Source: Profundicola chukchiensis
GTDB lineage: Bacteria; Bacteroidota; Bacteroidia; Flavobacteriales; Weeksellaceae
Reading direction: 5' to 3'
Length of the DNA stretch: 64,000 bases
Assembly: GCF_029664245.1 (NCBI RefSeq)
Contig: NZ_JANAIE010000004.1
Span: forward strand, 62,001-126,000
Position 1 is the first letter of the stretch; every line of letters begins with the position of its first letter. The notes under the pieces are model-generated. The model ran no database searches. It was not told where the DNA came from and saw nothing but the letters and a program-made list of their open reading frames with translations. Below, piece after piece: positions 1 to 64,000 of this stretch. The position numbers and the translations under genes were made by a program.

Positions 1-433
1 AAGTTAAGTTGAAATCTTTTCTGTTGATTTCTCCTTTAGCTTCGATACCTGCTTTAGTTTGTCCGTAAGGATCTACTGCAACACCGTTGAAATCTGCGTC
101 TAAAGTAATTTCTTTAGTTACGTCTCTGATGGTTAAATCACCAACTAATTTATCACCGTCGAATGATTTAGAAACGAATGTCATTTCTGGGAATTGCTCT
201 GTGTTAAAGAAATCATCTGATCTCAAGTGAGCGTCTCTATCTTTGTTTTTAGTGTTGATAGATTCAGTTTTAGCAGAGAAGTTAAAATCTGCATTTTTGA
301 AATCGTCACCTTCTGTTTTAGCAGTAGCTTGGAAATCTTCGAAATGTCCAGTTACAGTTGAAATCATCATGTGTTTAACTTTGAAAGAGATTTCTGAGTG
401 TACGGTGTCTAATGTCCAGTTTGTATTTTTCAT
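1..433 (-). CDS. YceI family protein, 3' end cut by window edge
   Basis: Reads MKNTNWTLDTVHSEISFKVK from an ATG at 433 and stays open to the left edge, giving about 144 residues. The N-terminal 'W.LDT.HSEI.FKVKHM' and the later 'F...D.F.....PEMTFVS' and 'LTIRDVTKEITLD' blocks are those of the YceI lipocalin-like fold, which binds isoprenoid-type lipids in a beta barrel. The family is usually 170-190 residues, so the last 30 or so residues lie outside. There is no signal peptide, so this looks like the cytoplasmic form common in Bacteroidota. It follows the pirin gene on the same strand with a 57-base gap and may share its transcript. The exact ligand cannot be judged from sequence. Confidence 0.85.
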   Translation of the reverse strand, partial: MKNTNWTLDTVHSEISFKVKHMMISTVTGHFEDFQATAKTEGDDFKNADFNFSAKTESINTKNKDRDAHLRSDDFFNTEQFPEMTFVSKSFDGDKLVGDLTIRDVTKEITLDADFNGVAVDPYGQTKAGIEAKGEINRKDFNLT

Positions 434-490
434 TTTTGTAAATTTTTATAAATTAATAATTATTTTTTGTTGTTTTATGTATTTCTAATT

Positions 491-1210
491 TTATGCTTCT
501 AAACTCATTGGAACTTCCATTAAAAGAACTCTAGCATCGTCTGAAGCTTTTACTTCAAAGCTATCTGTATCCCAAATTCCCATTCCATCACGTCTAGATA
601 GTTTCTCTCCGTTGATTTCTACTTCACCTTCTAAGATAAATGCATAAACGCCATTTCCTTCTTTTTTGATATTATAGGTGTCTGAATTTCCTTTGGTGAA
701 TTTTCCTAAGTGGAACCATGCATCTTGATGTACCCAAACTCCTGATTCACCTTGGTTAGGAGATAGAATTTGATAAAATTCATTATCTTTTTGGATATCT
801 CTGATAGATACTTGATCATATCTTGGCTCAACATCTTGTTTATTAGGGATTACCCAAATTTGTAAGAACTTAACTTCTTCTTTTTTGCTATGGTTGTATT
901 CTGAGTGTTGAACTCCTGTACCAGCGCTCATTACTTGAACATCACCTTCTCTAATAACAGTAGTGTTCCCCATACTATCTTTGTGCTCTAAGTCACCTTC
1001 TAAAGGAATAGAAACAATCTCCATATTAGCATGTGGGTGCGTTCCAAAGCCCATTCCTGGAGCTACTCGGTCATCGTTTAATACACGAAGAACACCGAAG
1101 TTCATTCTTTCTGGATTGTAGTAATTAGCAAAACTAAATGTGTGGTGTGAATGTAACCATCCGTGATCTGCTTTACCTCTTGAGTCTGCTTTGTGAATTA
1201 TTGTTTTCAT
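491..1210 (-). CDS. Pirin family protein (bicupin)
   Basis: This 239-residue protein has the pirin layout: an N-terminal cupin holding the metal ligands and a C-terminal cupin-like half. The expected ligands are visible as His58 and His60 in 'THPHANMEI' and His102 and Glu104 in 'TGVQHSEYN'. The N-terminus 'HGWLHSHHTFSFANYY' is a hallmark of the YhhW/YhaK group; some members act as quercetin 2,3-dioxygenases, others have no known substrate. It is cytoplasmic. A good promoter lies just upstream (1267-1294). The AraC-type gene is immediately upstream and YceI immediately downstream, all on the same strand, so a small regulated stress-type cluster is plausible, but that is inference. Confidence 0.9.
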   Translation of the reverse strand: MKTIIHKADSRGKADHGWLHSHHTFSFANYYNPERMNFGVLRVLNDDRVAPGMGFGTHPHANMEIVSIPLEGDLEHKDSMGNTTVIREGDVQVMSAGTGVQHSEYNHSKKEEVKFLQIWVIPNKQDVEPRYDQVSIRDIQKDNEFYQILSPNQGESGVWVHQDAWFHLGKFTKGNSDTYNIKKEGNGVYAFILEGEVEINGEKLSRRDGMGIWDTDSFEVKASDDARVLLMEVPMSLEA

Positions 1211-1266
1211 AGTTGTATATTTTATTTTTCTCTAACTTTATCACTACTTTTTTTCTCTTAATGAAC

Positions 1267-1294
1267 CGAAAGTAGATTTTAAATTTAATCTCAA
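1267..1294 (-). promoter_or_regulatory. Bacteroidota-type promoter for the pirin gene
   Basis: On the minus strand a TTG (1292-1294) is followed after 17 bases by TACTTTCG (1267-1274), one base off the Bacteroidota -7 consensus TAnnTTTG. It sits about 57 bases before the pirin start codon. Found by eye only. Confidence 0.5.
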
Positions 1295-1461
1295 TTTGTT
1301 TTAATAAGCTTGGAATATGTTATCCCATTTACTTGTTAAAACAAGGTTTTTGATAAATTTTTTACGATTCACATCTCTTGCTTTTTGTATACTACAAAGG
1401 TCTAACTATTCTAAGTTCTGTGGAATATGAAAAAATGAGATAGTCTTGTAAATTTCCGACA

Positions 1462-2337
1462 TTATTTTATTTTTTCTTTAGATTTGAAGCTAGAGGGCGA
1501 TATTTGGGTGTTTTTCTTGAAAAAAGCACTAAAATTTCCAGGGTCATTAAAACCTAATTCATAAGCAATTTCTTTATTGGTTAAATCAGTAAAATATAAT
1601 AGTCTTTTGGCTTCGGTTGTAATTCTTGCCATAATATACTCCTTAGCCGTTTTCCCCATCTTCTCTTTGATGGTTCTATTTAAATGATCTGGAGTAATAA
1701 ATAACTCTTGCGCATAAAAGGACGTAGAGTGTTCCTTTTTGTAATTTAAATCCACCGTAGTTTTAAAATCTCTAATAATTTTATTCGCTGGACTATCAAG
1801 TTCGCTATCTTCTGGATTGATAGAACAGATATTATTGCACTCAATCAATAGAAGTTTTAAATAAGCTCCAATAGATAAGTATCGCATATGGGCATCGCTG
1901 TGATATAGTTTGTGAATTTCCTCAGCAAAACCAAGAATGTTTTCAAATTGTGATGGATTTGGTTCTAAAGGTGGACTCTGACCATAGTTATCGAATAGTT
2001 TCAATCTTTCTATAAAGCTGAGAGAAATGGAACTTTCGATTAAAAACTGGTTTGAAAAAACCATTGAATATCCAAATGACTTTTCTGATTCAATTACCTG
2101 ATGCACCTGGCCGGGCGCTACAAAATATATTTGAGAGGCTGCTAAATCGTAGGTATTAAAGTCAATTTTATGTTTTCCCTTAGCCTTAATAATAATAAGT
2201 ACCGTATAATAATCATGACGATGTGGTTCATCTACTTTACCATTACGTTTTTCGTAGATATCCTCCATCTTAGAGATTCCAAAACTCAAACTGCTCTCAT
2301 GTTGATTTACTTTCTGATAAATCTTAAGGTTTTCCAT
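1462..2337 (-). CDS. AraC family transcriptional regulator
   Basis: This 291-residue protein has an N-terminal cupin-like sensor domain (about residues 20-150, with 'EPHRHDYYTVLIIIKAKG' and 'IYFVAPGQVHQV') and a C-terminal AraC/XylS double helix-turn-helix (about 190-288, with 'ELFITPDHLNRTIKEKMG' and 'EIAYELGFNDPGNFSAFFKK'). Such proteins bind a small ligand in the cupin and activate nearby genes. The start at 2337 begins MENLKIYQ. It reads toward pirin and YceI with a 250-base gap; those are the obvious candidate targets, but no operator was identified. The ligand cannot be predicted. Confidence 0.92.
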   Translation of the reverse strand: MENLKIYQKVNQHESSLSFGISKMEDIYEKRNGKVDEPHRHDYYTVLIIIKAKGKHKIDFNTYDLAASQIYFVAPGQVHQVIESEKSFGYSMVFSNQFLIESSISLSFIERLKLFDNYGQSPPLEPNPSQFENILGFAEEIHKLYHSDAHMRYLSIGAYLKLLLIECNNICSINPEDSELDSPANKIIRDFKTTVDLNYKKEHSTSFYAQELFITPDHLNRTIKEKMGKTAKEYIMARITTEAKRLLYFTDLTNKEIAYELGFNDPGNFSAFFKKNTQISPSSFKSKEKIK

Positions 2338-2440
2338 TTATTACACGTTGTACTATAAATTATATATAAAAAACTATTTACTAATATAATGAAAATGAAT
2401 TTACTTGCCTAATAAGCTATATTAATTTTATATTAAAAAA

Positions 2441-2468
2441 AAATCCTCAGAAATAATTCTGAGGATTT
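2441..2468 (-). terminator. Rho-independent terminator after the MliC-like lipoprotein gene
   Basis: A perfect 12-base-pair stem (aaatcctcagaa / ttctgaggattt) with a four-base loop, followed on the minus strand by nine T residues (2435-2443). It lies 30 bases past the stop of the lipoprotein gene. Confidence 0.9.
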
Positions 2469-2497
2469 AAGTTAGCTAGTTAGTTAGTTGCTAAATA

Positions 2498-3073
2498 TTA
2501 GTTTTTGAAAATTACTTCTCCGTCTTTTTTCAATTCAAGTTTTTCACCTTTCCCTCTTAACTCATATTGGTCGTTTTTATACCAAGTACCAGAGGCAGCT
2601 TTTTGACCTTCTAAATCGATTTGATCACCACCATTCAAATATGCTTTAGCTGAATTGTCTGCACTATTTACTTCTAAATGTAGTGTATCACCAGCATCGT
2701 TAGCGTATTCAGTTGTGATAATCTCGTCTGCATGACTGAAGATAACTTCACCGTCTTTAGAGAAATCAACATTATTTCCTTTACCTATTAATTCATAAGT
2801 ATCATTTTTATACCAGAATCCAGAAGCAGATTTTTCTTGTTGTAATTCAACTGTCTCACCTTCATAGTTCACTGTAGCAGTTCCTGCAGTGTTGTTAAAA
2901 GTGATTTCAATCTCCTTACCGTCTTTGTTTTTAGTAGTAGTTGTAACGATATCCTCGTCTGTTGTTTCTACAGTTTCTGTTTCAACTATAATGTCGTCTT
3001 GTTTAGTTTCTTCTTTACAAGAGCTTAAAAATATTGCTGAAAGCACTGCGAATGATAAAATTGTTTTTTTCAT
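2498..3073 (-). CDS. Lipoprotein with two MliC-like (lysozyme inhibitor) repeats
   Basis: 191 residues beginning with a lipoprotein signal (MKKTILSFAVLSAIFLSSC; Cys19 as lipidation site). After an acidic linker rich in Thr, Glu and Asp, two similar units follow: 'EGETVELQQEKSASGFWYKN' with 'YELIGKGNNVDFSKDGEVIF', and 'GGDQIDLEGQKAASGTWYKN' with 'YELRGKGEKLELKKDGEVIF'. The pattern 'aaSG.wYkn..yEL.GKG..l...kdGe.iF' is that of the MliC/PliC domain, which in proteobacteria blocks C-type lysozyme at the cell surface. The usual C-terminal Cys of MliC is missing and the domain is present twice. Predicted location is the periplasmic or outer face of the outer membrane. Assignment to the family is good; lysozyme inhibition is inference. 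Confidence 0.8.
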   Translation of the reverse strand: MKKTILSFAVLSAIFLSSCKEETKQDDIIVETETVETTDEDIVTTTTKNKDGKEIEITFNNTAGTATVNYEGETVELQQEKSASGFWYKNDTYELIGKGNNVDFSKDGEVIFSHADEIITTEYANDAGDTLHLEVNSADNSAKAYLNGGDQIDLEGQKAASGTWYKNDQYELRGKGEKLELKKDGEVIFKN

Positions 3074-3448
3074 TTTTTTGTTTGGTTAATTTTAATTTGA
3101 CTTAAAATTGAATTTATAGCTCAATTTAATTCGTCGCAGTAGTTAATTCAATGACCGTGCCACAGACAAAAGTCATTAAGTTAAAACAACATAATTTAAC
3201 ATTTCAATCTTTAATGATTTATCAGAACTAAATTTTGTTCAGATTAAATTGTATTATTTTGATAATTAGTAGTTTGAGTGCTTGTTTTAAGAGGTTTTTT
3301 TGAATATAAAAACTTACTTTAAAACATTAATTTATAAATTGAAAGCTAGTCTAAATACTATATTATCCTTAATAAATAATTCAAAATCTTTAGCCGTTCT
3401 TAGTTTAAAGAAATATATTCGTGTCTTATCAAAAAAAATAAATTATAG
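3074..3448. other. Intergenic region between divergent genes
   Basis: This 375-base AT-rich gap separates the leftward MliC-like lipoprotein gene from the rightward T9SS cargo gene and must hold both promoters. A TATATTCG at about 3413-3420 resembles a -7 element for the rightward gene. I see no open frame worth calling, no hairpin and no RNA gene. Confidence 0.4.
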
Positions 3449-4294
3449 ATGAGAAACTTTACTTTATTAATTTTTGCCATTTTTATGTCCTTAGGACTTA
3501 ATGCGCAAGAAAACGAATGTGCCATTGAGGTCCAAGAGGGTGGTGGAAATGCTTGGGGAGAATTGCATAAATATATCTTTGCTAGCGATTTTGTTCTTCA
3601 ACCTAATCAGGTTTTTAATTTAACTTCACTTAATTTTAATGCTATTCTTACTCCTGGAAAGCCCGTAGAAGGCGCGACTATCTATTTTTACGAAGATACA
3701 GGTATGGGGCCAGGAACTGAGTTAGGTTCTCAAGAAATTTCCGAAGTGGAAGTTGATGTTTTTGGGGATTATGCGAATTTAGATCATGCTACTATTTCAT
3801 TAGACTTAAATACTCCTTTTCAATTTGTAGGAAATGCTGATACAGAAACTACTTATTGGGTTGGAATCATGATAGATTTCGAGCAAGAATCTATGTCATA
3901 TATAGAAGTAACTTCGGAATTTGATACTGCAAATGCAACCTATTTTTATGATTTCCAATCGGAATCTTGGATTAATGGAGACAATCCTGCTTGGCCTATC
4001 GGAGGATTTGAGCATGCAATGGTTTCTTTATATGGAGATTGTGAAACATTAGTTGTACAAGATCTTACGGGAACTAAGTTTAATCATGTAGTTCATGACA
4101 ATCAACTATTTGTTGAGCATTCTAGATCGATTGATGAACTTATAATTTATAATAGTCTAGGTCAGCAGTTAATTGAAAAGAAAGTAAAATCAGATAAGGC
4201 TAGAGTTAATTTACATAGTTTAAAACCAGGTGTTTATATTGGGAACATCAAAGTTGAAGGAGAAATCAAGTCTTTTAAATTTGTAATTAAATAA
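3449..4294 (+). CDS. Secreted protein with T9SS type A sorting domain
   Basis: 281 residues with a Sec signal peptide (MRNFTLLIFAIFMSLGLNAQ) and a C-terminal Por secretion tail (about residues 205-281), recognisable by 'LIIYNSLGQQLIEKKVK', 'VNLHSLKPGVYIGNIKVEG' and the terminal 'KFVIK'. The tail directs export through the type IX secretion system and is normally cleaved. The middle (about 20-200) contains 'ASDFVLQPNQVFNLTSL' and 'TTYWVGIMIDF', a beta-rich pattern seen in Bacteroidota adhesin-like cargo, but I cannot assign an activity. It stands alone, ended by a bidirectional terminator. Confidence 0.85.
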   Translation: MRNFTLLIFAIFMSLGLNAQENECAIEVQEGGGNAWGELHKYIFASDFVLQPNQVFNLTSLNFNAILTPGKPVEGATIYFYEDTGMGPGTELGSQEISEVEVDVFGDYANLDHATISLDLNTPFQFVGNADTETTYWVGIMIDFEQESMSYIEVTSEFDTANATYFYDFQSESWINGDNPAWPIGGFEHAMVSLYGDCETLVVQDLTGTKFNHVVHDNQLFVEHSRSIDELIIYNSLGQQLIEKKVKSDKARVNLHSLKPGVYIGNIKVEGEIKSFKFVIK

Positions 4295-4320
4295 TCCCAA
4301 TTTACTTTTAGGAAATAAAA

Positions 4321-4355
4321 AACGAAAACCGTCTCATTATGGGACGGTTTTCGTT
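4321..4355. terminator. Bidirectional terminator
   Basis: The arms aacgaaaaccgtc and gacggttttcgtt form a 13-base-pair stem with a nine-base loop; an A-run lies before it and seven T residues after it, so it can end both the T9SS cargo gene (+) and the cytochrome-like gene (-). Confidence 0.9.
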
Positions 4356-4388
4356 TTTTTATATAATGTCGGAATTAAATTTTTTAAA

Positions 4389-4877
4389 TTATTCTTTAGG
4401 TGTAAAGATTTGATTTGTGAAAGGTGGTGAATCTGGAATCTTAATTTCAATAAACTCCATATCTACCGCAATATGACATTGATTACATGTATTTGTCAAA
4501 GTCTGATAACTTTGTGTAAAGGCTGCCTTATCTTTATTTTCAACTGCCTCTTCTACTTTTTCAAGTGGTTCGATAATCATATCAATGTATTGAGTTTCTT
4601 CTCTTGTCGCATGAATCTCTTGAATGTCATCAATTGCCTCTTCTAATTCATGAAGCTCGAAGTCTGCAAGTTCCCAATTTTCATTTTGACCAGCGAACCA
4701 TAATTTAGCATGATGCGTTTGAATGAACCCCATAAAGTCACCAAACCCAGGCTTATAGGAATTCTCCAACTGATTTTCTAAGCTATCTATCCGCTTTTCT
4801 AGAACTGCAACTGGTTCTTGTGGTTGGTTACATGCCAATAAACCCATGCTAAAAATGCCCAAAAGTATTTTTCTCAT
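4389..4877 (-). CDS. Cytochrome c'-like lipoprotein (CxxCH)
   Basis: 162 residues with a lipoprotein signal ending in LLAC (Cys16), a short coiled-coil-like segment ('VLEKRIDSLENQLENS'), a mostly helical body, and a single heme-attachment motif CNQCH near the C-terminus in 'LTNTCNQCHIAVDMEF'. A helical bundle with CxxCH close to the C-terminus is the layout of cytochrome c' (class II), which binds gaseous ligands such as NO. The body includes 'FIQTHHAKLWFAGQNENWEL', giving other His residues that might act as axial ligands. It should sit in the periplasm on a lipid anchor. It is monocistronic here. The heme motif is seen directly; the fold and any gas-binding or electron-transfer role are inferred. 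Confidence 0.7.
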   Translation of the reverse strand: MRKILLGIFSMGLLACNQPQEPVAVLEKRIDSLENQLENSYKPGFGDFMGFIQTHHAKLWFAGQNENWELADFELHELEEAIDDIQEIHATREETQYIDMIIEPLEKVEEAVENKDKAAFTQSYQTLTNTCNQCHIAVDMEFIEIKIPDSPPFTNQIFTPKE

Positions 4878-5044
4878 TATTAATATGTATTAAAAACTGC
4901 ACCTTTCTTGTTAGAGGATGCAGTTGAATTTATAAGTCCTAATATAAGAAATATTTTATTAATGAGGAATTTACGTCTGGATTAGGATTATTCCTGATAC
5001 TTGTTTTGACTTAAATTAATGTTTCAAGTAAACGGTTTTCAGAG

Positions 5045-6253
5045 TTATTTCACCAATTCATAAAAGTCTCTTTTCCCGATTTTGATTTTTAATCCTTCCT
5101 CCAAGTTAATATTGGTGTAAGGATCTTGAATTTTTTCATCATTAATACGAACGCCGCCGCCTTCTATCAATCTTCGGATGGCAGATTTGGTTTGTCCTTC
5201 TTTTAATTGAAAACTTAAGTCAACTAAAGTTAAACTTGAATTCTGAGCGTTTAAAGTTTTTATAGAAATAGGATCAAAGCTCTTTTCATCAAACTTTTTA
5301 TTTTGAAATTGATTTTCAAAGAATTCTTCTGCTTTGTTTGCTTCATCTTCATTATGATATTGCGAAATAATATTTTTAGCAATCACTTTTTTAATATTCA
5401 TAGGGTTTTCACTTGAGTTTAAACGTGTCTTTATTTCATTTTTAATATCAATAGAAAAATCAGTGGCTAAATCAAGAAATTCCTCGATCAAACTATCTGG
5501 AATCGACATGGTTTTCCCGAACATATCATTCGGCTCATCTGTTAAGCCGATGATGTTATTCAATGATTTACTCATTTTTTCTTTTCCATCCAATCCCTTT
5601 AACAAAGGCATACACATCACCGTTTGTGGATTCATTTCAAATGTTTCTTGGAGTTGTCTTCCCATGGTGCTATTAAACAATTGATCGGTTCCGCCCATTT
5701 CAATATCAGCTTTTATTTCTACCGAATCATAAGCTTGAAGAATAGGGTAAACCAGTTCATGCATGGCAATAGGCGTATTTTCTGTAAATCGCTTATTAAA
5801 GTCGTTTCGGTGCATTAGTTGCGCTACCGTCACTTTAGATAAAATTTGAATAATATCCGTAAAAGAAAGTTGATCTAACCAATCAGAGTTAAACACAATC
5901 TTTACTTTTTTAATATCCAAAATCTTTGAAAGTTGGTTTAAATAAGTTTGCGCATTGTGTTGAACTTCTTCGGCAGAAAGTGGTTTTCTACTTTTATTTT
6001 TACCAGTTGGATCACCAATTCTAGCAGTGAAATTCCCTACTAAAATCACAATTTGATGTCCTAAATCTTGAAATTGCTTTAACTTTTTAAGTACAACAGC
6101 ATGACCCAAATGTAAATCCGGCGCAGTTGGGTCAAAACCGAGTTTAATATTAAGCTTACGATTCTCTTTTTGGGCCAAAGCCAATTTTTCTTCTAGTCCA
6201 TTTTCAGGAAGAATAATTTCTACATTTTCTTTTAAGATTTGTAATGTTTCCAT
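5045..6253 (-). CDS. tyrS: Tyrosine--tRNA ligase
   Basis: Class I aminoacyl-tRNA synthetase that charges tRNA-Tyr in the cytoplasm. The HIGH-type motif is 'DLHLGHA' and the second signature is 'KMSKS', with the tyrosine-site stretch 'GGTDQLFNSTMGRQLQ' between them. The C-terminus carries an S4-type RNA-binding domain ('LIEGGGVRINDEKI'). I chose the start METLQILK at 6253 because an 11-residue upstream extension in frame would run through a perfect transcription terminator hairpin. About 402 residues is normal for the bacterial TyrRS family in this phylum. The gene is preceded by a leader peptide and terminator that probably regulate it by attenuation (see 6271-6468). Confidence 0.97.
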   Translation of the reverse strand: METLQILKENVEIILPENGLEEKLALAQKENRKLNIKLGFDPTAPDLHLGHAVVLKKLKQFQDLGHQIVILVGNFTARIGDPTGKNKSRKPLSAEEVQHNAQTYLNQLSKILDIKKVKIVFNSDWLDQLSFTDIIQILSKVTVAQLMHRNDFNKRFTENTPIAMHELVYPILQAYDSVEIKADIEMGGTDQLFNSTMGRQLQETFEMNPQTVMCMPLLKGLDGKEKMSKSLNNIIGLTDEPNDMFGKTMSIPDSLIEEFLDLATDFSIDIKNEIKTRLNSSENPMNIKKVIAKNIISQYHNEDEANKAEEFFENQFQNKKFDEKSFDPISIKTLNAQNSSLTLVDLSFQLKEGQTKSAIRRLIEGGGVRINDEKIQDPYTNINLEEGLKIKIGKRDFYELVK

Positions 6254-6270
6254 TTTGATTTTGTTGAAAT

Positions 6271-6299
6271 AAAAAAGCCCGAGCAATTGCTCGGGCTTT
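6271..6299 (-). terminator. Attenuator terminator in the tyrS leader
   Basis: A perfect 26-base palindrome (6274-6299; arm aaagcccgagcaa) followed on the minus strand by six T residues (6271-6276). It ends only about 20 bases before the tyrS ATG and 24 bases after the stop of the leader peptide, so it must be read through to express tyrS. Its 5' arm (CCGAGCA in RNA sense) is complementary to TGCTCGG inside the leader-peptide gene. Confidence 0.88.
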
Positions 6300-6323
6300 A
6301 GGTTATAATGTGTTTTTGATATC

Positions 6324-6428
6324 TTAAATTAAATTTAAAGTATACACATGCGCCTTCCGAGCAGGGATTATGATAGCATAATAAGTGCTGAAATAAGGAA
6401 GACGTAATATGTTGTTTAAATGTTTCAT
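6324..6428 (-). CDS. Putative tyrS leader peptide, 34 residues
   Basis: A short frame from ATG at 6428 to TAA at 6324-6326 encodes a peptide starting MKHLNNILRLPYFSTYYAII and ending IPARKAHVYTLNLI. It contains four Tyr codons, all UAU (residues 12, 16, 17 and 29). The RNA can fold in two exclusive ways: GTCTTCC (codons 9-11; 6397-6403) with GGAAGGC (6352-6358), or the overlapping TGCTCGG (6357-6363) with the 5' arm of the terminator. A ribosome stalled at Tyr12 would cover the first segment and free the second for antitermination. Being too short for ordinary gene callers, it is likely unannotated. Coding function is inferred from codon content and architecture. Confidence 0.7.
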   Translation of the reverse strand: MKHLNNILRLPYFSTYYAIIIPARKAHVYTLNLI

Positions 6429-6437
6429 TTACAGCTG

Positions 6438-6468
6438 CAAAGTTAAATCTTATATTTTTGATTTGCAA
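6438..6468 (-). promoter_or_regulatory. Promoter for the tyrS leader
   Basis: On the minus strand TTG (6466-6468), 20 bases, then TAACTTTG (6438-6445), matching TAnnTTTG exactly. The predicted start of transcription falls only a few bases before the leader-peptide ATG at 6428, so the leader would be nearly leaderless. Confidence 0.6.
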
Positions 6469-6675
6469 TTTGAACTTAAGAACTTAATTTTTTCATTGAC
6501 TCTAATCTTACAATTGAAAAATTGAAAACATGTTTTGAATTTTCGTCTATTTTAAACTTTAAATAAACCAAAGCTCCTCAAATTGAATCACTTTAGGCTT
6601 TTAAGGTCATGCAGAAATACACTTAAAATCCATAGTCTAAACTTCTCATTATATTTGAGCTAAATAAATTAAAAC
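6469..6675. other. Intergenic region between divergent tyrS leader and serine hydrolase
   Basis: An AT-rich stretch with no credible frame. At 6650-6657 TATATTTG on the plus strand matches the -7 consensus and precedes the serine hydrolase start by 18 bases; I could not see a convincing -33 TTG at the right spacing. Nothing else is apparent. Confidence 0.4.
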
Positions 6676-8229
6676 ATGATGAGAAAACATTCAGAGTTAA
6701 TAACTGCTTTGTTGATTGTATTTGTTGGAAGCTTATTTTCACCAGCATTTGCTCAATCGCTGCCCGAAAACTTCGATAATTGGGTTAAATCTGCACAAAA
6801 GGATTGGAAAATCCCTGGAATGGCCATTGGAGTCGTAAAAGATGGCGAAGTAATTTATGCCAATGGATTTGGTGAAAAAGAATTGGGGAGTGGAGAAGCT
6901 GTAGATGCCAACACGATTTTTAGTATTGCCTCGGTCAGCAAGAATATGACGGCCGCTGCATTGGGTATTTTAGTGGATGAAGGAGTTATTGATTGGGATG
7001 ATAAAATTACGCAGCATATTCCTTGGTTTCAAATGCAAGATCCTTGGGTGACGCGAGAAATGACAATTAGAGATGCTTTGACACACCAAGTTGGTTTAGG
7101 AAGAAAATTAGGGAATAGATTGCAATTTATGACGGCTAGCCCTAGAGATAGTGTGCTTTATCAAATGAGATTTATGGATCTAGAAAAACCATTTAGATCT
7201 GAATTTGTTTATAATAATGTGATGTATTCTCTTGCAGGACAAATCATTGAGCATACAGACGGCAGAACTTGGGATGAGTTTTTGACAGAAAAACTTTTCG
7301 CTCCTTTAGAAATGAATTCAACCACTACGAGTATTTCTCAAATAAAACTGAATGATAATCAAGCTTATCCTCACCAAGAAATTGAAGGCAAAGTTGTGCG
7401 AATTCAAAGAAGAAACTGGGACAATGCTGGACCTGCAGGTGGAGTGAACTCGAGTGTGAATGATTTGAATAAGTGGATGATGATGCAGTTAGGAACTTCA
7501 GGAGACTATAAGGGAAAAACTATTGTTTCGAGTAAGCAGATGAATGAAATTCATAAACCGCAAATGGTAAATAGACCCAATAATGCGATGAGTCCACAAA
7601 GTTCTTATGGTTTTGGTTGGAATATTTTAGACTATAAAGGAAAGAGAGTTTTAACACATGGAGGTGCTACCGATGGATTTAACACAGCTATGTATTTAAT
7701 GCCAGAGCTTAATTTGGGAATTGTAGTCGTTGGAAATACATTTAACTCCTTAGGAAATGCCGTGGCTTATCAAGTGATGGATGCTTATTTAGGAGGAAAT
7801 GAAGTAGATTGGAATCAGCGTTATTTAGCATCTTATCAAAAACGTTATGATGATGCTATGGCAGAGAGAAATAAGATTCATCAAGCAAGAGTTAAGAAAA
7901 CTAAACCAAGTTTGAAATTAGAAGATTATGTTGGTGTTTATCGATCCCAGGCTTATGGTAAAGTAGAAGTGAAGCAAGTTGGAAAAGATTTAGTACTTCA
8001 TTTTTGGGATACAGAAGGCTTAGAAGCAAAACTTGAACATTGGCATTATGATACTTTTAGAGCAGTTTGGAAAAATCCAGCTCAGCGTGAAGAGTTTATG
8101 CAATTTCACTTAAATAAAGATGCTAAAGTTGAGGCTTTAGATTTTGAGTTTAATTTAAGACCGATGTTGTTGCAAGTAGGAGCTTATCCTTCTAATTATA
8201 CTCATACAGAGAAATTTATCAAACAATAA
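6676..8229 (+). CDS. Serine hydrolase, beta-lactamase/penicillin-binding class C family
   Basis: 517 residues with a Sec signal (cleavage near FAQS). The catalytic SxxK motif is 'IASVSKNMTAAALG', the YxN motif is 'YNNVMYSLAGQ' and the third motif is HGG in 'THGGATDGF', the set of the AmpC/esterase EstB/DD-peptidase superfamily. The last 100 residues ('LEDYVGVYRSQAYGKVEVKQ') form the DUF3471-type beta domain often appended to these enzymes. It is periplasmic or secreted. Members hydrolyse esters or D-amino acid peptides rather than acting as clinically relevant lactamases; the substrate is unknown. It is a single-gene unit. Confidence 0.9.
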   Translation: MMRKHSELITALLIVFVGSLFSPAFAQSLPENFDNWVKSAQKDWKIPGMAIGVVKDGEVIYANGFGEKELGSGEAVDANTIFSIASVSKNMTAAALGILVDEGVIDWDDKITQHIPWFQMQDPWVTREMTIRDALTHQVGLGRKLGNRLQFMTASPRDSVLYQMRFMDLEKPFRSEFVYNNVMYSLAGQIIEHTDGRTWDEFLTEKLFAPLEMNSTTTSISQIKLNDNQAYPHQEIEGKVVRIQRRNWDNAGPAGGVNSSVNDLNKWMMMQLGTSGDYKGKTIVSSKQMNEIHKPQMVNRPNNAMSPQSSYGFGWNILDYKGKRVLTHGGATDGFNTAMYLMPELNLGIVVVGNTFNSLGNAVAYQVMDAYLGGNEVDWNQRYLASYQKRYDDAMAERNKIHQARVKKTKPSLKLEDYVGVYRSQAYGKVEVKQVGKDLVLHFWDTEGLEAKLEHWHYDTFRAVWKNPAQREEFMQFHLNKDAKVEALDFEFNLRPMLLQVGAYPSNYTHTEKFIKQ

Positions 8230-8275
8230 ATCTTTGCATATTATTTATTAAAGTACGCAAAGTTTAAATTAAAAT

Positions 8276-8320
8276 AATGTCTGACCAAGAGTGGATTATC
8301 TTACTCTTCGTCAGACATTA
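8276..8320. repeat. Long inverted repeat at the convergent gene ends
   Basis: Arms 8276-8292 and 8303-8319 are complementary over 17 positions with a single C-C mismatch and a ten-base loop. The right arm encodes the last residues MSDEE of the leftward gene. On the minus strand the stem is followed by ATTATTTTAATTT, so it may act as a weak terminator or an mRNA-stabilising 3' hairpin. Confidence 0.65.
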
Positions 8321-8939
8321 ATATATTATAATATTCCTCTAATCGTTCTGGTAGGATTTTTCTTCTGAAAAACAGTTCATTAAAAACTTGAACAAATCTT
8401 ACGGTGTTTCTAAAATCCTCTCTCTTTATATAAATCTCATGTTCGACGACTCTATCTCCAGTTCTCCCTAGCTGTTCTCTCATGATATTAACGATTGTAT
8501 CTAGCATCAACTTGTTGGGACCAAAAACTCGTAGATTAGCTTTTTCTGCGTCATGAAAATCATAATCTAAATAGTCGTGATTGAATGAATCAAATGTATT
8601 TAAACCTAGGTTTTCATTCCTGTAAGTCCAGATTTTAAGATCTACTTCGGAATACATAATTTGATCATATTCCAGCATTTCTTTTTCGAAATATCTTTCA
8701 TGTTTATGAAACCTTTGAATGTCGTATAGAAGTTCATAAATCCAAATAAAAAGATATTCGGGGTCGGGTTTATCACAAAGGCAGGGTAAAGTCAGGTCAG
8801 TCGGGCAAAATCTACAAGACCAATGATCTCTATAGAATTTATATCTTTCCCAATATTGATCTAACCAAGTTTTTACTTCTTTCATAGAAAGATGCACCGT
8901 TTTTGATTCGAGGAAGAAGTCAACCAAATCCATGTTCAT
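8301..8939 (-). CDS. Uncharacterised protein with CxxC...CxC cluster
   Basis: 212 residues, no signal peptide or membrane segment; acidic and rich in aromatic residues (many Tyr, Phe, Trp). A compact group of four Cys occurs at 42, 45, 53 and 55 in 'WSCRFCPTDLTLPCLCDKPD', which could bind zinc or an iron-sulfur centre. The C-terminal part ('YIKREDFRNTVRFVQVFNEL') is predicted helical. I do not recognise the family. It stands alone between a serine hydrolase (convergent) and another unassigned gene on the same strand 137 bases upstream. Codon use looks like that of its neighbours, so it is probably a real resident gene. Confidence 0.7.
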   Translation of the reverse strand: MNMDLVDFFLESKTVHLSMKEVKTWLDQYWERYKFYRDHWSCRFCPTDLTLPCLCDKPDPEYLFIWIYELLYDIQRFHKHERYFEKEMLEYDQIMYSEVDLKIWTYRNENLGLNTFDSFNHDYLDYDFHDAEKANLRVFGPNKLMLDTIVNIMREQLGRTGDRVVEHEIYIKREDFRNTVRFVQVFNELFFRRKILPERLEEYYNILMSDEE

Positions 8940-9075
8940 AAGCGGAAGGTGAATTTATTTAAAGTGAAAACTAAAATACAGTAATTATTGAAAAATGCAT
9001 TAAAATCAATTTTTAATTTATAAAAATTGAACGAAACCATAGGTTTTATGGTTCCGTTCATTCCAAGTTTTAAAA

Positions 9076-9705
9076 TTAAATCTTCGTAGAAGGACTACTT
9101 TTTCTAACGGCATCTATCAGCTGTTGACGAAATATTTCCCTTTCTTGATCCGTCATTTCACTGGTTCTTTTACCATTTCTTACCGAAATAGTAACTCCTG
9201 ATCTACATTCACTAGGAATATCTAATTTCTTTTCGGCATCCATTCTCCTGATAGTTGTTACCATACCACCAGTTCGCGTAAAAGGACTGATACCCCAATT
9301 TTTGTTCATATACCTAACCAAATCGTGTCTTGTTTTTATATCCAAGGAATAGAAGAACTGAAATGATGATAAAGTATTCAATTCTTCTTGATTAATTGAA
9401 TGTTGGTGAGGCAGGACTAAAAGCCATTGAATTTCAGAATCTTTACTAAAATTACGGTCTTCAGTAGAATTATTGAACACTTCAATAAATTGCTTGTTTT
9501 TACTGAAAACCAAGATTTGTTGTTGAGTTGACTCTAATTTCTCTAAAATAAAATTTGTGCGAGGGTGTTCAATGTCTAGTAAACATGCTTGTGTGTCGTA
9601 AGCCAAATCATGCTTTTCTTTATCAGCATAATTTTTGATTAAGACATCTGTTTCTAGTGATTTAGCATCTAAATCGGTAAACGAAAGTTGAATAAGAAAT
9701 TTCAT
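9076..9705 (-). CDS. Uncharacterised cytoplasmic protein
   Basis: 209 residues, no signal peptide. The N-terminal half (MKFLIQLSFTDLDAKSLETD...) is mixed alpha/beta; the C-terminal 80 residues are basic, with 'TRHDLVRYMNKNWGISPFTR' and 'RNGKRTSEMTDQEREIFRQQ'. It may bind nucleic acid, but that is only a guess from charge. No family recognised. Its upstream region (9750-9860) is unusually structured and carries a TATATTTG promoter element at 9851-9858. It lies upstream of the Cys-cluster gene on the same strand. Confidence 0.65.
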   Translation of the reverse strand: MKFLIQLSFTDLDAKSLETDVLIKNYADKEKHDLAYDTQACLLDIEHPRTNFILEKLESTQQQILVFSKNKQFIEVFNNSTEDRNFSKDSEIQWLLVLPHQHSINQEELNTLSSFQFFYSLDIKTRHDLVRYMNKNWGISPFTRTGGMVTTIRRMDAEKKLDIPSECRSGVTISVRNGKRTSEMTDQEREIFRQQLIDAVRKSSPSTKI

Positions 9706-9775
9706 ACAAATAAATTAAATAGTTAATAATGATTTATTTGTATTTCGAAAAAAATGGAAGTTTGCGTTTATTTTG

Positions 9776-9858
9776 ACGACTGTCCGTATTATTTTACCAC
9801 CGTGGTGACTACACTCGGTTGGTACCTCTTTTGAGGTTCGAAATACTTTGCAAATATA
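9776..9858 (-). ncRNA. Candidate structured 5' leader
   Basis: Downstream of TATATTTG (minus strand, 9851-9858) the transcript would contain a CCTC-AAAA-GAGG hairpin (9825-9836) and a second stem formed by ACCAACCG and CGGTGGT around 9795-9822. This stretch is richer in G and C than its surroundings and lies about 70-150 bases before the start codon at 9705. It could be a regulatory leader or a small RNA. No known RNA class is recognised. Confidence 0.3.
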
Positions 9859-9988
9859 AGAAGTTTTTGGAAACTTTTAAAGTTTAAGTTTTCAAACGTT
9901 TGAAATTAGCTATAGGATATTGTTAAAATAATTTGAATTCCAAAAGTTAATGGGTTGATAATTAGCCTATTAAATTTATTTAGAAAAA

Positions 9989-10786
9989 TTAATTCAAAGG
10001 TTTTAATTCCGAGTAATCTGCGTCTAATTGAATGCCGAATTCCCTTTCTAAAACTTCTAAATAAGTTGCATTATCTTCTAATAAAATGTTTTCTTCTTTG
10101 CCATTTATAGTTTTTTTCAATCGGTCATTATATAAAGTTTTAATTCCATTTTCTACGGGAAGTGCAGCAATGCGTGCCGTCATGAAAAACGAATCAGGAC
10201 TGGTAGAAGTGAAGTGATTTCCCAATTTTAAGTCAATGTCCAATACCGGGCTTAAATCAAAACTATATAAGTTTTTCCAGTCATCGGTGGTTTTGTTTTG
10301 AAGCATGTAGCCAAACATTTCACTTTGGATGATTCGATAATTAATTCCCTCAAAACTTACAATTTCGTTAGGGATTAACGGAATTGGAGTTCTAGGAGAT
10401 TCAGATCCGAAACCTGCGTCTACTAACCATGTATCATCACCTAAGTTCACTAAAGTGGATTGATGAGTTCTTCCACCTGGCTCACCGGATAAATGTACTC
10501 TTCCCAGAACAGGTCGAGCTTCAAAGCCAAAACTTTTCAGCGCTATCAAAAGAAGTGCGTTGTTTTCAAAACAGTAGCCTCCGCGTTTGTGTAGAACTAA
10601 TTTATTGAAAATAGAAGATGGGTCGTTCGCAATTTTTCTATTTAGACAAATATCGAAGTTTTCAAAAGGAATGCTTAAATGTTGTGCTCGATGAATTCTT
10701 TTCAAACTTTCGAAGTCAACCGAAATATCTGAATTCAAGTTGATTCTCTTTAAATATTTCTCTTGATTAAAATTGAAATCGCTCAT
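9989..10786 (-). CDS. nat: Arylamine N-acetyltransferase
   Basis: 265 residues, cytoplasmic. The Cys-His-Asp triad of the NAT family is visible: Cys72 in 'RGGYCFENN', His108 in 'RTHQSTLV' and Asp123 in 'WLVDAGFG'. The enzyme moves an acetyl group from acetyl-CoA to arylamines or hydrazines through the active Cys; natural substrates in flavobacteria are not established. Length is typical for bacterial NATs. The gene appears monocistronic, with a 203-base gap before it from 9-kb genes and a divergent-free upstream region. Confidence 0.95.
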   Translation of the reverse strand: MSDFNFNQEKYLKRINLNSDISVDFESLKRIHRAQHLSIPFENFDICLNRKIANDPSSIFNKLVLHKRGGYCFENNALLLIALKSFGFEARPVLGRVHLSGEPGGRTHQSTLVNLGDDTWLVDAGFGSESPRTPIPLIPNEIVSFEGINYRIIQSEMFGYMLQNKTTDDWKNLYSFDLSPVLDIDLKLGNHFTSTSPDSFFMTARIAALPVENGIKTLYNDRLKKTINGKEENILLEDNATYLEVLEREFGIQLDADYSELKPLN

Positions 10787-10872
10787 TATTTATAAACCCT
10801 TATCGATGTACAAACCTAAATAAAGTTCTTCAATTCTGGGTATTGAATTAGTAATCTAACAGAATTAAATAT

Positions 10873-11211
10873 TTAATACATCAAATGTTTTTTAGACTGT
10901 TTTAACCAGCCTGCTTGGGATTCATAATCCACAAAGTAAATTTTTAAATCCGCTTGGCTTTCGTAATCCACAAAATATATTTTTTTCTGTGCTTGAGAGG
11001 AATAATCTGTGAAAAACCATTTTCCTTCGTTGTCGGTCGCTCTGCTTTCATATTGAACTCGGTAGACTTTTAAATCGGCTTGACTTTCATAATTCACCAC
11101 ATAAACTTTTACGTCAGCTTGACTTTCATAATCTACAGTAAATACTTTTTGGGCGTTTATGTAATTTGAAATCAATAGTAGGCTAAAGAAGAGTAGGAGC
11201 TTTTGAAACAT
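10873..11211 (-). CDS. DUF6150 / 'septoil knot' repeat protein
   Basis: 112 residues with a Sec signal peptide ending near INAQ. The mature part consists almost wholly of six short repeats of the form '(L)KVYxVxYESQAD': VFTVDYESQAD, VKVYVVNYESQAD, LKVYRVQYESRAT, KWFFTDYSSQAQ, KKIYFVDYESQAD and LKIYFVDYESQAG. This matches the family first called DUF6150 and later linked to a predicted seven-crossing (7-1) knotted beta fold. It should be periplasmic or secreted. No partner is evident: neighbours are NAT and a cupin on the same strand. The repeat is seen directly; the knot assignment is from recalled family knowledge; function is unknown. Confidence 0.8.
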   Translation of the reverse strand: MFQKLLLFFSLLLISNYINAQKVFTVDYESQADVKVYVVNYESQADLKVYRVQYESRATDNEGKWFFTDYSSQAQKKIYFVDYESQADLKIYFVDYESQAGWLKQSKKHLMY

Positions 11212-11249
11212 GAAATTGGATTTAAAGGATGGGCATTAATTTAAAATAA

Positions 11250-11546
11250 TTACTTAAAAAATTGAAATTCAATTTCTTTTGGCATGAAATGGATTCCTTT
11301 TAAGTCAGATTTTACCATGATTTGATGTTTGACATCTTGAGGAATTATAATGGCATCACCAGGTTTTAATTGCTTTTCTTCATTATTAATATGCAAGATA
11401 CATTCTCCTTCGTGAATGAATAAAATAGACTCCAAATTAGCTTCATGCATTGGTAATAAATCTCCTGCGTTGGCTTGCATTTGTTTGGCTACCAACTTAG
11501 ATCCAGAAGCTAGTAGTTTTACTTTAGGGTTCGTAACATTGTTCAT
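11250..11546 (-). CDS. Small cupin-domain protein
   Basis: I start this at 11546 (MNNVTNPKVKLLASGS), giving about 98 residues; an in-frame ATG at 11594 would add 16 residues that do not resemble the family. It is a single cupin: motif 1 'MHEANLESILFIHEGECI' and motif 2 'GDAIIIPQDVKHQI'. The metal-site His set is incomplete compared with classical cupins (MHEAN instead of HxH), though His in 'VKHQI' is kept. Similar small cupins in Bacteroidota lie near stress or nitrite-responsive genes. Cytoplasmic; function unknown. Confidence 0.8.
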   Translation of the reverse strand: MNNVTNPKVKLLASGSKLVAKQMQANAGDLLPMHEANLESILFIHEGECILHINNEEKQLKPGDAIIIPQDVKHQIMVKSDLKGIHFMPKEIEFQFFK

Positions 11547-11901
11547 AATAAAATATTTTAAAAATTGAAGTGTGGTGTTAATCTCATAAGACAAAAATGA
11601 AGATACGAAATTTCTTTTATAAATATTAGATAGTTAGTAAGTTAGGGGGTATTTTAGAGATATAAAATTATAAGGTTTTTAAATATGAATGCCTTTTAAG
11701 TAAAGGAGAAGACATAGACTAGTCTAAAACACTTTTAGCCTGATATCAGACGACTTTGTCTAGGATTTTAAAATTTATATAAGTTTATCAGAAACTCAAT
11801 ATATATTAATTACAAAGATTAAATTATAAGATTGAAGATAAATAAAAAGCCCCGTAAAATGTAATTTACAGGGCTTTATTAAGGTTTAATTTTTAAATCT
11901 T
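11547..11901. other. Intergenic region upstream of the cupin gene
   Basis: AT-rich, no credible frame. Its only clear element is the terminator hairpin of the TonB receptor gene at 11845-11877. Confidence 0.4.
11845..11877 (-). terminator. Terminator of the TonB receptor gene
   Basis: Stem aaagcccCgtaaa / tttacAgggcttt with one mismatch and a short loop, followed on the minus strand by a T-rich run. It lies 25 bases past the stop codon at 11902. Confidence 0.85.
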
Positions 11902-14139
11902 TTAAAACTTCATCATCAATTTAGCATTGAAGAATCTTCCAGTTAATCGATTCGGAACGCCATAAATAATATTGGAGTTTACATCGCGAATCCATTGATT
12001 AGAAACAGTGTTTTTAATGTTGAATACATTGAAAATGTCTAAGCCAATTGAAAATTCCTTGAAGCTATCAAACATAGCAATATTGCTAGCGTTTTCTCGG
12101 TCTTTAATAACTTTAACCAAACCAATATCTACACGTTTGTAGTCTGGTAATGTTGTTTGGAAAGCGTAAGGATCGGTAAGTACCGGAGCTCCGTTTGGTA
12201 ATCCTGATGCGTAAACCAAGGTTGTATTAACTTTAAACGTTGGAAACGACGGCATATAATCTTGGAAGAACAATGATGCCTTAAATCGAGGGTCTGTAGG
12301 TCTTGGTAAATAGCCTCTATCGTTGATGTTTTCCTCTACACGAGCATAAGATAAACTCAACCAAGAATCAGCATTTTTCACAAACTCTCCATGTATTTTA
12401 GCATCGATACCATACGCGCGACCTTCTGAAATGTTTTCTCCGTAATATTTAATCCTAACATTGTCTAAGTAATAAGGAATTAAATCGTCCATTTTTTTGT
12501 AATAAACTTCCGTAGAAAGTTTAAAAGGAGCGTTTAACATTTCAAACTCATAATCGTGACCGGCAATGATATGAATTGACTTTTGCGCATTAATTTCTTT
12601 ATTTAACTCTCCATCTGGTGTTCTTAATTCTTTATAAAAAGGCGATTGAACGTACATTCCTGCCGAAAGCCTAAACAATTGATCGGTAGTCCAATCTGGT
12701 TTGATAGCAAATTGCGCTCTTGGACTGATGTTAAACTCTTCGTTGTAATCCCAATAGGTTCCTCTAACACCAAAGTTTAATAAAAAGCGATTTCCATTGG
12801 TTTCCCATTTTTTATTATACTGGGCATATACATTAAAACGATTACTCTCTAACTTATTTTTAGCTGAAAAATGATAGTTTAATTCTAAATCATCTGGATT
12901 CACTTGTCCCGGTCCATAATAGGGAGTTGGGTAGTAAGGGGTGTTGTTATAGCCTGCAGAATCAATTAATTGCCATTCATTTAGCATGTCTCTAATGTCT
13001 TCTTTTTGACCCGAGAATCCCCATTCTAAATTATTGTTAGCATTAAATCTATATTTTCCACGGTGTTGAATTCCAGCGACTAACATATCTAAATCATTTC
13101 TTGCATGATCTATCTGTCCACCAATATCTAAAGTTTCTGTTGCTCCACCTGATTCAGGATTAATTTTCTTAATTAAATAAGCTCCAGAAATATCAAAATA
13201 TTCTTCTTCAACCGAGTGATACGAGAACACATCTAAACTTAAATTCAGCTTAGAACTGGCTTTATGATGTAGAGAAACTGCTCCAAATTTAGTCTGAAAT
13301 CTGTCTTCTTCTTTTCCATCATAAAAAACGGTCAGATTAATCGGGTTTTCAGAAGTACCGAAGTTGGTAGATCTGGTATTAGGAACTTGCTCAAACAACA
13401 CATTTGAGAAATTTCCAATAAAGTTTAATTTCCATTTCGGATTTAGTTGATATTCAATATTGGCTTGAATATCATAGGATTGTGGATTGAATTCGGTGTC
13501 GTTGTCTAAGGTGTTTAAAATTAAATTTCTATTAAGATAACGCGCGCCCACCAAAGCAGATAACTTACCATCTTTAGTTGCGTGTCCTGCGGTTATATTT
13601 CCGCCCATTAAGCTTAACTCAGCACCTAATTCAAATTTCTTGGGAGTTCTATAAATTACATCAAGAACACTACTCATTTTGTCACCGTATTTAGCTTCCC
13701 ATCCACCAGCTGAGAATGAAACTGCAGCTGCCATATCTGGGTTCAAAAAACTTAAACCTTCTTGTTGTCCACTGCGAATTAATTGTGGTCGATAAACTTC
13801 GATTCCATTAACATAAACCAAGTTTTCGTCATAATTTCCACCACGAACCATATACTGAGAACTTAGCTCTGTATTCACACTTACATAAGGCAAAGTTTTA
13901 AGTATATCGGTAAAACTCCCTGTTAAACTCGGTGTAAACTGAGCATCAGATGCTTGAATTTCTATGTTTCCAATCGGTTGACTTTTAGTTCCTTGGAAGA
14001 CAACTTCATCCAAAACAATGCTGTCACTTTGTGCTTGAGCTTGTTGAGATAAAACGAATAGGAGCAGACCTGTTATGAAAAAAGGCTTAACTCGATTTTT
14101 TGAAATTCGCTGTATAAGTTGCGACATTGTTTTTTCCAT
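11902..14139 (-). CDS. TonB-dependent outer-membrane receptor
   Basis: 745 residues, or 741 from the inner ATG at 14127. A signal peptide (ending SQQAQAQ) is followed by a TonB-box-like segment (DSIVLDEVVFQG), a plug domain (about 50-160, 'GSFTDILKTLPYVSVNTELS', 'YMVRGGNYDENLVYVNGIEV') and a 22-strand-type barrel ending in aromatic-rich 'RFFNAKLMMKF'. It lacks the N-terminal carboxypeptidase-like domain found in SusC, so it is a classic receptor. The start overlaps the end of the upstream M23 peptidase gene by 41-53 bases, suggesting translational coupling. The ligand is not evident. Confidence 0.92.
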   Translation of the reverse strand: MEKTMSQLIQRISKNRVKPFFITGLLLFVLSQQAQAQSDSIVLDEVVFQGTKSQPIGNIEIQASDAQFTPSLTGSFTDILKTLPYVSVNTELSSQYMVRGGNYDENLVYVNGIEVYRPQLIRSGQQEGLSFLNPDMAAAVSFSAGGWEAKYGDKMSSVLDVIYRTPKKFELGAELSLMGGNITAGHATKDGKLSALVGARYLNRNLILNTLDNDTEFNPQSYDIQANIEYQLNPKWKLNFIGNFSNVLFEQVPNTRSTNFGTSENPINLTVFYDGKEEDRFQTKFGAVSLHHKASSKLNLSLDVFSYHSVEEEYFDISGAYLIKKINPESGGATETLDIGGQIDHARNDLDMLVAGIQHRGKYRFNANNNLEWGFSGQKEDIRDMLNEWQLIDSAGYNNTPYYPTPYYGPGQVNPDDLELNYHFSAKNKLESNRFNVYAQYNKKWETNGNRFLLNFGVRGTYWDYNEEFNISPRAQFAIKPDWTTDQLFRLSAGMYVQSPFYKELRTPDGELNKEINAQKSIHIIAGHDYEFEMLNAPFKLSTEVYYKKMDDLIPYYLDNVRIKYYGENISEGRAYGIDAKIHGEFVKNADSWLSLSYARVEENINDRGYLPRPTDPRFKASLFFQDYMPSFPTFKVNTTLVYASGLPNGAPVLTDPYAFQTTLPDYKRVDIGLVKVIKDRENASNIAMFDSFKEFSIGLDIFNVFNIKNTVSNQWIRDVNSNIIYGVPNRLTGRFFNAKLMMKF

Positions 14140-15754
14140 CTGTTATTTTTAATTCCAACTTGTGGTTACCTTGTTGTATTCCTTCTTTTTCTAAATCAAT
14201 GCTGATGAGATTATTTTTCTTATCATAAGAACTTAAAATCCATTTTCCATTGATGTAAGCATCATGTCGATCAACACCCGATTGATCGTCTTTTACTCTA
14301 AAATTCATCGTAGAAGAACTTGCACTGAAAGTGGCATTTTCTTTTACATTTAATGGCGTAATTGTCGGTGCTTTATCGTCAACTTCAACTTTAAAAACAC
14401 CAAAATCTCTAACATCTGCAATCAATTTTCCGTCCTTGTATTTGGTCGGAAAATAATCTGTAGTCATTCGTCCACCATAATTATACTTAACTGCAATCAC
14501 AGCTTTGTTCAACTGATGAACGGGTATGTTTTTAGGATAAATTGCCAACGTATAAAACTTATGCAAAGGCACTTTATCGTTTTGAATATGATACTCGCCG
14601 TTTTTATATTGATAATCTAACTGAATATCCTCGTAGAAAGATTCCTTGGGAAATGATAATTCAATGTCATCATTTTTGAAATAATTCTCACGATCCCAGT
14701 ACAAGTAATTATCGCCTTTCACAATCTCCTTAGATGCTGGAGGAGTCTTTCCTACGATTTTAAAAGATCCTTCTGTTGTGTTTTTAGCATAATCCGTCAG
14801 AACTACTTTTATGTTATAAGTTTCACCTTCTTTTAAGTCGATAATTCCATCATTCTTAAGATTAGAAACCATTCTCAACTTATTTCCAGGAACTTGAAAA
14901 CCTTGATAAATCCAAGATTTATTGGTCATATATTGGGCGTAATCTGTCTGACAATTAATATATCGAGTTTGGTCGAATGCGAATTGATTGGCGGTAAACT
15001 CCCAAATAATCTCATCGTTAGCGTAAATTTTAATATTATAAACGCCATTCATGTTATTTGCTCCGTTGTGCTTATCATAAGCTTTAACACCGATTCCCAC
15101 TTTACCAGAAGCATAAACAGGAGAGTTAAATTTATGAGCGCCTTCTAGATCATATCTTTTTCTACCAGCAGCATCTCCATTTAAGGCGTAGATATACATT
15201 CCGTTTAAAAGAGGAGCTTTGGTGTCGGCAATATCATAACCAAAAAGGAATGGATTGTAAACTTCTTGTGTTTTCGTATCTCTAATTTCAAAATGCAAAT
15301 GCGGTCCTCCAGAACTACCAGAGTTTCCAGATAAACCAATTATATCACCTTTCTTAACTGGAAGTGCATCTTTTGGAACAGAAATATCAATTGAGAATTT
15401 CTGTTGTTGATATTGTTCATCTCTAGCGTAGGTTTCGATGGCTCCCTTGAACTGTTGCATATGTGCATATACAGAGGTGTAACCATTCGGATGTGTGATA
15501 TAAATTGCATTCCCGTAACCACGCGGAGATATATTGATTCTAGAAACATATCCATCTTCAATGGCATAGATATTATAACCTTCTCTTTGATTGGTTTTAA
15601 TATCAAGACCAGAGTGAAAATGAAAGCCTCTTAGTTCCCCAAAATTACCGGAGAGATAATTATCAATTCCTAAAGGATTTCTAAAATTATTGGGATATTC
15701 TTGTGCATTAATGAATGTGCCAGATATCAAAAATGCCATCAAAATTTTCTTCAT
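14087..15754 (-). CDS. M23 family metallopeptidase
   Basis: About 555 residues from the ATG at 15754 (MKKILMAFLISGTFINAQ, a good Sec signal); a longer frame to 15799 has no plausible signal. The LytM/M23 zinc site is visible as His and Asp in 'HFHSGLDIKTN' and the HLH of 'GGPHLHFEI', both within about residues 45-180. The remaining 370 residues are beta-rich ('FKVEVDDKAPTITPLNV'), probably Ig-like domains. M23 enzymes cleave peptidoglycan cross-links or Gly-rich peptides; this large form with beta domains is common in Flavobacteriia. The pairing with an overlapping TonB receptor gene hints at an envelope-remodelling or uptake link, which is inference. Confidence 0.92.
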   Translation of the reverse strand: MKKILMAFLISGTFINAQEYPNNFRNPLGIDNYLSGNFGELRGFHFHSGLDIKTNQREGYNIYAIEDGYVSRINISPRGYGNAIYITHPNGYTSVYAHMQQFKGAIETYARDEQYQQQKFSIDISVPKDALPVKKGDIIGLSGNSGSSGGPHLHFEIRDTKTQEVYNPFLFGYDIADTKAPLLNGMYIYALNGDAAGRKRYDLEGAHKFNSPVYASGKVGIGVKAYDKHNGANNMNGVYNIKIYANDEIIWEFTANQFAFDQTRYINCQTDYAQYMTNKSWIYQGFQVPGNKLRMVSNLKNDGIIDLKEGETYNIKVVLTDYAKNTTEGSFKIVGKTPPASKEIVKGDNYLYWDRENYFKNDDIELSFPKESFYEDIQLDYQYKNGEYHIQNDKVPLHKFYTLAIYPKNIPVHQLNKAVIAVKYNYGGRMTTDYFPTKYKDGKLIADVRDFGVFKVEVDDKAPTITPLNVKENATFSASSSTMNFRVKDDQSGVDRHDAYINGKWILSSYDKKNNLISIDLEKEGIQQGNHKLELKITDGKNNVATYTANFKKSS

Positions 15755-15829
15755 GTTACAAATATAATTAATAGGAGTAGAGAAGTTGTAGCAATTCAAT
15801 AATAACTGCCTTTCGACTAAATCTATATG

Positions 15830-16459
15830 TTATTCTCCTAAACGATAAATCTCCATGATTTCGTCTAGGATTTCATCGAAATCAATTTTAAGATCAATCA
15901 ACCTTCCTGTTCTCATATCGAAAACCCAACCATGAATTTTCATATCTCTACTGCGCATTGCACATTGAACAGCTGCCATTTTTACAACATTAATGGCTTG
16001 TTCTCTTACATTTAATTCAACAAGTCTGTCGTATCTTTTGGCTTGATCCTCAATAGAGTTCAGCTCTTTGGCATGTTCGCGATAAACATCTCTAATATTT
16101 CTAAGCCAAGGGTTTAAAATACCTAAATCTTTAGGTTCCATGGCAGCTTTTACACCACCACAATTATAATGACCACAAACTACTATATGCTTTACTTCTA
16201 AATTTGTAACAGCATAATTAATAACACTTTGCGCATTTAAATCTATGGCATTCACCACATTGGCAACATTTCTATGAACAAAGAGTTCACCTGCTTTCAT
16301 GCCCATTAAATCCTCTGCAGGAACTCTAGAATCAGAACATCCTATATATAAAATTTCAGGTTTTTGTCCAGCGTTAAGTTCCTCAAAATATTTTGGATTC
16401 TCGCTAAGCTGTCTATCTATCCATTCCTGATTGTTATTGAATATCTTCTTAAAATCCAT
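15830..16459 (-). CDS. Beta-class carbonic anhydrase
   Basis: 209 residues, cytoplasmic; interconverts CO2 and bicarbonate. The zinc ligands are in 'IGCSDSRVPAED' (Cys and the Asp-Arg dyad) and 'CGHYNCGGVKAAM' (His and Cys). Length and the sequence 'FVHRNVANVV' fit the plant-type subgroup of beta carbonic anhydrases. It is 148 bases downstream of pta on the same strand and about 75 bases upstream of the M23 peptidase gene; transcription with either is possible but not shown. Confidence 0.96.
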   Translation of the reverse strand: MDFKKIFNNNQEWIDRQLSENPKYFEELNAGQKPEILYIGCSDSRVPAEDLMGMKAGELFVHRNVANVVNAIDLNAQSVINYAVTNLEVKHIVVCGHYNCGGVKAAMEPKDLGILNPWLRNIRDVYREHAKELNSIEDQAKRYDRLVELNVREQAINVVKMAAVQCAMRSRDMKIHGWVFDMRTGRLIDLKIDFDEILDEIMEIYRLGE

Positions 16460-16607
16460 TCGTTATCATTTCGGATAAATATACTGCATTGAGTTTATTT
16501 TTAACCAAAAATTAATTCTAAAATTGATTTTACTTCAATTTTCTATTATTCAAAGTGCCCATAAAATCGAGAGCTCTGAACTAAGAATTGAGAACACATC
16601 TTAAACC

Positions 16608-18701
16608 TTACTTTTCTTGTGCTTGAATGGCCGTTAAAACCACTGTGTTGAAAATATCTTCCACAGTACAACCACGACTCAAATCATTTACAGGTTTATT
16701 CAATCCTAACAACATTGGGCCAATGGCCAACGCACCTGTTTCTCTCTGAACTGCTTTATAGGTATTATTTCCTGTATTTAAATCTGGGAAAATTAAAACC
16801 GAAGCACGTCCAGCAACTTCTGAATTTGGCATTTTACTTTTACCTACGCTTGCATCAACGGCTGCATCATATTGAATCGGTCCTTCAATTTTTAAATCAG
16901 GTCTTAACTCTTTAACGATTTGTGTTGCTTCTCTAACTTTATCTACATCAGCACCTTTTCCAGAACTTCCAGACGAGTAAGAAAGCATAGCAACACGAGG
17001 TTCAATGCCAAAGGCTGCACTGCTGTCTGCCGCTGAAATAGCAATTTCGGCCAATTCTTTAGCATTTGGATTTGGATTAATCGCACAGTCTCCAAATACC
17101 GAAACTCTATCGTCTAAGCACATAAAGAAAACTGAAGAAACTATAGAACTTCCAGGTTTGGTTTTAATGAATTGTAATGCCGGTCTAATCGTGTGCTGTG
17201 TTGTATGAGCAGCACCCGAAACCATACCGTCAGCATCTCCTTTGTAAATCATCATGGTCGCAAAATAGGCAGAGTCATTCATCATATCTTTTGCCATATC
17301 CATGTTTACATTTTTATGTTTTCTCAACTCATAAAGCGTTTCTACATACTCGTTGAATCGATCAAATGTTTGTGGATTGATGATGCTAATCTTGCTATAA
17401 TCAATGTTTAAACCTAAACTAGATATTTGCTCTTTAATTTTCTTTTCTTCACCTAATAAAACTATATCTACTACGTCCATTTTGCTCAAGCGAACCGCTG
17501 CGGTTAAGATTCTATCATCTTCACTTTCAGGGAGAACAATTCGTTTTCTTTGAGTTTTAGCACGTTGCATTAAATCATACTGGAACATGTGTGGTGTCAT
17601 AACATTGCTTTGGAATTCAGCAATGTTTTTCAAGAATTTCTCAGCTGGAACATACTCGTCAAAAGTTGAAATTGAAGAAATAATTTTCGAAATGTTTTCA
17701 GCGTTAATATTAGACTGAATATCACCAATTTTGTTGGTTACCTCAAAAGTTCCTTCCTTAACTGCGATGATTGGTACAACATCTGTCAAACCATCGATAA
17801 GCTTAACAATAGAACGATCGGGAAGTAAGCCTCCTGTCAAAATCATCCCCGAGATGTTAGGGTAGTTTTTAGAAATGTGAGCTTGTAGAGTTCCCATTAT
17901 GATGTCTGCGCGATCTCCAGGTGTAATAACCAAGCTGTTTTCCTTGATGTGACCTAAAAAGTTGCGCAGTTGCATCGCGCCTACAGCAAAACTACCAGAT
18001 TGGTTGCCTAGTTTTTCTTTACCAATTATAACTCTACCTTTTAAATGATCTTTAATTTCTTTTAAACTCGGATTATTTAAATTTTCAATTAAGGGAATCG
18101 TGAAAATTTCCACCTTTTCAGGTAAGAATTTTTTCATTTCCTTTTGAACTGACTTTAAGTTTTTAGGTTGAATCTTATTAGCAGCAAGAGCAATTACATC
18201 TACGTCATCACGCTTAAATGTCTCATAGGCCATTTGTAAACTTCTGATGAATTCTTGCATAGTTTTACCCATTCCGCTACTTACAATAATCGCAGGAATT
18301 CCTAGGTTTTTAGCGATATTTACGTTCCAGTCGAATTCGAAAACACTTCCCTCACCAGAGAAATCACTTCCTTCAACTAAAACAAAATCAAACTTTTGTT
18401 CTAGCTTTTTATATTTTTCAATAATTATTTCTAGAGACGCACCAATTCGACCAAGATTTCTATTTTGAATAATCTCGGCTCTGGTGAGTCCATAGGTTTC
18501 TTCATAAGGAATATCAATCTGAAAATGTTTTAATATAGTTTCAATGTGATTGTCTTTGTCGTTAATATCACCACTGTCAATTACAGGTCTGAAGTATCCC
18601 ACTTTTGCAGTTTTTCCCACCAAAGTGTTCATTAAACCTAAGCTAATCATAGACTTTCCTGAATGCGACTCTAGGGTTGCGATATATATTCCTTTGTTCA
18701 T
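16608..18701 (-). CDS. pta: Phosphate acetyltransferase, long form
   Basis: 697 residues in three parts: an N-terminal P-loop dethiobiotin-synthetase-like domain (1-210, 'LESHSGKSMISLGLMN'), a DRTGG regulatory domain (about 220-330, 'VITPGDRADIIMG'), and the catalytic PTA domain (about 375-695, 'RIVLPESEDDRILTAA', 'DGMVSGAAHTT'). It converts acetyl-CoA and phosphate to acetyl phosphate. The long form is allosterically controlled in enterobacteria. The usual partner acetate kinase gene (ackA) is not adjacent on either side: carbonic anhydrase follows and an S9 peptidase is divergent. Confidence 0.97.
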   Translation of the reverse strand: MNKGIYIATLESHSGKSMISLGLMNTLVGKTAKVGYFRPVIDSGDINDKDNHIETILKHFQIDIPYEETYGLTRAEIIQNRNLGRIGASLEIIIEKYKKLEQKFDFVLVEGSDFSGEGSVFEFDWNVNIAKNLGIPAIIVSSGMGKTMQEFIRSLQMAYETFKRDDVDVIALAANKIQPKNLKSVQKEMKKFLPEKVEIFTIPLIENLNNPSLKEIKDHLKGRVIIGKEKLGNQSGSFAVGAMQLRNFLGHIKENSLVITPGDRADIIMGTLQAHISKNYPNISGMILTGGLLPDRSIVKLIDGLTDVVPIIAVKEGTFEVTNKIGDIQSNINAENISKIISSISTFDEYVPAEKFLKNIAEFQSNVMTPHMFQYDLMQRAKTQRKRIVLPESEDDRILTAAVRLSKMDVVDIVLLGEEKKIKEQISSLGLNIDYSKISIINPQTFDRFNEYVETLYELRKHKNVNMDMAKDMMNDSAYFATMMIYKGDADGMVSGAAHTTQHTIRPALQFIKTKPGSSIVSSVFFMCLDDRVSVFGDCAINPNPNAKELAEIAISAADSSAAFGIEPRVAMLSYSSGSSGKGADVDKVREATQIVKELRPDLKIEGPIQYDAAVDASVGKSKMPNSEVAGRASVLIFPDLNTGNNTYKAVQRETGALAIGPMLLGLNKPVNDLSRGCTVEDIFNTVVLTAIQAQEK

Positions 18702-18959
18702 TTTTTTGATTTAAAACGTAAAGTTAAAACTTATAAAACTTAGATTCAGTAGAAATTGAATGATTTATGTTATCCATTTATAAAACATAATATTACCTTT
18801 TAATGATACTTTCGAATTTAAAATCATGTTGATTTATAGAAGTTTAATGCTGAATTTTATTTAATTAATCCTAGAGTGAATTTTAATTTTTAAAATTATG
18901 CTTTATGATAAACTAAAATTTATTTAATAGTATTGTTAACATAACTTAGAACAAATCAT

Positions 18960-21173
18960 ATGACACAACATAATATAATTGGCGATTGGAGTGGTACGCT
19001 TGAAGTAGAAGGACAAAAGCTTGCTTTAACTTTTCATTTTTCCGAAGAAAATGGCGTATTAACAGCCACCATGGACAGTCCAGAGCAAGGTGTAGTCGGA
19101 ATTCCTTTAGATAAAATAGTGCTAGAAGAGGATGAGCTTAGTTTATCCTTAGCTCAAGCAGGTTTAAATTATATTGGAAAAATCAACGGAAATACCATTG
19201 AAGGAACTTTTAAACAAGGTCCCATGGAATTGCCTTTAACTTTGACTTTTGGTGAAGCTGAAAAGCCTGGTGATGTTTCTCTTCCGAGTTCTGATGTTGA
19301 GTTAAAAGCTTTAGCTGAGAAAGAACAAGGTGATTATAAATATTCAGTTAAGGATTATTTTGCCAAACCCAATTCTTCTCAGTTCAAACTTTCTCCGAAA
19401 GGAACGTATATGAGTTATCGTCAAAAAGATGAAAAACTTAAAAATCATGTCTTCGTTAAAAACATTGCATCAGGTAAAACGCAACGTATTATTGAAGAAG
19501 GAGAGGAGCTGATTAGAGGTTATGGTTGGGCCAATGATAATCGTCTGATTTATGTAATGGACAAAGGCGGAAACGAGGATTATCATTTGTTTGCAGTAGA
19601 TGTTTCTGGAGAAAATCAAAAGGAATTGACTCCTTATGATGGCGTTAAGGTCGAGATTTTAGCTTTCTTAAAGGAAGATGAAGACCATATGATTATTTCT
19701 ATGAATAAAAATAATCCTCAAGTTTTTGATCCCTATAAAATTAATATTAATTCAGGGGAAATCGATCAGCTGTATGAAAACACGGATTTAGAAAACCCCA
19801 TTATGGGCTATGAATTCGATAAAGACGGAAATTTAAGAGGATTCTCTAGATTAAAAGATGGAATTAATTCTGAGTTATTTTATAAGATTGATAATGAGTT
19901 TAAATTAATTAAAACAACCCAATGGGACGATACTTTCGGAATTATTAATTTCGATTATGCCTCAGAGAATCCAGACGAAGCTTATGTGATTTCCAACTTA
20001 GAATCAGATAAAACCGAGATTCTAAAATATGATTTAAAACAAGGGAAAGTCCTTGAAAAATTATTTTCTCATCCTGAATACGACGTAGCTGGAGCGAGTT
20101 TATCTAGAAATAGAAATTGGGAATTAGATTACTTTTCTTACGAAGGCGAGAAGTACAACATTATCCCAGTAAGTGATTATTACAAGAAATTACACGACCG
20201 AATTAATTCTGAATTTGGTGATTATGACTATCATATCACAGGAAAGACAGACGATGAAAGTCAATATTTACTTTATATCACTAGCGATAAATTGTATGGT
20301 AAATATTACTCCTACGATGTTCAAGAAGATGAGATCAAGCTGTTATTTGACTTAATGCCGCAGTTAAATGAAGACGATATGGCAGAAATGCGTCCGATTT
20401 CATTTATGAGTAGAGATGGTATTAAAATTCATGGCTATATCACGCTACCTAAAGAGGCGATTGATGGTAATAAAGTTCCTGTGATTGTAAATCCACATGG
20501 TGGACCACAAGGGATAAGGGATTCTTGGGGATTCAATCCAGAAGCGCAATTGTTTGCGAGTAGAGGATATGCGACTTTGCATGTTAACTTCAGAATTAGT
20601 GGGGGATATGGAAAAGAATTCTTTAGAAGTGGTTTCAAGCAAATCGGTCGAAAGGCGATGGATGATGTAGAAGATGGTTTACAATATGTAATTGAGCAAG
20701 GATGGGTTGACGCTAAAAAAGTCGCGATTTATGGTGGAAGTCATGGTGGTTATGCAGTCTTAAGAGGTTTAACCAAAACCCCAGATTTATATGCTTGTGG
20801 AGTTGATTATGTGGGTGTTTCTAATTTATTCACCTTTATGCAAACTATACCAGCTTATTGGGCTCCTTATTTATCGATTTTAAAAGCGATTTGGTATGAT
20901 CAATCGATTCCAGAAGAGAAAGAAATCATGAACGAAGTTTCTCCAGTTTTTCATATCGATAAAATCAAGAAGCCATTGTTTGTAGTACAGGGAGCAAATG
21001 ATCCACGAGTGAATATAGACGAAAGTGATCAGATCGTGAGAGGTTTGAGAGAAAACGGAATCGATGTGCCTTATATGGTGAAATATGATGAAGGACATGG
21101 TTTTGGAAAAGAAGAAAACAGAATGGATTTATATAAAGCAATGATGGGCTTCTTTGCAGAGAATTTAAAATAA
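18960..21173 (+). CDS. S9 family (prolyl oligopeptidase-type) peptidase with extra N-terminal beta domain
   Basis: 737 residues with no signal peptide, so apparently cytoplasmic. Residues 1-100 ('GDWSGTLEVEGQKLALTFHF') form a lipocalin-like or beta-sandwich unit otherwise found in front of secreted alpha/beta hydrolases. Residues 120-460 are the propeller of the S9 family, and residues 480-737 the alpha/beta hydrolase with catalytic Ser in 'YGGSHGGYAVL' (about 594), Asp in 'GANDPRVNIDES' (about 681) and His in 'YDEGHGFG' (about 711). The enzyme should cleave short peptides or acyl-amino acids. Divergent from pta. Confidence 0.93.
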   Translation: MTQHNIIGDWSGTLEVEGQKLALTFHFSEENGVLTATMDSPEQGVVGIPLDKIVLEEDELSLSLAQAGLNYIGKINGNTIEGTFKQGPMELPLTLTFGEAEKPGDVSLPSSDVELKALAEKEQGDYKYSVKDYFAKPNSSQFKLSPKGTYMSYRQKDEKLKNHVFVKNIASGKTQRIIEEGEELIRGYGWANDNRLIYVMDKGGNEDYHLFAVDVSGENQKELTPYDGVKVEILAFLKEDEDHMIISMNKNNPQVFDPYKININSGEIDQLYENTDLENPIMGYEFDKDGNLRGFSRLKDGINSELFYKIDNEFKLIKTTQWDDTFGIINFDYASENPDEAYVISNLESDKTEILKYDLKQGKVLEKLFSHPEYDVAGASLSRNRNWELDYFSYEGEKYNIIPVSDYYKKLHDRINSEFGDYDYHITGKTDDESQYLLYITSDKLYGKYYSYDVQEDEIKLLFDLMPQLNEDDMAEMRPISFMSRDGIKIHGYITLPKEAIDGNKVPVIVNPHGGPQGIRDSWGFNPEAQLFASRGYATLHVNFRISGGYGKEFFRSGFKQIGRKAMDDVEDGLQYVIEQGWVDAKKVAIYGGSHGGYAVLRGLTKTPDLYACGVDYVGVSNLFTFMQTIPAYWAPYLSILKAIWYDQSIPEEKEIMNEVSPVFHIDKIKKPLFVVQGANDPRVNIDESDQIVRGLRENGIDVPYMVKYDEGHGFGKEENRMDLYKAMMGFFAENLK

Positions 21174-21178
21174 TTGCA

Positions 21179-22279
21179 TTAAGAAGCTAATTGTTTGTTT
21201 TTAATTACATTCACTTTGCCCACAATATACTTACCAAATGCGAATTTATTAGCTACATATGCAATGCAAATTGGGCCTATAAGGCTTATGATAAAGTATG
21301 GGATTACACTAATTATTCCTAACTCTAAATTTAAGTAGCTCATAATGCCTCTAAAAATTGCAATACATAAAAGGTGTAATAAATAAATAGGAAATGAATA
21401 ATTATTAATTAGAACTAGAGCTCTTGGAAGTTTTTTAATTTGAATTGCAAGTAAATATAAACAACCAATCATTCCTGTTGTAAAAAACAACATTCCTACG
21501 CTTTTTGAGGTTCCAGGCATTAATTTCAGGTAAATTAGAATTGTTGTTACAATAGCGATTAATATTGTAGAAGAAATTATTAGAAATTTATATTTAGATA
21601 AAATATTTAAAAATTCATTCATATACATACCACTATAGTACGCTATTGAAAAATAGGAAATCCAGCCTACAAAAGGAATAATGAATTCTCTTTGCCAAAA
21701 ATTATCAAACCATTGGTTATCAATAGGGTTATTGGTGAAATTAAAAATAGCTAAATAGGCGACATTTATCAATAAAGAAAAAATAATAATTTTTAGAGGA
21801 TTACTGTTTTTCAAGAATCTATTAAAAAAGAATATTAGTAAATAAAATTGGAAAATTATTAAAATAAAGTATCCATGATATCCACCTAAAAGATATGAGT
21901 ATATGTTACTAATTATTTCATAAACTGGTGTTTTTGCATTTAGCCCAATCAAAATAGGGTAAATTATAGCCATCGATATGTATGGAATGAAAATTAGCTT
22001 GAACCTTCGACTTAAAAAATCTTTAGGTAACCCGTTTGGATAGGAGTAGGTAATCAACAATATGGATATGAATATGAAAGTTGGAGTTCCAAAGGTGAAA
22101 AGTGTAGTTATAGCCGATATAAATTTATTATATAACTCTGGTATTTGTGGAATTGTTTTTTGAGCTGAACGTATGGAATGGTAAAATACAATGCTAATAC
22201 AAGCTAAGCTTCGTAATAATACAATTTCATTCAAGTGCTTTCTAACATTCGATCGTTTTGAAGTTTGGTTCTTGCTCAT
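21179..22279 (-). CDS. Membrane acyltransferase (acyltransferase 3 / OafA-WecH type)
   Basis: About 366 residues from MSKNQTSK at 22279; the frame extends to 22333 but the added 18 residues look non-native. Around ten hydrophobic segments are visible. The N-terminal signature 'EIVLLRSLACISIVFYHSIR' contains the conserved R..A...V...H pattern of the acyltransferase-3 family, which O-acetylates surface polysaccharides or lipids. Third-position A+T is higher than in its neighbours. It converges with the S9 peptidase gene, with only five bases between the stops. Confidence 0.88.
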   Translation of the reverse strand: MSKNQTSKRSNVRKHLNEIVLLRSLACISIVFYHSIRSAQKTIPQIPELYNKFISAITTLFTFGTPTFIFISILLITYSYPNGLPKDFLSRRFKLIFIPYISMAIIYPILIGLNAKTPVYEIISNIYSYLLGGYHGYFILIIFQFYLLIFFFNRFLKNSNPLKIIIFSLLINVAYLAIFNFTNNPIDNQWFDNFWQREFIIPFVGWISYFSIAYYSGMYMNEFLNILSKYKFLIISSTILIAIVTTILIYLKLMPGTSKSVGMLFFTTGMIGCLYLLAIQIKKLPRALVLINNYSFPIYLLHLLCIAIFRGIMSYLNLELGIISVIPYFIISLIGPICIAYVANKFAFGKYIVGKVNVIKNKQLAS

Positions 22280-22398
22280 GATTTTTGAATAATTTGCAAA
22301 CTTACTGAAAACTAAAAACTTTCTGAAATACAAAACACACTGGGCTACTTTAACTTAAACCGAAATTTGTATTTTTAAGGCTTAAATAACATTGATCT

Positions 22399-24096
22399 AT
22401 GAGAATTTCATTTTTGATTTTATTCATTTTCTCCTTTTTGGCTTGTAAACAAGAAGTTAAATCAACGAATGCTTCTTCGGAGGTTACGGTTGACGAGAAA
22501 AAAGCGATGGTAGTTTCAGCGCGAAAAGAGGCATCTGATATTGGAATAGAAATCATGAAAAAAGGTGGAAATGCCTTTGATGCTATGGTGGCTACCGATA
22601 TGGCATTAGCCGTGTGTTTTCCATTTGCAGGGAATGTTGGTGGTGGTGGATTTATGGTGTATAGATTAAACACCGGTGAAGTTGGTAGTTTAGATTATCG
22701 TGAAAAAGCGCCTAAAGCGGCCACTGAAAAAATGTATCAAGACGAGAATGGTGAACTGATTCCAGGTTTAAGTACAGAGGGAGCTTTGGCTGTCGGGATT
22801 CCAGGAACTGTAGCTGGAATGTATGAAGCGCATAAAGAATTCGGAAATTTACGTTGGGGTGATGTAGTGCAACCTGCTATTGATTTAGCTTTGAATGGTT
22901 TTGTCGTGACAGAAAAACAAGCCGGAATGTTGAATGCTTCTCAGGCTTTATTTACTCAAGTTAACAAAGAAAAAATCTTATTTGATAAAGTTTGGAAAGC
23001 TGGAGATACAATTAGGCAACCACAATTAGCAGAAACCTTAAAAGCTATCCAAATGACCAATGGTAGAGATTTCTATGAAGGAGATATTGCTCAAAGAATG
23101 GTGGATTTCATTCAAGATAATTGCGGAATCATTACGATGGAGGACATGAAGGCGTATAAACCGGTGTGGAGAAAGCCAATCGATTTCACATTTAAAGATT
23201 TTAAAGTTTATACAATGGGACCTCCAAGTAGTGGTGGAATTGTTTTAGGGCAAATTTTGAAAACTTTAGAGCATTATCCCATCGACAGTATGGAGCACAA
23301 CAGCACGGAATATGTTCAATTAATCACAGAAATCGAACGTAGAGCTTACGCAGATAGAGCGCATCATCTAGGTGATCCAGATTATGTAAAAGTTCCAATT
23401 GCTCAAATGATGGACAAGGAATACTTGATGGAGAGAATGAAGCTTTATTTTCCAACTAAAGCAACTTCTTCTGCAGATATTACCCACGGAAACATAACTT
23501 GGTCTGAAAGTGATGAGACGACGCATTACTCAATTGTGGATGCCGAAGGAAATGCTATTGCGGTTACAACTACTATTAATGGTGCCTATGGCAGTAAACT
23601 ATATAGCAACGATCTTGGGTTTTTCTTTAATAATGAAATGGATGATTTTAGTGCAAAACCAGGCTTTCCGAATATGTTTGGATTAGTTGGAGGTGAAGCA
23701 AATAAAATTGAACCAGAGAAGCGTATGCTAAGTTCAATGACGCCAACCATCGTAACAAAAGGTGATGAATTATATTTAGTTTTAGGAACGCCAGGAGGAT
23801 CAACGATTATTACAACTGTGTTACAAACCATTTTAAATAAAACCATTTTTGATATGCCGATTGAGGAAGCGGTTGCTGCTCCTAGATTCCATCATCAGTG
23901 GTTGCCAGACGAGATCATGATGGAGCCAAATGGGTTTTCAGAAGAGACCATTACAGAATTAAAAAAGATGGGTTACATTATCGCTGAAAGAAATAATGTG
24001 ATTTTAGGTAAAATGGACGCTATCTATAGAAAAGCCAATGGTGGATTAGAAGGTGGAGCCGATCCAAGAGGAGATGACTCTGTTTCGAGTTATTAA
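22399..24096 (+). CDS. ggt: Gamma-glutamyltransferase, lipoprotein form
   Basis: 565 residues with a lipoprotein signal (FSFLAC; Cys16). The Ntn-hydrolase precursor is cut before the Thr of 'DETTHYSIVDAEG' (about residue 375); the glutamate-binding segments 'GNVGGGGFMV' and 'SSMTPTIV' are present, and 'GTPGGSTIITTVLQ' near the end is characteristic. The enzyme hydrolyses or transfers the gamma-glutamyl group of glutathione in the periplasm, supplying Cys and Glu. It ends at a clear terminator (24117-24150) and is monocistronic. Confidence 0.95.
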   Translation: MRISFLILFIFSFLACKQEVKSTNASSEVTVDEKKAMVVSARKEASDIGIEIMKKGGNAFDAMVATDMALAVCFPFAGNVGGGGFMVYRLNTGEVGSLDYREKAPKAATEKMYQDENGELIPGLSTEGALAVGIPGTVAGMYEAHKEFGNLRWGDVVQPAIDLALNGFVVTEKQAGMLNASQALFTQVNKEKILFDKVWKAGDTIRQPQLAETLKAIQMTNGRDFYEGDIAQRMVDFIQDNCGIITMEDMKAYKPVWRKPIDFTFKDFKVYTMGPPSSGGIVLGQILKTLEHYPIDSMEHNSTEYVQLITEIERRAYADRAHHLGDPDYVKVPIAQMMDKEYLMERMKLYFPTKATSSADITHGNITWSESDETTHYSIVDAEGNAIAVTTTINGAYGSKLYSNDLGFFFNNEMDDFSAKPGFPNMFGLVGGEANKIEPEKRMLSSMTPTIVTKGDELYLVLGTPGGSTIITTVLQTILNKTIFDMPIEEAVAAPRFHHQWLPDEIMMEPNGFSEETITELKKMGYIIAERNNVILGKMDAIYRKANGGLEGGADPRGDDSVSSY

Positions 24097-24116
24097 TCCG
24101 ACTTTAATATAATTTA

Positions 24117-24150
24117 AAAGCTGTGATACTTTATTTAGTATCACAGCTTT
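24117..24150 (+). terminator. Terminator of ggt
   Basis: Perfect stem aaagctgtgatact / agtatcacagcttt with a six-base loop followed by TGTTGTTTT; 20 bases past the ggt stop. Confidence 0.85.
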
Positions 24151-24213
24151 GTTGTTTTAATTCTATTCTAATTACAGTCTTGAATTTAGAATTTTGGAGT
24201 TTCAGTTTTAATC

Positions 24214-24272
24214 ACAAAAAAACGGTTTAATTTAAATCAATTCTTATCGAATCTCATCAAACTAAACCGTTT
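24214..24272 (-). terminator. Terminator of the DEAD-box helicase gene
   Basis: Arms aaacggttta (24220-24229) and taaaccgttt enclose about 32 bases; on the minus strand a run of T follows at once. The loop is unusually large. Confidence 0.6.
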
Positions 24273-24311
24273 AGATTATCTTTAATTTCTCTTTATAAGA
24301 GAGTCATTAAT

Positions 24312-25592
24312 TTATGATTGTTTATCCATAAAGGTAAATGCTTTACCTTTTTTACCAGCTCTACCGGTTCTACCGATACGGTGGATATAAGTTTCGTAAT
24401 CTTGTGGTACTTCGTAGTTAATTACGTGCGTAACATCAGAAATATCTAATCCACGTGCTGCAACGTCTGTCGCAACTAGAATTTGAGTTTTACCTCTTTT
24501 GAAATCATTCAAAGCATGTTTTCTGTAATTCTGTGATTTATCACCGTGAATTTCATCTACTTTAAATCTAGATTTCTTCAATTGCTCTGTTAATCCAGCC
24601 ACACGTCGTTTGGTCTCAGCAAAAACTAACACTTTATCGAAATCCTCTTCTTGTAACATTTTCAACAATACATCAAACTTGTCTTTGTGATTAGCAAATA
24701 CAACATCTTGATCAATATGCTCAGCGGTTTTGGTTCCGTCTGTAATCTGAATTTTAACTGGATCAGTTAAGATAGCATCAATTAAGCCATGTTGTTTTTT
24801 GTCTAAAGTTGCAGAGAATAATAAAGTTTGATCTCTAGCTTCCATTTGATTCGTTACAAAGTTTACATCTTGACTGAATCCCATATCTAGCATACGGTCA
24901 AACTCATCTAAGATTAAAACTGAGAAATGCTCAAAGTTTAATGCTTTTCTTTTATTAAGATCGACTAATCTACCTGGAGTTCCGATCACAAAGTGGAAAG
25001 GTTTCTGTAATTTTCTTACATCTCTATCAACACTTGTACCTCCAATAAAGCAAGCAGCATATAATTGTAATCCTTTAGCTAATAATCTAAACTCGTTTTC
25101 AACTTGTTCTGCTAATTCTCTAGTAGGAACCATAACTAATGCAGAAAAATCATCTTCTGATTGTAGCATAGCGTTCACTAATGGAATTAAAAATGCTCCA
25201 GTTTTACCCGTACCTGTATTAGCAATACCTAATACATCGCGTAATTCTGTAATAGCTTCAAACGTTTTATCTTGAATTTCAGTTGGATTTTCCCAACCTA
25301 ATCTTTGGATGTTCTTAGCTAAATCTTCGTGTAAAGGAAACTCACTATAAGTTCTTGGTGCATCATATTTCACTTCTTTCAAAGCTACTCCTGTGTGCAT
25401 AAAGCTTTCTGGTGGTAAGTTAAGTCTTTTGAATTTGCGACCTCTTGAGCCTCCGCCCCCTGGTCCTCTACGACGACCTCCGCTTGGTCTTCCGCTTGAT
25501 CTGTTTGAATTTTTGGCTCCGAAATTTTTTGAAAAACTTGGACGCCCACTTCTTGTGGAAGAATCTCTTCTTCCGTTGTCTCTTTGACTCAT
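24312..25592 (-). CDS. DEAD-box RNA helicase with Arg/Gly-rich N-terminus
   Basis: 426 residues. Residues 1-60 are rich in Arg, Gly and Ser ('SGGRRRGPGGGGSRGRKFKR'), an RNA-binding tail placed at the N-terminus instead of the usual C-terminus. The helicase core has the Q motif region ('GWENPTEIQDKTF'), motif I 'ANTGTGKTGAF', Ia 'PTRELAEQ', motif II 'LDEFD' (DEFD rather than DEAD), motif III 'SAT' and motif VI 'HRIGRTGRAGK'. It stops shortly after motif VI. It should unwind short RNA duplexes in ribosome assembly or mRNA decay. A long 5' UTR (about 115 bases) suggests cold or post-transcriptional control. Confidence 0.94.
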   Translation of the reverse strand: MSQRDNGRRDSSTRSGRPSFSKNFGAKNSNRSSGRPSGGRRRGPGGGGSRGRKFKRLNLPPESFMHTGVALKEVKYDAPRTYSEFPLHEDLAKNIQRLGWENPTEIQDKTFEAITELRDVLGIANTGTGKTGAFLIPLVNAMLQSEDDFSALVMVPTRELAEQVENEFRLLAKGLQLYAACFIGGTSVDRDVRKLQKPFHFVIGTPGRLVDLNKRKALNFEHFSVLILDEFDRMLDMGFSQDVNFVTNQMEARDQTLLFSATLDKKQHGLIDAILTDPVKIQITDGTKTAEHIDQDVVFANHKDKFDVLLKMLQEEDFDKVLVFAETKRRVAGLTEQLKKSRFKVDEIHGDKSQNYRKHALNDFKRGKTQILVATDVAARGLDISDVTHVINYEVPQDYETYIHRIGRTGRAGKKGKAFTFMDKQS

Positions 25593-25711
25593 AATTTATT
25601 TTTTTGTAATTGGCAGAAAGTTGCCACGAAGTTCATTTCTAACTTCTCATCACAAAATTTAAATCATGGAGATAAAAAAACTGCAAACTGCTTCTTTCTG
25701 TAAAACGGGTG

Positions 25712-25740
25712 CAAACATACGACAAAGAAAATAGAAACAA
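25712..25740 (-). promoter_or_regulatory. Promoter of the helicase gene
   Basis: On the minus strand TTG (25738-25740), an 18-base spacer, then TATGTTTG (25712-25719), a full match to TAnnTTTG. Predicted transcript start near 25705 gives a 5' UTR of about 115 bases. Confidence 0.65.
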
Positions 25741-25877
25741 GCATATAATTAGAAATAATTGAATAAAACATCTTTAAATTGGCTAAACTTTATGATTTTT
25801 TTGTTAATTCATGCTTTAAAAAATTAATTTTCAACTTATTTTTGTGCCTGTATTAAAATAATTAATACAAGAATTTT

Positions 25878-25909
25878 CTTTGATGCGAATGCGTCGCAAA
25901 GATTTTTTG
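25878..25909 (+). terminator. Terminator- or attenuator-like hairpin in the hpt leader
   Basis: CTTTGATGCGA and TCGCAAAG pair over eight positions with a three-base bulge, followed by ATTTTTTG. It sits about 35 bases after the predicted hpt promoter and 70 bases before the ATG. A 11-codon frame (25883-25918, MRMRRKDFLNT) runs through it, so leader-based attenuation is conceivable. Confidence 0.4.
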
Positions 25910-25979
25910 AATACTTAAGGCTGGAGAATTAAAATATATTTAATAAAAAGCCGTATTTTTCACACCTAAATTTAAAAAC

Positions 25980-26528
25980 ATGGACGAAATCAAAATCCAC
26001 GGGGATACTTTTATACCTTATATTACTTTCGAAGAGTTGGAGCATGGCATCAAAATGATGGCCAACACCATTCACCAAGAATACAAAGGTGAAATCCCAA
26101 TCTTTGTCGGAGTTTTGAACGGCGTCGTGATGTTTATGAGCGATTTCCTTAAACAATATAAAGGTGATTGCGAAATCTCATTTCTTCAAATGAAATCTTA
26201 CGAAGGCAAAGAATCTACTGGTAAAGTTCGTCAGTTAATGGAGATCCCAATGGATATTACAAATCGCCATGTGGTGATTATGGAGGATATAGTAGATACG
26301 GGTAATACCTTGGAAGCTTTATACAATACTATTTCCAAAAAACCTGTAAAGAGTCTTAAAGTTGCTACCTTATTATATAAGCCCGATGCCTACAAAAAAG
26401 ATTTAAACATAGATTATATTGCTATGTCTATTCCAGATAAATTTGTGGTGGGTTATGGTTTAGATTATGATGGATTAGGAAGGAATTTGCCTGATATTTA
26501 TCAGATTAAAGGAGATTCAGACTTATAA
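25980..26528 (+). CDS. hpt: Hypoxanthine phosphoribosyltransferase
   Basis: 182 residues, cytoplasmic. The PRPP-binding motif is 'VVIMEDIVDTGNTLEAL' and the flexible-loop region contains 'MKSYEGKESTG'; 'PDKFVVGYGLDYDG' is the C-terminal signature that separates HPRT from other phosphoribosyltransferases. It salvages hypoxanthine and guanine to IMP and GMP. The adk gene follows 65 bases later, a purine-nucleotide pair conserved in Bacteroidota. The start MDEIKIHG is the only suitable one. Confidence 0.96.
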   Translation: MDEIKIHGDTFIPYITFEELEHGIKMMANTIHQEYKGEIPIFVGVLNGVVMFMSDFLKQYKGDCEISFLQMKSYEGKESTGKVRQLMEIPMDITNRHVVIMEDIVDTGNTLEALYNTISKKPVKSLKVATLLYKPDAYKKDLNIDYIAMSIPDKFVVGYGLDYDGLGRNLPDIYQIKGDSDL

Positions 26529-26593
26529 ATCATACATAAATAAAAGTTTCTGCGTATTTTGAGCGCTTGAAATTTTCTCACAATTAATTTTAC

Positions 26594-27169
26594 ATGAAAA
26601 ATATAGTTCTATTCGGACCTCCAGGTAGTGGTAAAGGTACGCAGGCTCAAAACTTAGTTGATAAATATGATTGGGTTCAATTGTCTACGGGCGATATGTT
26701 CAGATTCAACATCAAAAATGAAACTGAATTAGGTCAATTGGCAAAAACCTACATGGACAAAGGACACTTGGTGCCAGACGAGGTTACAACCCAAATGTTG
26801 AAAGAAGAAGTTATCAAAAACAAAGATGCTAAAGGACTTATTTTTGATGGTTACCCACGAACAACTGCTCAAGCTGAAGCATTGGATGGTTTATTAAAAG
26901 AGGTTTTGGGTAGAGAAGTAGATATTTGTTTGTCTTTAATGGTAGAAGATGAATTATTGGTAGAGCGTATTCTAGAACGAGGTAAAACTAGTGGTAGAGT
27001 AGATGATGCCAGCGAAGAGATCATTAGAAACCGAATTAAAGAGTATTATAAAAAAACAGACGAGGTTTCTCAACATTATCGTTCACAAGAAAAATGGATA
27101 GAAATAGATGGTGTTGGTGAGATTGAAGAAATCACAAATAGATTAGTAGAAGAAATCGAAAAGCTTTAA
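26594..27169 (+). CDS. adk: Adenylate kinase
   Basis: 191 residues, the short form without a zinc-binding LID. Walker A is 'FGPPGSGKGTQAQNL'; the NMP-binding segment 'LSTGDMFRFNI' and the signature 'LIFDGYPRTTAQAEAL' are present, and the LID Arg residues are in 'RGKTSGRVDDASEEIIRNR'. It interconverts ATP plus AMP and two ADP. It follows hpt and ends at a strong terminator, so hpt-adk looks like a two-gene unit; the obg gene that often follows in related genomes is not here. Confidence 0.97.
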   Translation: MKNIVLFGPPGSGKGTQAQNLVDKYDWVQLSTGDMFRFNIKNETELGQLAKTYMDKGHLVPDEVTTQMLKEEVIKNKDAKGLIFDGYPRTTAQAEALDGLLKEVLGREVDICLSLMVEDELLVERILERGKTSGRVDDASEEIIRNRIKEYYKKTDEVSQHYRSQEKWIEIDGVGEIEEITNRLVEEIEKL

Positions 27170-27191
27170 GGCTTTTTATACTTAAAAATAT

Positions 27192-27226
27192 AAATGCATT
27201 ATCAATTTTGATAGTGCATTTTTTTT
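27192..27226 (+). terminator. Terminator after adk
   Basis: Stem aaatgcattatca / tgatagtgcattt (one wobble pair) followed by eight T residues, about 25 bases past the adk stop. Confidence 0.88.
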
Positions 27227-27341
27227 ATACTTAATATTCTCAATTGGATTTAAGACTTCTTAGAATTTTCAATTTAAAAGCTTGCAGTCAATTATATTTA
27301 AATAAAACATAAGAAAGCAGTAGTTTTGTGTTTTCAAATTA

Positions 27342-27980
27342 ATGCGAATGATGAACACTGATTTAATTTTAAAGTATTTTCCAGATCTGGAACCAATTCA
27401 GCAAAAGCAGTTTGCGATGTTAGAGGAATTATATATGGACTGGAATGAACAGATCAATGTAATTTCGCGAAAAGATATTAATGAACTTTATTTACGTCAT
27501 GTTCTTCATTCATTGGCGATTGCTAAGGTTCAGAAGTTTTTGCCTGGGCAACAAGTATTAGACGTTGGAACCGGAGGAGGATTTCCAGGAATTCCTTTAG
27601 CTATTATGTTCCCAGATACAGATTTTCATTTGGTAGATTCTATCGGAAAGAAAATTGGAGTGGTGCAAGATATTGCCATGGAAATGGATTTAGAAAATGT
27701 AGTTGCAGAACAAGTTCGAGCAGAGAAGTTAAAATCAAAATATCATTTTATTGTAAGCCGCGCTGTGACACAAATGCCGCAATTTGTTGCTTGGGTGCGA
27801 CAAAAAGTCCATAAACAACCGCTTAAAAATCAAACTTTACCCAATGGAATCCTTTATTTAAAGGGTGGTGACCTGACTGAAGAATTGGCAGACTTTCCTC
27901 AGCATGTTGAGTATCCTATCTCGAAATTCTTTGAAGAGGACTTCTTTGAGACCAAAAAAGTGATTTATTTGCCATTATAA
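27342..27980 (+). CDS. rsmG: 16S rRNA (guanine-527-N7)-methyltransferase
   Basis: 212 residues. The S-adenosylmethionine site is 'VLDVGTGGGFPGIPLAIMF', and 'ISRKDINELYLRHVLHSLAI' and 'VSRAVTQMP' are RsmG signatures. It methylates G527 in the 530 loop of 16S rRNA; loss gives low-level streptomycin resistance in other bacteria. The start MRMMNTDLIL has three possible ATGs within four codons. It is followed by trxA 75 bases downstream. Confidence 0.95.
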   Translation: MRMMNTDLILKYFPDLEPIQQKQFAMLEELYMDWNEQINVISRKDINELYLRHVLHSLAIAKVQKFLPGQQVLDVGTGGGFPGIPLAIMFPDTDFHLVDSIGKKIGVVQDIAMEMDLENVVAEQVRAEKLKSKYHFIVSRAVTQMPQFVAWVRQKVHKQPLKNQTLPNGILYLKGGDLTEELADFPQHVEYPISKFFEEDFFETKKVIYLPL

Positions 27981-28054
27981 GCCATCTTTGTAACCTAGGT
28001 TTCCTTGTTGGAATATTGGCAAGACTATTGCCCTAAATGCTTCAAAATTAAATT

Positions 28055-28420
28055 ATGGCAGAATTATTAAATAAAGAAAGTTTCAAAGAGAAAGTTTTCA
28101 ACTTTGAAACGAATAAAGAATGGAAGTTCGAAGGTAATAGACCAGCAATCTTAGATTTTTATGCAGATTGGTGTGGACCATGTAAAACATTAGCTCCAAT
28201 TTTTGAAGAGTTGAGCAAAGAATACGAAGGTAAAATTGATTTTTATAAAGTTGACACCGAAAAAGAACAAGAATTAGCTGCTATGTTCGGAATCAGAAGT
28301 ATTCCTACCATTATGTTTATGAATACAGACGGAAAAGAGCCGCAGGTTGTTCAAGGTGCTTTACCTAAACCTCAATTAAAAGAGGTAATCGAGCAAGTTT
28401 TTGAAGTTAAAGGAGAATAA
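28055..28420 (+). CDS. trxA: Thioredoxin
   Basis: 121 residues, cytoplasmic, with redox motif WCGPC at 39-43 ('[20 protein letters not shown]'), the cis-Pro segment '[11 protein letters not shown]' and the C-terminal helix. It reduces protein disulfides. About 15 residues longer at the N-terminus than E. coli thioredoxin. It is followed by a bidirectional terminator shared with gcvP. Confidence 0.95.
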
Positions 28421-28464
28421 ATTAATTCATCATATATCAAGCTTTAATGTTTGATATCGAAATA

Positions 28465-28501
28465 AAAAAGCGAGTATTTCTAAATGAAATACTCGCTTTT
28501 G
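28465..28501. terminator. Bidirectional terminator between trxA and gcvP
   Basis: Perfect stem aaaagcgagtattt / aaatactcgctttt, A-run on the left and TTTTGTTTTT on the right; it serves both convergent genes. Confidence 0.92.
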
Positions 28502-28521
28502 TTTTTAACTAATATGCTTAA

Positions 28522-31389
28522 TTATACATACTCTTCCAATGGAGGACAAGTACACATTAAGTTTCTATCTCCATAAGCATCGTCAACACGTCCAACGCTT
28601 GCCCAGAATTTATTAGATCTTACCCAATCAAGAGGGAAAGCAGCTTTTTGTCTAGAATATGGTTTATCCCATTCATCAGCTGTTAATAATTCTTGGGTAT
28701 GTGGTGAGTTAACCAATACGTTATTATCCACTGGATAATCGCCACTAGCTACTTCGTCGATTTCTTTCTTAATAGAAATCATCGCATCGATAAATCTATC
28801 TAATTCGCCTTTAGACTCACTTTCTGTAGGTTCTACCATCAATGTTCCAGCCACAGGGAAAGATACAGTAGGAGCGTGGAAACCATAGTCCATGAGACGT
28901 TTAGCGATATCAGTAACCTCGATTCCAGCCTTTTTAAATGGACGACAATCTAAAATCATTTCGTGCGCTACTCTTCCTTTATCATTTTGGAATAAAATAG
29001 GGTAGTGCTCTTGTAATTTAGTTTTAAGATAATTCGCGTTTAAGATCGCTGATTGTGTACTTAAAGTTAAACCTTTGTTTCCTAATAAGCGGATGTAACC
29101 ATAAGAAATTGAGTGAATTAAAGCCGATCCAAATGGAGCTGCCGAAATCGCATCTAAAGCTTTTTCACCACCAGTTTCTACTAATGGATTAGTTGGTAAG
29201 AATGGTTTTAAGTGCTCAGCAACACAAATAGGACCTACACCAGGGCCACCACCTCCGTGTGGAATCGCGAATGTTTTATGTAAGTTTAAGTGACAAACAT
29301 CTGCTCCAATATAGAATGGATTGGTTAATCCAACTTGAGCATTCATGTTTGCACCATCCATATAAACTTGTCCGCCATGCTCGTGAATTAAAGCTGTAAC
29401 TTCTTTGATGTTTTGATCGAACATACCGTAAGTAGAAGGATATGTTACCATTAAAGCAGCTAACTCGTTGCTGTGTTTTTCAACTTTAGCTTTTAAGTCA
29501 TCCATGTCAAACTCACCGTTCTCGGTGTTTTTAACAACAACCACTTTCATTCCAGCTAATACAGCAGATGCAGGGTTGGTTCCGTGTGCCGACTCAGGAA
29601 TCACAACAACATTTCTTTGAGTTTCGCCTTTATCGATTAAATAACCACGAATAGTCATTAATCCAGCATACTCACCTTGTGCTCCAGAGTTCGGTTGTAA
29701 TGATGTAGCTGCAAAACCTGTGATTTCAGATAAATAATCTTCTAAATTCTTGATCATTTGTCTGTAACCATTTGTTTGCGTTTGTGGTGCAAATGGATGC
29801 ACACCACCAAATTCAATCCAGCTCAATGGAAGTAATTCAACGGCAGCATTCAATTTCATGGTACAACTTCCTAAAGGAATCATTGAGTGATTTAAAGCTA
29901 AATCTTTTCTTTCTAACTTCTTGATATAGCGCATTAACTCAGTCTCTGTGTGATATGAGTTAAATACTTCATGCGTTAAGTAATCAGAAGTTCTCTGTAC
30001 TGAGCTAGGAATTCTAACTTCGCTATTAGTGTGAGTTACAGTTTGTGCTTCAACCCCTTTATACTTAGAGAAAACTTGAATTAAATCATTAAATCCTTCG
30101 TTGGTAGCAGCATCTAAATCGTCTAATGCAATGCTAACTTGCTTAGGATCGTGGAAGTTCAAGTTGATTTCGTGAAGCTCTGCAATTTCTTTTAATCGTT
30201 CAACTTCAAGACCTTCTGTAGAAATACTAAGTGTATCGAAGAAGTGCTTGTTGTTTAAGGTATATCCTAGATCTTTTAATGTTTTTTCTAATAAAGAAGC
30301 TTTTAGGTGAATAGAATCAGCAATAAACTTCAATCCTTTTGGACCATGGTAAGTAGCATACATACCAGCCATAACAGCTAATAAAACTTGAGCTGTACAA
30401 ATATTAGAAGTTGCTCTTTCTCTCTTAATATGTTGCTCACGAGTTTGAAGTGCCATTCTCAGTGCCATGTTACCATGTGTATCTTGAGAAACTCCAATAA
30501 TTCTACCTGGAATCTGTCTCTTGAAATCCTCTGTACAAGCTAAATAAGCAGCATGTGGTCCACCGAATCCCATTGGGATACCGAATCTTTGTGTACTACC
30601 AATTGCAGCATCAGCACCAAATTCTCCTGGAGCTTTAAGAAGGGTTAAAGCTAAAATATCTGCAGCAACAGCTACTTTTGAACCTGCATAGTGTGCAGCC
30701 TCACAGAAGTCTGAGTAATCATAGACTTCTCCGTATTTAGCTGGGTATTGTAAAATCGCACCAAAAGTTTTGTCTGTAAAACTAAACTCTCTGTGATCTC
30801 CTATAATTAATTCAACGCCTAAACCATCAGCTTTAGTTTTTAAAACTGCTAAAGTTTGTGGGAAAATTTCCTCTGAAACAAAAAACTGATTAGCACCTGA
30901 TTTTTTCTGGTCACGTGATCTTGACTCCAAGAACATGTGCATAGCTTCTGCAGCTGCTGTAGCTTCGTCTAAAAGAGAAGCGTTAGCAATTGGCAAAGCA
31001 GTTAGGTCAGAAACCATGGTTTGGAAGTTAAGTAATGCTTCTAATCTACCTTGTGCAATCTCAGCTTGGTAGGGAGTATAAGCCGTGTACCAACCTGGAC
31101 TTTCTAAAATGTTTCTTTGAATTACTGGTGGTAGAATGGTGTTGTAATATCCTAAACCAATATAAGACTTAAACGTTTTGTTTTTAAGGCCAAGACGTTT
31201 CATATGTCTTTCTAGCTCCAATTCGCTAAAGGGCTCTGGTAGGTTTAAATCTTTATCTACGATAATAGAATCCGGTAAAGTTTCCTGCATTAACTGCTCA
31301 AGGCTTTCAACCCCTAAGTCATTAAGCATCTGTTTTTTGTCGTCCCCATGAACTCCAATGTGGCGAAGTGAAAAATCGTTGGTATTCAT
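28522..31389 (-). CDS. gcvP: Glycine dehydrogenase (decarboxylating), P protein
   Basis: About 955 residues, the fused single-chain form. The PLP lysine is in '[17 protein letters not shown]' (about residue 705); the N-terminal half contains '[19 protein letters not shown]' and the C-terminal half '[12 protein letters not shown]'. It decarboxylates glycine and loads the aminomethyl group on the H protein. I prefer the ATG at 31389 ([12 protein letters not shown]), though one at 31398 is in frame. The T-protein gene is 20 kb away in this window and no gcvH is present. Confidence 0.97.
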
Positions 31390-31452
31390 TAATTGCATTT
31401 ATTAAATGTTGAAGAGCTAAAATTACGTAATTTTACACTCAAATAATACCTT

Positions 31453-32235
31453 TTGCGAAAATTGCTACCTAATATTTATCATGCAATTATCTCTTCTCAG
31501 GCATGGGTAGCCTTTTGTTTTGCGCTGCTTTGCAAGTATATACAGCTAATCAACGCTTGGGATTGTGATGTGTTAATCTTTCTTGCCTTTTTTGCGACAC
31601 TCTTTGCTTATAATTTATCTCATTGGGTAACGGATAAGGAAAATTGGAGAATGCTGATTATGGTTTTTTCTGGTTTATTTAGTTTGGTCTTGGGCTTAAT
31701 TTATCTTAAAATCCAAATTGTTTTAATCTTATCAGTTTTGGCTTTTATTAGCATTTATTATTCTTATGCTTTTAACAAAAAAAGGCTTCGTAATCTGCCC
31801 AACATTAAGATGATTTCAATCGCCTTGGTGTGGTCTATTACGGCTATATTACCGGCTTTTAATGACTTGGGCATTGTTGGTTTTAATCTATTAAATTTGG
31901 TTTTAAGCTTATTTTTCTTTGTGGTTGCCATTACTATTCCGTTTGATATTAGAGATTTAGAAGAGGACGATGAAAGCATTAAAACACTGCCACAACAATT
32001 CGGTGTAAGTGGAAGTATTAAGATAGGAGTGATGTGTATTGGACTTAGCTTTATTTTATTCTTAAATTATTTCTCTTTTAAAATAAATCAGTTTCACATT
32101 CCATTTTTAGTTACTTTATTTATAGCCTTAATTTTTCTACTAAATTCTTCTAAAACCAAGAATAAATGGTTCACGACTTTTTGGATAGAGGGCTTAAGTG
32201 CTTTGAGTTTTATTCTATTTTGGATTTTCAATTAA
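31453..32235 (+). CDS. UbiA-like polytopic membrane protein
   Basis: 260 residues with about eight hydrophobic segments. The second aspartate motif of UbiA prenyltransferases is clear ('PFDIRDLEEDDESIKTLPQQ'), as is 'SIYYSYAFNKKRLRNLP'. The first motif (NDxxD) is not recognisable; the equivalent place reads 'AYNLSHWVTDKENW'. It therefore belongs to the superfamily but may not be a standard prenyltransferase. No ATG fits; the reading starts at a TTG at 31453, the next in-frame ATG being about 66 codons later. Divergent from gcvP. Confidence 0.75.
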   Translation: MRKLLPNIYHAIISSQAWVAFCFALLCKYIQLINAWDCDVLIFLAFFATLFAYNLSHWVTDKENWRMLIMVFSGLFSLVLGLIYLKIQIVLILSVLAFISIYYSYAFNKKRLRNLPNIKMISIALVWSITAILPAFNDLGIVGFNLLNLVLSLFFFVVAITIPFDIRDLEEDDESIKTLPQQFGVSGSIKIGVMCIGLSFILFLNYFSFKINQFHIPFLVTLFIALIFLLNSSKTKNKWFTTFWIEGLSALSFILFWIFN

Positions 32236-32257
32236 GGTTAAATTTAAATCATAAAAA

Positions 32258-32287
32258 AAATCCCAACATCGATGGATATTGGGATTT
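32258..32287. terminator. Bidirectional terminator between the UbiA-like gene and the PPIase cluster
   Basis: Stem aaatcccaa / ttgggattt with a 12-base loop; eight A residues on the left act as a T-run for the minus-strand operon. Confidence 0.8.
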
Positions 32288-32308
32288 TAAGTTTTCTAAG
32301 TGTTGAAA

Positions 32309-33646
32309 TTACTTTTTCAACCAGTTAAATTCAAATTCACAATGTTGATAATCGTCGTGAATCTTAATAAAAGTATCGGCTAATTGACTATCTATCCAAT
32401 CAAATAACTTCTCTTGTTGTTTTTGTTGAACCGCCATATTCTGAACTCGCGTATAATCAGTTTCTAAAGAGATTTTGTGAGCTGGAACTACTAAATCTAA
32501 TTTTAATAACTCTAAAGCTTTTCTGTTTTCAAATTCTGTTTCAAAAGGATTCGCAATACTTCCGCTTTCTAAACCAGCAATAGCATAAACTTGTTTCATA
32601 GGTAGTTTACTACGCTCAAAACGATTTTCGCCTGATTGTGGGTTAGTTAATTTACCTCCGTTGTATCTTGTGTACTTATCTTCAGAATACTTTAAAGCAG
32701 CTTCTTTAAAGGTCATTTTACCTTCGATAATTTGAGTTTTAATTGAATCCATCAAATTATGAGCAACTCTCATTTCCTCGTCGGTTGGTTTAGGTACAAT
32801 TAAAATATGACGAACATCAATTGCTTGTCCTAATCTTTTATCTAATTGAATTAAGTGGAATCCAAATTTAGATTCAACAGGTTCTGAAATTTCACCTTCT
32901 TCTAAGTTAAATGCTACGGCGTCAAATTCTGGAACAAAGGTACCACGTCTTATATTCTGGTATAATCCACCATTGTTGCTAGACCCTGGGTCTTCTGAAT
33001 ATAAAATTGCTTTGGTACTAAAACTTGCACCTTCCTGAATTTCTTTTTTAATACCATTTAACTGGTCAATGATTTCTTGTTTGTGTTCCGGTGTAATCAC
33101 TGGATACATTACAATATGAGATAATTCTACCTCCTCGTTAATTTTTGGTAACTCGTCTTTGTATAGGTTAAAGAAGTTTTTAACGTCTTCTGGTGAAGCA
33201 TCTGTATTATCTTCAATCAATTCTCTTTTAGACTGAATAAGTTGGTTTTCTCTTACGATAATTTCTAACTCATTCTGAAGTTCTGCCATGGTTCTAACAC
33301 CATATACTGATAAAATTTCTTCTTCTGAACCTCTGCTTTTGAAATCCTCTAAAATTGAAAGAGCTCTTGCTTTGGTTCTTTCACTCGAAACAGACACCAA
33401 CGTATCTTGTTTTGCGTGCGTTAAAACCATTTTTTGAACCAAGATATTACTCACAAAGGAACATTGATCTGGTACTTCTGCACCTTGTTGTTTTGCCAAC
33501 ATATAATCTCGTTGAATATCAGACTCCAAAACAACCTCATCTCCAATAACTGCAGCTACGCCATCGATCTTCTTATCTTGGGCAAAACCTAGTATAGGTA
33601 ATAGGATGAATAGACTATATATAATATTATTTTTTCTTAATTTCAT
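32309..33646 (-). CDS. SurA-like periplasmic peptidylprolyl isomerase
   Basis: 445 residues with a Sec signal (LLPILGFAQ). It has a SurA N-domain (about 25-165) and two parvulin (PpiC) domains: one at about 175-275 ('EEVELSHIVMYP', 'FGFHLIQLDKR') and one at about 280-385 ('QAIDVRHILIVPKPTDEEM', 'LKYSEDKYTRYNGGKL'). The closest logic is SurA, the chaperone that brings outer-membrane proteins to the BAM complex. It overlaps the preceding gene by 20 bases and is the last of three PPIase genes in one operon, closed by the terminator at 32258-32287. Confidence 0.93.
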   Translation of the reverse strand: MKLRKNNIIYSLFILLPILGFAQDKKIDGVAAVIGDEVVLESDIQRDYMLAKQQGAEVPDQCSFVSNILVQKMVLTHAKQDTLVSVSSERTKARALSILEDFKSRGSEEEILSVYGVRTMAELQNELEIIVRENQLIQSKRELIEDNTDASPEDVKNFFNLYKDELPKINEEVELSHIVMYPVITPEHKQEIIDQLNGIKKEIQEGASFSTKAILYSEDPGSSNNGGLYQNIRRGTFVPEFDAVAFNLEEGEISEPVESKFGFHLIQLDKRLGQAIDVRHILIVPKPTDEEMRVAHNLMDSIKTQIIEGKMTFKEAALKYSEDKYTRYNGGKLTNPQSGENRFERSKLPMKQVYAIAGLESGSIANPFETEFENRKALELLKLDLVVPAHKISLETDYTRVQNMAVQQKQQEKLFDWIDSQLADTFIKIHDDYQHCEFEFNWLKK

Positions 33647-34448
33647 GATTTTCTAATGCTTTTTCGTACAACTTGTGCTTTTTTTCAGACAGCAAATTTA
33701 ACTTTCTTTTGTTAAGTACCACACTTTTGATGGTGGGTTTTATAAAGGTATAGGGTGCGGCATTGCCTTTTTTGCCGATTTCATCTATTTGTATGATAAA
33801 TGATTTATTATTATCCGTGGATGTAAAGATTTGATTTTCATCCATCAAGTTCTGTTTTCTGATCTTTTCTGGTAAGATATCAGTAGCTAATAACTTGTCT
33901 AGCTCAACCCAATTATTTTCCGTGAAGTCATAATAATAGTTATTGGTCTTAAGTCTTAGTTCTAAATCCTCTAAATCTCCATTGCGAAGCAATCTTTTGA
34001 ATTTGTTAGCCGAATCCTGTGGAACCTCTAAAAGGCGATAGGAGATAATGTTTTCCTTTAAAACAAAAGTATCAGGAAACTGTTCGTAATAATCCATTAA
34101 TTCTTTTTCAGTAACCTCGTCGGAAAAACCAAGCATAAACTTATCTTCAATAATACTCTCGGTTAAATCCTCTCTATAAGAAGCTACTTGGGCTTCGATA
34201 CGATTAATTTCTTCTTCAGTTAAAATATCATCTACCTCAGACATTAAAATCTTGTCTTTTACCCATTTCTCAATATGTTGATTGACAAATTGAAGGCTAT
34301 CATCTTCGGATAAGCCTTTGGGAATAACAGCTTGAATATCGCTTCTAGTTAGGATATTGTCTTTGTATTTGGCTACCCAATTTTTGGGGTTGTCTTGTTG
34401 ACAAGATAAAGTGAATAATAAAGTAAATATAAAAATGAATTTCCTCAT
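33627..34448 (-). CDS. SurA-N-domain lipoprotein, PPIase-like without obvious parvulin domain
   Basis: 273 residues with a lipoprotein signal (LLFTLSC, Cys16). The part at 25-150 ('AVIPKGLSEDDSLQFVNQHI', 'VKDKILMSEVDDILTEEEIN') resembles the SurA chaperone domain; the remainder lacks the conserved parvulin HIL-type core, so isomerase activity is doubtful. It is the middle gene of the triad: it begins 7 bases after the 613-residue gene and runs 20 bases into the SurA-like gene, so the three are very likely one mRNA. Confidence 0.8.
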   Translation of the reverse strand: MRKFIFIFTLLFTLSCQQDNPKNWVAKYKDNILTRSDIQAVIPKGLSEDDSLQFVNQHIEKWVKDKILMSEVDDILTEEEINRIEAQVASYREDLTESIIEDKFMLGFSDEVTEKELMDYYEQFPDTFVLKENIISYRLLEVPQDSANKFKRLLRNGDLEDLELRLKTNNYYYDFTENNWVELDKLLATDILPEKIRKQNLMDENQIFTSTDNNKSFIIQIDEIGKKGNAAPYTFIKPTIKSVVLNKRKLNLLSEKKHKLYEKALENHEIKKK

Positions 34449-34455
34449 GCTTAAT

Positions 34456-36297
34456 CTATAACGTTGAAGGTAGGCTGATAGTTGCGTTCTTCTTCAAGTT
34501 TTTCAGGGTTTCTTCGTAATAATATGATTTATAAGCTTCTTTTAATTGTCTAGAAGCTTCTTCAATGGTTTTTGGACGACTTTCTAATTTAGATATTAAC
34601 CTTACAATAGATGGTCCGTTTCTATAAGTCAAGGATTGGATTTTCTTTTTTGGATTAAAGTTTTTAGGTGTATCTGCACCGTCTATGGCAAAATTACCAC
34701 GTGTTAAAACTACTGCTAAAGCGCCTTTGTCATCCTTTTTGCCTTCGAAATACTTTAAAATTTCTTCACTAGATTTTTTCCTTTTCAGCATCTTAGTTAA
34801 AACCTTGGCGTCCTCAGGGTTTTTGTATCTATAAATTTCTAATGCATATCGTGTAGGCCAAGTATAATCTTCAATATGATCATTTAAATACTTCTGAAGA
34901 CCGATACTATCGTGTACTGCTTTATCATAAATTTCGTACTCAATCAAATGATTTACTTTGATAGCTTGTTTTAATAAATCTGAAGCCTCCGCGAAATCAG
35001 ATTCGTACTTTTCTAAATGTGTTATATAATTATTTAGCTTAAACTGAGTTTTATATTTAGGTAAACTATAAGCTAAAAATTCATCGAAGTTGGTGTCCTT
35101 ACCTAAGAATTGTTTAGACAATTTGATTTCTCTTAATAAATCTTGTTGGCTAAAACTCATTTCATCAGTTGACCAAATCTTCTTATTATTTTTAAACTCG
35201 ATTTCTTTGTCCTTAGAGAAAAAATCTTTACCTAAAGCTTGGATTACCTCACTCTGCGCTGATGGGTCTTCTATAACTTCAACAACATTATTTGCATGAT
35301 TTTCCACATATTGAACGTAGTCCATAGAGTAGCTAGATTGTGGAATGTTATTCTCAATCCAGTCTGTCCAATTGTCTTTATTATCAAATTTTTCTTGCTT
35401 ATAAAACTTAATAATGTAGTAACCATCTTTGGCTTCGAATGGCTCTGTGATCGCACCTTCTTCTAAATTCTTAATTTCATTTAAAAATTCTGTAGGAATA
35501 TCTACATCCCATCTAGGCTTGTTGATATAACCCGTGTTAGCCTTGCTGATATTGTATTTACTAACAACATCTTCCCATTTTGCATCATTTTTTAATTCTT
35601 CAGATGCTTGTTGAAGTTTAGTTTTATCTGGGTTAAAAATAAAATCCAAACCAATAATTCCTGTGGATGGCCTTTCTTCTAAAACTTTAACAAAGAAAAA
35701 TCCATTTTCTGAATTTTGTATATCAGAACAAGCTCCAACGGGTGTTTTGTAAACCACTCTTTCAATCTCTGCTGAAGATTTCATAGGTCTTAACCAAACC
35801 TTGTTTTCAGGCAGAGTTTTTCTAAATTCAATAACACGTTGAGTGGCGGGTTGATTTTTACAAACTTGTTGAAACAAATCTTTAGCTAATAGAGAACGTT
35901 CTTTTTTAGCTTCAAGATCAAAAGGATTTGCAACTCCTAAAGCGAAAATTTCTACTTTACGATCGGTTTGTAAATTGGTCCAAATTTCATTTACTAACTT
36001 GTTTTTAACCTCCTCATTATACAAATACTTATCACGCTCAGGTTGTATAGATTGAGTATAAATTCTAGCAAAAGCTGCCGTAGTATCTACTTTAGTTTTT
36101 TCGGCTTCTTGTTGAAGGAGTTTAAAATTAATATAGGTATCAACAGCCTTATCAATACCTTCCATTTCTATGTTATTATGGTAGGCAGTTTTGAATTCTT
36201 TTGTAGATATAGAGTCTTCATTTACAATAATAAACGAATCTTGACCTAAACTAAATATAGAAGTTAATAGCAGACTGCTAAAGAGATAAGATTTCAT
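34456..36297 (-). CDS. Periplasmic peptidylprolyl isomerase, large parvulin-type
   Basis: 613 residues with a Sec signal (SIFSLGQ). It has an N-terminal SurA/PrsA-like segment, a diverged PpiC domain (about 115-210, 'DRKVEIFALGVANPF'), a clearer one (about 215-320, 'EEGAITEPFEAKDGYYIIKF'), and a helical C-terminal region ending 'TISLPSTL'. Likely a chaperone/foldase for outer-membrane proteins. First gene of the triad, beginning 54 bases after HMG-CoA lyase on the same strand. Confidence 0.88.
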   Translation of the reverse strand: MKSYLFSSLLLTSIFSLGQDSFIIVNEDSISTKEFKTAYHNNIEMEGIDKAVDTYINFKLLQQEAEKTKVDTTAAFARIYTQSIQPERDKYLYNEEVKNKLVNEIWTNLQTDRKVEIFALGVANPFDLEAKKERSLLAKDLFQQVCKNQPATQRVIEFRKTLPENKVWLRPMKSSAEIERVVYKTPVGACSDIQNSENGFFFVKVLEERPSTGIIGLDFIFNPDKTKLQQASEELKNDAKWEDVVSKYNISKANTGYINKPRWDVDIPTEFLNEIKNLEEGAITEPFEAKDGYYIIKFYKQEKFDNKDNWTDWIENNIPQSSYSMDYVQYVENHANNVVEVIEDPSAQSEVIQALGKDFFSKDKEIEFKNNKKIWSTDEMSFSQQDLLREIKLSKQFLGKDTNFDEFLAYSLPKYKTQFKLNNYITHLEKYESDFAEASDLLKQAIKVNHLIEYEIYDKAVHDSIGLQKYLNDHIEDYTWPTRYALEIYRYKNPEDAKVLTKMLKRKKSSEEILKYFEGKKDDKGALAVVLTRGNFAIDGADTPKNFNPKKKIQSLTYRNGPSIVRLISKLESRPKTIEEASRQLKEAYKSYYYEETLKNLKKNATISLPSTL

Positions 36298-36351
36298 AGA
36301 ATTTGGGTGTGTTTAGCAAAAGTATAATGAGCCTAAGAGAAAACCAATGCT

Positions 36352-37206
36352 TTAAATATTAAACAGTGTTAAGGCTTTATTAAATGCACTTTCGAAGGCC
36401 AATAAATCCATATCTGTTTTAAGATTTTTTTGATTCATAAAAGAAATTAATTTCTCCGTAGGCATATTTCCAACCATGTCACTTTTAGACATTGGGCAAC
36501 CTCCATATCCCTGAATTGCTCCATCAAATTGTCTGCAACCATTTTCGTAAGCTGTATTCACTTTTGGAAACCAAGAATTGTATTCCGTATGGAAATGAGC
36601 ACCTATTTCAATACCAGGATATTTTGGAATTAAATGACTAAATAGAGCTGCAATATCATCTTCTTTAGCAGCACCAATGGTATCAGAAAGTTTGATGTGT
36701 TCTATGCCCATATCAATAAACTGTTGAACATAATTCTCAACCATTTCCGTTGACCATTCCTCGCCATATGGATTACCAAAACCCATAGAAATATAAATCA
36801 ATGGTTTTTTATCAGTTCCGTCTACGACTTTTAAAATCTTTTTAACTCGCTCTATACCTTCTTCTCTGCTAGCGTTGGTATTATATTGTTGAAATTTTTC
36901 CGATACTGAAAAAGGAAATCCTAAATAATGGACGTTTTCAACATCGCAAGCTAATTCTGCACCACGTCGGTTGGCTACAATAACAGAAAGTTTGGTTGAA
37001 CTCTTGCTTAAATCAAGACTAGAAATAACTTCTTGTGTATCTGCCATTTGAGGAATGGCTTTTGGCGATACAAAGCTACCGCAGTCTAATGTGTTAAAAT
37101 TTACATCTACTAGAGACTGAATATATTTGATTTTTCGCTCTGTAGGAATAAAAGTTTTGATACCTTGCATGGCATCTCTTGGGCATTCGGTTATAGAAAT
37201 CATCAT
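36352..37206 (-). CDS. mvaB: Hydroxymethylglutaryl-CoA lyase
   Basis: 284 residues, cytoplasmic TIM barrel of the HMGL-like family. The N-terminal 'ITECPRDAMQGIKTF' is the acyl-CoA/catalytic motif; the metal-binding 'GAHFHTEYN' and the C-terminal active-site Cys in 'GYGGCPMSKSDMVGN' are present. It splits HMG-CoA into acetyl-CoA and acetoacetate, usually in leucine breakdown. Slightly shorter than the 300-residue norm. Divergent from pepT. Confidence 0.93.
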   Translation of the reverse strand: MMISITECPRDAMQGIKTFIPTERKIKYIQSLVDVNFNTLDCGSFVSPKAIPQMADTQEVISSLDLSKSSTKLSVIVANRRGAELACDVENVHYLGFPFSVSEKFQQYNTNASREEGIERVKKILKVVDGTDKKPLIYISMGFGNPYGEEWSTEMVENYVQQFIDMGIEHIKLSDTIGAAKEDDIAALFSHLIPKYPGIEIGAHFHTEYNSWFPKVNTAYENGCRQFDGAIQGYGGCPMSKSDMVGNMPTEKLISFMNQKNLKTDMDLLAFESAFNKALTLFNI

Positions 37207-37246
37207 TAAATTTAAACTTGTCTAAGATAAAGAATTTTTATATTAT

Positions 37247-37254
37247 TACTTTTG
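37247..37254 (+). promoter_or_regulatory. -7 element of the pepT operon
   Basis: TACTTTTG, a full match to TAnnTTTG, 20 bases before the pepT ATG. The -33 TTG is not at ideal spacing. Confidence 0.4.
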
Positions 37255-37274
37255 AAAAAAATTAAATTAACGTC

Positions 37275-38519
37275 ATGGAAAAGGAGTGGAAAGATAAGTT
37301 ATTAAATCGTTTTTTACACTATGCAAAGACATATACGGAGAGTAAACCAGATGTGGAAGAAATCCCAAGCACGCCACAGCAGTGGGATTTAGCGAATTAC
37401 CTGAAAAAAGAATTAGAAGAAATTGGATTAGAAGATGTTTCTATCGATGATCATGCTTATGTAATGGGTTATTTGCCATCTAATCAAGAAGGAACATTGC
37501 CTACAATTGGGTTTATTTCTCATTTTGACACTTCGCCAGATTTTACGGGTAAAGATGTTAAACCACAAATTCATGAAAATTATGACGGTGGAGATATTGT
37601 ATTAAATGCCGAGAAAGATATTGTTCTTTCGGTTAAAGATTCTCCTGAATTAGCAAGTTTTAAAGGTGAGACTGTTATTACTACAGACGGAACTACTTTA
37701 TTAGGAGCAGACGATAAAGCAGGAATTGCTGAAATCGTTACAGCTGTTGAATATTTAAAAGCTCACCCAGAAATTCCAAGAGCAAGAATTGCAGTTGGAT
37801 TTACCCCAGATGAAGAGGTTGGAAAAGGAGCTCATTTGTTTGATGTTGAGAAATTTGGTGCTGAGTGGGCCTATACTATGGACGGAAGTTCAGTAGGAGA
37901 GTTAGAGTATGAAAACTTTAATGCAGCAGGTGCTAAAATTACTTTTAAAGGTAAAATGGTTCACCCAGGTTATGCTAAAGGTAAAATGGTAAACGCTATG
38001 CATATAGCACGTGAGTTTGCTGAAGCTTTACCTAAAGATGAAGTTCCAGAGAAAACTGACGGCAGACAAGGATTCTTCCACCAACATGATATTTCTGGAG
38101 GAGTGGATGAAGTGGTGATGCAAATGATTATTAGAGATCACGATGATGAGAAGTTTGAGAAGAGAAAGAATTTCTTATTAGAACTTGCTCAAAGCATGAA
38201 TAAAACTTTCGGAGAAGAAAGAGTGATTGTTGAGATTAATGATCAGTACTTTAATATGTATAAACAAATTAAAGATAAAATGCACATCGTAGATCTTGCA
38301 AAGCAAGCTATGGAGTCATTAGACATTAAACCAGACATCAAACCTATTAGAGGAGGAACCGATGGTGCGCAATTATCTTATAAAGGATTACCATGTCCAA
38401 ATATTTTTGCTGGAGGACAAAACTTCCACAGTAGATATGAGTATGTGACTCTTGAGTCTATGGCCAAAGCAACACAAGTGATTGTTAAAATTGCTGAATT
38501 AGCGACGAACAAAAAGTAA
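37275..38519 (+). CDS. pepT: Peptidase T (tripeptide aminopeptidase)
   Basis: 414 residues, M20 family, cytoplasmic. Metal-site and catalytic residues are in 'GFISHFDTSPDF', 'TTLLGADDKAGIAE' and 'GFTPDEEVGKGAHLF'; 'PIRGGTDGAQLSYKGLPCPN' is the second metal site. It removes the N-terminal residue from tripeptides. First gene of a tight operon: the antiporter gene starts 4 bases after its stop. Confidence 0.97.
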   Translation: MEKEWKDKLLNRFLHYAKTYTESKPDVEEIPSTPQQWDLANYLKKELEEIGLEDVSIDDHAYVMGYLPSNQEGTLPTIGFISHFDTSPDFTGKDVKPQIHENYDGGDIVLNAEKDIVLSVKDSPELASFKGETVITTDGTTLLGADDKAGIAEIVTAVEYLKAHPEIPRARIAVGFTPDEEVGKGAHLFDVEKFGAEWAYTMDGSSVGELEYENFNAAGAKITFKGKMVHPGYAKGKMVNAMHIAREFAEALPKDEVPEKTDGRQGFFHQHDISGGVDEVVMQMIIRDHDDEKFEKRKNFLLELAQSMNKTFGEERVIVEINDQYFNMYKQIKDKMHIVDLAKQAMESLDIKPDIKPIRGGTDGAQLSYKGLPCPNIFAGGQNFHSRYEYVTLESMAKATQVIVKIAELATNKK

Positions 38520-38523
38520 ATAA

Positions 38524-39798
38524 ATGGATGTAGCCTATATCATGGCCGGGATATCCGTCCTGATTATATTTTCCTATTTATTTGATGCTTTTGCGCGTAG
38601 AACACAGTTTCCGTCGGTCATCTTACTAATAGCAACAGGTATTGGATTACGCTGGCTGGCGGATGCTACAAATTATCATATTCCATATTTAGATAGAATC
38701 ATTCCCACTTTTGGAACAATAGGATTAATTCTTATTGTTCTAGAAGGGGCTTTGGAATTAGAAATTAATAAGAAAAAGCGGGGAATCATTATTCAGGGGT
38801 TTCTCTCCGCTTTAATTACCCTCTTGCTCACTGCCTTTGGCCTCGCATTTATGTTCCATGAGTGGATGGGAATTCCGTTCTTAGAGAGTTTATTAGATGC
38901 GACACCACTAGCTATCATTAGTAGTGCTGTGGCCATCCCGAGTGCAGCTGGGCTTTTAAACAAGGATAAAGAATTTGTGGTTTATGAATCCACATTTTCA
39001 GATATTCTTGGTATTGTTTTGTTTTACTTCTTAAAAAGCCATTTAGTCAATGATTCTACTGGTTTAGCTCTAGAAGTACCAAAACTGGTTACTGCAGGAT
39101 CTTTTATGTCACTGATTTTTGAGATCATTCTGGTGGTTATTATATCACTGGTAGTAACCTATATTTTAATTGAATTGATTGCTAAAATTTCCCACAAGGT
39201 TAAATTTTTCTTGATTCTATCCTTGTTGATTTTAGCCTATGTAATTGCTAAGAAATTTCATTTATCAGCTTTAATTATTGTCTTCTTCTTTGGGTTATTT
39301 ATGTCCAATTCTAGGAACTTGCTTCCCATTCGTTGGCGAAAATATATTAATACAACCAAAGCAGAGGAGGGGCTGCATGAATTCCATATTCTAACAGCAG
39401 AGTCTACTTTCTTGATTAGAACAGGATTCTTTTTATTCTTTGGGTTTAATATCACGGTTGACATGTTCTTGTCGGGTGAAACTTATATCTATGGTCTGGC
39501 TATTTTAGGTGTAATCCTAGCAGTAAGATTCTTGTATTTAGGAGTTACACAGCCTAAAAAGTTGGTACCAACTGGCTTCATCGCACCGCGCGGATTGATT
39601 ACCATTTTATTATTTTTAGATCTTCCGATTGAATTTAGCAATAAAATCATCAACGAAAAGGTTTTATTAATTGTAATTTTAGGAAGTATGATTATAATGC
39701 TAACAGGTTTATTAATCACCGGTAAAAAGAAAGGAAAGAGTGATGGAGAAGGAGGAGAAAAGGTTAATGTTGATTTTAATACAGTAGGAGATGTCTAA
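38524..39798 (+). CDS. Cation:proton antiporter, CPA1/Kef-type
   Basis: 424 residues with about eleven membrane segments, starting 'MDVAYIMAGISVLIIFSYLF'. 'GLILIVLEGALELEI' and 'ISSAVAIPSAAGLLN' match the Na+/H+ exchanger domain; the C-terminal tail is short and charged and lacks a TrkA-type regulatory domain. It should exchange Na+ or K+ for protons in the inner membrane. It overlaps the M15 peptidase gene by eight bases. Confidence 0.88.
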   Translation: MDVAYIMAGISVLIIFSYLFDAFARRTQFPSVILLIATGIGLRWLADATNYHIPYLDRIIPTFGTIGLILIVLEGALELEINKKKRGIIIQGFLSALITLLLTAFGLAFMFHEWMGIPFLESLLDATPLAIISSAVAIPSAAGLLNKDKEFVVYESTFSDILGIVLFYFLKSHLVNDSTGLALEVPKLVTAGSFMSLIFEIILVVIISLVVTYILIELIAKISHKVKFFLILSLLILAYVIAKKFHLSALIIVFFFGLFMSNSRNLLPIRWRKYINTTKAEEGLHEFHILTAESTFLIRTGFFLFFGFNITVDMFLSGETYIYGLAILGVILAVRFLYLGVTQPKKLVPTGFIAPRGLITILLFLDLPIEFSNKIINEKVLLIVILGSMIIMLTGLLITGKKKGKSDGEGGEKVNVDFNTVGDV

Positions 39799-40546
39799 TA
39801 GTAGAAGAGATTTTATTAAGAAAAGCTTTTTGCTTGGTGTAGCATTGAGCACACCTATGGCTTTATCGGCTATGTTCACTAATCAAGAAGAATTAACTTT
39901 TAGTGTAGACGAACTAATGGGAAAAGCTAATCCTAAGATGTTTGGAAATGGATATAAGCTAAGAAAGGAGGTTCATGAAAGTTTAGTGAAACTAACTGCC
40001 GCAGCGAAAAAAGATGGTTTTTCGCCTTATGTAGTTTCAAGTTATAGAAATTATAACCACCAAAAGAGAATTTGGGATAATAAGTATATTAAATATACGA
40101 GGGAGCAAAAACTGAGCCCAGAAAAAGCGATAGAAAAGATTATTGCTTATAGTACAATTCCCGGGACATCTCGACATCATTGGGGTACTGACTTCGATAT
40201 TATTGATGGCGCCAAAGGCGTTGCTAATAATCCTTTAAATGAAAAGCATTTCAATAAAGGTGGAGTATATCATGAGTTCAAACTATGGATGAATAAACAT
40301 GCTGAGGATTTTGGCTTTTATGAAGTTTATACCAATGCTAAAGATAGAAAAGGCTTTAAATATGAGCCTTGGCACTTTAGTTATCTACCTACTTCTTGTG
40401 AGATGTTGAGAGAGTATATTAACCAAGGAGTCATCCAAAATATTCAATCCTCAGATATTCAAGGGGCGAAACATATCACTGCTGAATTTTTAGAGAGATA
40501 TTATAATGAAAATGTTTTAGATATTAATACAGAATTAATTCCTTAA
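39791..40546 (+). CDS. M15 family D-Ala-D-Ala carboxypeptidase with Tat-type signal
   Basis: 251 residues. The N-terminus 'MSNSRRDFIKKSFLLGVALS' has the twin-arginine motif SRRDFIK, so export is probably Tat-dependent. The VanY/M15B zinc site is visible as 'SRHHWGTDFDII' and 'WHFSYLP', with substrate-loop 'VVSSYRNYNHQKRIWDNKY'. It should trim stem peptides of peptidoglycan in the periplasm. Third gene of the pepT operon, starting inside the antiporter gene with an AGGAG ribosome site just upstream. Confidence 0.9.
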   Translation: MSNSRRDFIKKSFLLGVALSTPMALSAMFTNQEELTFSVDELMGKANPKMFGNGYKLRKEVHESLVKLTAAAKKDGFSPYVVSSYRNYNHQKRIWDNKYIKYTREQKLSPEKAIEKIIAYSTIPGTSRHHWGTDFDIIDGAKGVANNPLNEKHFNKGGVYHEFKLWMNKHAEDFGFYEVYTNAKDRKGFKYEPWHFSYLPTSCEMLREYINQGVIQNIQSSDIQGAKHITAEFLERYYNENVLDINTELIP

Positions 40547-40573
40547 ACAAGTAGTTAATATTTGTAAATGAAA

Positions 40574-40599
40574 AAAGGCTTTCCATTTGGAAAGCCTTT
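40574..40599. terminator. Bidirectional terminator
   Basis: Stem aaaggctttcc / ggaaagccttt with a four-base loop, six A residues on the left and AATTTTT on the right; shared by the M15 peptidase gene and the small lipoprotein gene. Confidence 0.88.
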
Positions 40600-40623
40600 A
40601 ATTTTTATTCTATTTGCTTAGAA

Positions 40624-41049
40624 TTATAATTGCTCTAATTCAGCTTTAATTTCATTGTAATACGCTTCAGCTTTAGCATACTCTGCATTATCTTTAAAGT
40701 TAACTAAAGACTCGCTTAATGAAGTAATGTTAGCTATAGCTTCGTTCATTTCATCAGCATTTCCAGCAGTAGCAGATGCTTTAGCTTTGACAGCTTCGTC
40801 ATGTAACTTGTTAGCCCACTCTTGTAATTCAGCGTTCTCTAATTGAGGAGCGTCTGTAACTAATGCCTTAGTATCTTCGAAAACTGCGTCTGCACCTTCT
40901 GCAAGATCACTTGCTGCATCAGAAATTGCATCACCAGCGTTCTCTGTTGTTTGCTCAACATCGTTAGCCATTTTTTCGTTCGTTTCTTTCTTACAAGATG
41001 TAAAAGAAATCATTCCTCCTACAACTGCTAATAATAATACTTTTTTCAT
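40624..41049 (-). CDS. Small helical lipoprotein
   Basis: 141 residues with lipoprotein signal 'LAVVGGMISFTSC' (Cys19). The mature part is acidic, Ala-rich and apparently all helical ('AGDAISDAASDLAEGADAVF', 'ANITSLSESLVNFKDNAEYA'), a composition like that of surface spacer or stress lipoproteins. No family recognised. A TATATTTG -7 element lies about 40 bases upstream (near 41085). Monocistronic. Confidence 0.75.
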   Translation of the reverse strand: MKKVLLLAVVGGMISFTSCKKETNEKMANDVEQTTENAGDAISDAASDLAEGADAVFEDTKALVTDAPQLENAELQEWANKLHDEAVKAKASATAGNADEMNEAIANITSLSESLVNFKDNAEYAKAEAYYNEIKAELEQL

Positions 41050-41207
41050 AATTAAATAATTTTCAATTTAAATTTATACTACAAATATAAGATTTTTAGT
41101 CAAATACTAAATTAAATTTAATGAGCATCGTTTTTGAACTCATTAAGATGATTTAATTCTCGAGAACTAAATGCTCTTAAAATTTGTTAAACGTATTGCT
41201 GCATATA

Positions 41208-42959
41208 TTATGCCGTAATTTTAAATTGAGCCTGATGAAGCTTAAAATAATAACCTTCTTTATCAATTAATTCTTCATGTGTGCCTTGCTCAACAATTCT
41301 TCCTTTGTCCATGACAATAATTTTATCAGCATTTTGAATTGTAGCTAATCTGTGAGCAATAATTATAGAAGTTCTATTTTGGGTAATCTTCTCTGTGGCT
41401 TTCTGTATAAGAGCTTCAGAGACTGTATCAATTGAAGAAGTAGCTTCATCTAATACCAAGATTTGAGGTTGGAAAACATAAGCTCTTAAGAAGGCTAGCA
41501 ACTGTCTTTGTCCTACAGATAAACTCGATCCACGCTCAGCAACTATATAATCAAAGCCTCCTGGTAAAGCTTCAATAAAAGGTAAAATTTCTATTTCTTT
41601 TGCAGCATTTATAACATCTTCTCTTGAAATTGACTCATCATTTAAGGTAATATTATTCAAAATAGAGTCATTAAATAAGAATACATCTTGTAGAACTACC
41701 GCAATATGTTGTCTCAAATTAGCTAATTCAAATTCGGTAATATCAGTACCATCAATACAAATAGAACCACTTTTAATATCGTAAAAACGATTTAAAAGGT
41801 TGATAATAGTAGATTTACCAGCACCAGTAGAGCCAACGATTGCAATGGTCTCACCTTGTTTAGCAGAGAATGAAACATCTTTTAAAACCTCTTCACCTTC
41901 TACATATTCGAAATATACATTCTTAAAATCAATATCTCCTTTTACATTATCAAAGGCAAGTTTACCATGATCTGGTAGCTTTTCATCTTGATCCATCATC
42001 TTAAAGACGCGCTCAGAACTAACCAAACCTCTTTGTAAGTTGTTATAGCGTTCTGCAATTTGACGAATTGGACGCACTAGCATTGGGATAAACATAATGA
42101 AGGCAATCACTTGTCCTGCGGATACATCCGTGAAGTGAATAGCACTATAACCACCCATTATAATTACTAATCCAAGAGCCAAGGCCGAAACAACTTCAAC
42201 TATAGGGAAAAGTAACGAGAAATAGAAAACGGTGGCTAAATAAGCTCTTCTTAAGCTTCTATTAATTCCTTCAAACTTTTCAAATTCAGCTTCTTCACGA
42301 TTAAAGAGTTGAATAATTTTCATTCCACTTAATCGCTCTTGAACAAAACCATTGAAAATGGCCGTTTGAGTCCTCTCTTCAGAGAAGGTTCTTTTAATAG
42401 ATTTTTGAAAGATGTTGGTAATAATAACCATCAAAGGCAAAATTACAATTACAACCAAAGCTAACTTCCAATTGGTTAGGAACATGGCCGCAACAATGAA
42501 GACAATCTTTAGTAAATCACCTAGGATGACGAGAATTCCATCAGTAAAAACCTGAGAAACCGTTTCAATATCGGAAACCGAGCGAGTTACTAGGGTTCCA
42601 TTAGGAGTTCTATCAAAGAAACTTAGCTTAAACTGTACAATCTGATCGAACAATTGCACCCGAATTTTCTCAATTACCGTCTGTGCAATAATATTGGACA
42701 GAAGGATGAAGTAATATTGTAGGATAATTTCCGCGATGAGTAATCCTACTAAAATAAATGATAATCTTACTAAAAGTTCGTAGTTCTGAGGCTTAATATA
42801 TTGATCTACAGCATCACCTACAAGAATAGGTCGTAAAGAAGAAAGCAGTGCTAAAGCAAGACCAATACCAACAACAATGTAAAACAATTTCTTGTTTTCC
42901 ATTCCTATTTTAATCAATCTCTTGAACTCTGATAAATTAAATTTCGACTCTTTCTTCAT
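41208..42959 (-). CDS. ABC exporter, fused permease and ATPase
   Basis: 583 residues. Six membrane segments (about 20-310) of the type-I exporter fold, with 'FDRTPNGTLVTRSVSDIETV' as the conserved coupling region. The ATPase has Walker A 'IVGSTGAGKSTIINLL', Q-loop 'VVLQDVFLFND', signature 'LSVGQRQLLAFLRA', Walker B 'ILVLDEATSSID' and switch His 'IIIAHRLATI'. It belongs to the MsbA/multidrug/lipid exporter group; such a protein works as a dimer. The gene overlaps truA by four bases, an arrangement common in Flavobacteriia. Confidence 0.95.
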   Translation of the reverse strand: MKKESKFNLSEFKRLIKIGMENKKLFYIVVGIGLALALLSSLRPILVGDAVDQYIKPQNYELLVRLSFILVGLLIAEIILQYYFILLSNIIAQTVIEKIRVQLFDQIVQFKLSFFDRTPNGTLVTRSVSDIETVSQVFTDGILVILGDLLKIVFIVAAMFLTNWKLALVVIVILPLMVIITNIFQKSIKRTFSEERTQTAIFNGFVQERLSGMKIIQLFNREEAEFEKFEGINRSLRRAYLATVFYFSLLFPIVEVVSALALGLVIIMGGYSAIHFTDVSAGQVIAFIMFIPMLVRPIRQIAERYNNLQRGLVSSERVFKMMDQDEKLPDHGKLAFDNVKGDIDFKNVYFEYVEGEEVLKDVSFSAKQGETIAIVGSTGAGKSTIINLLNRFYDIKSGSICIDGTDITEFELANLRQHIAVVLQDVFLFNDSILNNITLNDESISREDVINAAKEIEILPFIEALPGGFDYIVAERGSSLSVGQRQLLAFLRAYVFQPQILVLDEATSSIDTVSEALIQKATEKITQNRTSIIIAHRLATIQNADKIIVMDKGRIVEQGTHEELIDKEGYYFKLHQAQFKITA

Positions 42960-43699
42960 AAATATAAATCTTTCGGATAAGCCACATGTGTTAAAAATAG
43001 ACCATGTGCCGGTGCCGAAGCAGCTGCAAATTTACGGTCTTTTTTCTCTATTATATCAATAAACTCTTCTAAGCTTGTTTTTCCTTTTCCTACCTCGACT
43101 AAAGTTCCAACTACAGAACGAACCATATTTCGTAGAAATCGATCTGCAGTAATTTCAAATTTTAAATTTCCGCTTTCTTCTGACCAAACAGCATACCGTA
43201 CATCACAAATATTAGTCTTATTATCTGTATGAAGACGAGCAAAACTTGTGAAATCATCATATTTTAATAACAAATCAGCTGCTTGATTCATTTTATTAAT
43301 ATCTAAGACTTCATAATTCCAATGCCAACTTAGATCTGTTTTAAATGGATCTTTCTGATAATTAATATAATAATGATAGGTTCTTTCGGTTGCATCAAAT
43401 CTTGCGTGAGCCTCAGGTTTCATCTTTTGAAGAGAATGCACAGCGATATCTTGAGGTAGAAAAGAATTTAATCGATAAATAAATTTATCGATATCTTCAA
43501 TTTCTGAATCAAAATGAGCAACCATAGATTTTGCATGAACACCCGCATCCGTACGTCCAGCACCCACTAACTTGGTTTCGTTGCCCAATAATTTACTCAT
43601 TCTGTCTTCCAAAACTTCTTGAACCGTGATGGCATTCGGTTGAATTTGCCAACCATGATAAGAAGTTCCTTGATAAGAAAAGCCTAGAAAATATCTCAA
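42956..43699 (-). CDS. truA: tRNA pseudouridine(38-40) synthase
   Basis: About 247 residues. The catalytic Asp is in 'VGAGRTDAGVHAKSMVAHF'; 'FRYFLGFSYQGTSYHGWQ'-like N-terminus and 'ITADRFLRNMVRSVVGTLVE' are TruA signatures. It isomerises U38-40 in the anticodon arm. No ATG fits the family start; I choose the TTG at 43699 (reading MRYFLGFSYQG), while another TTG at 43717 would add six residues. The ABC exporter gene follows with an ATGA-type overlap. A TACTTTTG promoter element lies directly upstream (43715-43722). Confidence 0.93.
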   Translation of the reverse strand: MRYFLGFSYQGTSYHGWQIQPNAITVQEVLEDRMSKLLGNETKLVGAGRTDAGVHAKSMVAHFDSEIEDIDKFIYRLNSFLPQDIAVHSLQKMKPEAHARFDATERTYHYYINYQKDPFKTDLSWHWNYEVLDINKMNQAADLLLKYDDFTSFARLHTDNKTNICDVRYAVWSEESGNLKFEITADRFLRNMVRSVVGTLVEVGKGKTSLEEFIDIIEKKDRKFAAASAPAHGLFLTHVAYPKDLYL

Positions 43700-43730
43700 T
43701 TGCTTAATTTTATACAAAAGTAAGAAACCT

Positions 43731-44240
43731 ATGACTAAAATTTTGCTTCTGTCCGATACACATAGCTATATGGATGATAGAATCTTGAAATATGCATCCG
43801 AAGCTGACGAGATTTGGCATGCAGGTGACATTGGAGAAATTAAGGTAGCAGATGCGCTGCAAGCCATTAAACCCCTAAGAGCGGTCTATGGAAATATAGA
43901 TGATGCCGAAGTAAGAGGTGAATTTCCATTAAATAATATTTTTACTGTGGACGGTGTAAAAGTTGTGATTACCCACATTGGTGGTTATCCAGGGAAATAC
44001 AATGCTCGCGTGAAAGAGTTGTTATTAACTGAAAAACCCAAATTATATATATGTGGACATTCACATATTTTAAAAGTAATGCATGATAAAAAGTTAAATT
44101 TACTACATATGAATCCAGGAGCTGCTGGAATACATGGATTTCATCAAATTCGAACCATGCTTAGGTTTAGTCTAGACAATGGTAAAATTGATAATTTGGA
44201 AGTTATTGAATTAGGAAAAAGAGGGCAGAGGACTGATTAA
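43731..44240 (+). CDS. Metallophosphoesterase, YfcE/MJ0936 family
   Basis: 169 residues. The two-metal site is fully visible: 'LLSDTHSYMDD', 'WHAGDIGEI', 'VYGNIDDAE', 'VITHIGGYPG' and 'CGHSHILKV'. These enzymes are small cytoplasmic phosphodiesterases with broad in vitro activity; the true substrate is unknown. Divergent from truA with only 31 bases between starts, and converges on rnz with a four-base overlap. Confidence 0.93.
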   Translation: MTKILLLSDTHSYMDDRILKYASEADEIWHAGDIGEIKVADALQAIKPLRAVYGNIDDAEVRGEFPLNNIFTVDGVKVVITHIGGYPGKYNARVKELLLTEKPKLYICGHSHILKVMHDKKLNLLHMNPGAAGIHGFHQIRTMLRFSLDNGKIDNLEVIELGKRGQRTD

Positions 44241-45160
44241 TTCCTTTTAACTTCTACGATTTCTAGATTCTTCGGCAGATAAGTTTTTGGGAAAACCTTT
44301 CTGGCTTCATCTAATAGAATAGTTAAATCAGTATAACGATTAGAGAAATGTCCCATAATTAATTTACCCACATTAGCTTTTTTGGCAATGGTTGCCGCTT
44401 GTTCGGCGGTGGAATGACCTGTTTTATAGGCAAGATCGCCTAATGATTTGTCGAAAGTTGTTTCGTGATAGAGCAAATCTACTCCTTTAATAATATCAAT
44501 TAAATCTTCTTTATATCTTGTGTCTGAACAAAATGCATAAGAAAGAGGTTCTTCTTGTGGAAAGGTTAGCACATCGTTTGGAATTATTTCTCCCGAACTT
44601 AAAACAAAATCTTTTCCTTTTTTAAGATTAAAATAATCACAAGTTTCAATTTCAGGATAAGCTTGAATAGCCTCAATGTTTAAATTTTTTAAACGTGGTT
44701 TTTCCTTTACCAAATAGCCATTACAATAAATTCTATGGTCCAAAGGAATGTTATAAACCTCTAATTTGTTGTCCTCAAATATCAACCTAGAATCCTTATG
44801 ACTCAATTCGTGGAAAATGATTTCATAACTGCATTTAGATTGAGTATGTTTCAATTGATTTAAGATAAAGTCCTTAATCCCTTCTGGGCCAAAAATATTA
44901 AGTGGCTTAATTTTGCCCATCAATTGCATGGTTGATATAAAACCAATTAATCCAAAAACATGATCTCCATGTAAATGAGAAATAAAAATATGGTTGATTT
45001 TAGAGAATTTGGCTCTAGCACGTCTTAATTGAACTTGAGTTCCTTCACCACAATCAATAAGAATAAATCTTTCGTTTACGTTCAATAATTGCGCGGTAGG
45101 ATGAGAATCCACCTTGGGGGTTGCTGAATTATAGCCTAATATGGTAAGCTGTATACTCAA
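44237..45160 (-). CDS. rnz: Ribonuclease Z
   Basis: 307 residues, metallo-beta-lactamase fold. The zinc motif is 'FISHLHGDHVFGLIGFIST', preceded by 'LIDCGEGTQVQLRRA' and followed by 'YHETTFDKS', 'HSTAEQAA' and 'MGHFSNRY'. It is the short form (tRNase Z-S) that matures tRNA 3' ends. It is the last gene of the run cdsA-psd-rnz; it starts 12 bases after psd. Confidence 0.97.
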   Translation of the reverse strand: MSIQLTILGYNSATPKVDSHPTAQLLNVNERFILIDCGEGTQVQLRRARAKFSKINHIFISHLHGDHVFGLIGFISTMQLMGKIKPLNIFGPEGIKDFILNQLKHTQSKCSYEIIFHELSHKDSRLIFEDNKLEVYNIPLDHRIYCNGYLVKEKPRLKNLNIEAIQAYPEIETCDYFNLKKGKDFVLSSGEIIPNDVLTFPQEEPLSYAFCSDTRYKEDLIDIIKGVDLLYHETTFDKSLGDLAYKTGHSTAEQAATIAKKANVGKLIMGHFSNRYTDLTILLDEARKVFPKTYLPKNLEIVEVKRN

Positions 45161-45172
45161 GAGTATTTGGGT

Positions 45173-45829
45173 TTATTCCTTAAGTTTTGCAATAATATCT
45201 ACTGCACCTTTCGTCTTGTCACCTAATTTACATAAAATTTCTGCATCTAATGGTAAGAAAACATCTAAACGAGATCCGAATTTAATAAATCCATACTCAG
45301 TTCCTGCTACGGCCTTATCTCCTGGTTTTGCATATAAAACAATTCGTCTAGCTAAAGCTCCAGCAATTTGTCTGAATAAAACCTCTGTTCCATTCACTGC
45401 TTTAACCACAGTGGTTGTACGTTCATTTAATTCAGAAGACTTTGGATGAAAAGCTACTAAATATTTACCTGGATGATATTTGGTATAGGTTACTTCTCCG
45501 GCTACTGGATATCTACACACATGAACATTTAATGGGCTCATGAAGATAGAAACTTGCATCACTTCTTTCTTTAAATATTCTTTCTCGAATACTTTTTCAA
45601 TCACAACTACTTTTCCGTCTACGGGAGCTACGATTTCTAGCGCTTCGGACTTAGCTTCGCGTAATGGGTTTCTAAAAAACCAAACCACAAAACCAAAGAA
45701 GATTGTCAAGGCAGCAATAGCTATATATGATAGGGTAGAACCATTTAAATATAATGGGATACTAGCAGCGACTAATAATACAAAGCCAATAATTAAAATC
45801 CAAGTTCCTTCTTTATGTAACTTTATCAT
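45173..45829 (-). CDS. psd: Phosphatidylserine decarboxylase family protein
   Basis: 218 residues, the short PSD-A type. Two hydrophobic segments lie at the N-terminus (about 10-50); the pyruvoyl-forming cleavage site is the Gly-Ser of 'IKFGSRLDVFLP' near residue 190, and 'FMSPLNVHVCRYPVAG' is the substrate-side signature. It converts phosphatidylserine to phosphatidylethanolamine at the inner membrane. It follows cdsA by three bases, joining consecutive steps of phospholipid synthesis (pssA is not in the window). Confidence 0.95.
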   Translation of the reverse strand: MIKLHKEGTWILIIGFVLLVAASIPLYLNGSTLSYIAIAALTIFFGFVVWFFRNPLREAKSEALEIVAPVDGKVVVIEKVFEKEYLKKEVMQVSIFMSPLNVHVCRYPVAGEVTYTKYHPGKYLVAFHPKSSELNERTTTVVKAVNGTEVLFRQIAGALARRIVLYAKPGDKAVAGTEYGFIKFGSRLDVFLPLDAEILCKLGDKTKGAVDIIAKLKE

Positions 45830-45832
45830 ATT

Positions 45833-46648
45833 TTAAATAAATAAAAAGTAAATATATAGGGCAATAGCTGATGGTAGAAAGCTATCTAATCTATCTAAAA
45901 ATCCACCATGACCAGGCAATAAATTACCACTGTCTTTAACACCAAAAACGCGTTTTAGTTTTGATTCTGCTAAGTCACCTAAAGGTGCAACAATAGCAAT
46001 AATAATGGCAATAATTATCCAATTTCCTCTTAGGTTCGGAAAGTTGTAATTGATAATAGCACCTGCAACAATTGTAAAGAACATTCCACCAATTAAGCCT
46101 TCTACTGTTTTGTTTTCTGATATAGAACTTAGTTTTCTCGAACCAAAGTATTTACCGGTTAGATAGGCAAAAGTATCACTACACCATAATAAAATGAAAA
46201 CACCAATGAGCGAATTTAACATTTCAAAGTTACCTACCTCGAATTTTTTAACCGTTGATAAAACCAAAGAAAAGGGTAGTGCAACATAGACCACACTGAA
46301 AATTAGTTTAGATGAATCAAAAGCTAACTCAACAGGTCTTTTAAAAATTATAACCAATGCAATAATAAATAATAAAGGTGGTAAAAAATTAACAAACCTT
46401 ACATCAAACATACCCGTAGAGTACCAAAACTTCTCGGCATAGTTATAAAATAAATATCCTGAAACTAGTACAGTTCCTAGGATATAAAGTTTATTGTCAA
46501 ATTGAAGCAATTGAATTAATTCCCATAAACAAAGTGCTAAAAAAAGCCCCAAGAGAATTAATAAACTCAATGGAGAATAGAGAGATGCAAATACGATCGC
46601 TGCGATATAGGCAAATCCAAAAATAGCACGGGTTACAATGTTGGGCAT
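45833..46648 (-). CDS. cdsA: Phosphatidate cytidylyltransferase
   Basis: 271 residues with about eight membrane segments. The CdsA signature is complete near the C-terminus: 'GDLAESKLKRVFGVKDSGN' and 'LLPGHGGFLDRLDS'. It makes CDP-diacylglycerol from phosphatidate and CTP, feeding psd and other phospholipid branches. It begins four bases after the LUD gene and ends three before psd, clearly in one operon. Confidence 0.97.
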   Translation of the reverse strand: MPNIVTRAIFGFAYIAAIVFASLYSPLSLLILLGLFLALCLWELIQLLQFDNKLYILGTVLVSGYLFYNYAEKFWYSTGMFDVRFVNFLPPLLFIIALVIIFKRPVELAFDSSKLIFSVVYVALPFSLVLSTVKKFEVGNFEMLNSLIGVFILLWCSDTFAYLTGKYFGSRKLSSISENKTVEGLIGGMFFTIVAGAIINYNFPNLRGNWIIIAIIIAIVAPLGDLAESKLKRVFGVKDSGNLLPGHGGFLDRLDSFLPSAIALYIYFLFI

Positions 46649-46652
46649 AGTC

Positions 46653-47234
46653 TTATTCTACAATCAACAAATATATGTTTTTTGTAGATATTTTACCATT
46701 CATTGGGTTGGCATCTACACCACCTATGGAAGTAATTCCACTCGGAAGGTTATTCATTTTGGTTCTATTAAGTATTTGCATCGCCTCACTTAGATTATCT
46801 ACAATCTGGCTGTGATGGGCGTATACAATGAAATTATCTGGTAATTCAGATATTTTTCTACCACCTGTTTTATCAGATGATAGCATAATTGAACCATTGT
46901 AAGAAATTAAACTTTCACAATGAATAAAATTGAAGTCAGCTGTGGCCGAAGGGTAATTGATATAATTTGCCCCAACCATGGTCAGCATTTTTTGTAAAGA
47001 ATCATCAAAGCAAATAAATCTACTGATGTGTTCTTGTTCAATAATTTGTTTTAAATAATATAAAACCTCTTGTTTGTTCTCACAATAAAGAAAATGACCA
47101 CCTGCTTCACTAAAAAATTTAGCAAATTTTTCATCCAAGGGAAGCTCAACAGGATAAGATAAGTCGATATCCTCGTCGTCGTCTTCTTGTTCTGGTTGAA
47201 ACAATTCCTTTATTTTACTCCACAAATTGGTCAT
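46653..47234 (-). CDS. LUD domain protein (LutC/YkgG-like)
   Basis: 193 residues, single LUD domain. Recognisable by 'LISYNGSIMLSSDKTGGRKI' and 'SGITSIGGVDANPMNGK', equivalent to the C-terminal part of LutC, a component of the LutABC lactate oxidation complex. Its N-terminus is acidic ('FQPEQEDDDEDIDLS'). No lutA or lutB lies nearby; this lone form between ftsH and cdsA is a conserved Bacteroidota arrangement, so a role other than lactate use is likely. Confidence 0.85.
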   Translation of the reverse strand: MTNLWSKIKELFQPEQEDDDEDIDLSYPVELPLDEKFAKFFSEAGGHFLYCENKQEVLYYLKQIIEQEHISRFICFDDSLQKMLTMVGANYINYPSATADFNFIHCESLISYNGSIMLSSDKTGGRKISELPDNFIVYAHHSQIVDNLSEAMQILNRTKMNNLPSGITSIGGVDANPMNGKISTKNIYLLIVE

Positions 47235-47344
47235 ATAAAATATTTACTAAAATAACTTAAAAAAAGCTATAAATACAAATCTATTTTAACATAAGAAGTT
47301 TGCGTTCAAATATATAGAATATTTAAACGCAAATTATCTTTAAT

Positions 47345-49360
47345 TTATACTTCTTTAGAAGGAATAGACTCTATATTTTCTTCTTCAGTTTCCGCAGCTG
47401 AGTCAACTTTCTTTTGATCTTCTAGCTCAGCTTGCTTTGTTATGGTGTTCATTTCATCGTCAAACTCTCTCTTACCAAAGATTTTTTCTAAATCTTCTCT
47501 AAAGATAACTTCCTCTTCCAGTAATTTCTCGGCTAGTAAAGTCAACTTATCCTTATTGGCTGATAGTAATTCAACACTTCTTGTATATTGCTCGTCGATG
47601 ATTCTTCTAATCTCTTCGTCAATCTTTTCTGCAGTTTTCTCAGAATATGGTTTAGAAAACGCATAGTCATTTTGTCCTGAACTGTCATAATAAGAGATAT
47701 GTCCAACTCTTGGGCTTAAACCATAGATAGTTACCATCGCTCTCGATTGTTTGAAGGCTCTTTCAAGGTCGTTTTGTGCCCCGGTTGAATAATCCTTACC
47801 GAACATAACTTCCTCTGCAGCTCTACCACCTAATAAGGCACACATTTCGTCTAACATTTGACTCTCTGTGGTAATCTGTCTTTCTTCTGGTAAATACCAT
47901 GCAGCACCTAAAGATCTTCCTCGTGGAACAATAGTTACCTTAACTAGAGGAGAAGCATGTTCTAACAACCAGCTACTAGTAGCATGTCCAGCCTCATGGA
48001 AAGCAATTCTTCTTTTCTCTTTTGGCTTGATTAATTTACCTTTTTTCTCTAATCCACCAATAATTCTATCAACGGCATCTAAGAAATCTTGTCTATCAAT
48101 AGCGTCTTTACCTTTTCTAGCAGCGATTAGGGCAGCCTCATTACAAATGTTTGCAATATCAGCACCACTGAATCCAGGAGTTTGTCTTGCAAGGAATTCT
48201 AAGTCTAATGTTTCCTTTATTTTTAAATTCTTGGTGTGAACTTTAAAAATCTCTTTTCTTTCGTGAATTTCTGGTAAATCAACATAAATTCTACGATCAA
48301 AACGTCCTGCACGCATTAAGGCAGAGTCTAAGATATCTGCACGGTTGGTTGCCGCCATTACAATTACGTTGGTATCAGTATCAAATCCGTCCATTTCGGT
48401 TAGTAGTTGGTTCAACGTGTTTTCACGCTCGTCATTACCACCTGTCATGTTGTTTTTACCTCTAGCTCTACCAATCGCATCAATCTCATCGATAAAGATA
48501 ATAGATGGTGATTTTTCTTTTGCATTCTTAAATAAATCACGAACACGAGAAGCTCCAACACCTACAAACATTTCTACGAAATCAGATCCTGATAATGAGA
48601 AGAAAGGAACTTGCGCCTCACCAGCAACAGCTTTAGCAAGTAAAGTTTTACCTGTACCTGGAGGTCCTATAAGTAAAGCACCCTTTGGAATCTTACCACC
48701 TAAACGTGTATATTTTTCAGGGCTTTTAAGGAATTGAACGATTTCTTCAACTTCCTCTTTGGCTCCTTCTAGTCCAGCAACATCCTTAAATGAAACTTTA
48801 ACCTGAGAATTCTCGTCGTATAATTTAGCTTTTGATTTTCCGATGTTGAAAATTTGTCCACCACCGCCGGCGCCACCTCCAGACATTCTTCTGAAAATAA
48901 AATACCAAAGCAAACCAAGTAGGGCTACCCAAATTAAAATTTGGAATAAAATCTCAACGAAAACATTGTTTTCAGTTAATTCCATTGTAACCTCAGAGGT
49001 AGCTTCTTTTGGTAATCTATCGTATTTATCAAAAAATACAGTTTGATTAGCAACCTTAAAGGTCATGTTGGGAGTTGCTCCCGTTAGGTTAGGGTTTTGC
49101 TTTAAGTTTTTAAATTCATCTTTCTGTAATGCTTCATCAGTTAAGAAAACAGAAACTCTATCCGCATCCTTATCAAACACGAAGTTCTGCACATAACCTT
49201 CTTCTACATATTTAAAGAAATCTCTTTCTTGAATTTCTTTTCCTGAGCCGTTCATACCGCCACTCATAATAAAGAACCAACCAGCTAAAAATAGGGCAAT
49301 AGCCGTATAAAGCCAATTTAGATTAAATGACGGTTTATTATTTTTTTTCTTTTGTGTCAA
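47345..49360 (-). CDS. ftsH: ATP-dependent zinc metalloprotease FtsH
   Basis: 671 residues: a membrane segment near 15-32, a periplasmic domain, a second segment near 135-155 followed by a Gly-rich linker ('[18 protein letters not shown]'), the AAA+ module (Walker A '[16 protein letters not shown]', Walker B '[12 protein letters not shown]', second region of homology '[17 protein letters not shown]') and the peptidase with zinc motif HEAGH in '[14 protein letters not shown]'. It degrades misfolded and regulatory membrane proteins as a hexamer. It starts 18 bases after rsfS and a 110-base gap separates it from LUD. Confidence 0.98.
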
Positions 49361-49378
49361 TTTGTGATTTTTATAAGG

Positions 49379-49735
49379 TTAAGCAGAAATTAATTTGGCA
49401 TCTCCCCACATACTTTCTAGATCATAGAATTCGCGGATACCTTTCAAGAAGACATGCACTACCACATTACCGTAATCCATTAGTACCCATTGGGCATTTT
49501 GATTACCTTCGGTATGCAATGGTCTTTCCTTTATTTCATTTCTAACTTTCTTCTCTACGTTTGAAGCAATAGCCGAGACTTGTGTCGTCGAATTACCACT
49601 ACAGATAATAAAAAATTCGCTGACAGCATTGTCTATCTCCCTTAAATCGAGGATAGTAATGTTCTCAGCTTTCATATCATCGATACTGTTAACAATAGTT
49701 TCTACTAATTTATTAGAGTTGGATTTTTCAATCAT
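49379..49735 (-). CDS. rsfS: Ribosomal silencing factor RsfS
   Basis: 118 residues, with the DUF143/Iojap core 'FFIICSGNSTTQVSAIASNV' and 'AQWVLMDYGNVVVHVFLKGI'. It binds L14 on the large subunit and blocks subunit joining when nutrients run out. First gene of the run rsfS-ftsH-LUD-cdsA-psd-rnz. A TATTTTTG -7 element lies about 26 bases upstream (49761-49768). Divergent from birA. Confidence 0.95.
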   Translation of the reverse strand: MIEKSNSNKLVETIVNSIDDMKAENITILDLREIDNAVSEFFIICSGNSTTQVSAIASNVEKKVRNEIKERPLHTEGNQNAQWVLMDYGNVVVHVFLKGIREFYDLESMWGDAKLISA

Positions 49736-49818
49736 TCAATATTATTTAATTTTGGACTTACAAAAATAGTAATTTTAAGCTTAATCATAATTGCTATTTA
49801 GCTGCAATCATATTAAAT

Positions 49819-50556
49819 ATGTTAAAAAAACTCAATTTCTTGCATTTTGAATCCTTGGGTTCAACTAATCAAAAGCTATACCAACTGACGGAAAATAATG
49901 TGCCATCTTGGACTGTTGTTAGTGCTGATAAACAATCTTCTGGTAAGGGTTATGCTAATAATGTTTGGCTATCAGAAGATTATAAAAATGCAACCTTTAG
50001 TTTTCTTCTAAGATATCCATTTCAGGTGCAAGAAGAATTAGCAATATTTAACATGTGGATTTCTACTGAAATAACCCGCTTTTTGTCAAATTGGCAGATA
50101 GAGGCACAAGTAAAATGGCCTAACGATATAATTTTAAATAATAAAAAAATTGCAGGTATTTTAATTGAAACAAAATTAACCGGTGATAAAACCAAATTTT
50201 GTGTAATAGGCTTGGGGATAAATATCAATCAAGTCGACTTTGGGGAATTAGAGCACGTTAGTTCTTTAGAGCTTGAGAACAAGGTACTTGATTTTGATGT
50301 TCAGGAGTTTATTAAAGATTTAATGCTTCATTTTTATGATAACTTCTATAAAATGGAGACCAAGCAATTTGATTTAATTTACGATACCTATAATAATCAA
50401 TTGTTTAAAAAAGGAAAGGTTTCTGTATTTGAGATTAATAATCAAAAAATGAATGGAATTATTCAATATGTAAACAGAGAAGGAAACCTAGTGGTAGATT
50501 TGGAAGATAGAGGTGAAAAGACTTTTAGACATAAGGAGATAAAACTTCTTTACTAA
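49819..50556 (+). CDS. birA: Biotin--[acetyl-CoA-carboxylase] ligase, monofunctional
   Basis: 245 residues. It has the catalytic core only ('GSTNQKLYQLT', 'ADKQSSGKGYANNVW', 'VKWPNDIILNNKKIAGILIE', 'VIGLGININ') and a C-terminal SH3-like part, without the N-terminal DNA-binding domain of the E. coli repressor. The biotin-AMP loop reads SSGKGY where GRGR(R) is usual. It attaches biotin to carboxylases. Divergent from rsfS, a standard pairing in this phylum. Confidence 0.93.
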   Translation: MLKKLNFLHFESLGSTNQKLYQLTENNVPSWTVVSADKQSSGKGYANNVWLSEDYKNATFSFLLRYPFQVQEELAIFNMWISTEITRFLSNWQIEAQVKWPNDIILNNKKIAGILIETKLTGDKTKFCVIGLGININQVDFGELEHVSSLELENKVLDFDVQEFIKDLMLHFYDNFYKMETKQFDLIYDTYNNQLFKKGKVSVFEINNQKMNGIIQYVNREGNLVVDLEDRGEKTFRHKEIKLLY

Positions 50557-50606
50557 ATTACTTTTGATTTCATAATTGTGGATAATAATCGTAATTTTGA
50601 AACACT

Positions 50607-51125
50607 ATGGTAGAGAAAGAAAATGTTGTTCTAATTACAGAGCAAGATGAGCCAATTGGCCTTATGGAAAAACAGGAAGCTCATGTAGCAGGGGTGTTGC
50701 ATCGAGCTTTTTCGGTATTTATTTTTAATGATAAAGGTGAATTGTTAATCCAACAGAGAGCTTTTGAAAAATATCATACCCCTGGAAAATGGACCAATAC
50801 ATGTTGTAGTCATCCACGCGATGGAGAGACTTATGAAGAGGGAGCGATTAGAAGATTGCAAGAAGAAATGGGGTTCACTTGTCCTATAGAATATCAATTT
50901 AATTTTATTTACAAAGCTGATGTAGGTCAGGGGCTTACGGAGCATGAGTTAGACTATGTCTTTAAGGGTGTTTATAACGAAGAACCTGTTATTAATCCTG
51001 AAGAAGTAGCTGCATATAAATGGATTGACTTCGATGAATTACAACAAGATGTTCAAAATAATCCAGAGGAATACACACCTTGGTTTAGAATTATACTTAA
51101 AGAATATTTAGCCCACCTATCATGA
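50607..51125 (+). CDS. idi: Isopentenyl-diphosphate delta-isomerase, type 1
   Basis: 172 residues, Nudix-related fold. The catalytic Cys is in 'WTNTCCSHPRDGETYEEGAI' and the Glu in 'TEHELDYVFKG'; 'RAFSVFIFNDKGELLIQQRA' is the N-terminal signature. It interconverts IPP and DMAPP. The queD-like gene begins at the ATGA overlap with its stop codon, so the two are translationally coupled. A TAATTTTG promoter element is at 50592-50599. Confidence 0.96.
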   Translation: MVEKENVVLITEQDEPIGLMEKQEAHVAGVLHRAFSVFIFNDKGELLIQQRAFEKYHTPGKWTNTCCSHPRDGETYEEGAIRRLQEEMGFTCPIEYQFNFIYKADVGQGLTEHELDYVFKGVYNEEPVINPEEVAAYKWIDFDELQQDVQNNPEEYTPWFRIILKEYLAHLS

Positions 51126-51529
51126 CAGTAACTGTTCATAGAAAATCTCATTTCAACGCAGCTCATCGATTGCATAGAAAAGATTGGGATGATGAAAAAA
51201 ATAGAGAAGTTTTTGGTAAATGTGCACTGCCCAATTTTCATGGGCACAATTATGATTTGACTGTAAGTGTAACAGGGGAAATAGATCCAGCAACAGGTTT
51301 TGTAATTAATCTAGATGATTTAAAACAGATCATTAAAGATGAAGTAGAGGATTACTTAGACCATAAAAATTTGAATTTAGATATTCCTGAGTTTAAAGAC
51401 TTAAACCCTACGGCCGAGAATATCGTTGTGCTTATTTGGAATCGAATCCGAAAGCATTTAAGCGACGACAAACAATTAGAAGTAACTTTATATGAAACAC
51501 CACGAAACTTTGTAACATATCGTGGATAA
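51122..51529 (+). CDS. queD: 6-pyruvoyl-tetrahydropterin synthase / QueD-like
   Basis: 135 residues. Zinc ligands are His in 'HFNAAHRLHRKDWDD' and the HxH of 'PNFHGHNYDLTVSVTGEIDP'; the catalytic Cys is in 'FGKCALPNFH'. The insertion 'RKDWDDEKNREVFGKC' between the motifs resembles the larger PTPS-type enzymes more than the compact E. coli QueD, so it may act in pterin rather than queuosine synthesis. Coupled to idi by a four-base overlap and followed by gcvT 16 bases later. Confidence 0.85.
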   Translation: MTVTVHRKSHFNAAHRLHRKDWDDEKNREVFGKCALPNFHGHNYDLTVSVTGEIDPATGFVINLDDLKQIIKDEVEDYLDHKNLNLDIPEFKDLNPTAENIVVLIWNRIRKHLSDDKQLEVTLYETPRNFVTYRG

Positions 51530-51545
51530 ATTAAACAATTAAACA

Positions 51546-52622
51546 ATGAAATTAACTGCATTAAATCAAACGCATAAAGACTTAGGGGCTAAGATGCTTC
51601 CTTACGCTGGTTTTGAAATGCCAATTCAGTACGCAGGTGTGAATCATGAACACATGGCGGTTCGTGAAGGTGTTGGTGTATTTGACGTAAGTCACATGGG
51701 ACAATTTAGGTTTACAGGAGAAAAAGCCGAAGAATTACTTCAAATGCTTTGCACCAATGATGTAACTAAATTACAACCTAACAAAGCTCAGTACACTTGC
51801 TTTTTAAATGAAGAGGGAGGAATTATCGATGATCTTATTCTTTACCAAATTGCGGATCAAGACTATTTAGCGGTAGTGAATGCTGGATGTTTGGATAAAG
51901 ACTGGGAGTGGGTAAATAAGCAAAACAAAATTGGAGCTAAAATAGAAGATCAAAGTGATGCGACTTCGGTATTGGCAATTCAAGGTCCTAAAGCGTTGGA
52001 GTCAATGCAGAGTTTAACTGATGTTGATTTAGCAAGCATTAAATTCTATAATATTGTTGTAGGTGAATTTGCTGGTGTTCAAAACGTTATCATTTCTGCA
52101 ACGGGTTATACAGGTTCAGGTGGTTTTGAGCTTTATTTCGATGCCAAAGATTCAGAAAAGATTTGGAATGCAGTTTTCGAAGCAGGAAAGGATTACGGAA
52201 TCGAGCCTTGTGGTTTAGCTTCTCGTGATACGTTGAGATTAGAAAAAGGTTATTGTCTATACGGAAATGACATCAATGAAGAAACTACTCCATTAGAAGC
52301 TGGTCTAGGTTGGGTTACTAAATTAGATACTGAGTTTATTGGAGCAGATGCTTTAAGAAAACAAAAAGAAGAAGGTTTAAAACGTAAGTTAATAGCCTTT
52401 AAAATGGTAGACAAAGGAATTCCTCGTCAAGGCTATGATATCGTAGATGCTGATGGAAATGAAATCGGAAATGTTACCTCTGGTACGCAATCTCCTATAT
52501 TAAAAGAGGGAATCGGAATGGGCTATGTTGCTACAGATTTCTCTAAAGTTGGATCTGAGATATTTATTCAAATTAGAAAGAAAACTGTTAAGGCAGAAGT
52601 AGTTAAGACGCCTTTTGTATAA
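51546..52622 (+). CDS. gcvT: Aminomethyltransferase (glycine cleavage T protein)
   Basis: 358 residues. Folate-binding GcvT domain ('MPIQYAGVNHEHMAVREGVG', 'GVFDVSHMGQFRFTG', 'ISATGYTGSGGFELYFDA') and C-terminal beta-barrel domain ('GNVTSGTQSPILKEGIGMGY'). It transfers the methylene group from the H protein to tetrahydrofolate. Third gene of the idi-queD-gcvT run and closed by a terminator; gcvP is 20 kb away. Confidence 0.97.
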   Translation: MKLTALNQTHKDLGAKMLPYAGFEMPIQYAGVNHEHMAVREGVGVFDVSHMGQFRFTGEKAEELLQMLCTNDVTKLQPNKAQYTCFLNEEGGIIDDLILYQIADQDYLAVVNAGCLDKDWEWVNKQNKIGAKIEDQSDATSVLAIQGPKALESMQSLTDVDLASIKFYNIVVGEFAGVQNVIISATGYTGSGGFELYFDAKDSEKIWNAVFEAGKDYGIEPCGLASRDTLRLEKGYCLYGNDINEETTPLEAGLGWVTKLDTEFIGADALRKQKEEGLKRKLIAFKMVDKGIPRQGYDIVDADGNEIGNVTSGTQSPILKEGIGMGYVATDFSKVGSEIFIQIRKKTVKAEVVKTPFV

Positions 52623-52645
52623 GTAAATAGATAATTAAAATTTTA

Positions 52646-52680
52646 AAATCTACTTGATTAATTTCAGGTAGATTTTTTTT
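52646..52680 (+). terminator. Terminator after gcvT
   Basis: Stem aaatctacttga / tcaggtagattt (one wobble or mismatch) followed by a T-run of eight. Confidence 0.82.
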
Positions 52681-52767
52681 GTTTTAAATATCAATGGAGA
52701 ATATAATTAAAGACTTAATTGCTTTAGAAGTCTACTTAAAATCGTAACAAATCTCAATTTTAAGGCA

Positions 52768-52796
52768 AAAAAAAAATCCGAGTAAAAACTCCGGAT
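52768..52796 (-). terminator. Terminator after the unknown secreted protein gene
   Basis: Stem atccgagt / actcCggat with a one-base bulge and AAAA loop; ten A residues on the left give a strong T-run on the minus strand. Confidence 0.8.
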
Positions 52797-52828
52797 AGCA
52801 TAAAATAAATATAAAAAAGTTTAGTGTC

Positions 52829-53461
52829 CTAGGCGATGGGTGGCCGTAGGATTGCCGTCAGACATTCAAACTCATAAAGTTCAGCGTTGTCCGAAAAACG
52901 CTCTACGTTAAGTAAAACACTATAAATTGGTATAATATAGTCAGATTGAAAATCAGTGAATTGCATACGCAATACCTCACTGATCATGATTCCACCAGAA
53001 ACATCTTTTGGTAATGTAGAGACAACTGTTTTGTTTTTCTCATTATCCTTATTTCCAAAGGTTAAACCTTCGGTGTTAATGTGTCTTACGGGTAAATCAT
53101 TTTTAATTTTATTCTCTTTTTTAGAGGCTATAATTTCTTCACTCAATGGAGGAAGATGATGCGCTGCAAATTGCTCTGCATAGCGACCTTCAACTTTTAA
53201 ATCTTTAGAATCAATTTTTAATGCTGAATTAGATTTAAAATTCTTAAGTACAGTGATTTTCTGTGAATCATCATTTTGAATAGAAATAATTCCTTTTCCT
53301 TTGATTTCATCAGTTGCGATGATCACCTCTTGATTCTTAATTGTAATGCTCGTGCCTTCGCCAATGCTCAGTCCATCACCTATATGTATCTGCGCATATG
53401 CTCCTGTAGAACACAAGAACATAAGAAATACAAGTAATATGTGATGATTACGCATAAACAT
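52829..53461 (-). CDS. Uncharacterised exported protein
   Basis: 210 residues with a Sec signal ending 'GAYAQ'. The mature N-terminus 'IHIGDGLSIGEGTSITIKNQ' is a beta pattern seen in Bacteroidota surface proteins that store or display adhesin-like repeats; the middle is basic and Lys/Asn-rich ('ASKKENKIKNDLPVRHINTE'), and the C-terminus ('YIIPIYSVLLNVERFSDNAE') is hydrophobic. It has no T9SS tail. No family recognised. Divergent from agmatinase, with a TATTTTTG element in the shared 69-base gap. Confidence 0.7.
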   Translation of the reverse strand: MFMRNHHILLVFLMFLCSTGAYAQIHIGDGLSIGEGTSITIKNQEVIIATDEIKGKGIISIQNDDSQKITVLKNFKSNSALKIDSKDLKVEGRYAEQFAAHHLPPLSEEIIASKKENKIKNDLPVRHINTEGLTFGNKDNEKNKTVVSTLPKDVSGGIMISEVLRMQFTDFQSDYIIPIYSVLLNVERFSDNAELYEFECLTAILRPPIA

Positions 53462-53530
53462 ACCTTACAAAAATAGTCAATTTTTTGGTCGAAACTCAAA
53501 TAATTTCCATTAATTTCGCGTATTAAATAA

Positions 53531-54385
53531 ATGTACATGAGAATATTTGCTAGTGTTGAAGAAGAATATGGTCAATATGACAATGCAAAAGTTGTATTAA
53601 TTCCAGTTCCATATGATGGAACATCTACTTGGTTGAAAGGCGCTGATAAAGGGCCAGAGGCTTTCTTAGAGGCTGCCGACAATATGGAGATTTATGATAT
53701 TGAAACTAAATCTGAACCATATAAAATGGGAATCTTTTTAGATGATCCCGTATCTGAAGATTCTTCACCAGAAGCTATGACAGATGCAGTGCATCAACGA
53801 GTTGCTAAGTACTTAAAAGATGAAAAAGTGGTTACCTTATTCGGTGGCGAGCACTCTATTTCAATCGGAAGTATTAGAGCTTTTGGAGATAAATATAAGG
53901 ACTTAACAGTTCTTCAGTTAGATGCACACACAGATCTTCGCCCTGAATATCACGGAAGTAAATGTAATCATGCTTGTGCGGTTTTTGAAGCGAATGAAAA
54001 GCATCATTTGGTGCAAGTTGGAATCAGAAGTATGGATACTGAGGAAGTTCAATACCTGAAAGAGGACAATGTGTTTTTTGCTCATGACATTGCTGAGAAT
54101 AAGAATTGGATAGAAGATGTTTATAATAAATTAGGCGACAACCCGATTTACATCACTATTGATTTAGATGCATTTGATCCTTCTATTTGTCCATCTACTG
54201 GAACGCCAGAGCCAGGAGGTTTGGAGTGGTATCCAACTTTAAAATTGTTGAAAAAAGTTATACAAACTAAGAATGTGGTTGGATTTGATATTGTTGAATT
54301 GATGCCAAACGAAAACGAAAGATCTTCGGATTTCTTAGCAGCGAAATTATATTATAAAATGTTGGCTTACTTATACACAAAATAA
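53531..54385 (+). CDS. speB: Agmatinase / ureohydrolase family
   Basis: 284 residues, or 282 from the second ATG. The two-manganese site is complete: 'GGEHSISIGS', 'LQLDAHTDLRPE' and 'ITIDLDAFDPSICPSTGTPE'. The last segment (GTGTPEPGG type) fits agmatinase rather than arginase. It converts agmatine to putrescine and urea. Arginine decarboxylase is not adjacent, so the pathway assignment rests on sequence type. porQ follows on the same strand 49 bases later. Confidence 0.9.
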   Translation: MYMRIFASVEEEYGQYDNAKVVLIPVPYDGTSTWLKGADKGPEAFLEAADNMEIYDIETKSEPYKMGIFLDDPVSEDSSPEAMTDAVHQRVAKYLKDEKVVTLFGGEHSISIGSIRAFGDKYKDLTVLQLDAHTDLRPEYHGSKCNHACAVFEANEKHHLVQVGIRSMDTEEVQYLKEDNVFFAHDIAENKNWIEDVYNKLGDNPIYITIDLDAFDPSICPSTGTPEPGGLEWYPTLKLLKKVIQTKNVVGFDIVELMPNENERSSDFLAAKLYYKMLAYLYTK

Positions 54386-54434
54386 ATCCTTATCCTATTA
54401 TACGAAAAGTCATCATATTTAGTTTTAATAACTG

Positions 54435-55442
54435 ATGTATAGATTCAGTATTGCTTTCTGTTTTACATTCGGCATGTTGCTACACGTTGCAGCGCAAGAT
54501 GGTACACGTGTGTACGAATTCTTGAATATTACCACCTCACCACGTCAGGCGGCCTTGGGTGGAAATGCACAATCTATGTGGGATTCTGATCCTAATATGA
54601 GCTTGTGGAATCCTGCCTTGATGAACCCAGAAACACATTCTAAGTTAGCAATTAATTACGTTAATTATTTAACTGATATACAATCGGGTACGGCGTCTTA
54701 TGTGTATCAATACAATAAGCGAAATTTTTTCTCAATTCACGGGCAATATGTGGACTATGGAGAATTTATTGCTGCTGATGAAATAGGAAATGTAACCGGT
54801 GATTTTAATGCTAAAGATGCGGCGATCACCTTAGGATATGCACATAATCTAAATGACTTTTTTACAGTAGGAGCCAACCTTAAATACATCCACTCGCAGA
54901 TTGAATCTTATACCAGTTATGCGGCGGCAATGGATTTAGGAGTTGTTTTTCATGATATAGACTACGATACCAATGTTGCGCTTTCTATACGTAACATTGG
55001 TACCCAGTTTAAACCTTATGATAATTTAAAAGAGCCTTTGCCTATTCAAGTTAATTTGGGTATTTCTCATAAATTAGAACATGTGCCATTAGAGGTTACG
55101 GCAACTTTACATGACCTACAGAAATTTGATATTTCCGAGCAATATAAAGAGGATGGAAGAGAAGTATCGAAAATGCGAAAAGCAATCGATCACCTTTCAT
55201 TAGGAGCAGAGTTTTTTCCTCAAGCTGGATTTAATCTTAGATTTGGATATAATTTCAAAAGAGGAAATGAGTTGAGTACAGATGCCACTAAGAATTTCTC
55301 TGGTTTCACTGCAGGCTTTGGACTTAGAATTAGCTCGTTTAGACTTGAATATGCACACGCACAATATCATTCATCTTCTAATACCGATCATTTTGGGTTA
55401 ATCATCGATTTAGAAAACTTCCTTCAGCCTAGATATTATTAA
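54435..55442 (+). CDS. porQ: Type IX secretion system protein PorQ
   Basis: 335 residues with a Sec signal ending 'LLHVAAQ'. The mature start 'DGTRVYEFLNITTSPRQAAL' and 'NPALMNPETHSKLAINYVNY' are the PorQ/PorV-like outer-membrane barrel signature; it ends 'LENFLQPRYY'. PorQ takes part in T9SS cargo handling with PorU, PorV and PorZ. This fits the two T9SS-tailed proteins encoded here. cmk, often next to porQ, is not present; a decayed region follows. Confidence 0.88.
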   Translation: MYRFSIAFCFTFGMLLHVAAQDGTRVYEFLNITTSPRQAALGGNAQSMWDSDPNMSLWNPALMNPETHSKLAINYVNYLTDIQSGTASYVYQYNKRNFFSIHGQYVDYGEFIAADEIGNVTGDFNAKDAAITLGYAHNLNDFFTVGANLKYIHSQIESYTSYAAAMDLGVVFHDIDYDTNVALSIRNIGTQFKPYDNLKEPLPIQVNLGISHKLEHVPLEVTATLHDLQKFDISEQYKEDGREVSKMRKAIDHLSLGAEFFPQAGFNLRFGYNFKRGNELSTDATKNFSGFTAGFGLRISSFRLEYAHAQYHSSSNTDHFGLIIDLENFLQPRYY

Positions 55443-55453
55443 AGTGCCTAAAA

Positions 55454-55720
55454 TCAGTTTGTTGGATAATCTTCAGGTGGAATGATTTGCAACATTTCGT
55501 TGGTTACCATCACGGCATATTTTTATAATAATTCTTCAATTCTATCTTGTTCTTTAGACTTAAAGAGCATTTCTACATGATAGGGTTTCTGTGTCTTTAA
55601 TAAACTAAGAGTGAAATGCACAGTGCTTTAATCCAAATTTGATTATTAAATTATTATTAAATTCAATCAAGTCTTTGGTTTCCTTAAGTTTAAGATCCAT
55701 AGATGCTGTCATGAAAATGC
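55454..55720 (-). pseudogene. Decayed coding remnant
   Basis: On the minus strand two frames join into a protein-like sequence: 'MDLKLKETKDLIEFNNNLII' (ending at FGLK), a frameshift near 55627, then 'STVHFTLSLLKTQKPYHVEM' followed by 'LFKSKEQDRIEELL', a TAA, and 'KYAVMVTNEMLQIIPPEDYP' to a stop at 55454. Continuous amphipathic protein-like text broken by one shift and one stop points to a pseudogene. I do not recognise the family. Confidence 0.45.
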
Positions 55721-55910
55721 CAACTTTTGAGGAACAGCCATAGGTAGATTCTCGTACTTAGATGCGCAAGAGAATAGAACTTATCTGTTGAACACAAGAG
55801 AATCAACATGGTAAATATCGCCAGGACGGAATTTCATTTGATAGAAGAAGTTTCTTTAAAAGCTTGACTTTAATTTTAAAATTAAATGCTCTAAAATTAG
55901 ATTAATATGT
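55721..55910. other. Intergenic region before the B12 riboswitch
   Basis: No intact gene. The minus strand has another protein-like fragment (about 55735-55835, 'MKFRPGDIYHVDSLVFNR' then a stop) that may belong to the same decayed gene. A TAATTTTG element at 55912-55919 precedes the riboswitch. Confidence 0.35.
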
Positions 55911-55920
55911 TTAATTTTGT

Positions 55921-56088
55921 CGCCGAATGGTGTTCCGGTTTAAAGTCGGAATGAAAAGGGAAAGCGGTTAAATTCCGCTGCTGTACCCGCAACTGTAAGT
56001 TTTATTAAGGTAAATCATTCAAGCCACTGAACAGCTCAAACGTTTGGGAAGGCCGATTTATCAAAAACAAGCCAGGAGACCTGCCATA
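55921..56088 (+). ncRNA. Cobalamin riboswitch
   Basis: Conserved parts in order: GGTG near 55929, the core 'aaaagggaa' and 'ctgtacccgcaactgtaa' (55980-55998), and the B12 box 'gccaggagacctgcc' at 56071-56085. An ACCTT-AAGGT hairpin (about 56102-56120) just before the btuB ATG can serve as the expression platform that hides the ribosome site when cobalamin is bound. It controls the following receptor gene and probably the propeller gene. Confidence 0.95.
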
Positions 56089-56127
56089 TTATGTATAAAT
56101 AACCTTCGGGAAAAAAGGTAAACTGAT

Positions 56128-57960
56128 ATGAGAATATATTATTTCCTGCTTTTTATTTTATTAGCTTCATCGGTTGAAGCTCAGATGGATACTATTCATT
56201 TAAGTGATGTGATTGTGTCGGATTCAAGACTTAAAAATCAATCCAAAACACAGCAAGTTTTGATTTTGAATGATTCTGTCATAACAAAAAACTCAAATTC
56301 ACTAACAGATTTATTAAACCTTAATTCTTCTATTTATTTCAAGGAGAATGGTGTAGGAATGGTTTCGTCGCCAAGTTTTAGAGGAACTACGGCACAGCAA
56401 ACTTCTGTTTTATGGAATGGAATCAGTATTAATTCAAGATTCTTGGGGCAATCTGATTTTAATTCAGGAACTGGAATTAATTATGACGAAATCGCTATTA
56501 AACCAGGAGGAGGTAGCGTTATTTATGGCTCGGGAGCGATTGGAGGAAGTGTGCATTTAAATAATAATTTAAAATTTAGAAAAGGTCTAGGAGTTGATCT
56601 TTTAGCAAAATATGGAAGTTTTAATACTTTAGGATTAGCTGGAAAATTCTCTAATTCTAATGATAGATTGAGTTATAATCTTTCTTATGCAAGAAACTCT
56701 TCGGACAATGACTTTGAGATTGAATCCAAAAATTATATTAATCGTAATGGACAATTTTGGAATAATACATTCGATGGAAGTTTGGGTTATAAGTTAGATG
56801 CAAGAAATCAGTTCTCTTTGTTCTTGCAAGCTTATCAAGATGAACGTCATTTTGCAATTGTTGAAGAATATGCAACCAAAACCAAATACGAAAACCAAAA
56901 TTTTAGAGGATTATTGACATGGGAAAATCGTTGGAATCGATTGAATTCTAATTTTAAGTTAGCCTTTCTAAATGAGGATTTTAAATTTTATGATAGATTA
57001 GAAGATGATCCTACATCTCATGGTAAGCTGAATTCGCTTATCGGAAAGTATGATGGTACATTTAGAGTTAACAACCAGCTCAATACTTCTTTTCTTGCTG
57101 AATATACCATTGATAGAGCTAAAGGCGATGGTAATGGTATTGTGAATCCACAAAGAAATACGTTGAACCTAGCTTTATTGATGTCGCATCAGTTGTTGGA
57201 TAAACTTTATTATGAAGCTGGAATTAGAACTGAGTTTACGGAGGATTATGAAAGCCCATTATTGTATTCCTTTGGTGTAAATTATAGTCCAATTAAGTTT
57301 TATGAAGCGAAATTTAATATTTCTAAAAACTATAGAGTTCCTAGTTTTAATGACTTGTATTGGGAGCCAGGCGGGAATTTGGACTTAAAAGCAGAAAATA
57401 GTCTTCAATTTGAATTGGGTCAAAATTTTACCTGGAAGAAAAACACGCTTGGAGTTAATTTGTATTATAACGATATCAGCGATATGATTCGTTGGGTGCC
57501 TATGAATGGATTTGTATGGTCGCCTATGAATACCGATGAAGTAATTTCAAAAGGAGTTGAAGTATTTACGCATCTTCAAAAATCATTTGCTAATCACCAT
57601 CTTCAATTGAACGCTAACTATTCCTATACCATTTCTAGAAACAAAGCAACCGAAAAACAATTGAGTTATGTCCCTTATCATAAAGCAAATGTGGCTTTAA
57701 CACATGCTTACAAAGATTTTTCTTGGTTTCTACAAGGTATGTATGTGGGAGAGGTTTTCTCTACCACAGATGAATCAGAAATGTTCAAAATAGACAAATA
57801 CCAAGTCTGGAATGCGGGTGTAAACTATGAATTTGGTAGTAATTATAGAATTAACCTTGGATTTAAGGTAAACAATCTTTTCAATTACTACTATCAACCG
57901 CTTTTGTATAGACCAATGCCTATGCGTAACTATGGTCTTCAATTGAAAATAAATCTTTAA
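56128..57960 (+). CDS. btuB: TonB-dependent cobalamin receptor (BtuB-like)
   Basis: 610 residues with a Sec signal (LASSVEAQ), a TonB-box-like 'DTIHLSDVIVSDSR', a plug (about 40-145, 'SSPSFRGTTAQQTSVLWNGI', 'PGGGSVIYGSGAIGGSVHLN') and a barrel ending 'MRNYGLQLKINL'. Size is close to E. coli BtuB and small for a SusC-type protein. Substrate is inferred from the cobalamin riboswitch directly upstream. The next gene begins nine bases after the stop, forming a B12 capture and uptake unit. No btuFCD genes lie in the window. Confidence 0.92.
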   Translation: MRIYYFLLFILLASSVEAQMDTIHLSDVIVSDSRLKNQSKTQQVLILNDSVITKNSNSLTDLLNLNSSIYFKENGVGMVSSPSFRGTTAQQTSVLWNGISINSRFLGQSDFNSGTGINYDEIAIKPGGGSVIYGSGAIGGSVHLNNNLKFRKGLGVDLLAKYGSFNTLGLAGKFSNSNDRLSYNLSYARNSSDNDFEIESKNYINRNGQFWNNTFDGSLGYKLDARNQFSLFLQAYQDERHFAIVEEYATKTKYENQNFRGLLTWENRWNRLNSNFKLAFLNEDFKFYDRLEDDPTSHGKLNSLIGKYDGTFRVNNQLNTSFLAEYTIDRAKGDGNGIVNPQRNTLNLALLMSHQLLDKLYYEAGIRTEFTEDYESPLLYSFGVNYSPIKFYEAKFNISKNYRVPSFNDLYWEPGGNLDLKAENSLQFELGQNFTWKKNTLGVNLYYNDISDMIRWVPMNGFVWSPMNTDEVISKGVEVFTHLQKSFANHHLQLNANYSYTISRNKATEKQLSYVPYHKANVALTHAYKDFSWFLQGMYVGEVFSTTDESEMFKIDKYQVWNAGVNYEFGSNYRINLGFKVNNLFNYYYQPLLYRPMPMRNYGLQLKINL

Positions 57961-57969
57961 AATTTAAAT

Positions 57970-59232
57970 ATGAAAAACATGTACAATTTCCTCAAAATTA
58001 ACTTTTTGGGTTTAATTCTAGTGGGTCAATTATTAAATGCCCAATACGACAACGGTGTTTTAATTTCAAATGAAGGAAACTTTGGTTCTCCTAATGCTGA
58101 TGTGTCTTACATTGATCAAGATACGTATGAAATTAGCAATAATATTTATCAAGCTGTGAATAATGAGCCATTAGGTGACGTGTTGCAGCACATAAGAATT
58201 CATGGAGATAAGGCTTATTTAGTAATGAATAATTCTAATAAAATTGTTGTTGTAGATAGAGCTAGTTTTGAGAAAATCGATGTGATTACAGAACAAATTA
58301 GTCTTCCAAGATTTATTGGATTTGCGAATGACAAGTTGTTTGTTTCAAACTCAAGCGGACGTTACGTAAGTATTTATAATGAAGCTGATAGAAGCTTTAT
58401 AACTAAGATAGAGCAGTTAGGATCGGTTAATAATGTAGAAGTTGCGGGTAACTATGTATTTGTTCAGCAAGGAAACTGGGGAAGCGGAAACTCTGTGGCT
58501 GTTATTGATGCAACAACCAACACATTGAATTCTATTTTGGAAGTGGATGAAGGAATCAATGGAATTATTTCTAATGGAGATTTTCTTTATACGCTTTCAT
58601 CAACTGCCAACGGAACGGTAATTAATAAAATTGATGCAACAGATTTATCTTTAGCTGCAACTATAATTGCAGAGGATATCACTGGTGCTGGTAAAATTGC
58701 TTATTCAGAAGGGAAATTATATTTCATTGGGAATAGTACTGATATTTTTAGTGTAGAAGATAATTTAATGAGCGAACCAAGTTTGGTTACTTCTGTGCCA
58801 GATAACGCTTGGAGCACGCTTTATGGCTTTGGAGTAGTAGACGATTATATTTTAACTTCTGATTCTAATGGATTTACTCAGGCGTCGATTATTAGAGCTT
58901 ACAGCAAAGAGACAGGAAGTTTAGTAGCTACTTTTAATGCTGGAATTGGTTCGAATGGCTTCTACGACAACAGTGTAGAAGGATTAAATACTTCAGATAT
59001 TGTTTTAGCAATTAACAAAGTTCAGGTTTATCCAAATCCAGTAGCTGATAGATTCTATATTCAAGGAGTTGACGCGGCTCAGGTGGAAATCTATAATACC
59101 CTTGGTAGTTTAGTGAAAACAGCTCAGTTTAACGGCCAAGCTATTTCTGTAGAAGGAATGGCGAAGGGTGTTTATTTTGTAGTTATTTCTAATGATAACA
59201 TGAAAGTAAACAAAAAAGTTATTTTAAAATAA
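57970..59232 (+). CDS. BtuG-like surface beta-propeller with T9SS sorting tail
   Basis: 420 residues with a Sec signal (LLNAQ) and no lipobox. The propeller part (about 25-340) shows 'GVLISNEGNFGSPNADVSYI', 'PLGDVLQHIRIHGDKAYLVM' and 'NNSNKIVVVDRASFEKID', the pattern of DUF5074/YncE-like proteins that include Bacteroides BtuG, which captures cobalamin for BtuB. The C-terminal 80 residues ('NKVQVYPNPVADRFYIQG', 'GMAKGVYFVVIS', 'KKVILK') are a type A T9SS tail. So it is probably secreted and anchored by T9SS instead of a lipid. Co-transcribed with btuB under the B12 riboswitch. Confidence 0.85.
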   Translation: MKNMYNFLKINFLGLILVGQLLNAQYDNGVLISNEGNFGSPNADVSYIDQDTYEISNNIYQAVNNEPLGDVLQHIRIHGDKAYLVMNNSNKIVVVDRASFEKIDVITEQISLPRFIGFANDKLFVSNSSGRYVSIYNEADRSFITKIEQLGSVNNVEVAGNYVFVQQGNWGSGNSVAVIDATTNTLNSILEVDEGINGIISNGDFLYTLSSTANGTVINKIDATDLSLAATIIAEDITGAGKIAYSEGKLYFIGNSTDIFSVEDNLMSEPSLVTSVPDNAWSTLYGFGVVDDYILTSDSNGFTQASIIRAYSKETGSLVATFNAGIGSNGFYDNSVEGLNTSDIVLAINKVQVYPNPVADRFYIQGVDAAQVEIYNTLGSLVKTAQFNGQAISVEGMAKGVYFVVISNDNMKVNKKVILK

Positions 59233-59257
59233 AACCATTTAACCTATGATTTTTGAG

Positions 59258-59288
59258 CCTCGCTATAGAAATATAGTGAGGTTTTTTT
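59258..59288 (+). terminator. Terminator of the B12 uptake operon
   Basis: Stem cctcgctata / tatagtgagg (one wobble pair) with a GAAA loop and seven T residues. Confidence 0.9.
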
Positions 59289-59289
59289 A

Positions 59290-59652
59290 TTAGATGAATT
59301 TAGCGATTTTAAAGCCTACTAATACCATTAAAACTCCTAAAACTAAACTACCTAAGCTATAGACCAAGAATTGCGCTGTGTGGCCGGTTTCGAGTAGTTT
59401 TAGATTCTCTGCTGCAAATGCCGAAAATGTGGTGAATCCTCCACAAAAACCTGTGGCTAATAAAAGCAATAGAGTTTGGGTTATAAGCTGCCTTTCAAAT
59501 AATCCTAAAAACAGACCAATCAATAAGCTTCCCAGCAGATTTACTAGTAGAGTTCCGTATGGGAAATCTGTATTAAGAAATTGAGAAACCCCAAAACGAA
59601 GCATGCTTCCTAATCCTCCTCCTAAAAACACGAATAACATACTTTTGATCAT
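59290..59652 (-). CDS. crcB: Fluoride efflux channel CrcB/Fluc
   Basis: 120 residues, four membrane segments. The Fluc signatures are 'GGGLGSMLRFGVSQFLN', the pore Asn in 'GTLLVNLLGSLLIGLFLG' and the sodium-site region 'GFCGGFTTFSAFAAENLKLL'. It forms an antiparallel dimer that exports fluoride. I see no fluoride riboswitch in the short upstream gap. Its stop lies right against the terminator of the B12 operon. Confidence 0.95.
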   Translation of the reverse strand: MIKSMLFVFLGGGLGSMLRFGVSQFLNTDFPYGTLLVNLLGSLLIGLFLGLFERQLITQTLLLLLATGFCGGFTTFSAFAAENLKLLETGHTAQFLVYSLGSLVLGVLMVLVGFKIAKFI

Positions 59653-59762
59653 AGTTTGGTTTTAATTTCTAATTCTTGAGCTGACTTTAATTAATTCAAA
59701 GATAAAAATTGTAATTTAAGGGATTAGATTAAATTCGATAGAAGCTTTAAAAATATTATAAA

Positions 59763-60122
59763 ATGAAGGCTAGGCTCAAAAGTTTTGGATATGCTTTGAA
59801 TGGTATCCGCGAGGTTATCAAGTCAGAGATGAATATGAGGATTCATTTAGCAGCTAGCTTGTTGGTGATAATTATGGGTTTAATTTTCTCCTTAAATTGG
59901 ATCGAATGGATATTTATAATTATATGTATAGCCCTGGTTTTATCTGCGGAAATTGCCAACACAGTTGTTGAGAAATATTTAGACACTATGCATCCCGAAT
60001 TTAACCCTAACATTGGTCATATCAAAGATATGGCTGCCGCCGCTGTATTGATTTTAGCCTTGTCTAGTTTTATCATTGGAATGATCATTTTTATTCCTAA
60101 AATCATAGATTTATTAACCTAA
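59763..60122 (+). CDS. dgkA: Diacylglycerol/undecaprenol kinase family protein
   Basis: 119 residues, three membrane segments. The family motif is 'ALVLSAEIANTVVEKYLDTM' with the following 'GHIKDMAAAAVLIL'; the N-terminal amphipathic helix reads 'RLKSFGYALNGIREVIKSEM'. It phosphorylates diacylglycerol or undecaprenol in the inner membrane; Gram-positive-like spacing suggests undecaprenol kinase is possible. Divergent from crcB, upstream of glgA by 114 bases. Confidence 0.93.
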   Translation: MKARLKSFGYALNGIREVIKSEMNMRIHLAASLLVIIMGLIFSLNWIEWIFIIICIALVLSAEIANTVVEKYLDTMHPEFNPNIGHIKDMAAAAVLILALSSFIIGMIIFIPKIIDLLT

Positions 60123-60236
60123 TTTTAATCTTAAATATTAGCTTAAATAAAAAGATTTTACCGCTAGTTGACTTTGATTAAAACCGATGTTTATCATTTA
60201 ATTATATCATAAATTTTTCTATCTTTAAACAAAATA

Positions 60237-61655
60237 ATGGATATGCAAATAGTTCATCTTTCTGCGGAATGTTATCCCGTTGCCAAGGTAGGAGGCCTGG
60301 CAGATGTGGTGGGAGCCTTGCCCAAATACCTTAATAATTTAGATGGTGTACAGTCGATGGTCGTGATGCCATTTGTTGAAAATGAATTTACCAAAACTCG
60401 TAAGCTTATTATGGATTACGAAACCACCATGCCTTTCGGGAATCGACAGCTATTTGTGAAAATCCTTAAGAATGATGACTTAGGATTTCCTGTTTTTTTG
60501 GTTCAAATAGAAGGGTTCACGCATAGAGAAGAAGTTTATGGCTATAGAAATGACCCTTATTTCTTTACAGCTTTTCAAATCGCTGCTTTAAATTGGATTC
60601 ATCAATGGGCTCTTTTACCAGATGTAATCCACTGTCATGATTATCATACCGGATTTGTTCCGTTTTTCATGAAGCACGCACATCAATATCCTAGATTTAG
60701 AAATATACCTAGTATTTTCACTATTCATAATGGACAATACCAAGGACAGATGTCGTGGGATGTGGTAGATTATTTCCCATGGTTTAATACTTGGGATTTA
60801 CCATTGTTGGAATTTGATAATACACTTCATGCTATGGCAACCGCAATTAAAACTGCTTGGCGTGTGACTACAGTTTCTCCTCAATATATGAAAGAGTTAA
60901 TGGAAGGAGATTCGAGCTTAAGTGGTTTGTTGAGGCATGAAAGAAAAAAATGTGTGGGTATTTTAAATGGTATTGACATAGAAGAATGGAATCCAGCTAC
61001 TGACAACAAATTAGATCATCCTTATTCGAGAAAGACAGTAGAGGAAGGTAAAAAAAGAAACAAGCAGCAACTTTGTGATTATTTTGGGTTTAATTCCGAT
61101 TATCCTATCATCTCTTTCATTGGAAGGTTTGTAGATCAAAAAGGAGCTGATGTATTATCAGATGCCATTTGGAAAGCGCTTACCAATTATGATTCGAAGA
61201 TTAATTTCCTTATCTTAGGAAGTGGAGATAATCAATTAGCCAATGGTTTAGAGCAAATGAAAATATTTACCGATGGAAGGTTTAATTGCTTTATCGGTTA
61301 TAATGAGGCTTTAGCACATAAGGTATATGCCGGATCAGACTTTTTAATTATGCCATCTAGATTTGAGCCTTGTGGTTTAAATCAATTCTATGCATTGAGA
61401 TATGGCACTGTTCCAATCGTACGAACTGTAGGAGGTTTATTAGATTCGGTGAAAGACATAAATGATGAAGGTGGAAATGGAATTCGATTTATAAACCTTA
61501 ATACCGACGACTTGTTGCATTCTTTTTATCGTGCCACTGAGTTGTATGAGGATAAAGAAAGATTTCAAAAGACTAGAAAATTTATAATGAAACAAGATTT
61601 TTCTTGGGAAACTTCAGCTAAAAAATACATGAAACTATATGAAGAATTTAGATAA
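60237..61655 (+). CDS. glgA: Glycogen synthase, GT5 family
   Basis: 472 residues. The ADP-glucose-binding KxGGL motif is 'AKVGGLADVVGALP' near the N-terminus; 'DYHTGFVPFFM', 'TIHNGQYQG' and the C-terminal 'MPSRFEPCGLNQFYALRYGT' are GT5 hallmarks. It adds glucose from ADP-glucose to glycogen. The start MDMQIVHLSAEC fits. It overlaps glgC by 17 bases, so the two glycogen genes are translated together. Confidence 0.97.
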   Translation: MDMQIVHLSAECYPVAKVGGLADVVGALPKYLNNLDGVQSMVVMPFVENEFTKTRKLIMDYETTMPFGNRQLFVKILKNDDLGFPVFLVQIEGFTHREEVYGYRNDPYFFTAFQIAALNWIHQWALLPDVIHCHDYHTGFVPFFMKHAHQYPRFRNIPSIFTIHNGQYQGQMSWDVVDYFPWFNTWDLPLLEFDNTLHAMATAIKTAWRVTTVSPQYMKELMEGDSSLSGLLRHERKKCVGILNGIDIEEWNPATDNKLDHPYSRKTVEEGKKRNKQQLCDYFGFNSDYPIISFIGRFVDQKGADVLSDAIWKALTNYDSKINFLILGSGDNQLANGLEQMKIFTDGRFNCFIGYNEALAHKVYAGSDFLIMPSRFEPCGLNQFYALRYGTVPIVRTVGGLLDSVKDINDEGGNGIRFINLNTDDLLHSFYRATELYEDKERFQKTRKFIMKQDFSWETSAKKYMKLYEEFR

Positions 61656-62928
61656 AGCACACAGAAGGACATTAGCACTTATTCTAGGTGGAGGTAGAGG
61701 TACAAGATTACACCCGCTCACCGAACAAAGATCGAAGCCAGCTGTGCCTGTAGCGGGTAAATATCGCTTGGTAGATATTCCTATCTCAAACTGCTTGAAC
61801 TCTAGAATTAATAAGATTTATGTTTTAACACAATTTAATTCGGCTTCGCTCAACCGACATATTAAGAATAGTTATACGTTTGACTTGTTTAGTCGAGGTT
61901 TTGTGGATATTCTAGCCGCCGAACAAACCGTAGATAGTAGCGAATGGTATCAAGGTACAGCGGATGCAGTTCGTCAAAGTTTTCAGCATTTTAGCACCAC
62001 CGATCATGATTATGTTTTAATCTTATCAGGTGACCAGCTATATCAAATGGATTTTCAGAAAATGCTAGAAGATCACGTTAATTTTGAAGCTGATGTTTCG
62101 ATTGCTACCATTCCAGTGGATGCCGAGGATGCTACAGGATTTGGCATTATGAAAACTGATGAAAATGATAATATTACTTCTTTTATTGAGAAACCCAATG
62201 CAGATCAATTAAAAGATTGGACTTCAGAAACAGGGGATAAAATGAAATCAGAAGGAAGAAATTATCTAGCTTCGATGGGGATTTATCTCTTTAATAAAAA
62301 GGTGTTAAGAGATTTATTATCTGAAAATGAAGGAGCGGATTTCGGTAAAAATATCATTCCAGCTTCGATTGGTAAGTATAAAATCAATTCATATCAATAC
62401 GAGGGATATTGGACAGATATCGGAACTATTTCCTCTTTTCACGAGGCGAATTTAGATTTAACAAATAATCTACCTCAATTTAATTTATACGACAACGAAA
62501 ATTCTATTTTTACGCACGCGCGTATGCTTCCGCCGGCCAAAGTGGTTGGAACTTCTTTGGAGAATGTAGTTTTATCTGAAGGTGCTATTTGCCATGCAAG
62601 TAGAATTGAGCATAGTGTGATTGGAATCAGAACTAGAATCGGACGTGGAAGTAATATTTATGACACCTATATTATGGGAAGCGATTATTATGAAACCATA
62701 GAAGATATTGAGGAATTTAATGAAAAGGGAATTCCAGCAATGGGAATTGGCGAGAGATGTAATATTAAAAATGCTATTTTAGATAAAAATGTTAGGGTTG
62801 GGGATGATGTAAGGATTATCGGTAGCAGTAGTTTAGAGGAACGTGAAACGAAAGCCTATAAAATTGTAGACGGTATTGTAGTGGTTAAGAAAGATGCAAT
62901 TTTGCCCAACGGAACCGTTATTGAATAA
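61639..62928 (+). CDS. glgC: Glucose-1-phosphate adenylyltransferase
   Basis: 429 residues. Nucleotidyltransferase core with 'LILGGGRGTRLHPLTEQRSK', 'KPAVPVAGKYRLVDIPISNC' and catalytic 'LSGDQLYQMDFQ'; the left-handed beta-helix C-terminus includes 'IGIRTRIGRGSNIYDTYIMG'. It makes ADP-glucose, the committed step of glycogen synthesis. The start lies 17 bases inside glgA. No glgB or glgP is in the window. Confidence 0.97.
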   Translation: MKNLDKAHRRTLALILGGGRGTRLHPLTEQRSKPAVPVAGKYRLVDIPISNCLNSRINKIYVLTQFNSASLNRHIKNSYTFDLFSRGFVDILAAEQTVDSSEWYQGTADAVRQSFQHFSTTDHDYVLILSGDQLYQMDFQKMLEDHVNFEADVSIATIPVDAEDATGFGIMKTDENDNITSFIEKPNADQLKDWTSETGDKMKSEGRNYLASMGIYLFNKKVLRDLLSENEGADFGKNIIPASIGKYKINSYQYEGYWTDIGTISSFHEANLDLTNNLPQFNLYDNENSIFTHARMLPPAKVVGTSLENVVLSEGAICHASRIEHSVIGIRTRIGRGSNIYDTYIMGSDYYETIEDIEEFNEKGIPAMGIGERCNIKNAILDKNVRVGDDVRIIGSSSLEERETKAYKIVDGIVVVKKDAILPNGTVIE

Positions 62929-62960
62929 AAAGAATACGAATACTTAAAAATAATATCAAA

Positions 62961-63641
62961 ATGAAAATTACCTATTTAGGTCACAACAGTCTTTGGATAG
63001 AAACAGAAAATCATAAAATAATGGTCGATCCATTTATTTCTGGCAATCCTTTGAATGATAAAATTAAAGCTTCTCAATTCCATCCAGATTATATTTTATT
63101 AACGCATGCACATGAAGATCATATTGCTGACGTTGAAAATTTAGCCACTTTGGGTAATTCTAAAATCATTTCGAATTTTGAGATTGTTACGTATTACGAT
63201 AAAAAAGGTTATCAAGGCCATGGAATGAACACAGGTGGAAGTTTTGACTTTCCATTTGGTAGATTAACCAGTGTGGTTGCACATCATTCGAGTGTGTTCC
63301 CTGATGGTACTTATGGCGGAAACCCAAATGGATATGTATTGCAAGCTGATGGTAAAACTATTTACATCGCAGGAGATACTGCCTTGACATATGATATGAA
63401 GCTTATTCCATTATTGTGTGGTAAGATTGATTTAGCTATTCTTCCTATAGGAGATAACTTCACTATGGACGCTAAAGCAGCTAGCATGGCGGCAGATTTT
63501 GTTGAATGTGACAAAGTATTAGGTTGTCATTATGATACCTTTCCACCGATTAAGATAGACCATGAGTCGGCTAAAGAAACCTTTAAAGCTGCAAACAAAG
63601 AATTACTTCTATTAGGAATAGGAGAGAGTATGGATGTTTAA
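62961..63641 (+). CDS. Metal-dependent hydrolase, UPF0173 family
   Basis: 226 residues, metallo-beta-lactamase fold. The metal motif is 'LLTHAHEDHIADVENLA', with 'VAHHSSVFPDGTYGGNPNGY', 'AGDTALTYDMK' and 'GCHYDTFPPI' as further ligands. UPF0173 enzymes have no agreed substrate; related proteins are lactonases or N-acyl-ethanolamine phospholipase-like. It starts 32 bases after glgC on the same strand and ends at a terminator, so it may be part of the glycogen operon. Confidence 0.93.
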   Translation: MKITYLGHNSLWIETENHKIMVDPFISGNPLNDKIKASQFHPDYILLTHAHEDHIADVENLATLGNSKIISNFEIVTYYDKKGYQGHGMNTGGSFDFPFGRLTSVVAHHSSVFPDGTYGGNPNGYVLQADGKTIYIAGDTALTYDMKLIPLLCGKIDLAILPIGDNFTMDAKAASMAADFVECDKVLGCHYDTFPPIKIDHESAKETFKAANKELLLLGIGESMDV

Positions 63642-63685
63642 TATTAATTAACGCCATAAGGTTTAAGTTGAGTTTAAGCCAAATG

Positions 63686-63720
63686 AAAATCCCTGAGCAA
63701 ATTAATGTTCAGGGATTTTT
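63686..63720. terminator. Terminator after the UPF0173 gene
   Basis: Stem aaaatccctga / tcagggatttt followed by TGATTTTT; a usable T-run exists for the plus strand and an A-run on the left for the minus-strand gene. Confidence 0.85.
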
Positions 63721-63742
63721 GATTTTTAAATATTAAAGTAAA

Positions 63743-64000
63743 TTATTTTAAATATTGCATTCCTTGATTAAATACAACATCCACTGGAATTCCTGCATCA
63801 TTTAAACGTTGTAAATCTGCTTGTAAATCAGCTGGGATAATTCCTTTGGTGTTTACCAATTCTTCTACACCTTCGTAATCTCCATTTCCTTGAAGCTCAA
63901 GAATTAATTCAGAAAGTTCGTTCATAGCAACTTCCATTTGGTCGAAGTTAACCTGATAGGTACCATCTGCTTTTTGTGTAAAAGCATTTTTCTCTTTAAA
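63743..64000 (-). CDS. Dipeptidyl-peptidase 3 (M49) family protein, C-terminus only
   Basis: The frame is open from the right edge and ends at 63743, giving 85 residues: FKEKNAFTQKADGTYQVNFD followed by QMEVAMNELSELILELQGNG and then GDYEGV, ending 'IPVDVVFNQGMQYLK'. The pattern 'LQG.GDYE....V...G.I...LQADL.RLN.AGIPVD.VF.QG' matches the end of the M49 family proteins of Bacteroidota. The zinc HEXXGH motif lies outside. M49 enzymes remove dipeptides from the N-terminus of short peptides. An internal ATG at 63937 is not the start. Confidence 0.8.
   Translation of the reverse strand, partial: FKEKNAFTQKADGTYQVNFDQMEVAMNELSELILELQGNGDYEGVEELVNTKGIIPADLQADLQRLNDAGIPVDVVFNQGMQYLK

Follow-up and report, generated by a model that had tools for sequence, protein, structure and literature searches.

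Among aminoacyl-tRNA synthetase genes, pheST of gamma-proteobacteria has been described as having a classical attenuator, and Streptomyces trpS and leuS as having candidate ones (PMC1262725). The leader analysed here lies upstream of tyrS2, a tyrosyl-tRNA synthetase (TyrRS) gene in a 64,000-nucleotide stretch of the Profundicola chukchiensis genome (hereafter the window). It shares with the Streptomyces systems a leader peptide containing cognate codons, an antiterminator and terminator, and the putative control of a synthetase. A further likeness is to the auxiliary, indolmycin-resistant trpS1 of Streptomyces, also an extra copy, which according to Vecchione and Sello is reportedly under ribosome-mediated attenuation. 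The tyrS2 leader differs from the trpS and leuS leaders in that it concerns tyrosine rather than tryptophan or leucine, belongs to the Bacteroidota, is predicted to sit on a near-leaderless mRNA, encodes a peptide conserved beyond the regulatory codons and forms part of a unit that apparently moves between orders.

A second point of comparison is tyrZ of Bacillus subtilis, which, going by the title of a 2015 report by Williams-Wagner (cited in PMC9437257), is said to be controlled by a T-box together with a MarR regulator. As far as that title goes, tyrZ resembles tyrS2 as a second TyrRS gene under transcription attenuation, whereas its sensor is a T-box RNA that reads the tRNA directly and that of tyrS2 would be a translated leader. 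For the Bacteroidota, the Bacteroid-trp motif (RF01692) has been described as a leader RNA (PMC2864571). Passages of a study of Flavobacterium psychrophilum infer leader-peptide attenuation for amino-acid biosynthesis operons and note structured 5' regions of synthetase genes, and its section on 5' regulatory RNA places alaS among the conserved 5' elements with no mention of tyrS (PMC9723704). These are, like the tyrS2 leader, leader RNAs of Bacteroidota, but they differ from it in the genes controlled, and RF01692 gave no match here. No description of this tyrS2 leader was found in the part of the literature that was covered.

The leader region and the second synthetase gene

The features of the region are collected in Table 1. 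An earlier note, made from the sequence of the window, had proposed a Tyr-rich frame of 34 codons and a terminator ahead of the synthetase gene. Both were confirmed in the sequence where it had placed them, and their conservation puts them beyond chance. The terminator stem (6299-6274) comprises 11 pairs followed by a T-rich tail. Segment 1 (6403-6397) can form seven pairs with 6358-6352, including one G-U, and 6363-6357 is complementary to the 5' arm of the terminator, so that both alternative pairings are possible at the positions first suggested.

Table 1. Features of the tyrS2 leader region, in window coordinates
Feature	Position	Strand	Detail and evidence
Leader peptide ORF	6428-6324	-	34 codons, MKHLNNILRLPYFSTYYAIIIPARKAHVYTLNLI; Tyr codons 12, 16, 17 and 29; homologues at all 80 named loci
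Leader codons 2-17, conserved at the amino acid level up to Tyr-Tyr	6378..6425	-	pN/pS and parsimony steps by codon position
Tyr16-Tyr17 regulatory codons (TAT TAT), presumed stall site	6378..6383	-	81/81 leaders; spacing to segment 2
Segment 1, GTCTTCC	6397..6403	-	core TTCC at 6400-6397; pairing with 6358-6352
Segment 2	6352..6363	-	6363-6357 to segment 3 (antiterminator); 6358-6352 to segment 1
Segment 3, terminator 5' arm	6288..6299	-	hairpin and pairing comparison
Segment 4, terminator 3' arm and T-run	6270..6284	-	hairpin; equivalent terminator in 79/80 loci
-7 box of Bacteroidota sigma-A, TAACTTTG	6438..6445	-	sequence; TAnnTTTG enrichment
tyrS2, auxiliary tyrosyl-tRNA synthetase, TyrZ-type	5045..6253	-	TIGR00234 match; ATG at 6253

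The product of the downstream gene matched TIGR00234 at 352.6 bits (cut-off, 113.8). The earlier note had named this gene tyrS; a synthetase gene does follow the leader, but it is a second, auxiliary TyrRS copy, which had been overlooked, rather than the tyrS of the organism. The other TyrRS gene of the genome (locus L001) has neither leader nor terminator, and all 24 genomes checked (23 from the named loci described below and the window's own) had two TyrRS genes that pass the family cut-off. The closest solved structures were 6bqy, 6byq and 1h3e for the window enzyme and 6n0w, 1jii and 2ts1 for the housekeeping copy. From these differing nearest structures it was deduced that the two copies belong to the two bacterial TyrRS subfamilies, which we take to be those named S and Z.

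Conservation, covariation and folding of the leader

Close relatives of the gene (71-83% identity) turned up at 80 named loci when public genomes were scanned; these loci span Chryseobacterium, Flavobacterium, Arenibacter, Gelidibacter, Vaginella, Sphingobacterium, Rufibacter, Fluviicola and others. The leader ORF was found upstream of tyrS2 at every one of these and at 29 of 29 further loci, and one simple scan detected an intrinsic terminator between leader and gene at all but one of the named loci. Neither leader nor terminator was seen at 27 control loci elsewhere in the phylum, where tyrS is single-copy and of another class (43-48% identity, local tblastn). The leader consensus is MKxLN(N/S)ILRLPFFSxYY followed by a variable tail; total length ranges from 24 to 37 residues, and both length and the C-terminal half vary. 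In addition to Tyr16-Tyr17, present in 81 of 81 leaders, a third tyrosine (Tyr18) occurs in 31 leaders. The distance from Tyr16 to segment 2 was 18-21 nt in 31 of 31 leaders, which puts segment 2 just past the stretch that a ribosome normally covers when Tyr16 or Tyr17 occupies its A site. This spacing fits a Tyr-stalled ribosome that would cover segment 1 and leave segment 2 free.

Two leaders departed from these patterns. At L133, the leader upstream of tyrS2 reads ILRVPFFSEYLLP, with Tyr17 lost and a single Tyr at the stall site. A Bizionia leader (L043:1819-1988) is without the usual segment 2 (GT---G), for which a shifted GGGCT/AGCCC pairing may substitute.

The pairings were analysed in an alignment of 31 representative leaders. 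The 2:3 antiterminator was paired in 88% of cells, compared with 14-46% in register-slid controls. Its column pair 68/162 was C-G in 20 leaders, U-A in 10 and U-G in 1, with none of the 31 broken, and each of the two columns changed twice on the tyrS2 tree. For the 3:4 terminator, 97% of cells were paired and both partners had changed in 20, a level reached by none of 500 shuffles. Segments 2, 3 and 4 read GCTCGG/CCGAGC/GCTCGG in most leaders, GTTCGG/CCGAAC/GTTCGG in others and GCCCGG/CCGGGC/GCCCGG in L061; they vary jointly because segment 3 is common to both 2:3 and 3:4. At the covarying segment 2 the encoded peptide switches from Ala-Arg to Arg-Ser-Gly.

The absence of a conserved frame or of conserved pairings in close relatives had been set beforehand as the result that would speak against the proposal; instead, the relatives keep the leader with its Tyr-Tyr codons as well as the terminator, and both the 2:3 and the 3:4 pairing persist with compensatory changes. 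The 1:2 pairing appears more weakly backed than 2:3 and 3:4. It was paired in 71% of cells, with a four-pair UUCC/GGAA core that is mostly kept and shows U-A to A-U covariation, the remaining pairs being lineage-specific. Ribosome-mediated attenuation, as originally suggested, is thus supported by the comparative evidence, but with a conserved four-pair core and lineage-specific helices in place of a fixed seven-pair 1:2 helix, and with a peptide conserved beyond its Tyr codons.

Folding calculations were made with the footprint of a ribosome stalled at Tyr16 removed, the footprint size being a value from general knowledge. The median probability of 2:3 was then 0.99, with 30 of 31 leaders above 0.5, versus 0.24 without the ribosome. 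Segment 2 was paired upstream with a median probability of 0.81, and 10 of 31 leaders already favoured 2:3 without a ribosome. When the full-length RNA was folded at equilibrium, the terminator won even with a stalled ribosome (P34 about 1). It was concluded that the switch must act kinetically, during co-transcriptional folding, as in classical attenuators.

Of 31 leaders, 29 carry the motif TAnnTTTG 6-10 nt upstream of their ATG, versus 10 of 682 background stretches. Given the position of the Bacteroidota -7 box relative to the transcription start (PMC9723704), transcription from the box TAACTTTG (6445-6438) is predicted to begin at about 6433, the position guessed earlier from the window alone, which implies a 5' UTR of about 5 nt and a near-leaderless mRNA.

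Taken singly, some of these features could be ordinary, since intergenic terminators are common and a lone 34-codon frame in AT-rich DNA is unremarkable. The hairpin would then be a plain terminator of an upstream transcript beside a chance ORF, with no regulation. However, the upstream neighbour in the window (6676-8229, forward strand) is divergent, and the leader, its Tyr codons, the promoter box and the pairings are conserved. This explanation is refuted by the frame conservation and the covariation, and we give it virtually no credence.

Distribution of the leader and tyrS2

Within the Weeksellaceae, the family of the window, tyrS2 was present in 114 of 296 genomes, and a leader profile matched the same 114 and one more, G965. 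In the latter (L159:1997-2430), a complete leader and terminator precede a tyrS2 cut to 87 residues, and this is a decaying copy of the leader-tyrS2 unit. Leader and tyrS2 are both missing from two genomes of the window's genus. When 395 Bacteroidia genomes were drawn evenly, tyrS2 was found in the window's own genome only, and in 395 genomes taken from the phylum the leader gave three strong matches, in the three genomes with a close tyrS2. Elsewhere in the window's own genome, a search for the leader returned weak, unconvincing matches only.

Flanking genes were common to tyrS2 loci within genera but not across them, and no conserved neighbour was shared with the window. The divergent neighbour noted above encodes a serine beta-lactamase-family protein with DUF3471 and is absent at other tyrS2 loci. 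For an empty-site comparison, the flanking lipoprotein gene was sought in same-genus genomes and was not found. In the tyrS2 tree, Sphingobacterium groups with Vaginella. Viral contigs contained no tyrS2, and plasmids contained only relatives below 60% identity. The co-occurrence, the unshared flanks and the tree grouping together indicate that leader and gene behave as one patchy unit that has apparently been moved horizontally, a conclusion drawn from the patchiness and the tree and not from a mobile element.

Constraint on the peptide and the proposed mechanism

The ratio pN/pS was 0.20 for codons 2-17, 0.11 for codons 7-13 and 1.09 for codons 18-30, and 1.5-1.7 in the other two frames. Parsimony steps on the tree at codon positions 1/2/3 were 7/7/47 for codons 7-13 and 40/47/38 for codons 18-30 (ungapped group). 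Both patterns led to the conclusion that selection acts on the amino acids preceding the stall site, also at conserved positions that take part in no RNA pairing, I7, L8, F12 and F13 among them. This in-frame constraint implies that the leader ORF is translated.

A hungry-codon attenuator needs just the Tyr codons and the RNA pairings, and the nascent chain may therefore take part. The arrest peptides TnaC and the Erm leaders are likewise under selection up to the stall site; for the tyrS2 peptide, arrest and any ligand are hypothetical. By analogy, the ILRLPFFSxYY peptide could aid a stall at Tyr16/17 or sense a drug or ligand, in which case the signal would not be, or not solely be, uncharged tRNA-Tyr. 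The strong constraint on codons 2-17, ending right after Tyr17, and the conservation of unpaired residues speak for such a peptide. On the other hand, the placing of two to three Tyr codons ahead of a TyrRS gene points straight to a Tyr-tRNA signal, no known arrest motif was recognised in the peptide, and its conservation could instead serve initiation on a near-leaderless mRNA or a trans-acting peptide. We consider an arrest peptide of this kind a serious possibility but rather unlikely. A nascent-chain contribution is the most interesting reading of the constraint, with a role in initiation or in trans also possible. A hybrid can be put forward tentatively, although we think it unlikely to be correct: the switch would read hungry codons, but the conserved ILRLPFFS, while in the exit tunnel, would make the ribosome more sensitive to slow decoding of Tyr codons, or else to a drug or a free ligand, and leader and tyrS2 would form a mobile, self-regulated back-up through which the cell would tolerate inhibition of its housekeeping TyrRS by drugs or other inhibitors.

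The rhizobial peptide peTrpL is reported to act in trans after its release from the ribosome, and the amino-acid-level conservation could be read as a similar function of the tyrS2 peptide alongside attenuation. The C-terminal half and the length (24-37 residues) are not conserved, however, and the constraint ends at the stall codons, which makes a trans-acting product very unlikely.

The selection on amino acids also bears on whether the RNA itself could sense tRNA or a ligand. T-boxes serve tyrosine genes in Firmicutes (PMC1262725), but RF00230 was not among the matches in the region at E values up to 5, neither the region nor ten relatives matched any Rfam family at gathering score, and the leader is mostly coding and under amino-acid constraint. 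A T-box or other tRNA- or ligand-binding riboswitch upstream of tyrS2 is therefore highly improbable. Bacteroid-trp (RF01692) was among the families without a match at gathering score, and Leu_leader scored 34.6 bits against a cut-off of 50; in our reading, such sub-threshold matches mainly reflect the terminator hairpin. NCBIfam contained no family for the leader peptide.

Two riboswitches were observed elsewhere in the window. A SAM-I/IV riboswitch (RF01725; 9759-9851, reverse strand) lies directly 5' of a 209-aa ORF (9705-9076) with no Pfam match, and a cobalamin riboswitch (55911-56102, forward strand) lies 5' of a 610-aa, TonB-dependent receptor-like ORF at 56128.

For tyrS2 itself, sequence comparison establishes the leader, its Tyr codons and their spacing, the covarying alternative pairings, the terminator and the tight linkage to a second copy. 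On this basis, the region is very probably a ribosome-mediated transcription attenuator of a TyrZ-type second TyrRS; from it we infer that the ribosome stalls, that tyrS2 is regulated and that it serves as an inducible back-up. Transcription would begin a few nucleotides upstream of the leader ATG. With ample Tyr-tRNA, the first ribosome would clear Tyr-Tyr, segment 2 would be covered or re-paired upstream, the 3:4 terminator would form and tyrS2 would be off. When Tyr-tRNA is scarce, because tyrosine is limiting or because the housekeeping TyrRS fails or is inhibited, the ribosome would stall on Tyr16/17 and cover segment 1. Segment 2, thus freed, would pair with segment 3, and RNA polymerase would continue into tyrS2. 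The examples of tyrZ in B. subtilis and of resistant auxiliary synthetases suggest by analogy that tyrS2 is likely an inducible back-up TyrRS, turned on when Tyr-tRNA charging fails.

With the tyrS2 leader, the known cases of synthetase genes controlled by leader-peptide attenuation would extend to tyrosine and to the Bacteroidota; the comparative support is unusually strong, and the element lacks an Rfam family. The constraint ending exactly at the stall codons raises the question of whether ordinary attenuators also use the nascent chain. For the bacteria that carry it, the attenuator would explain how a second TyrRS could remain off until charging breaks down, an arrangement for which antibiotic-resistant auxiliary synthetases offer a precedent.
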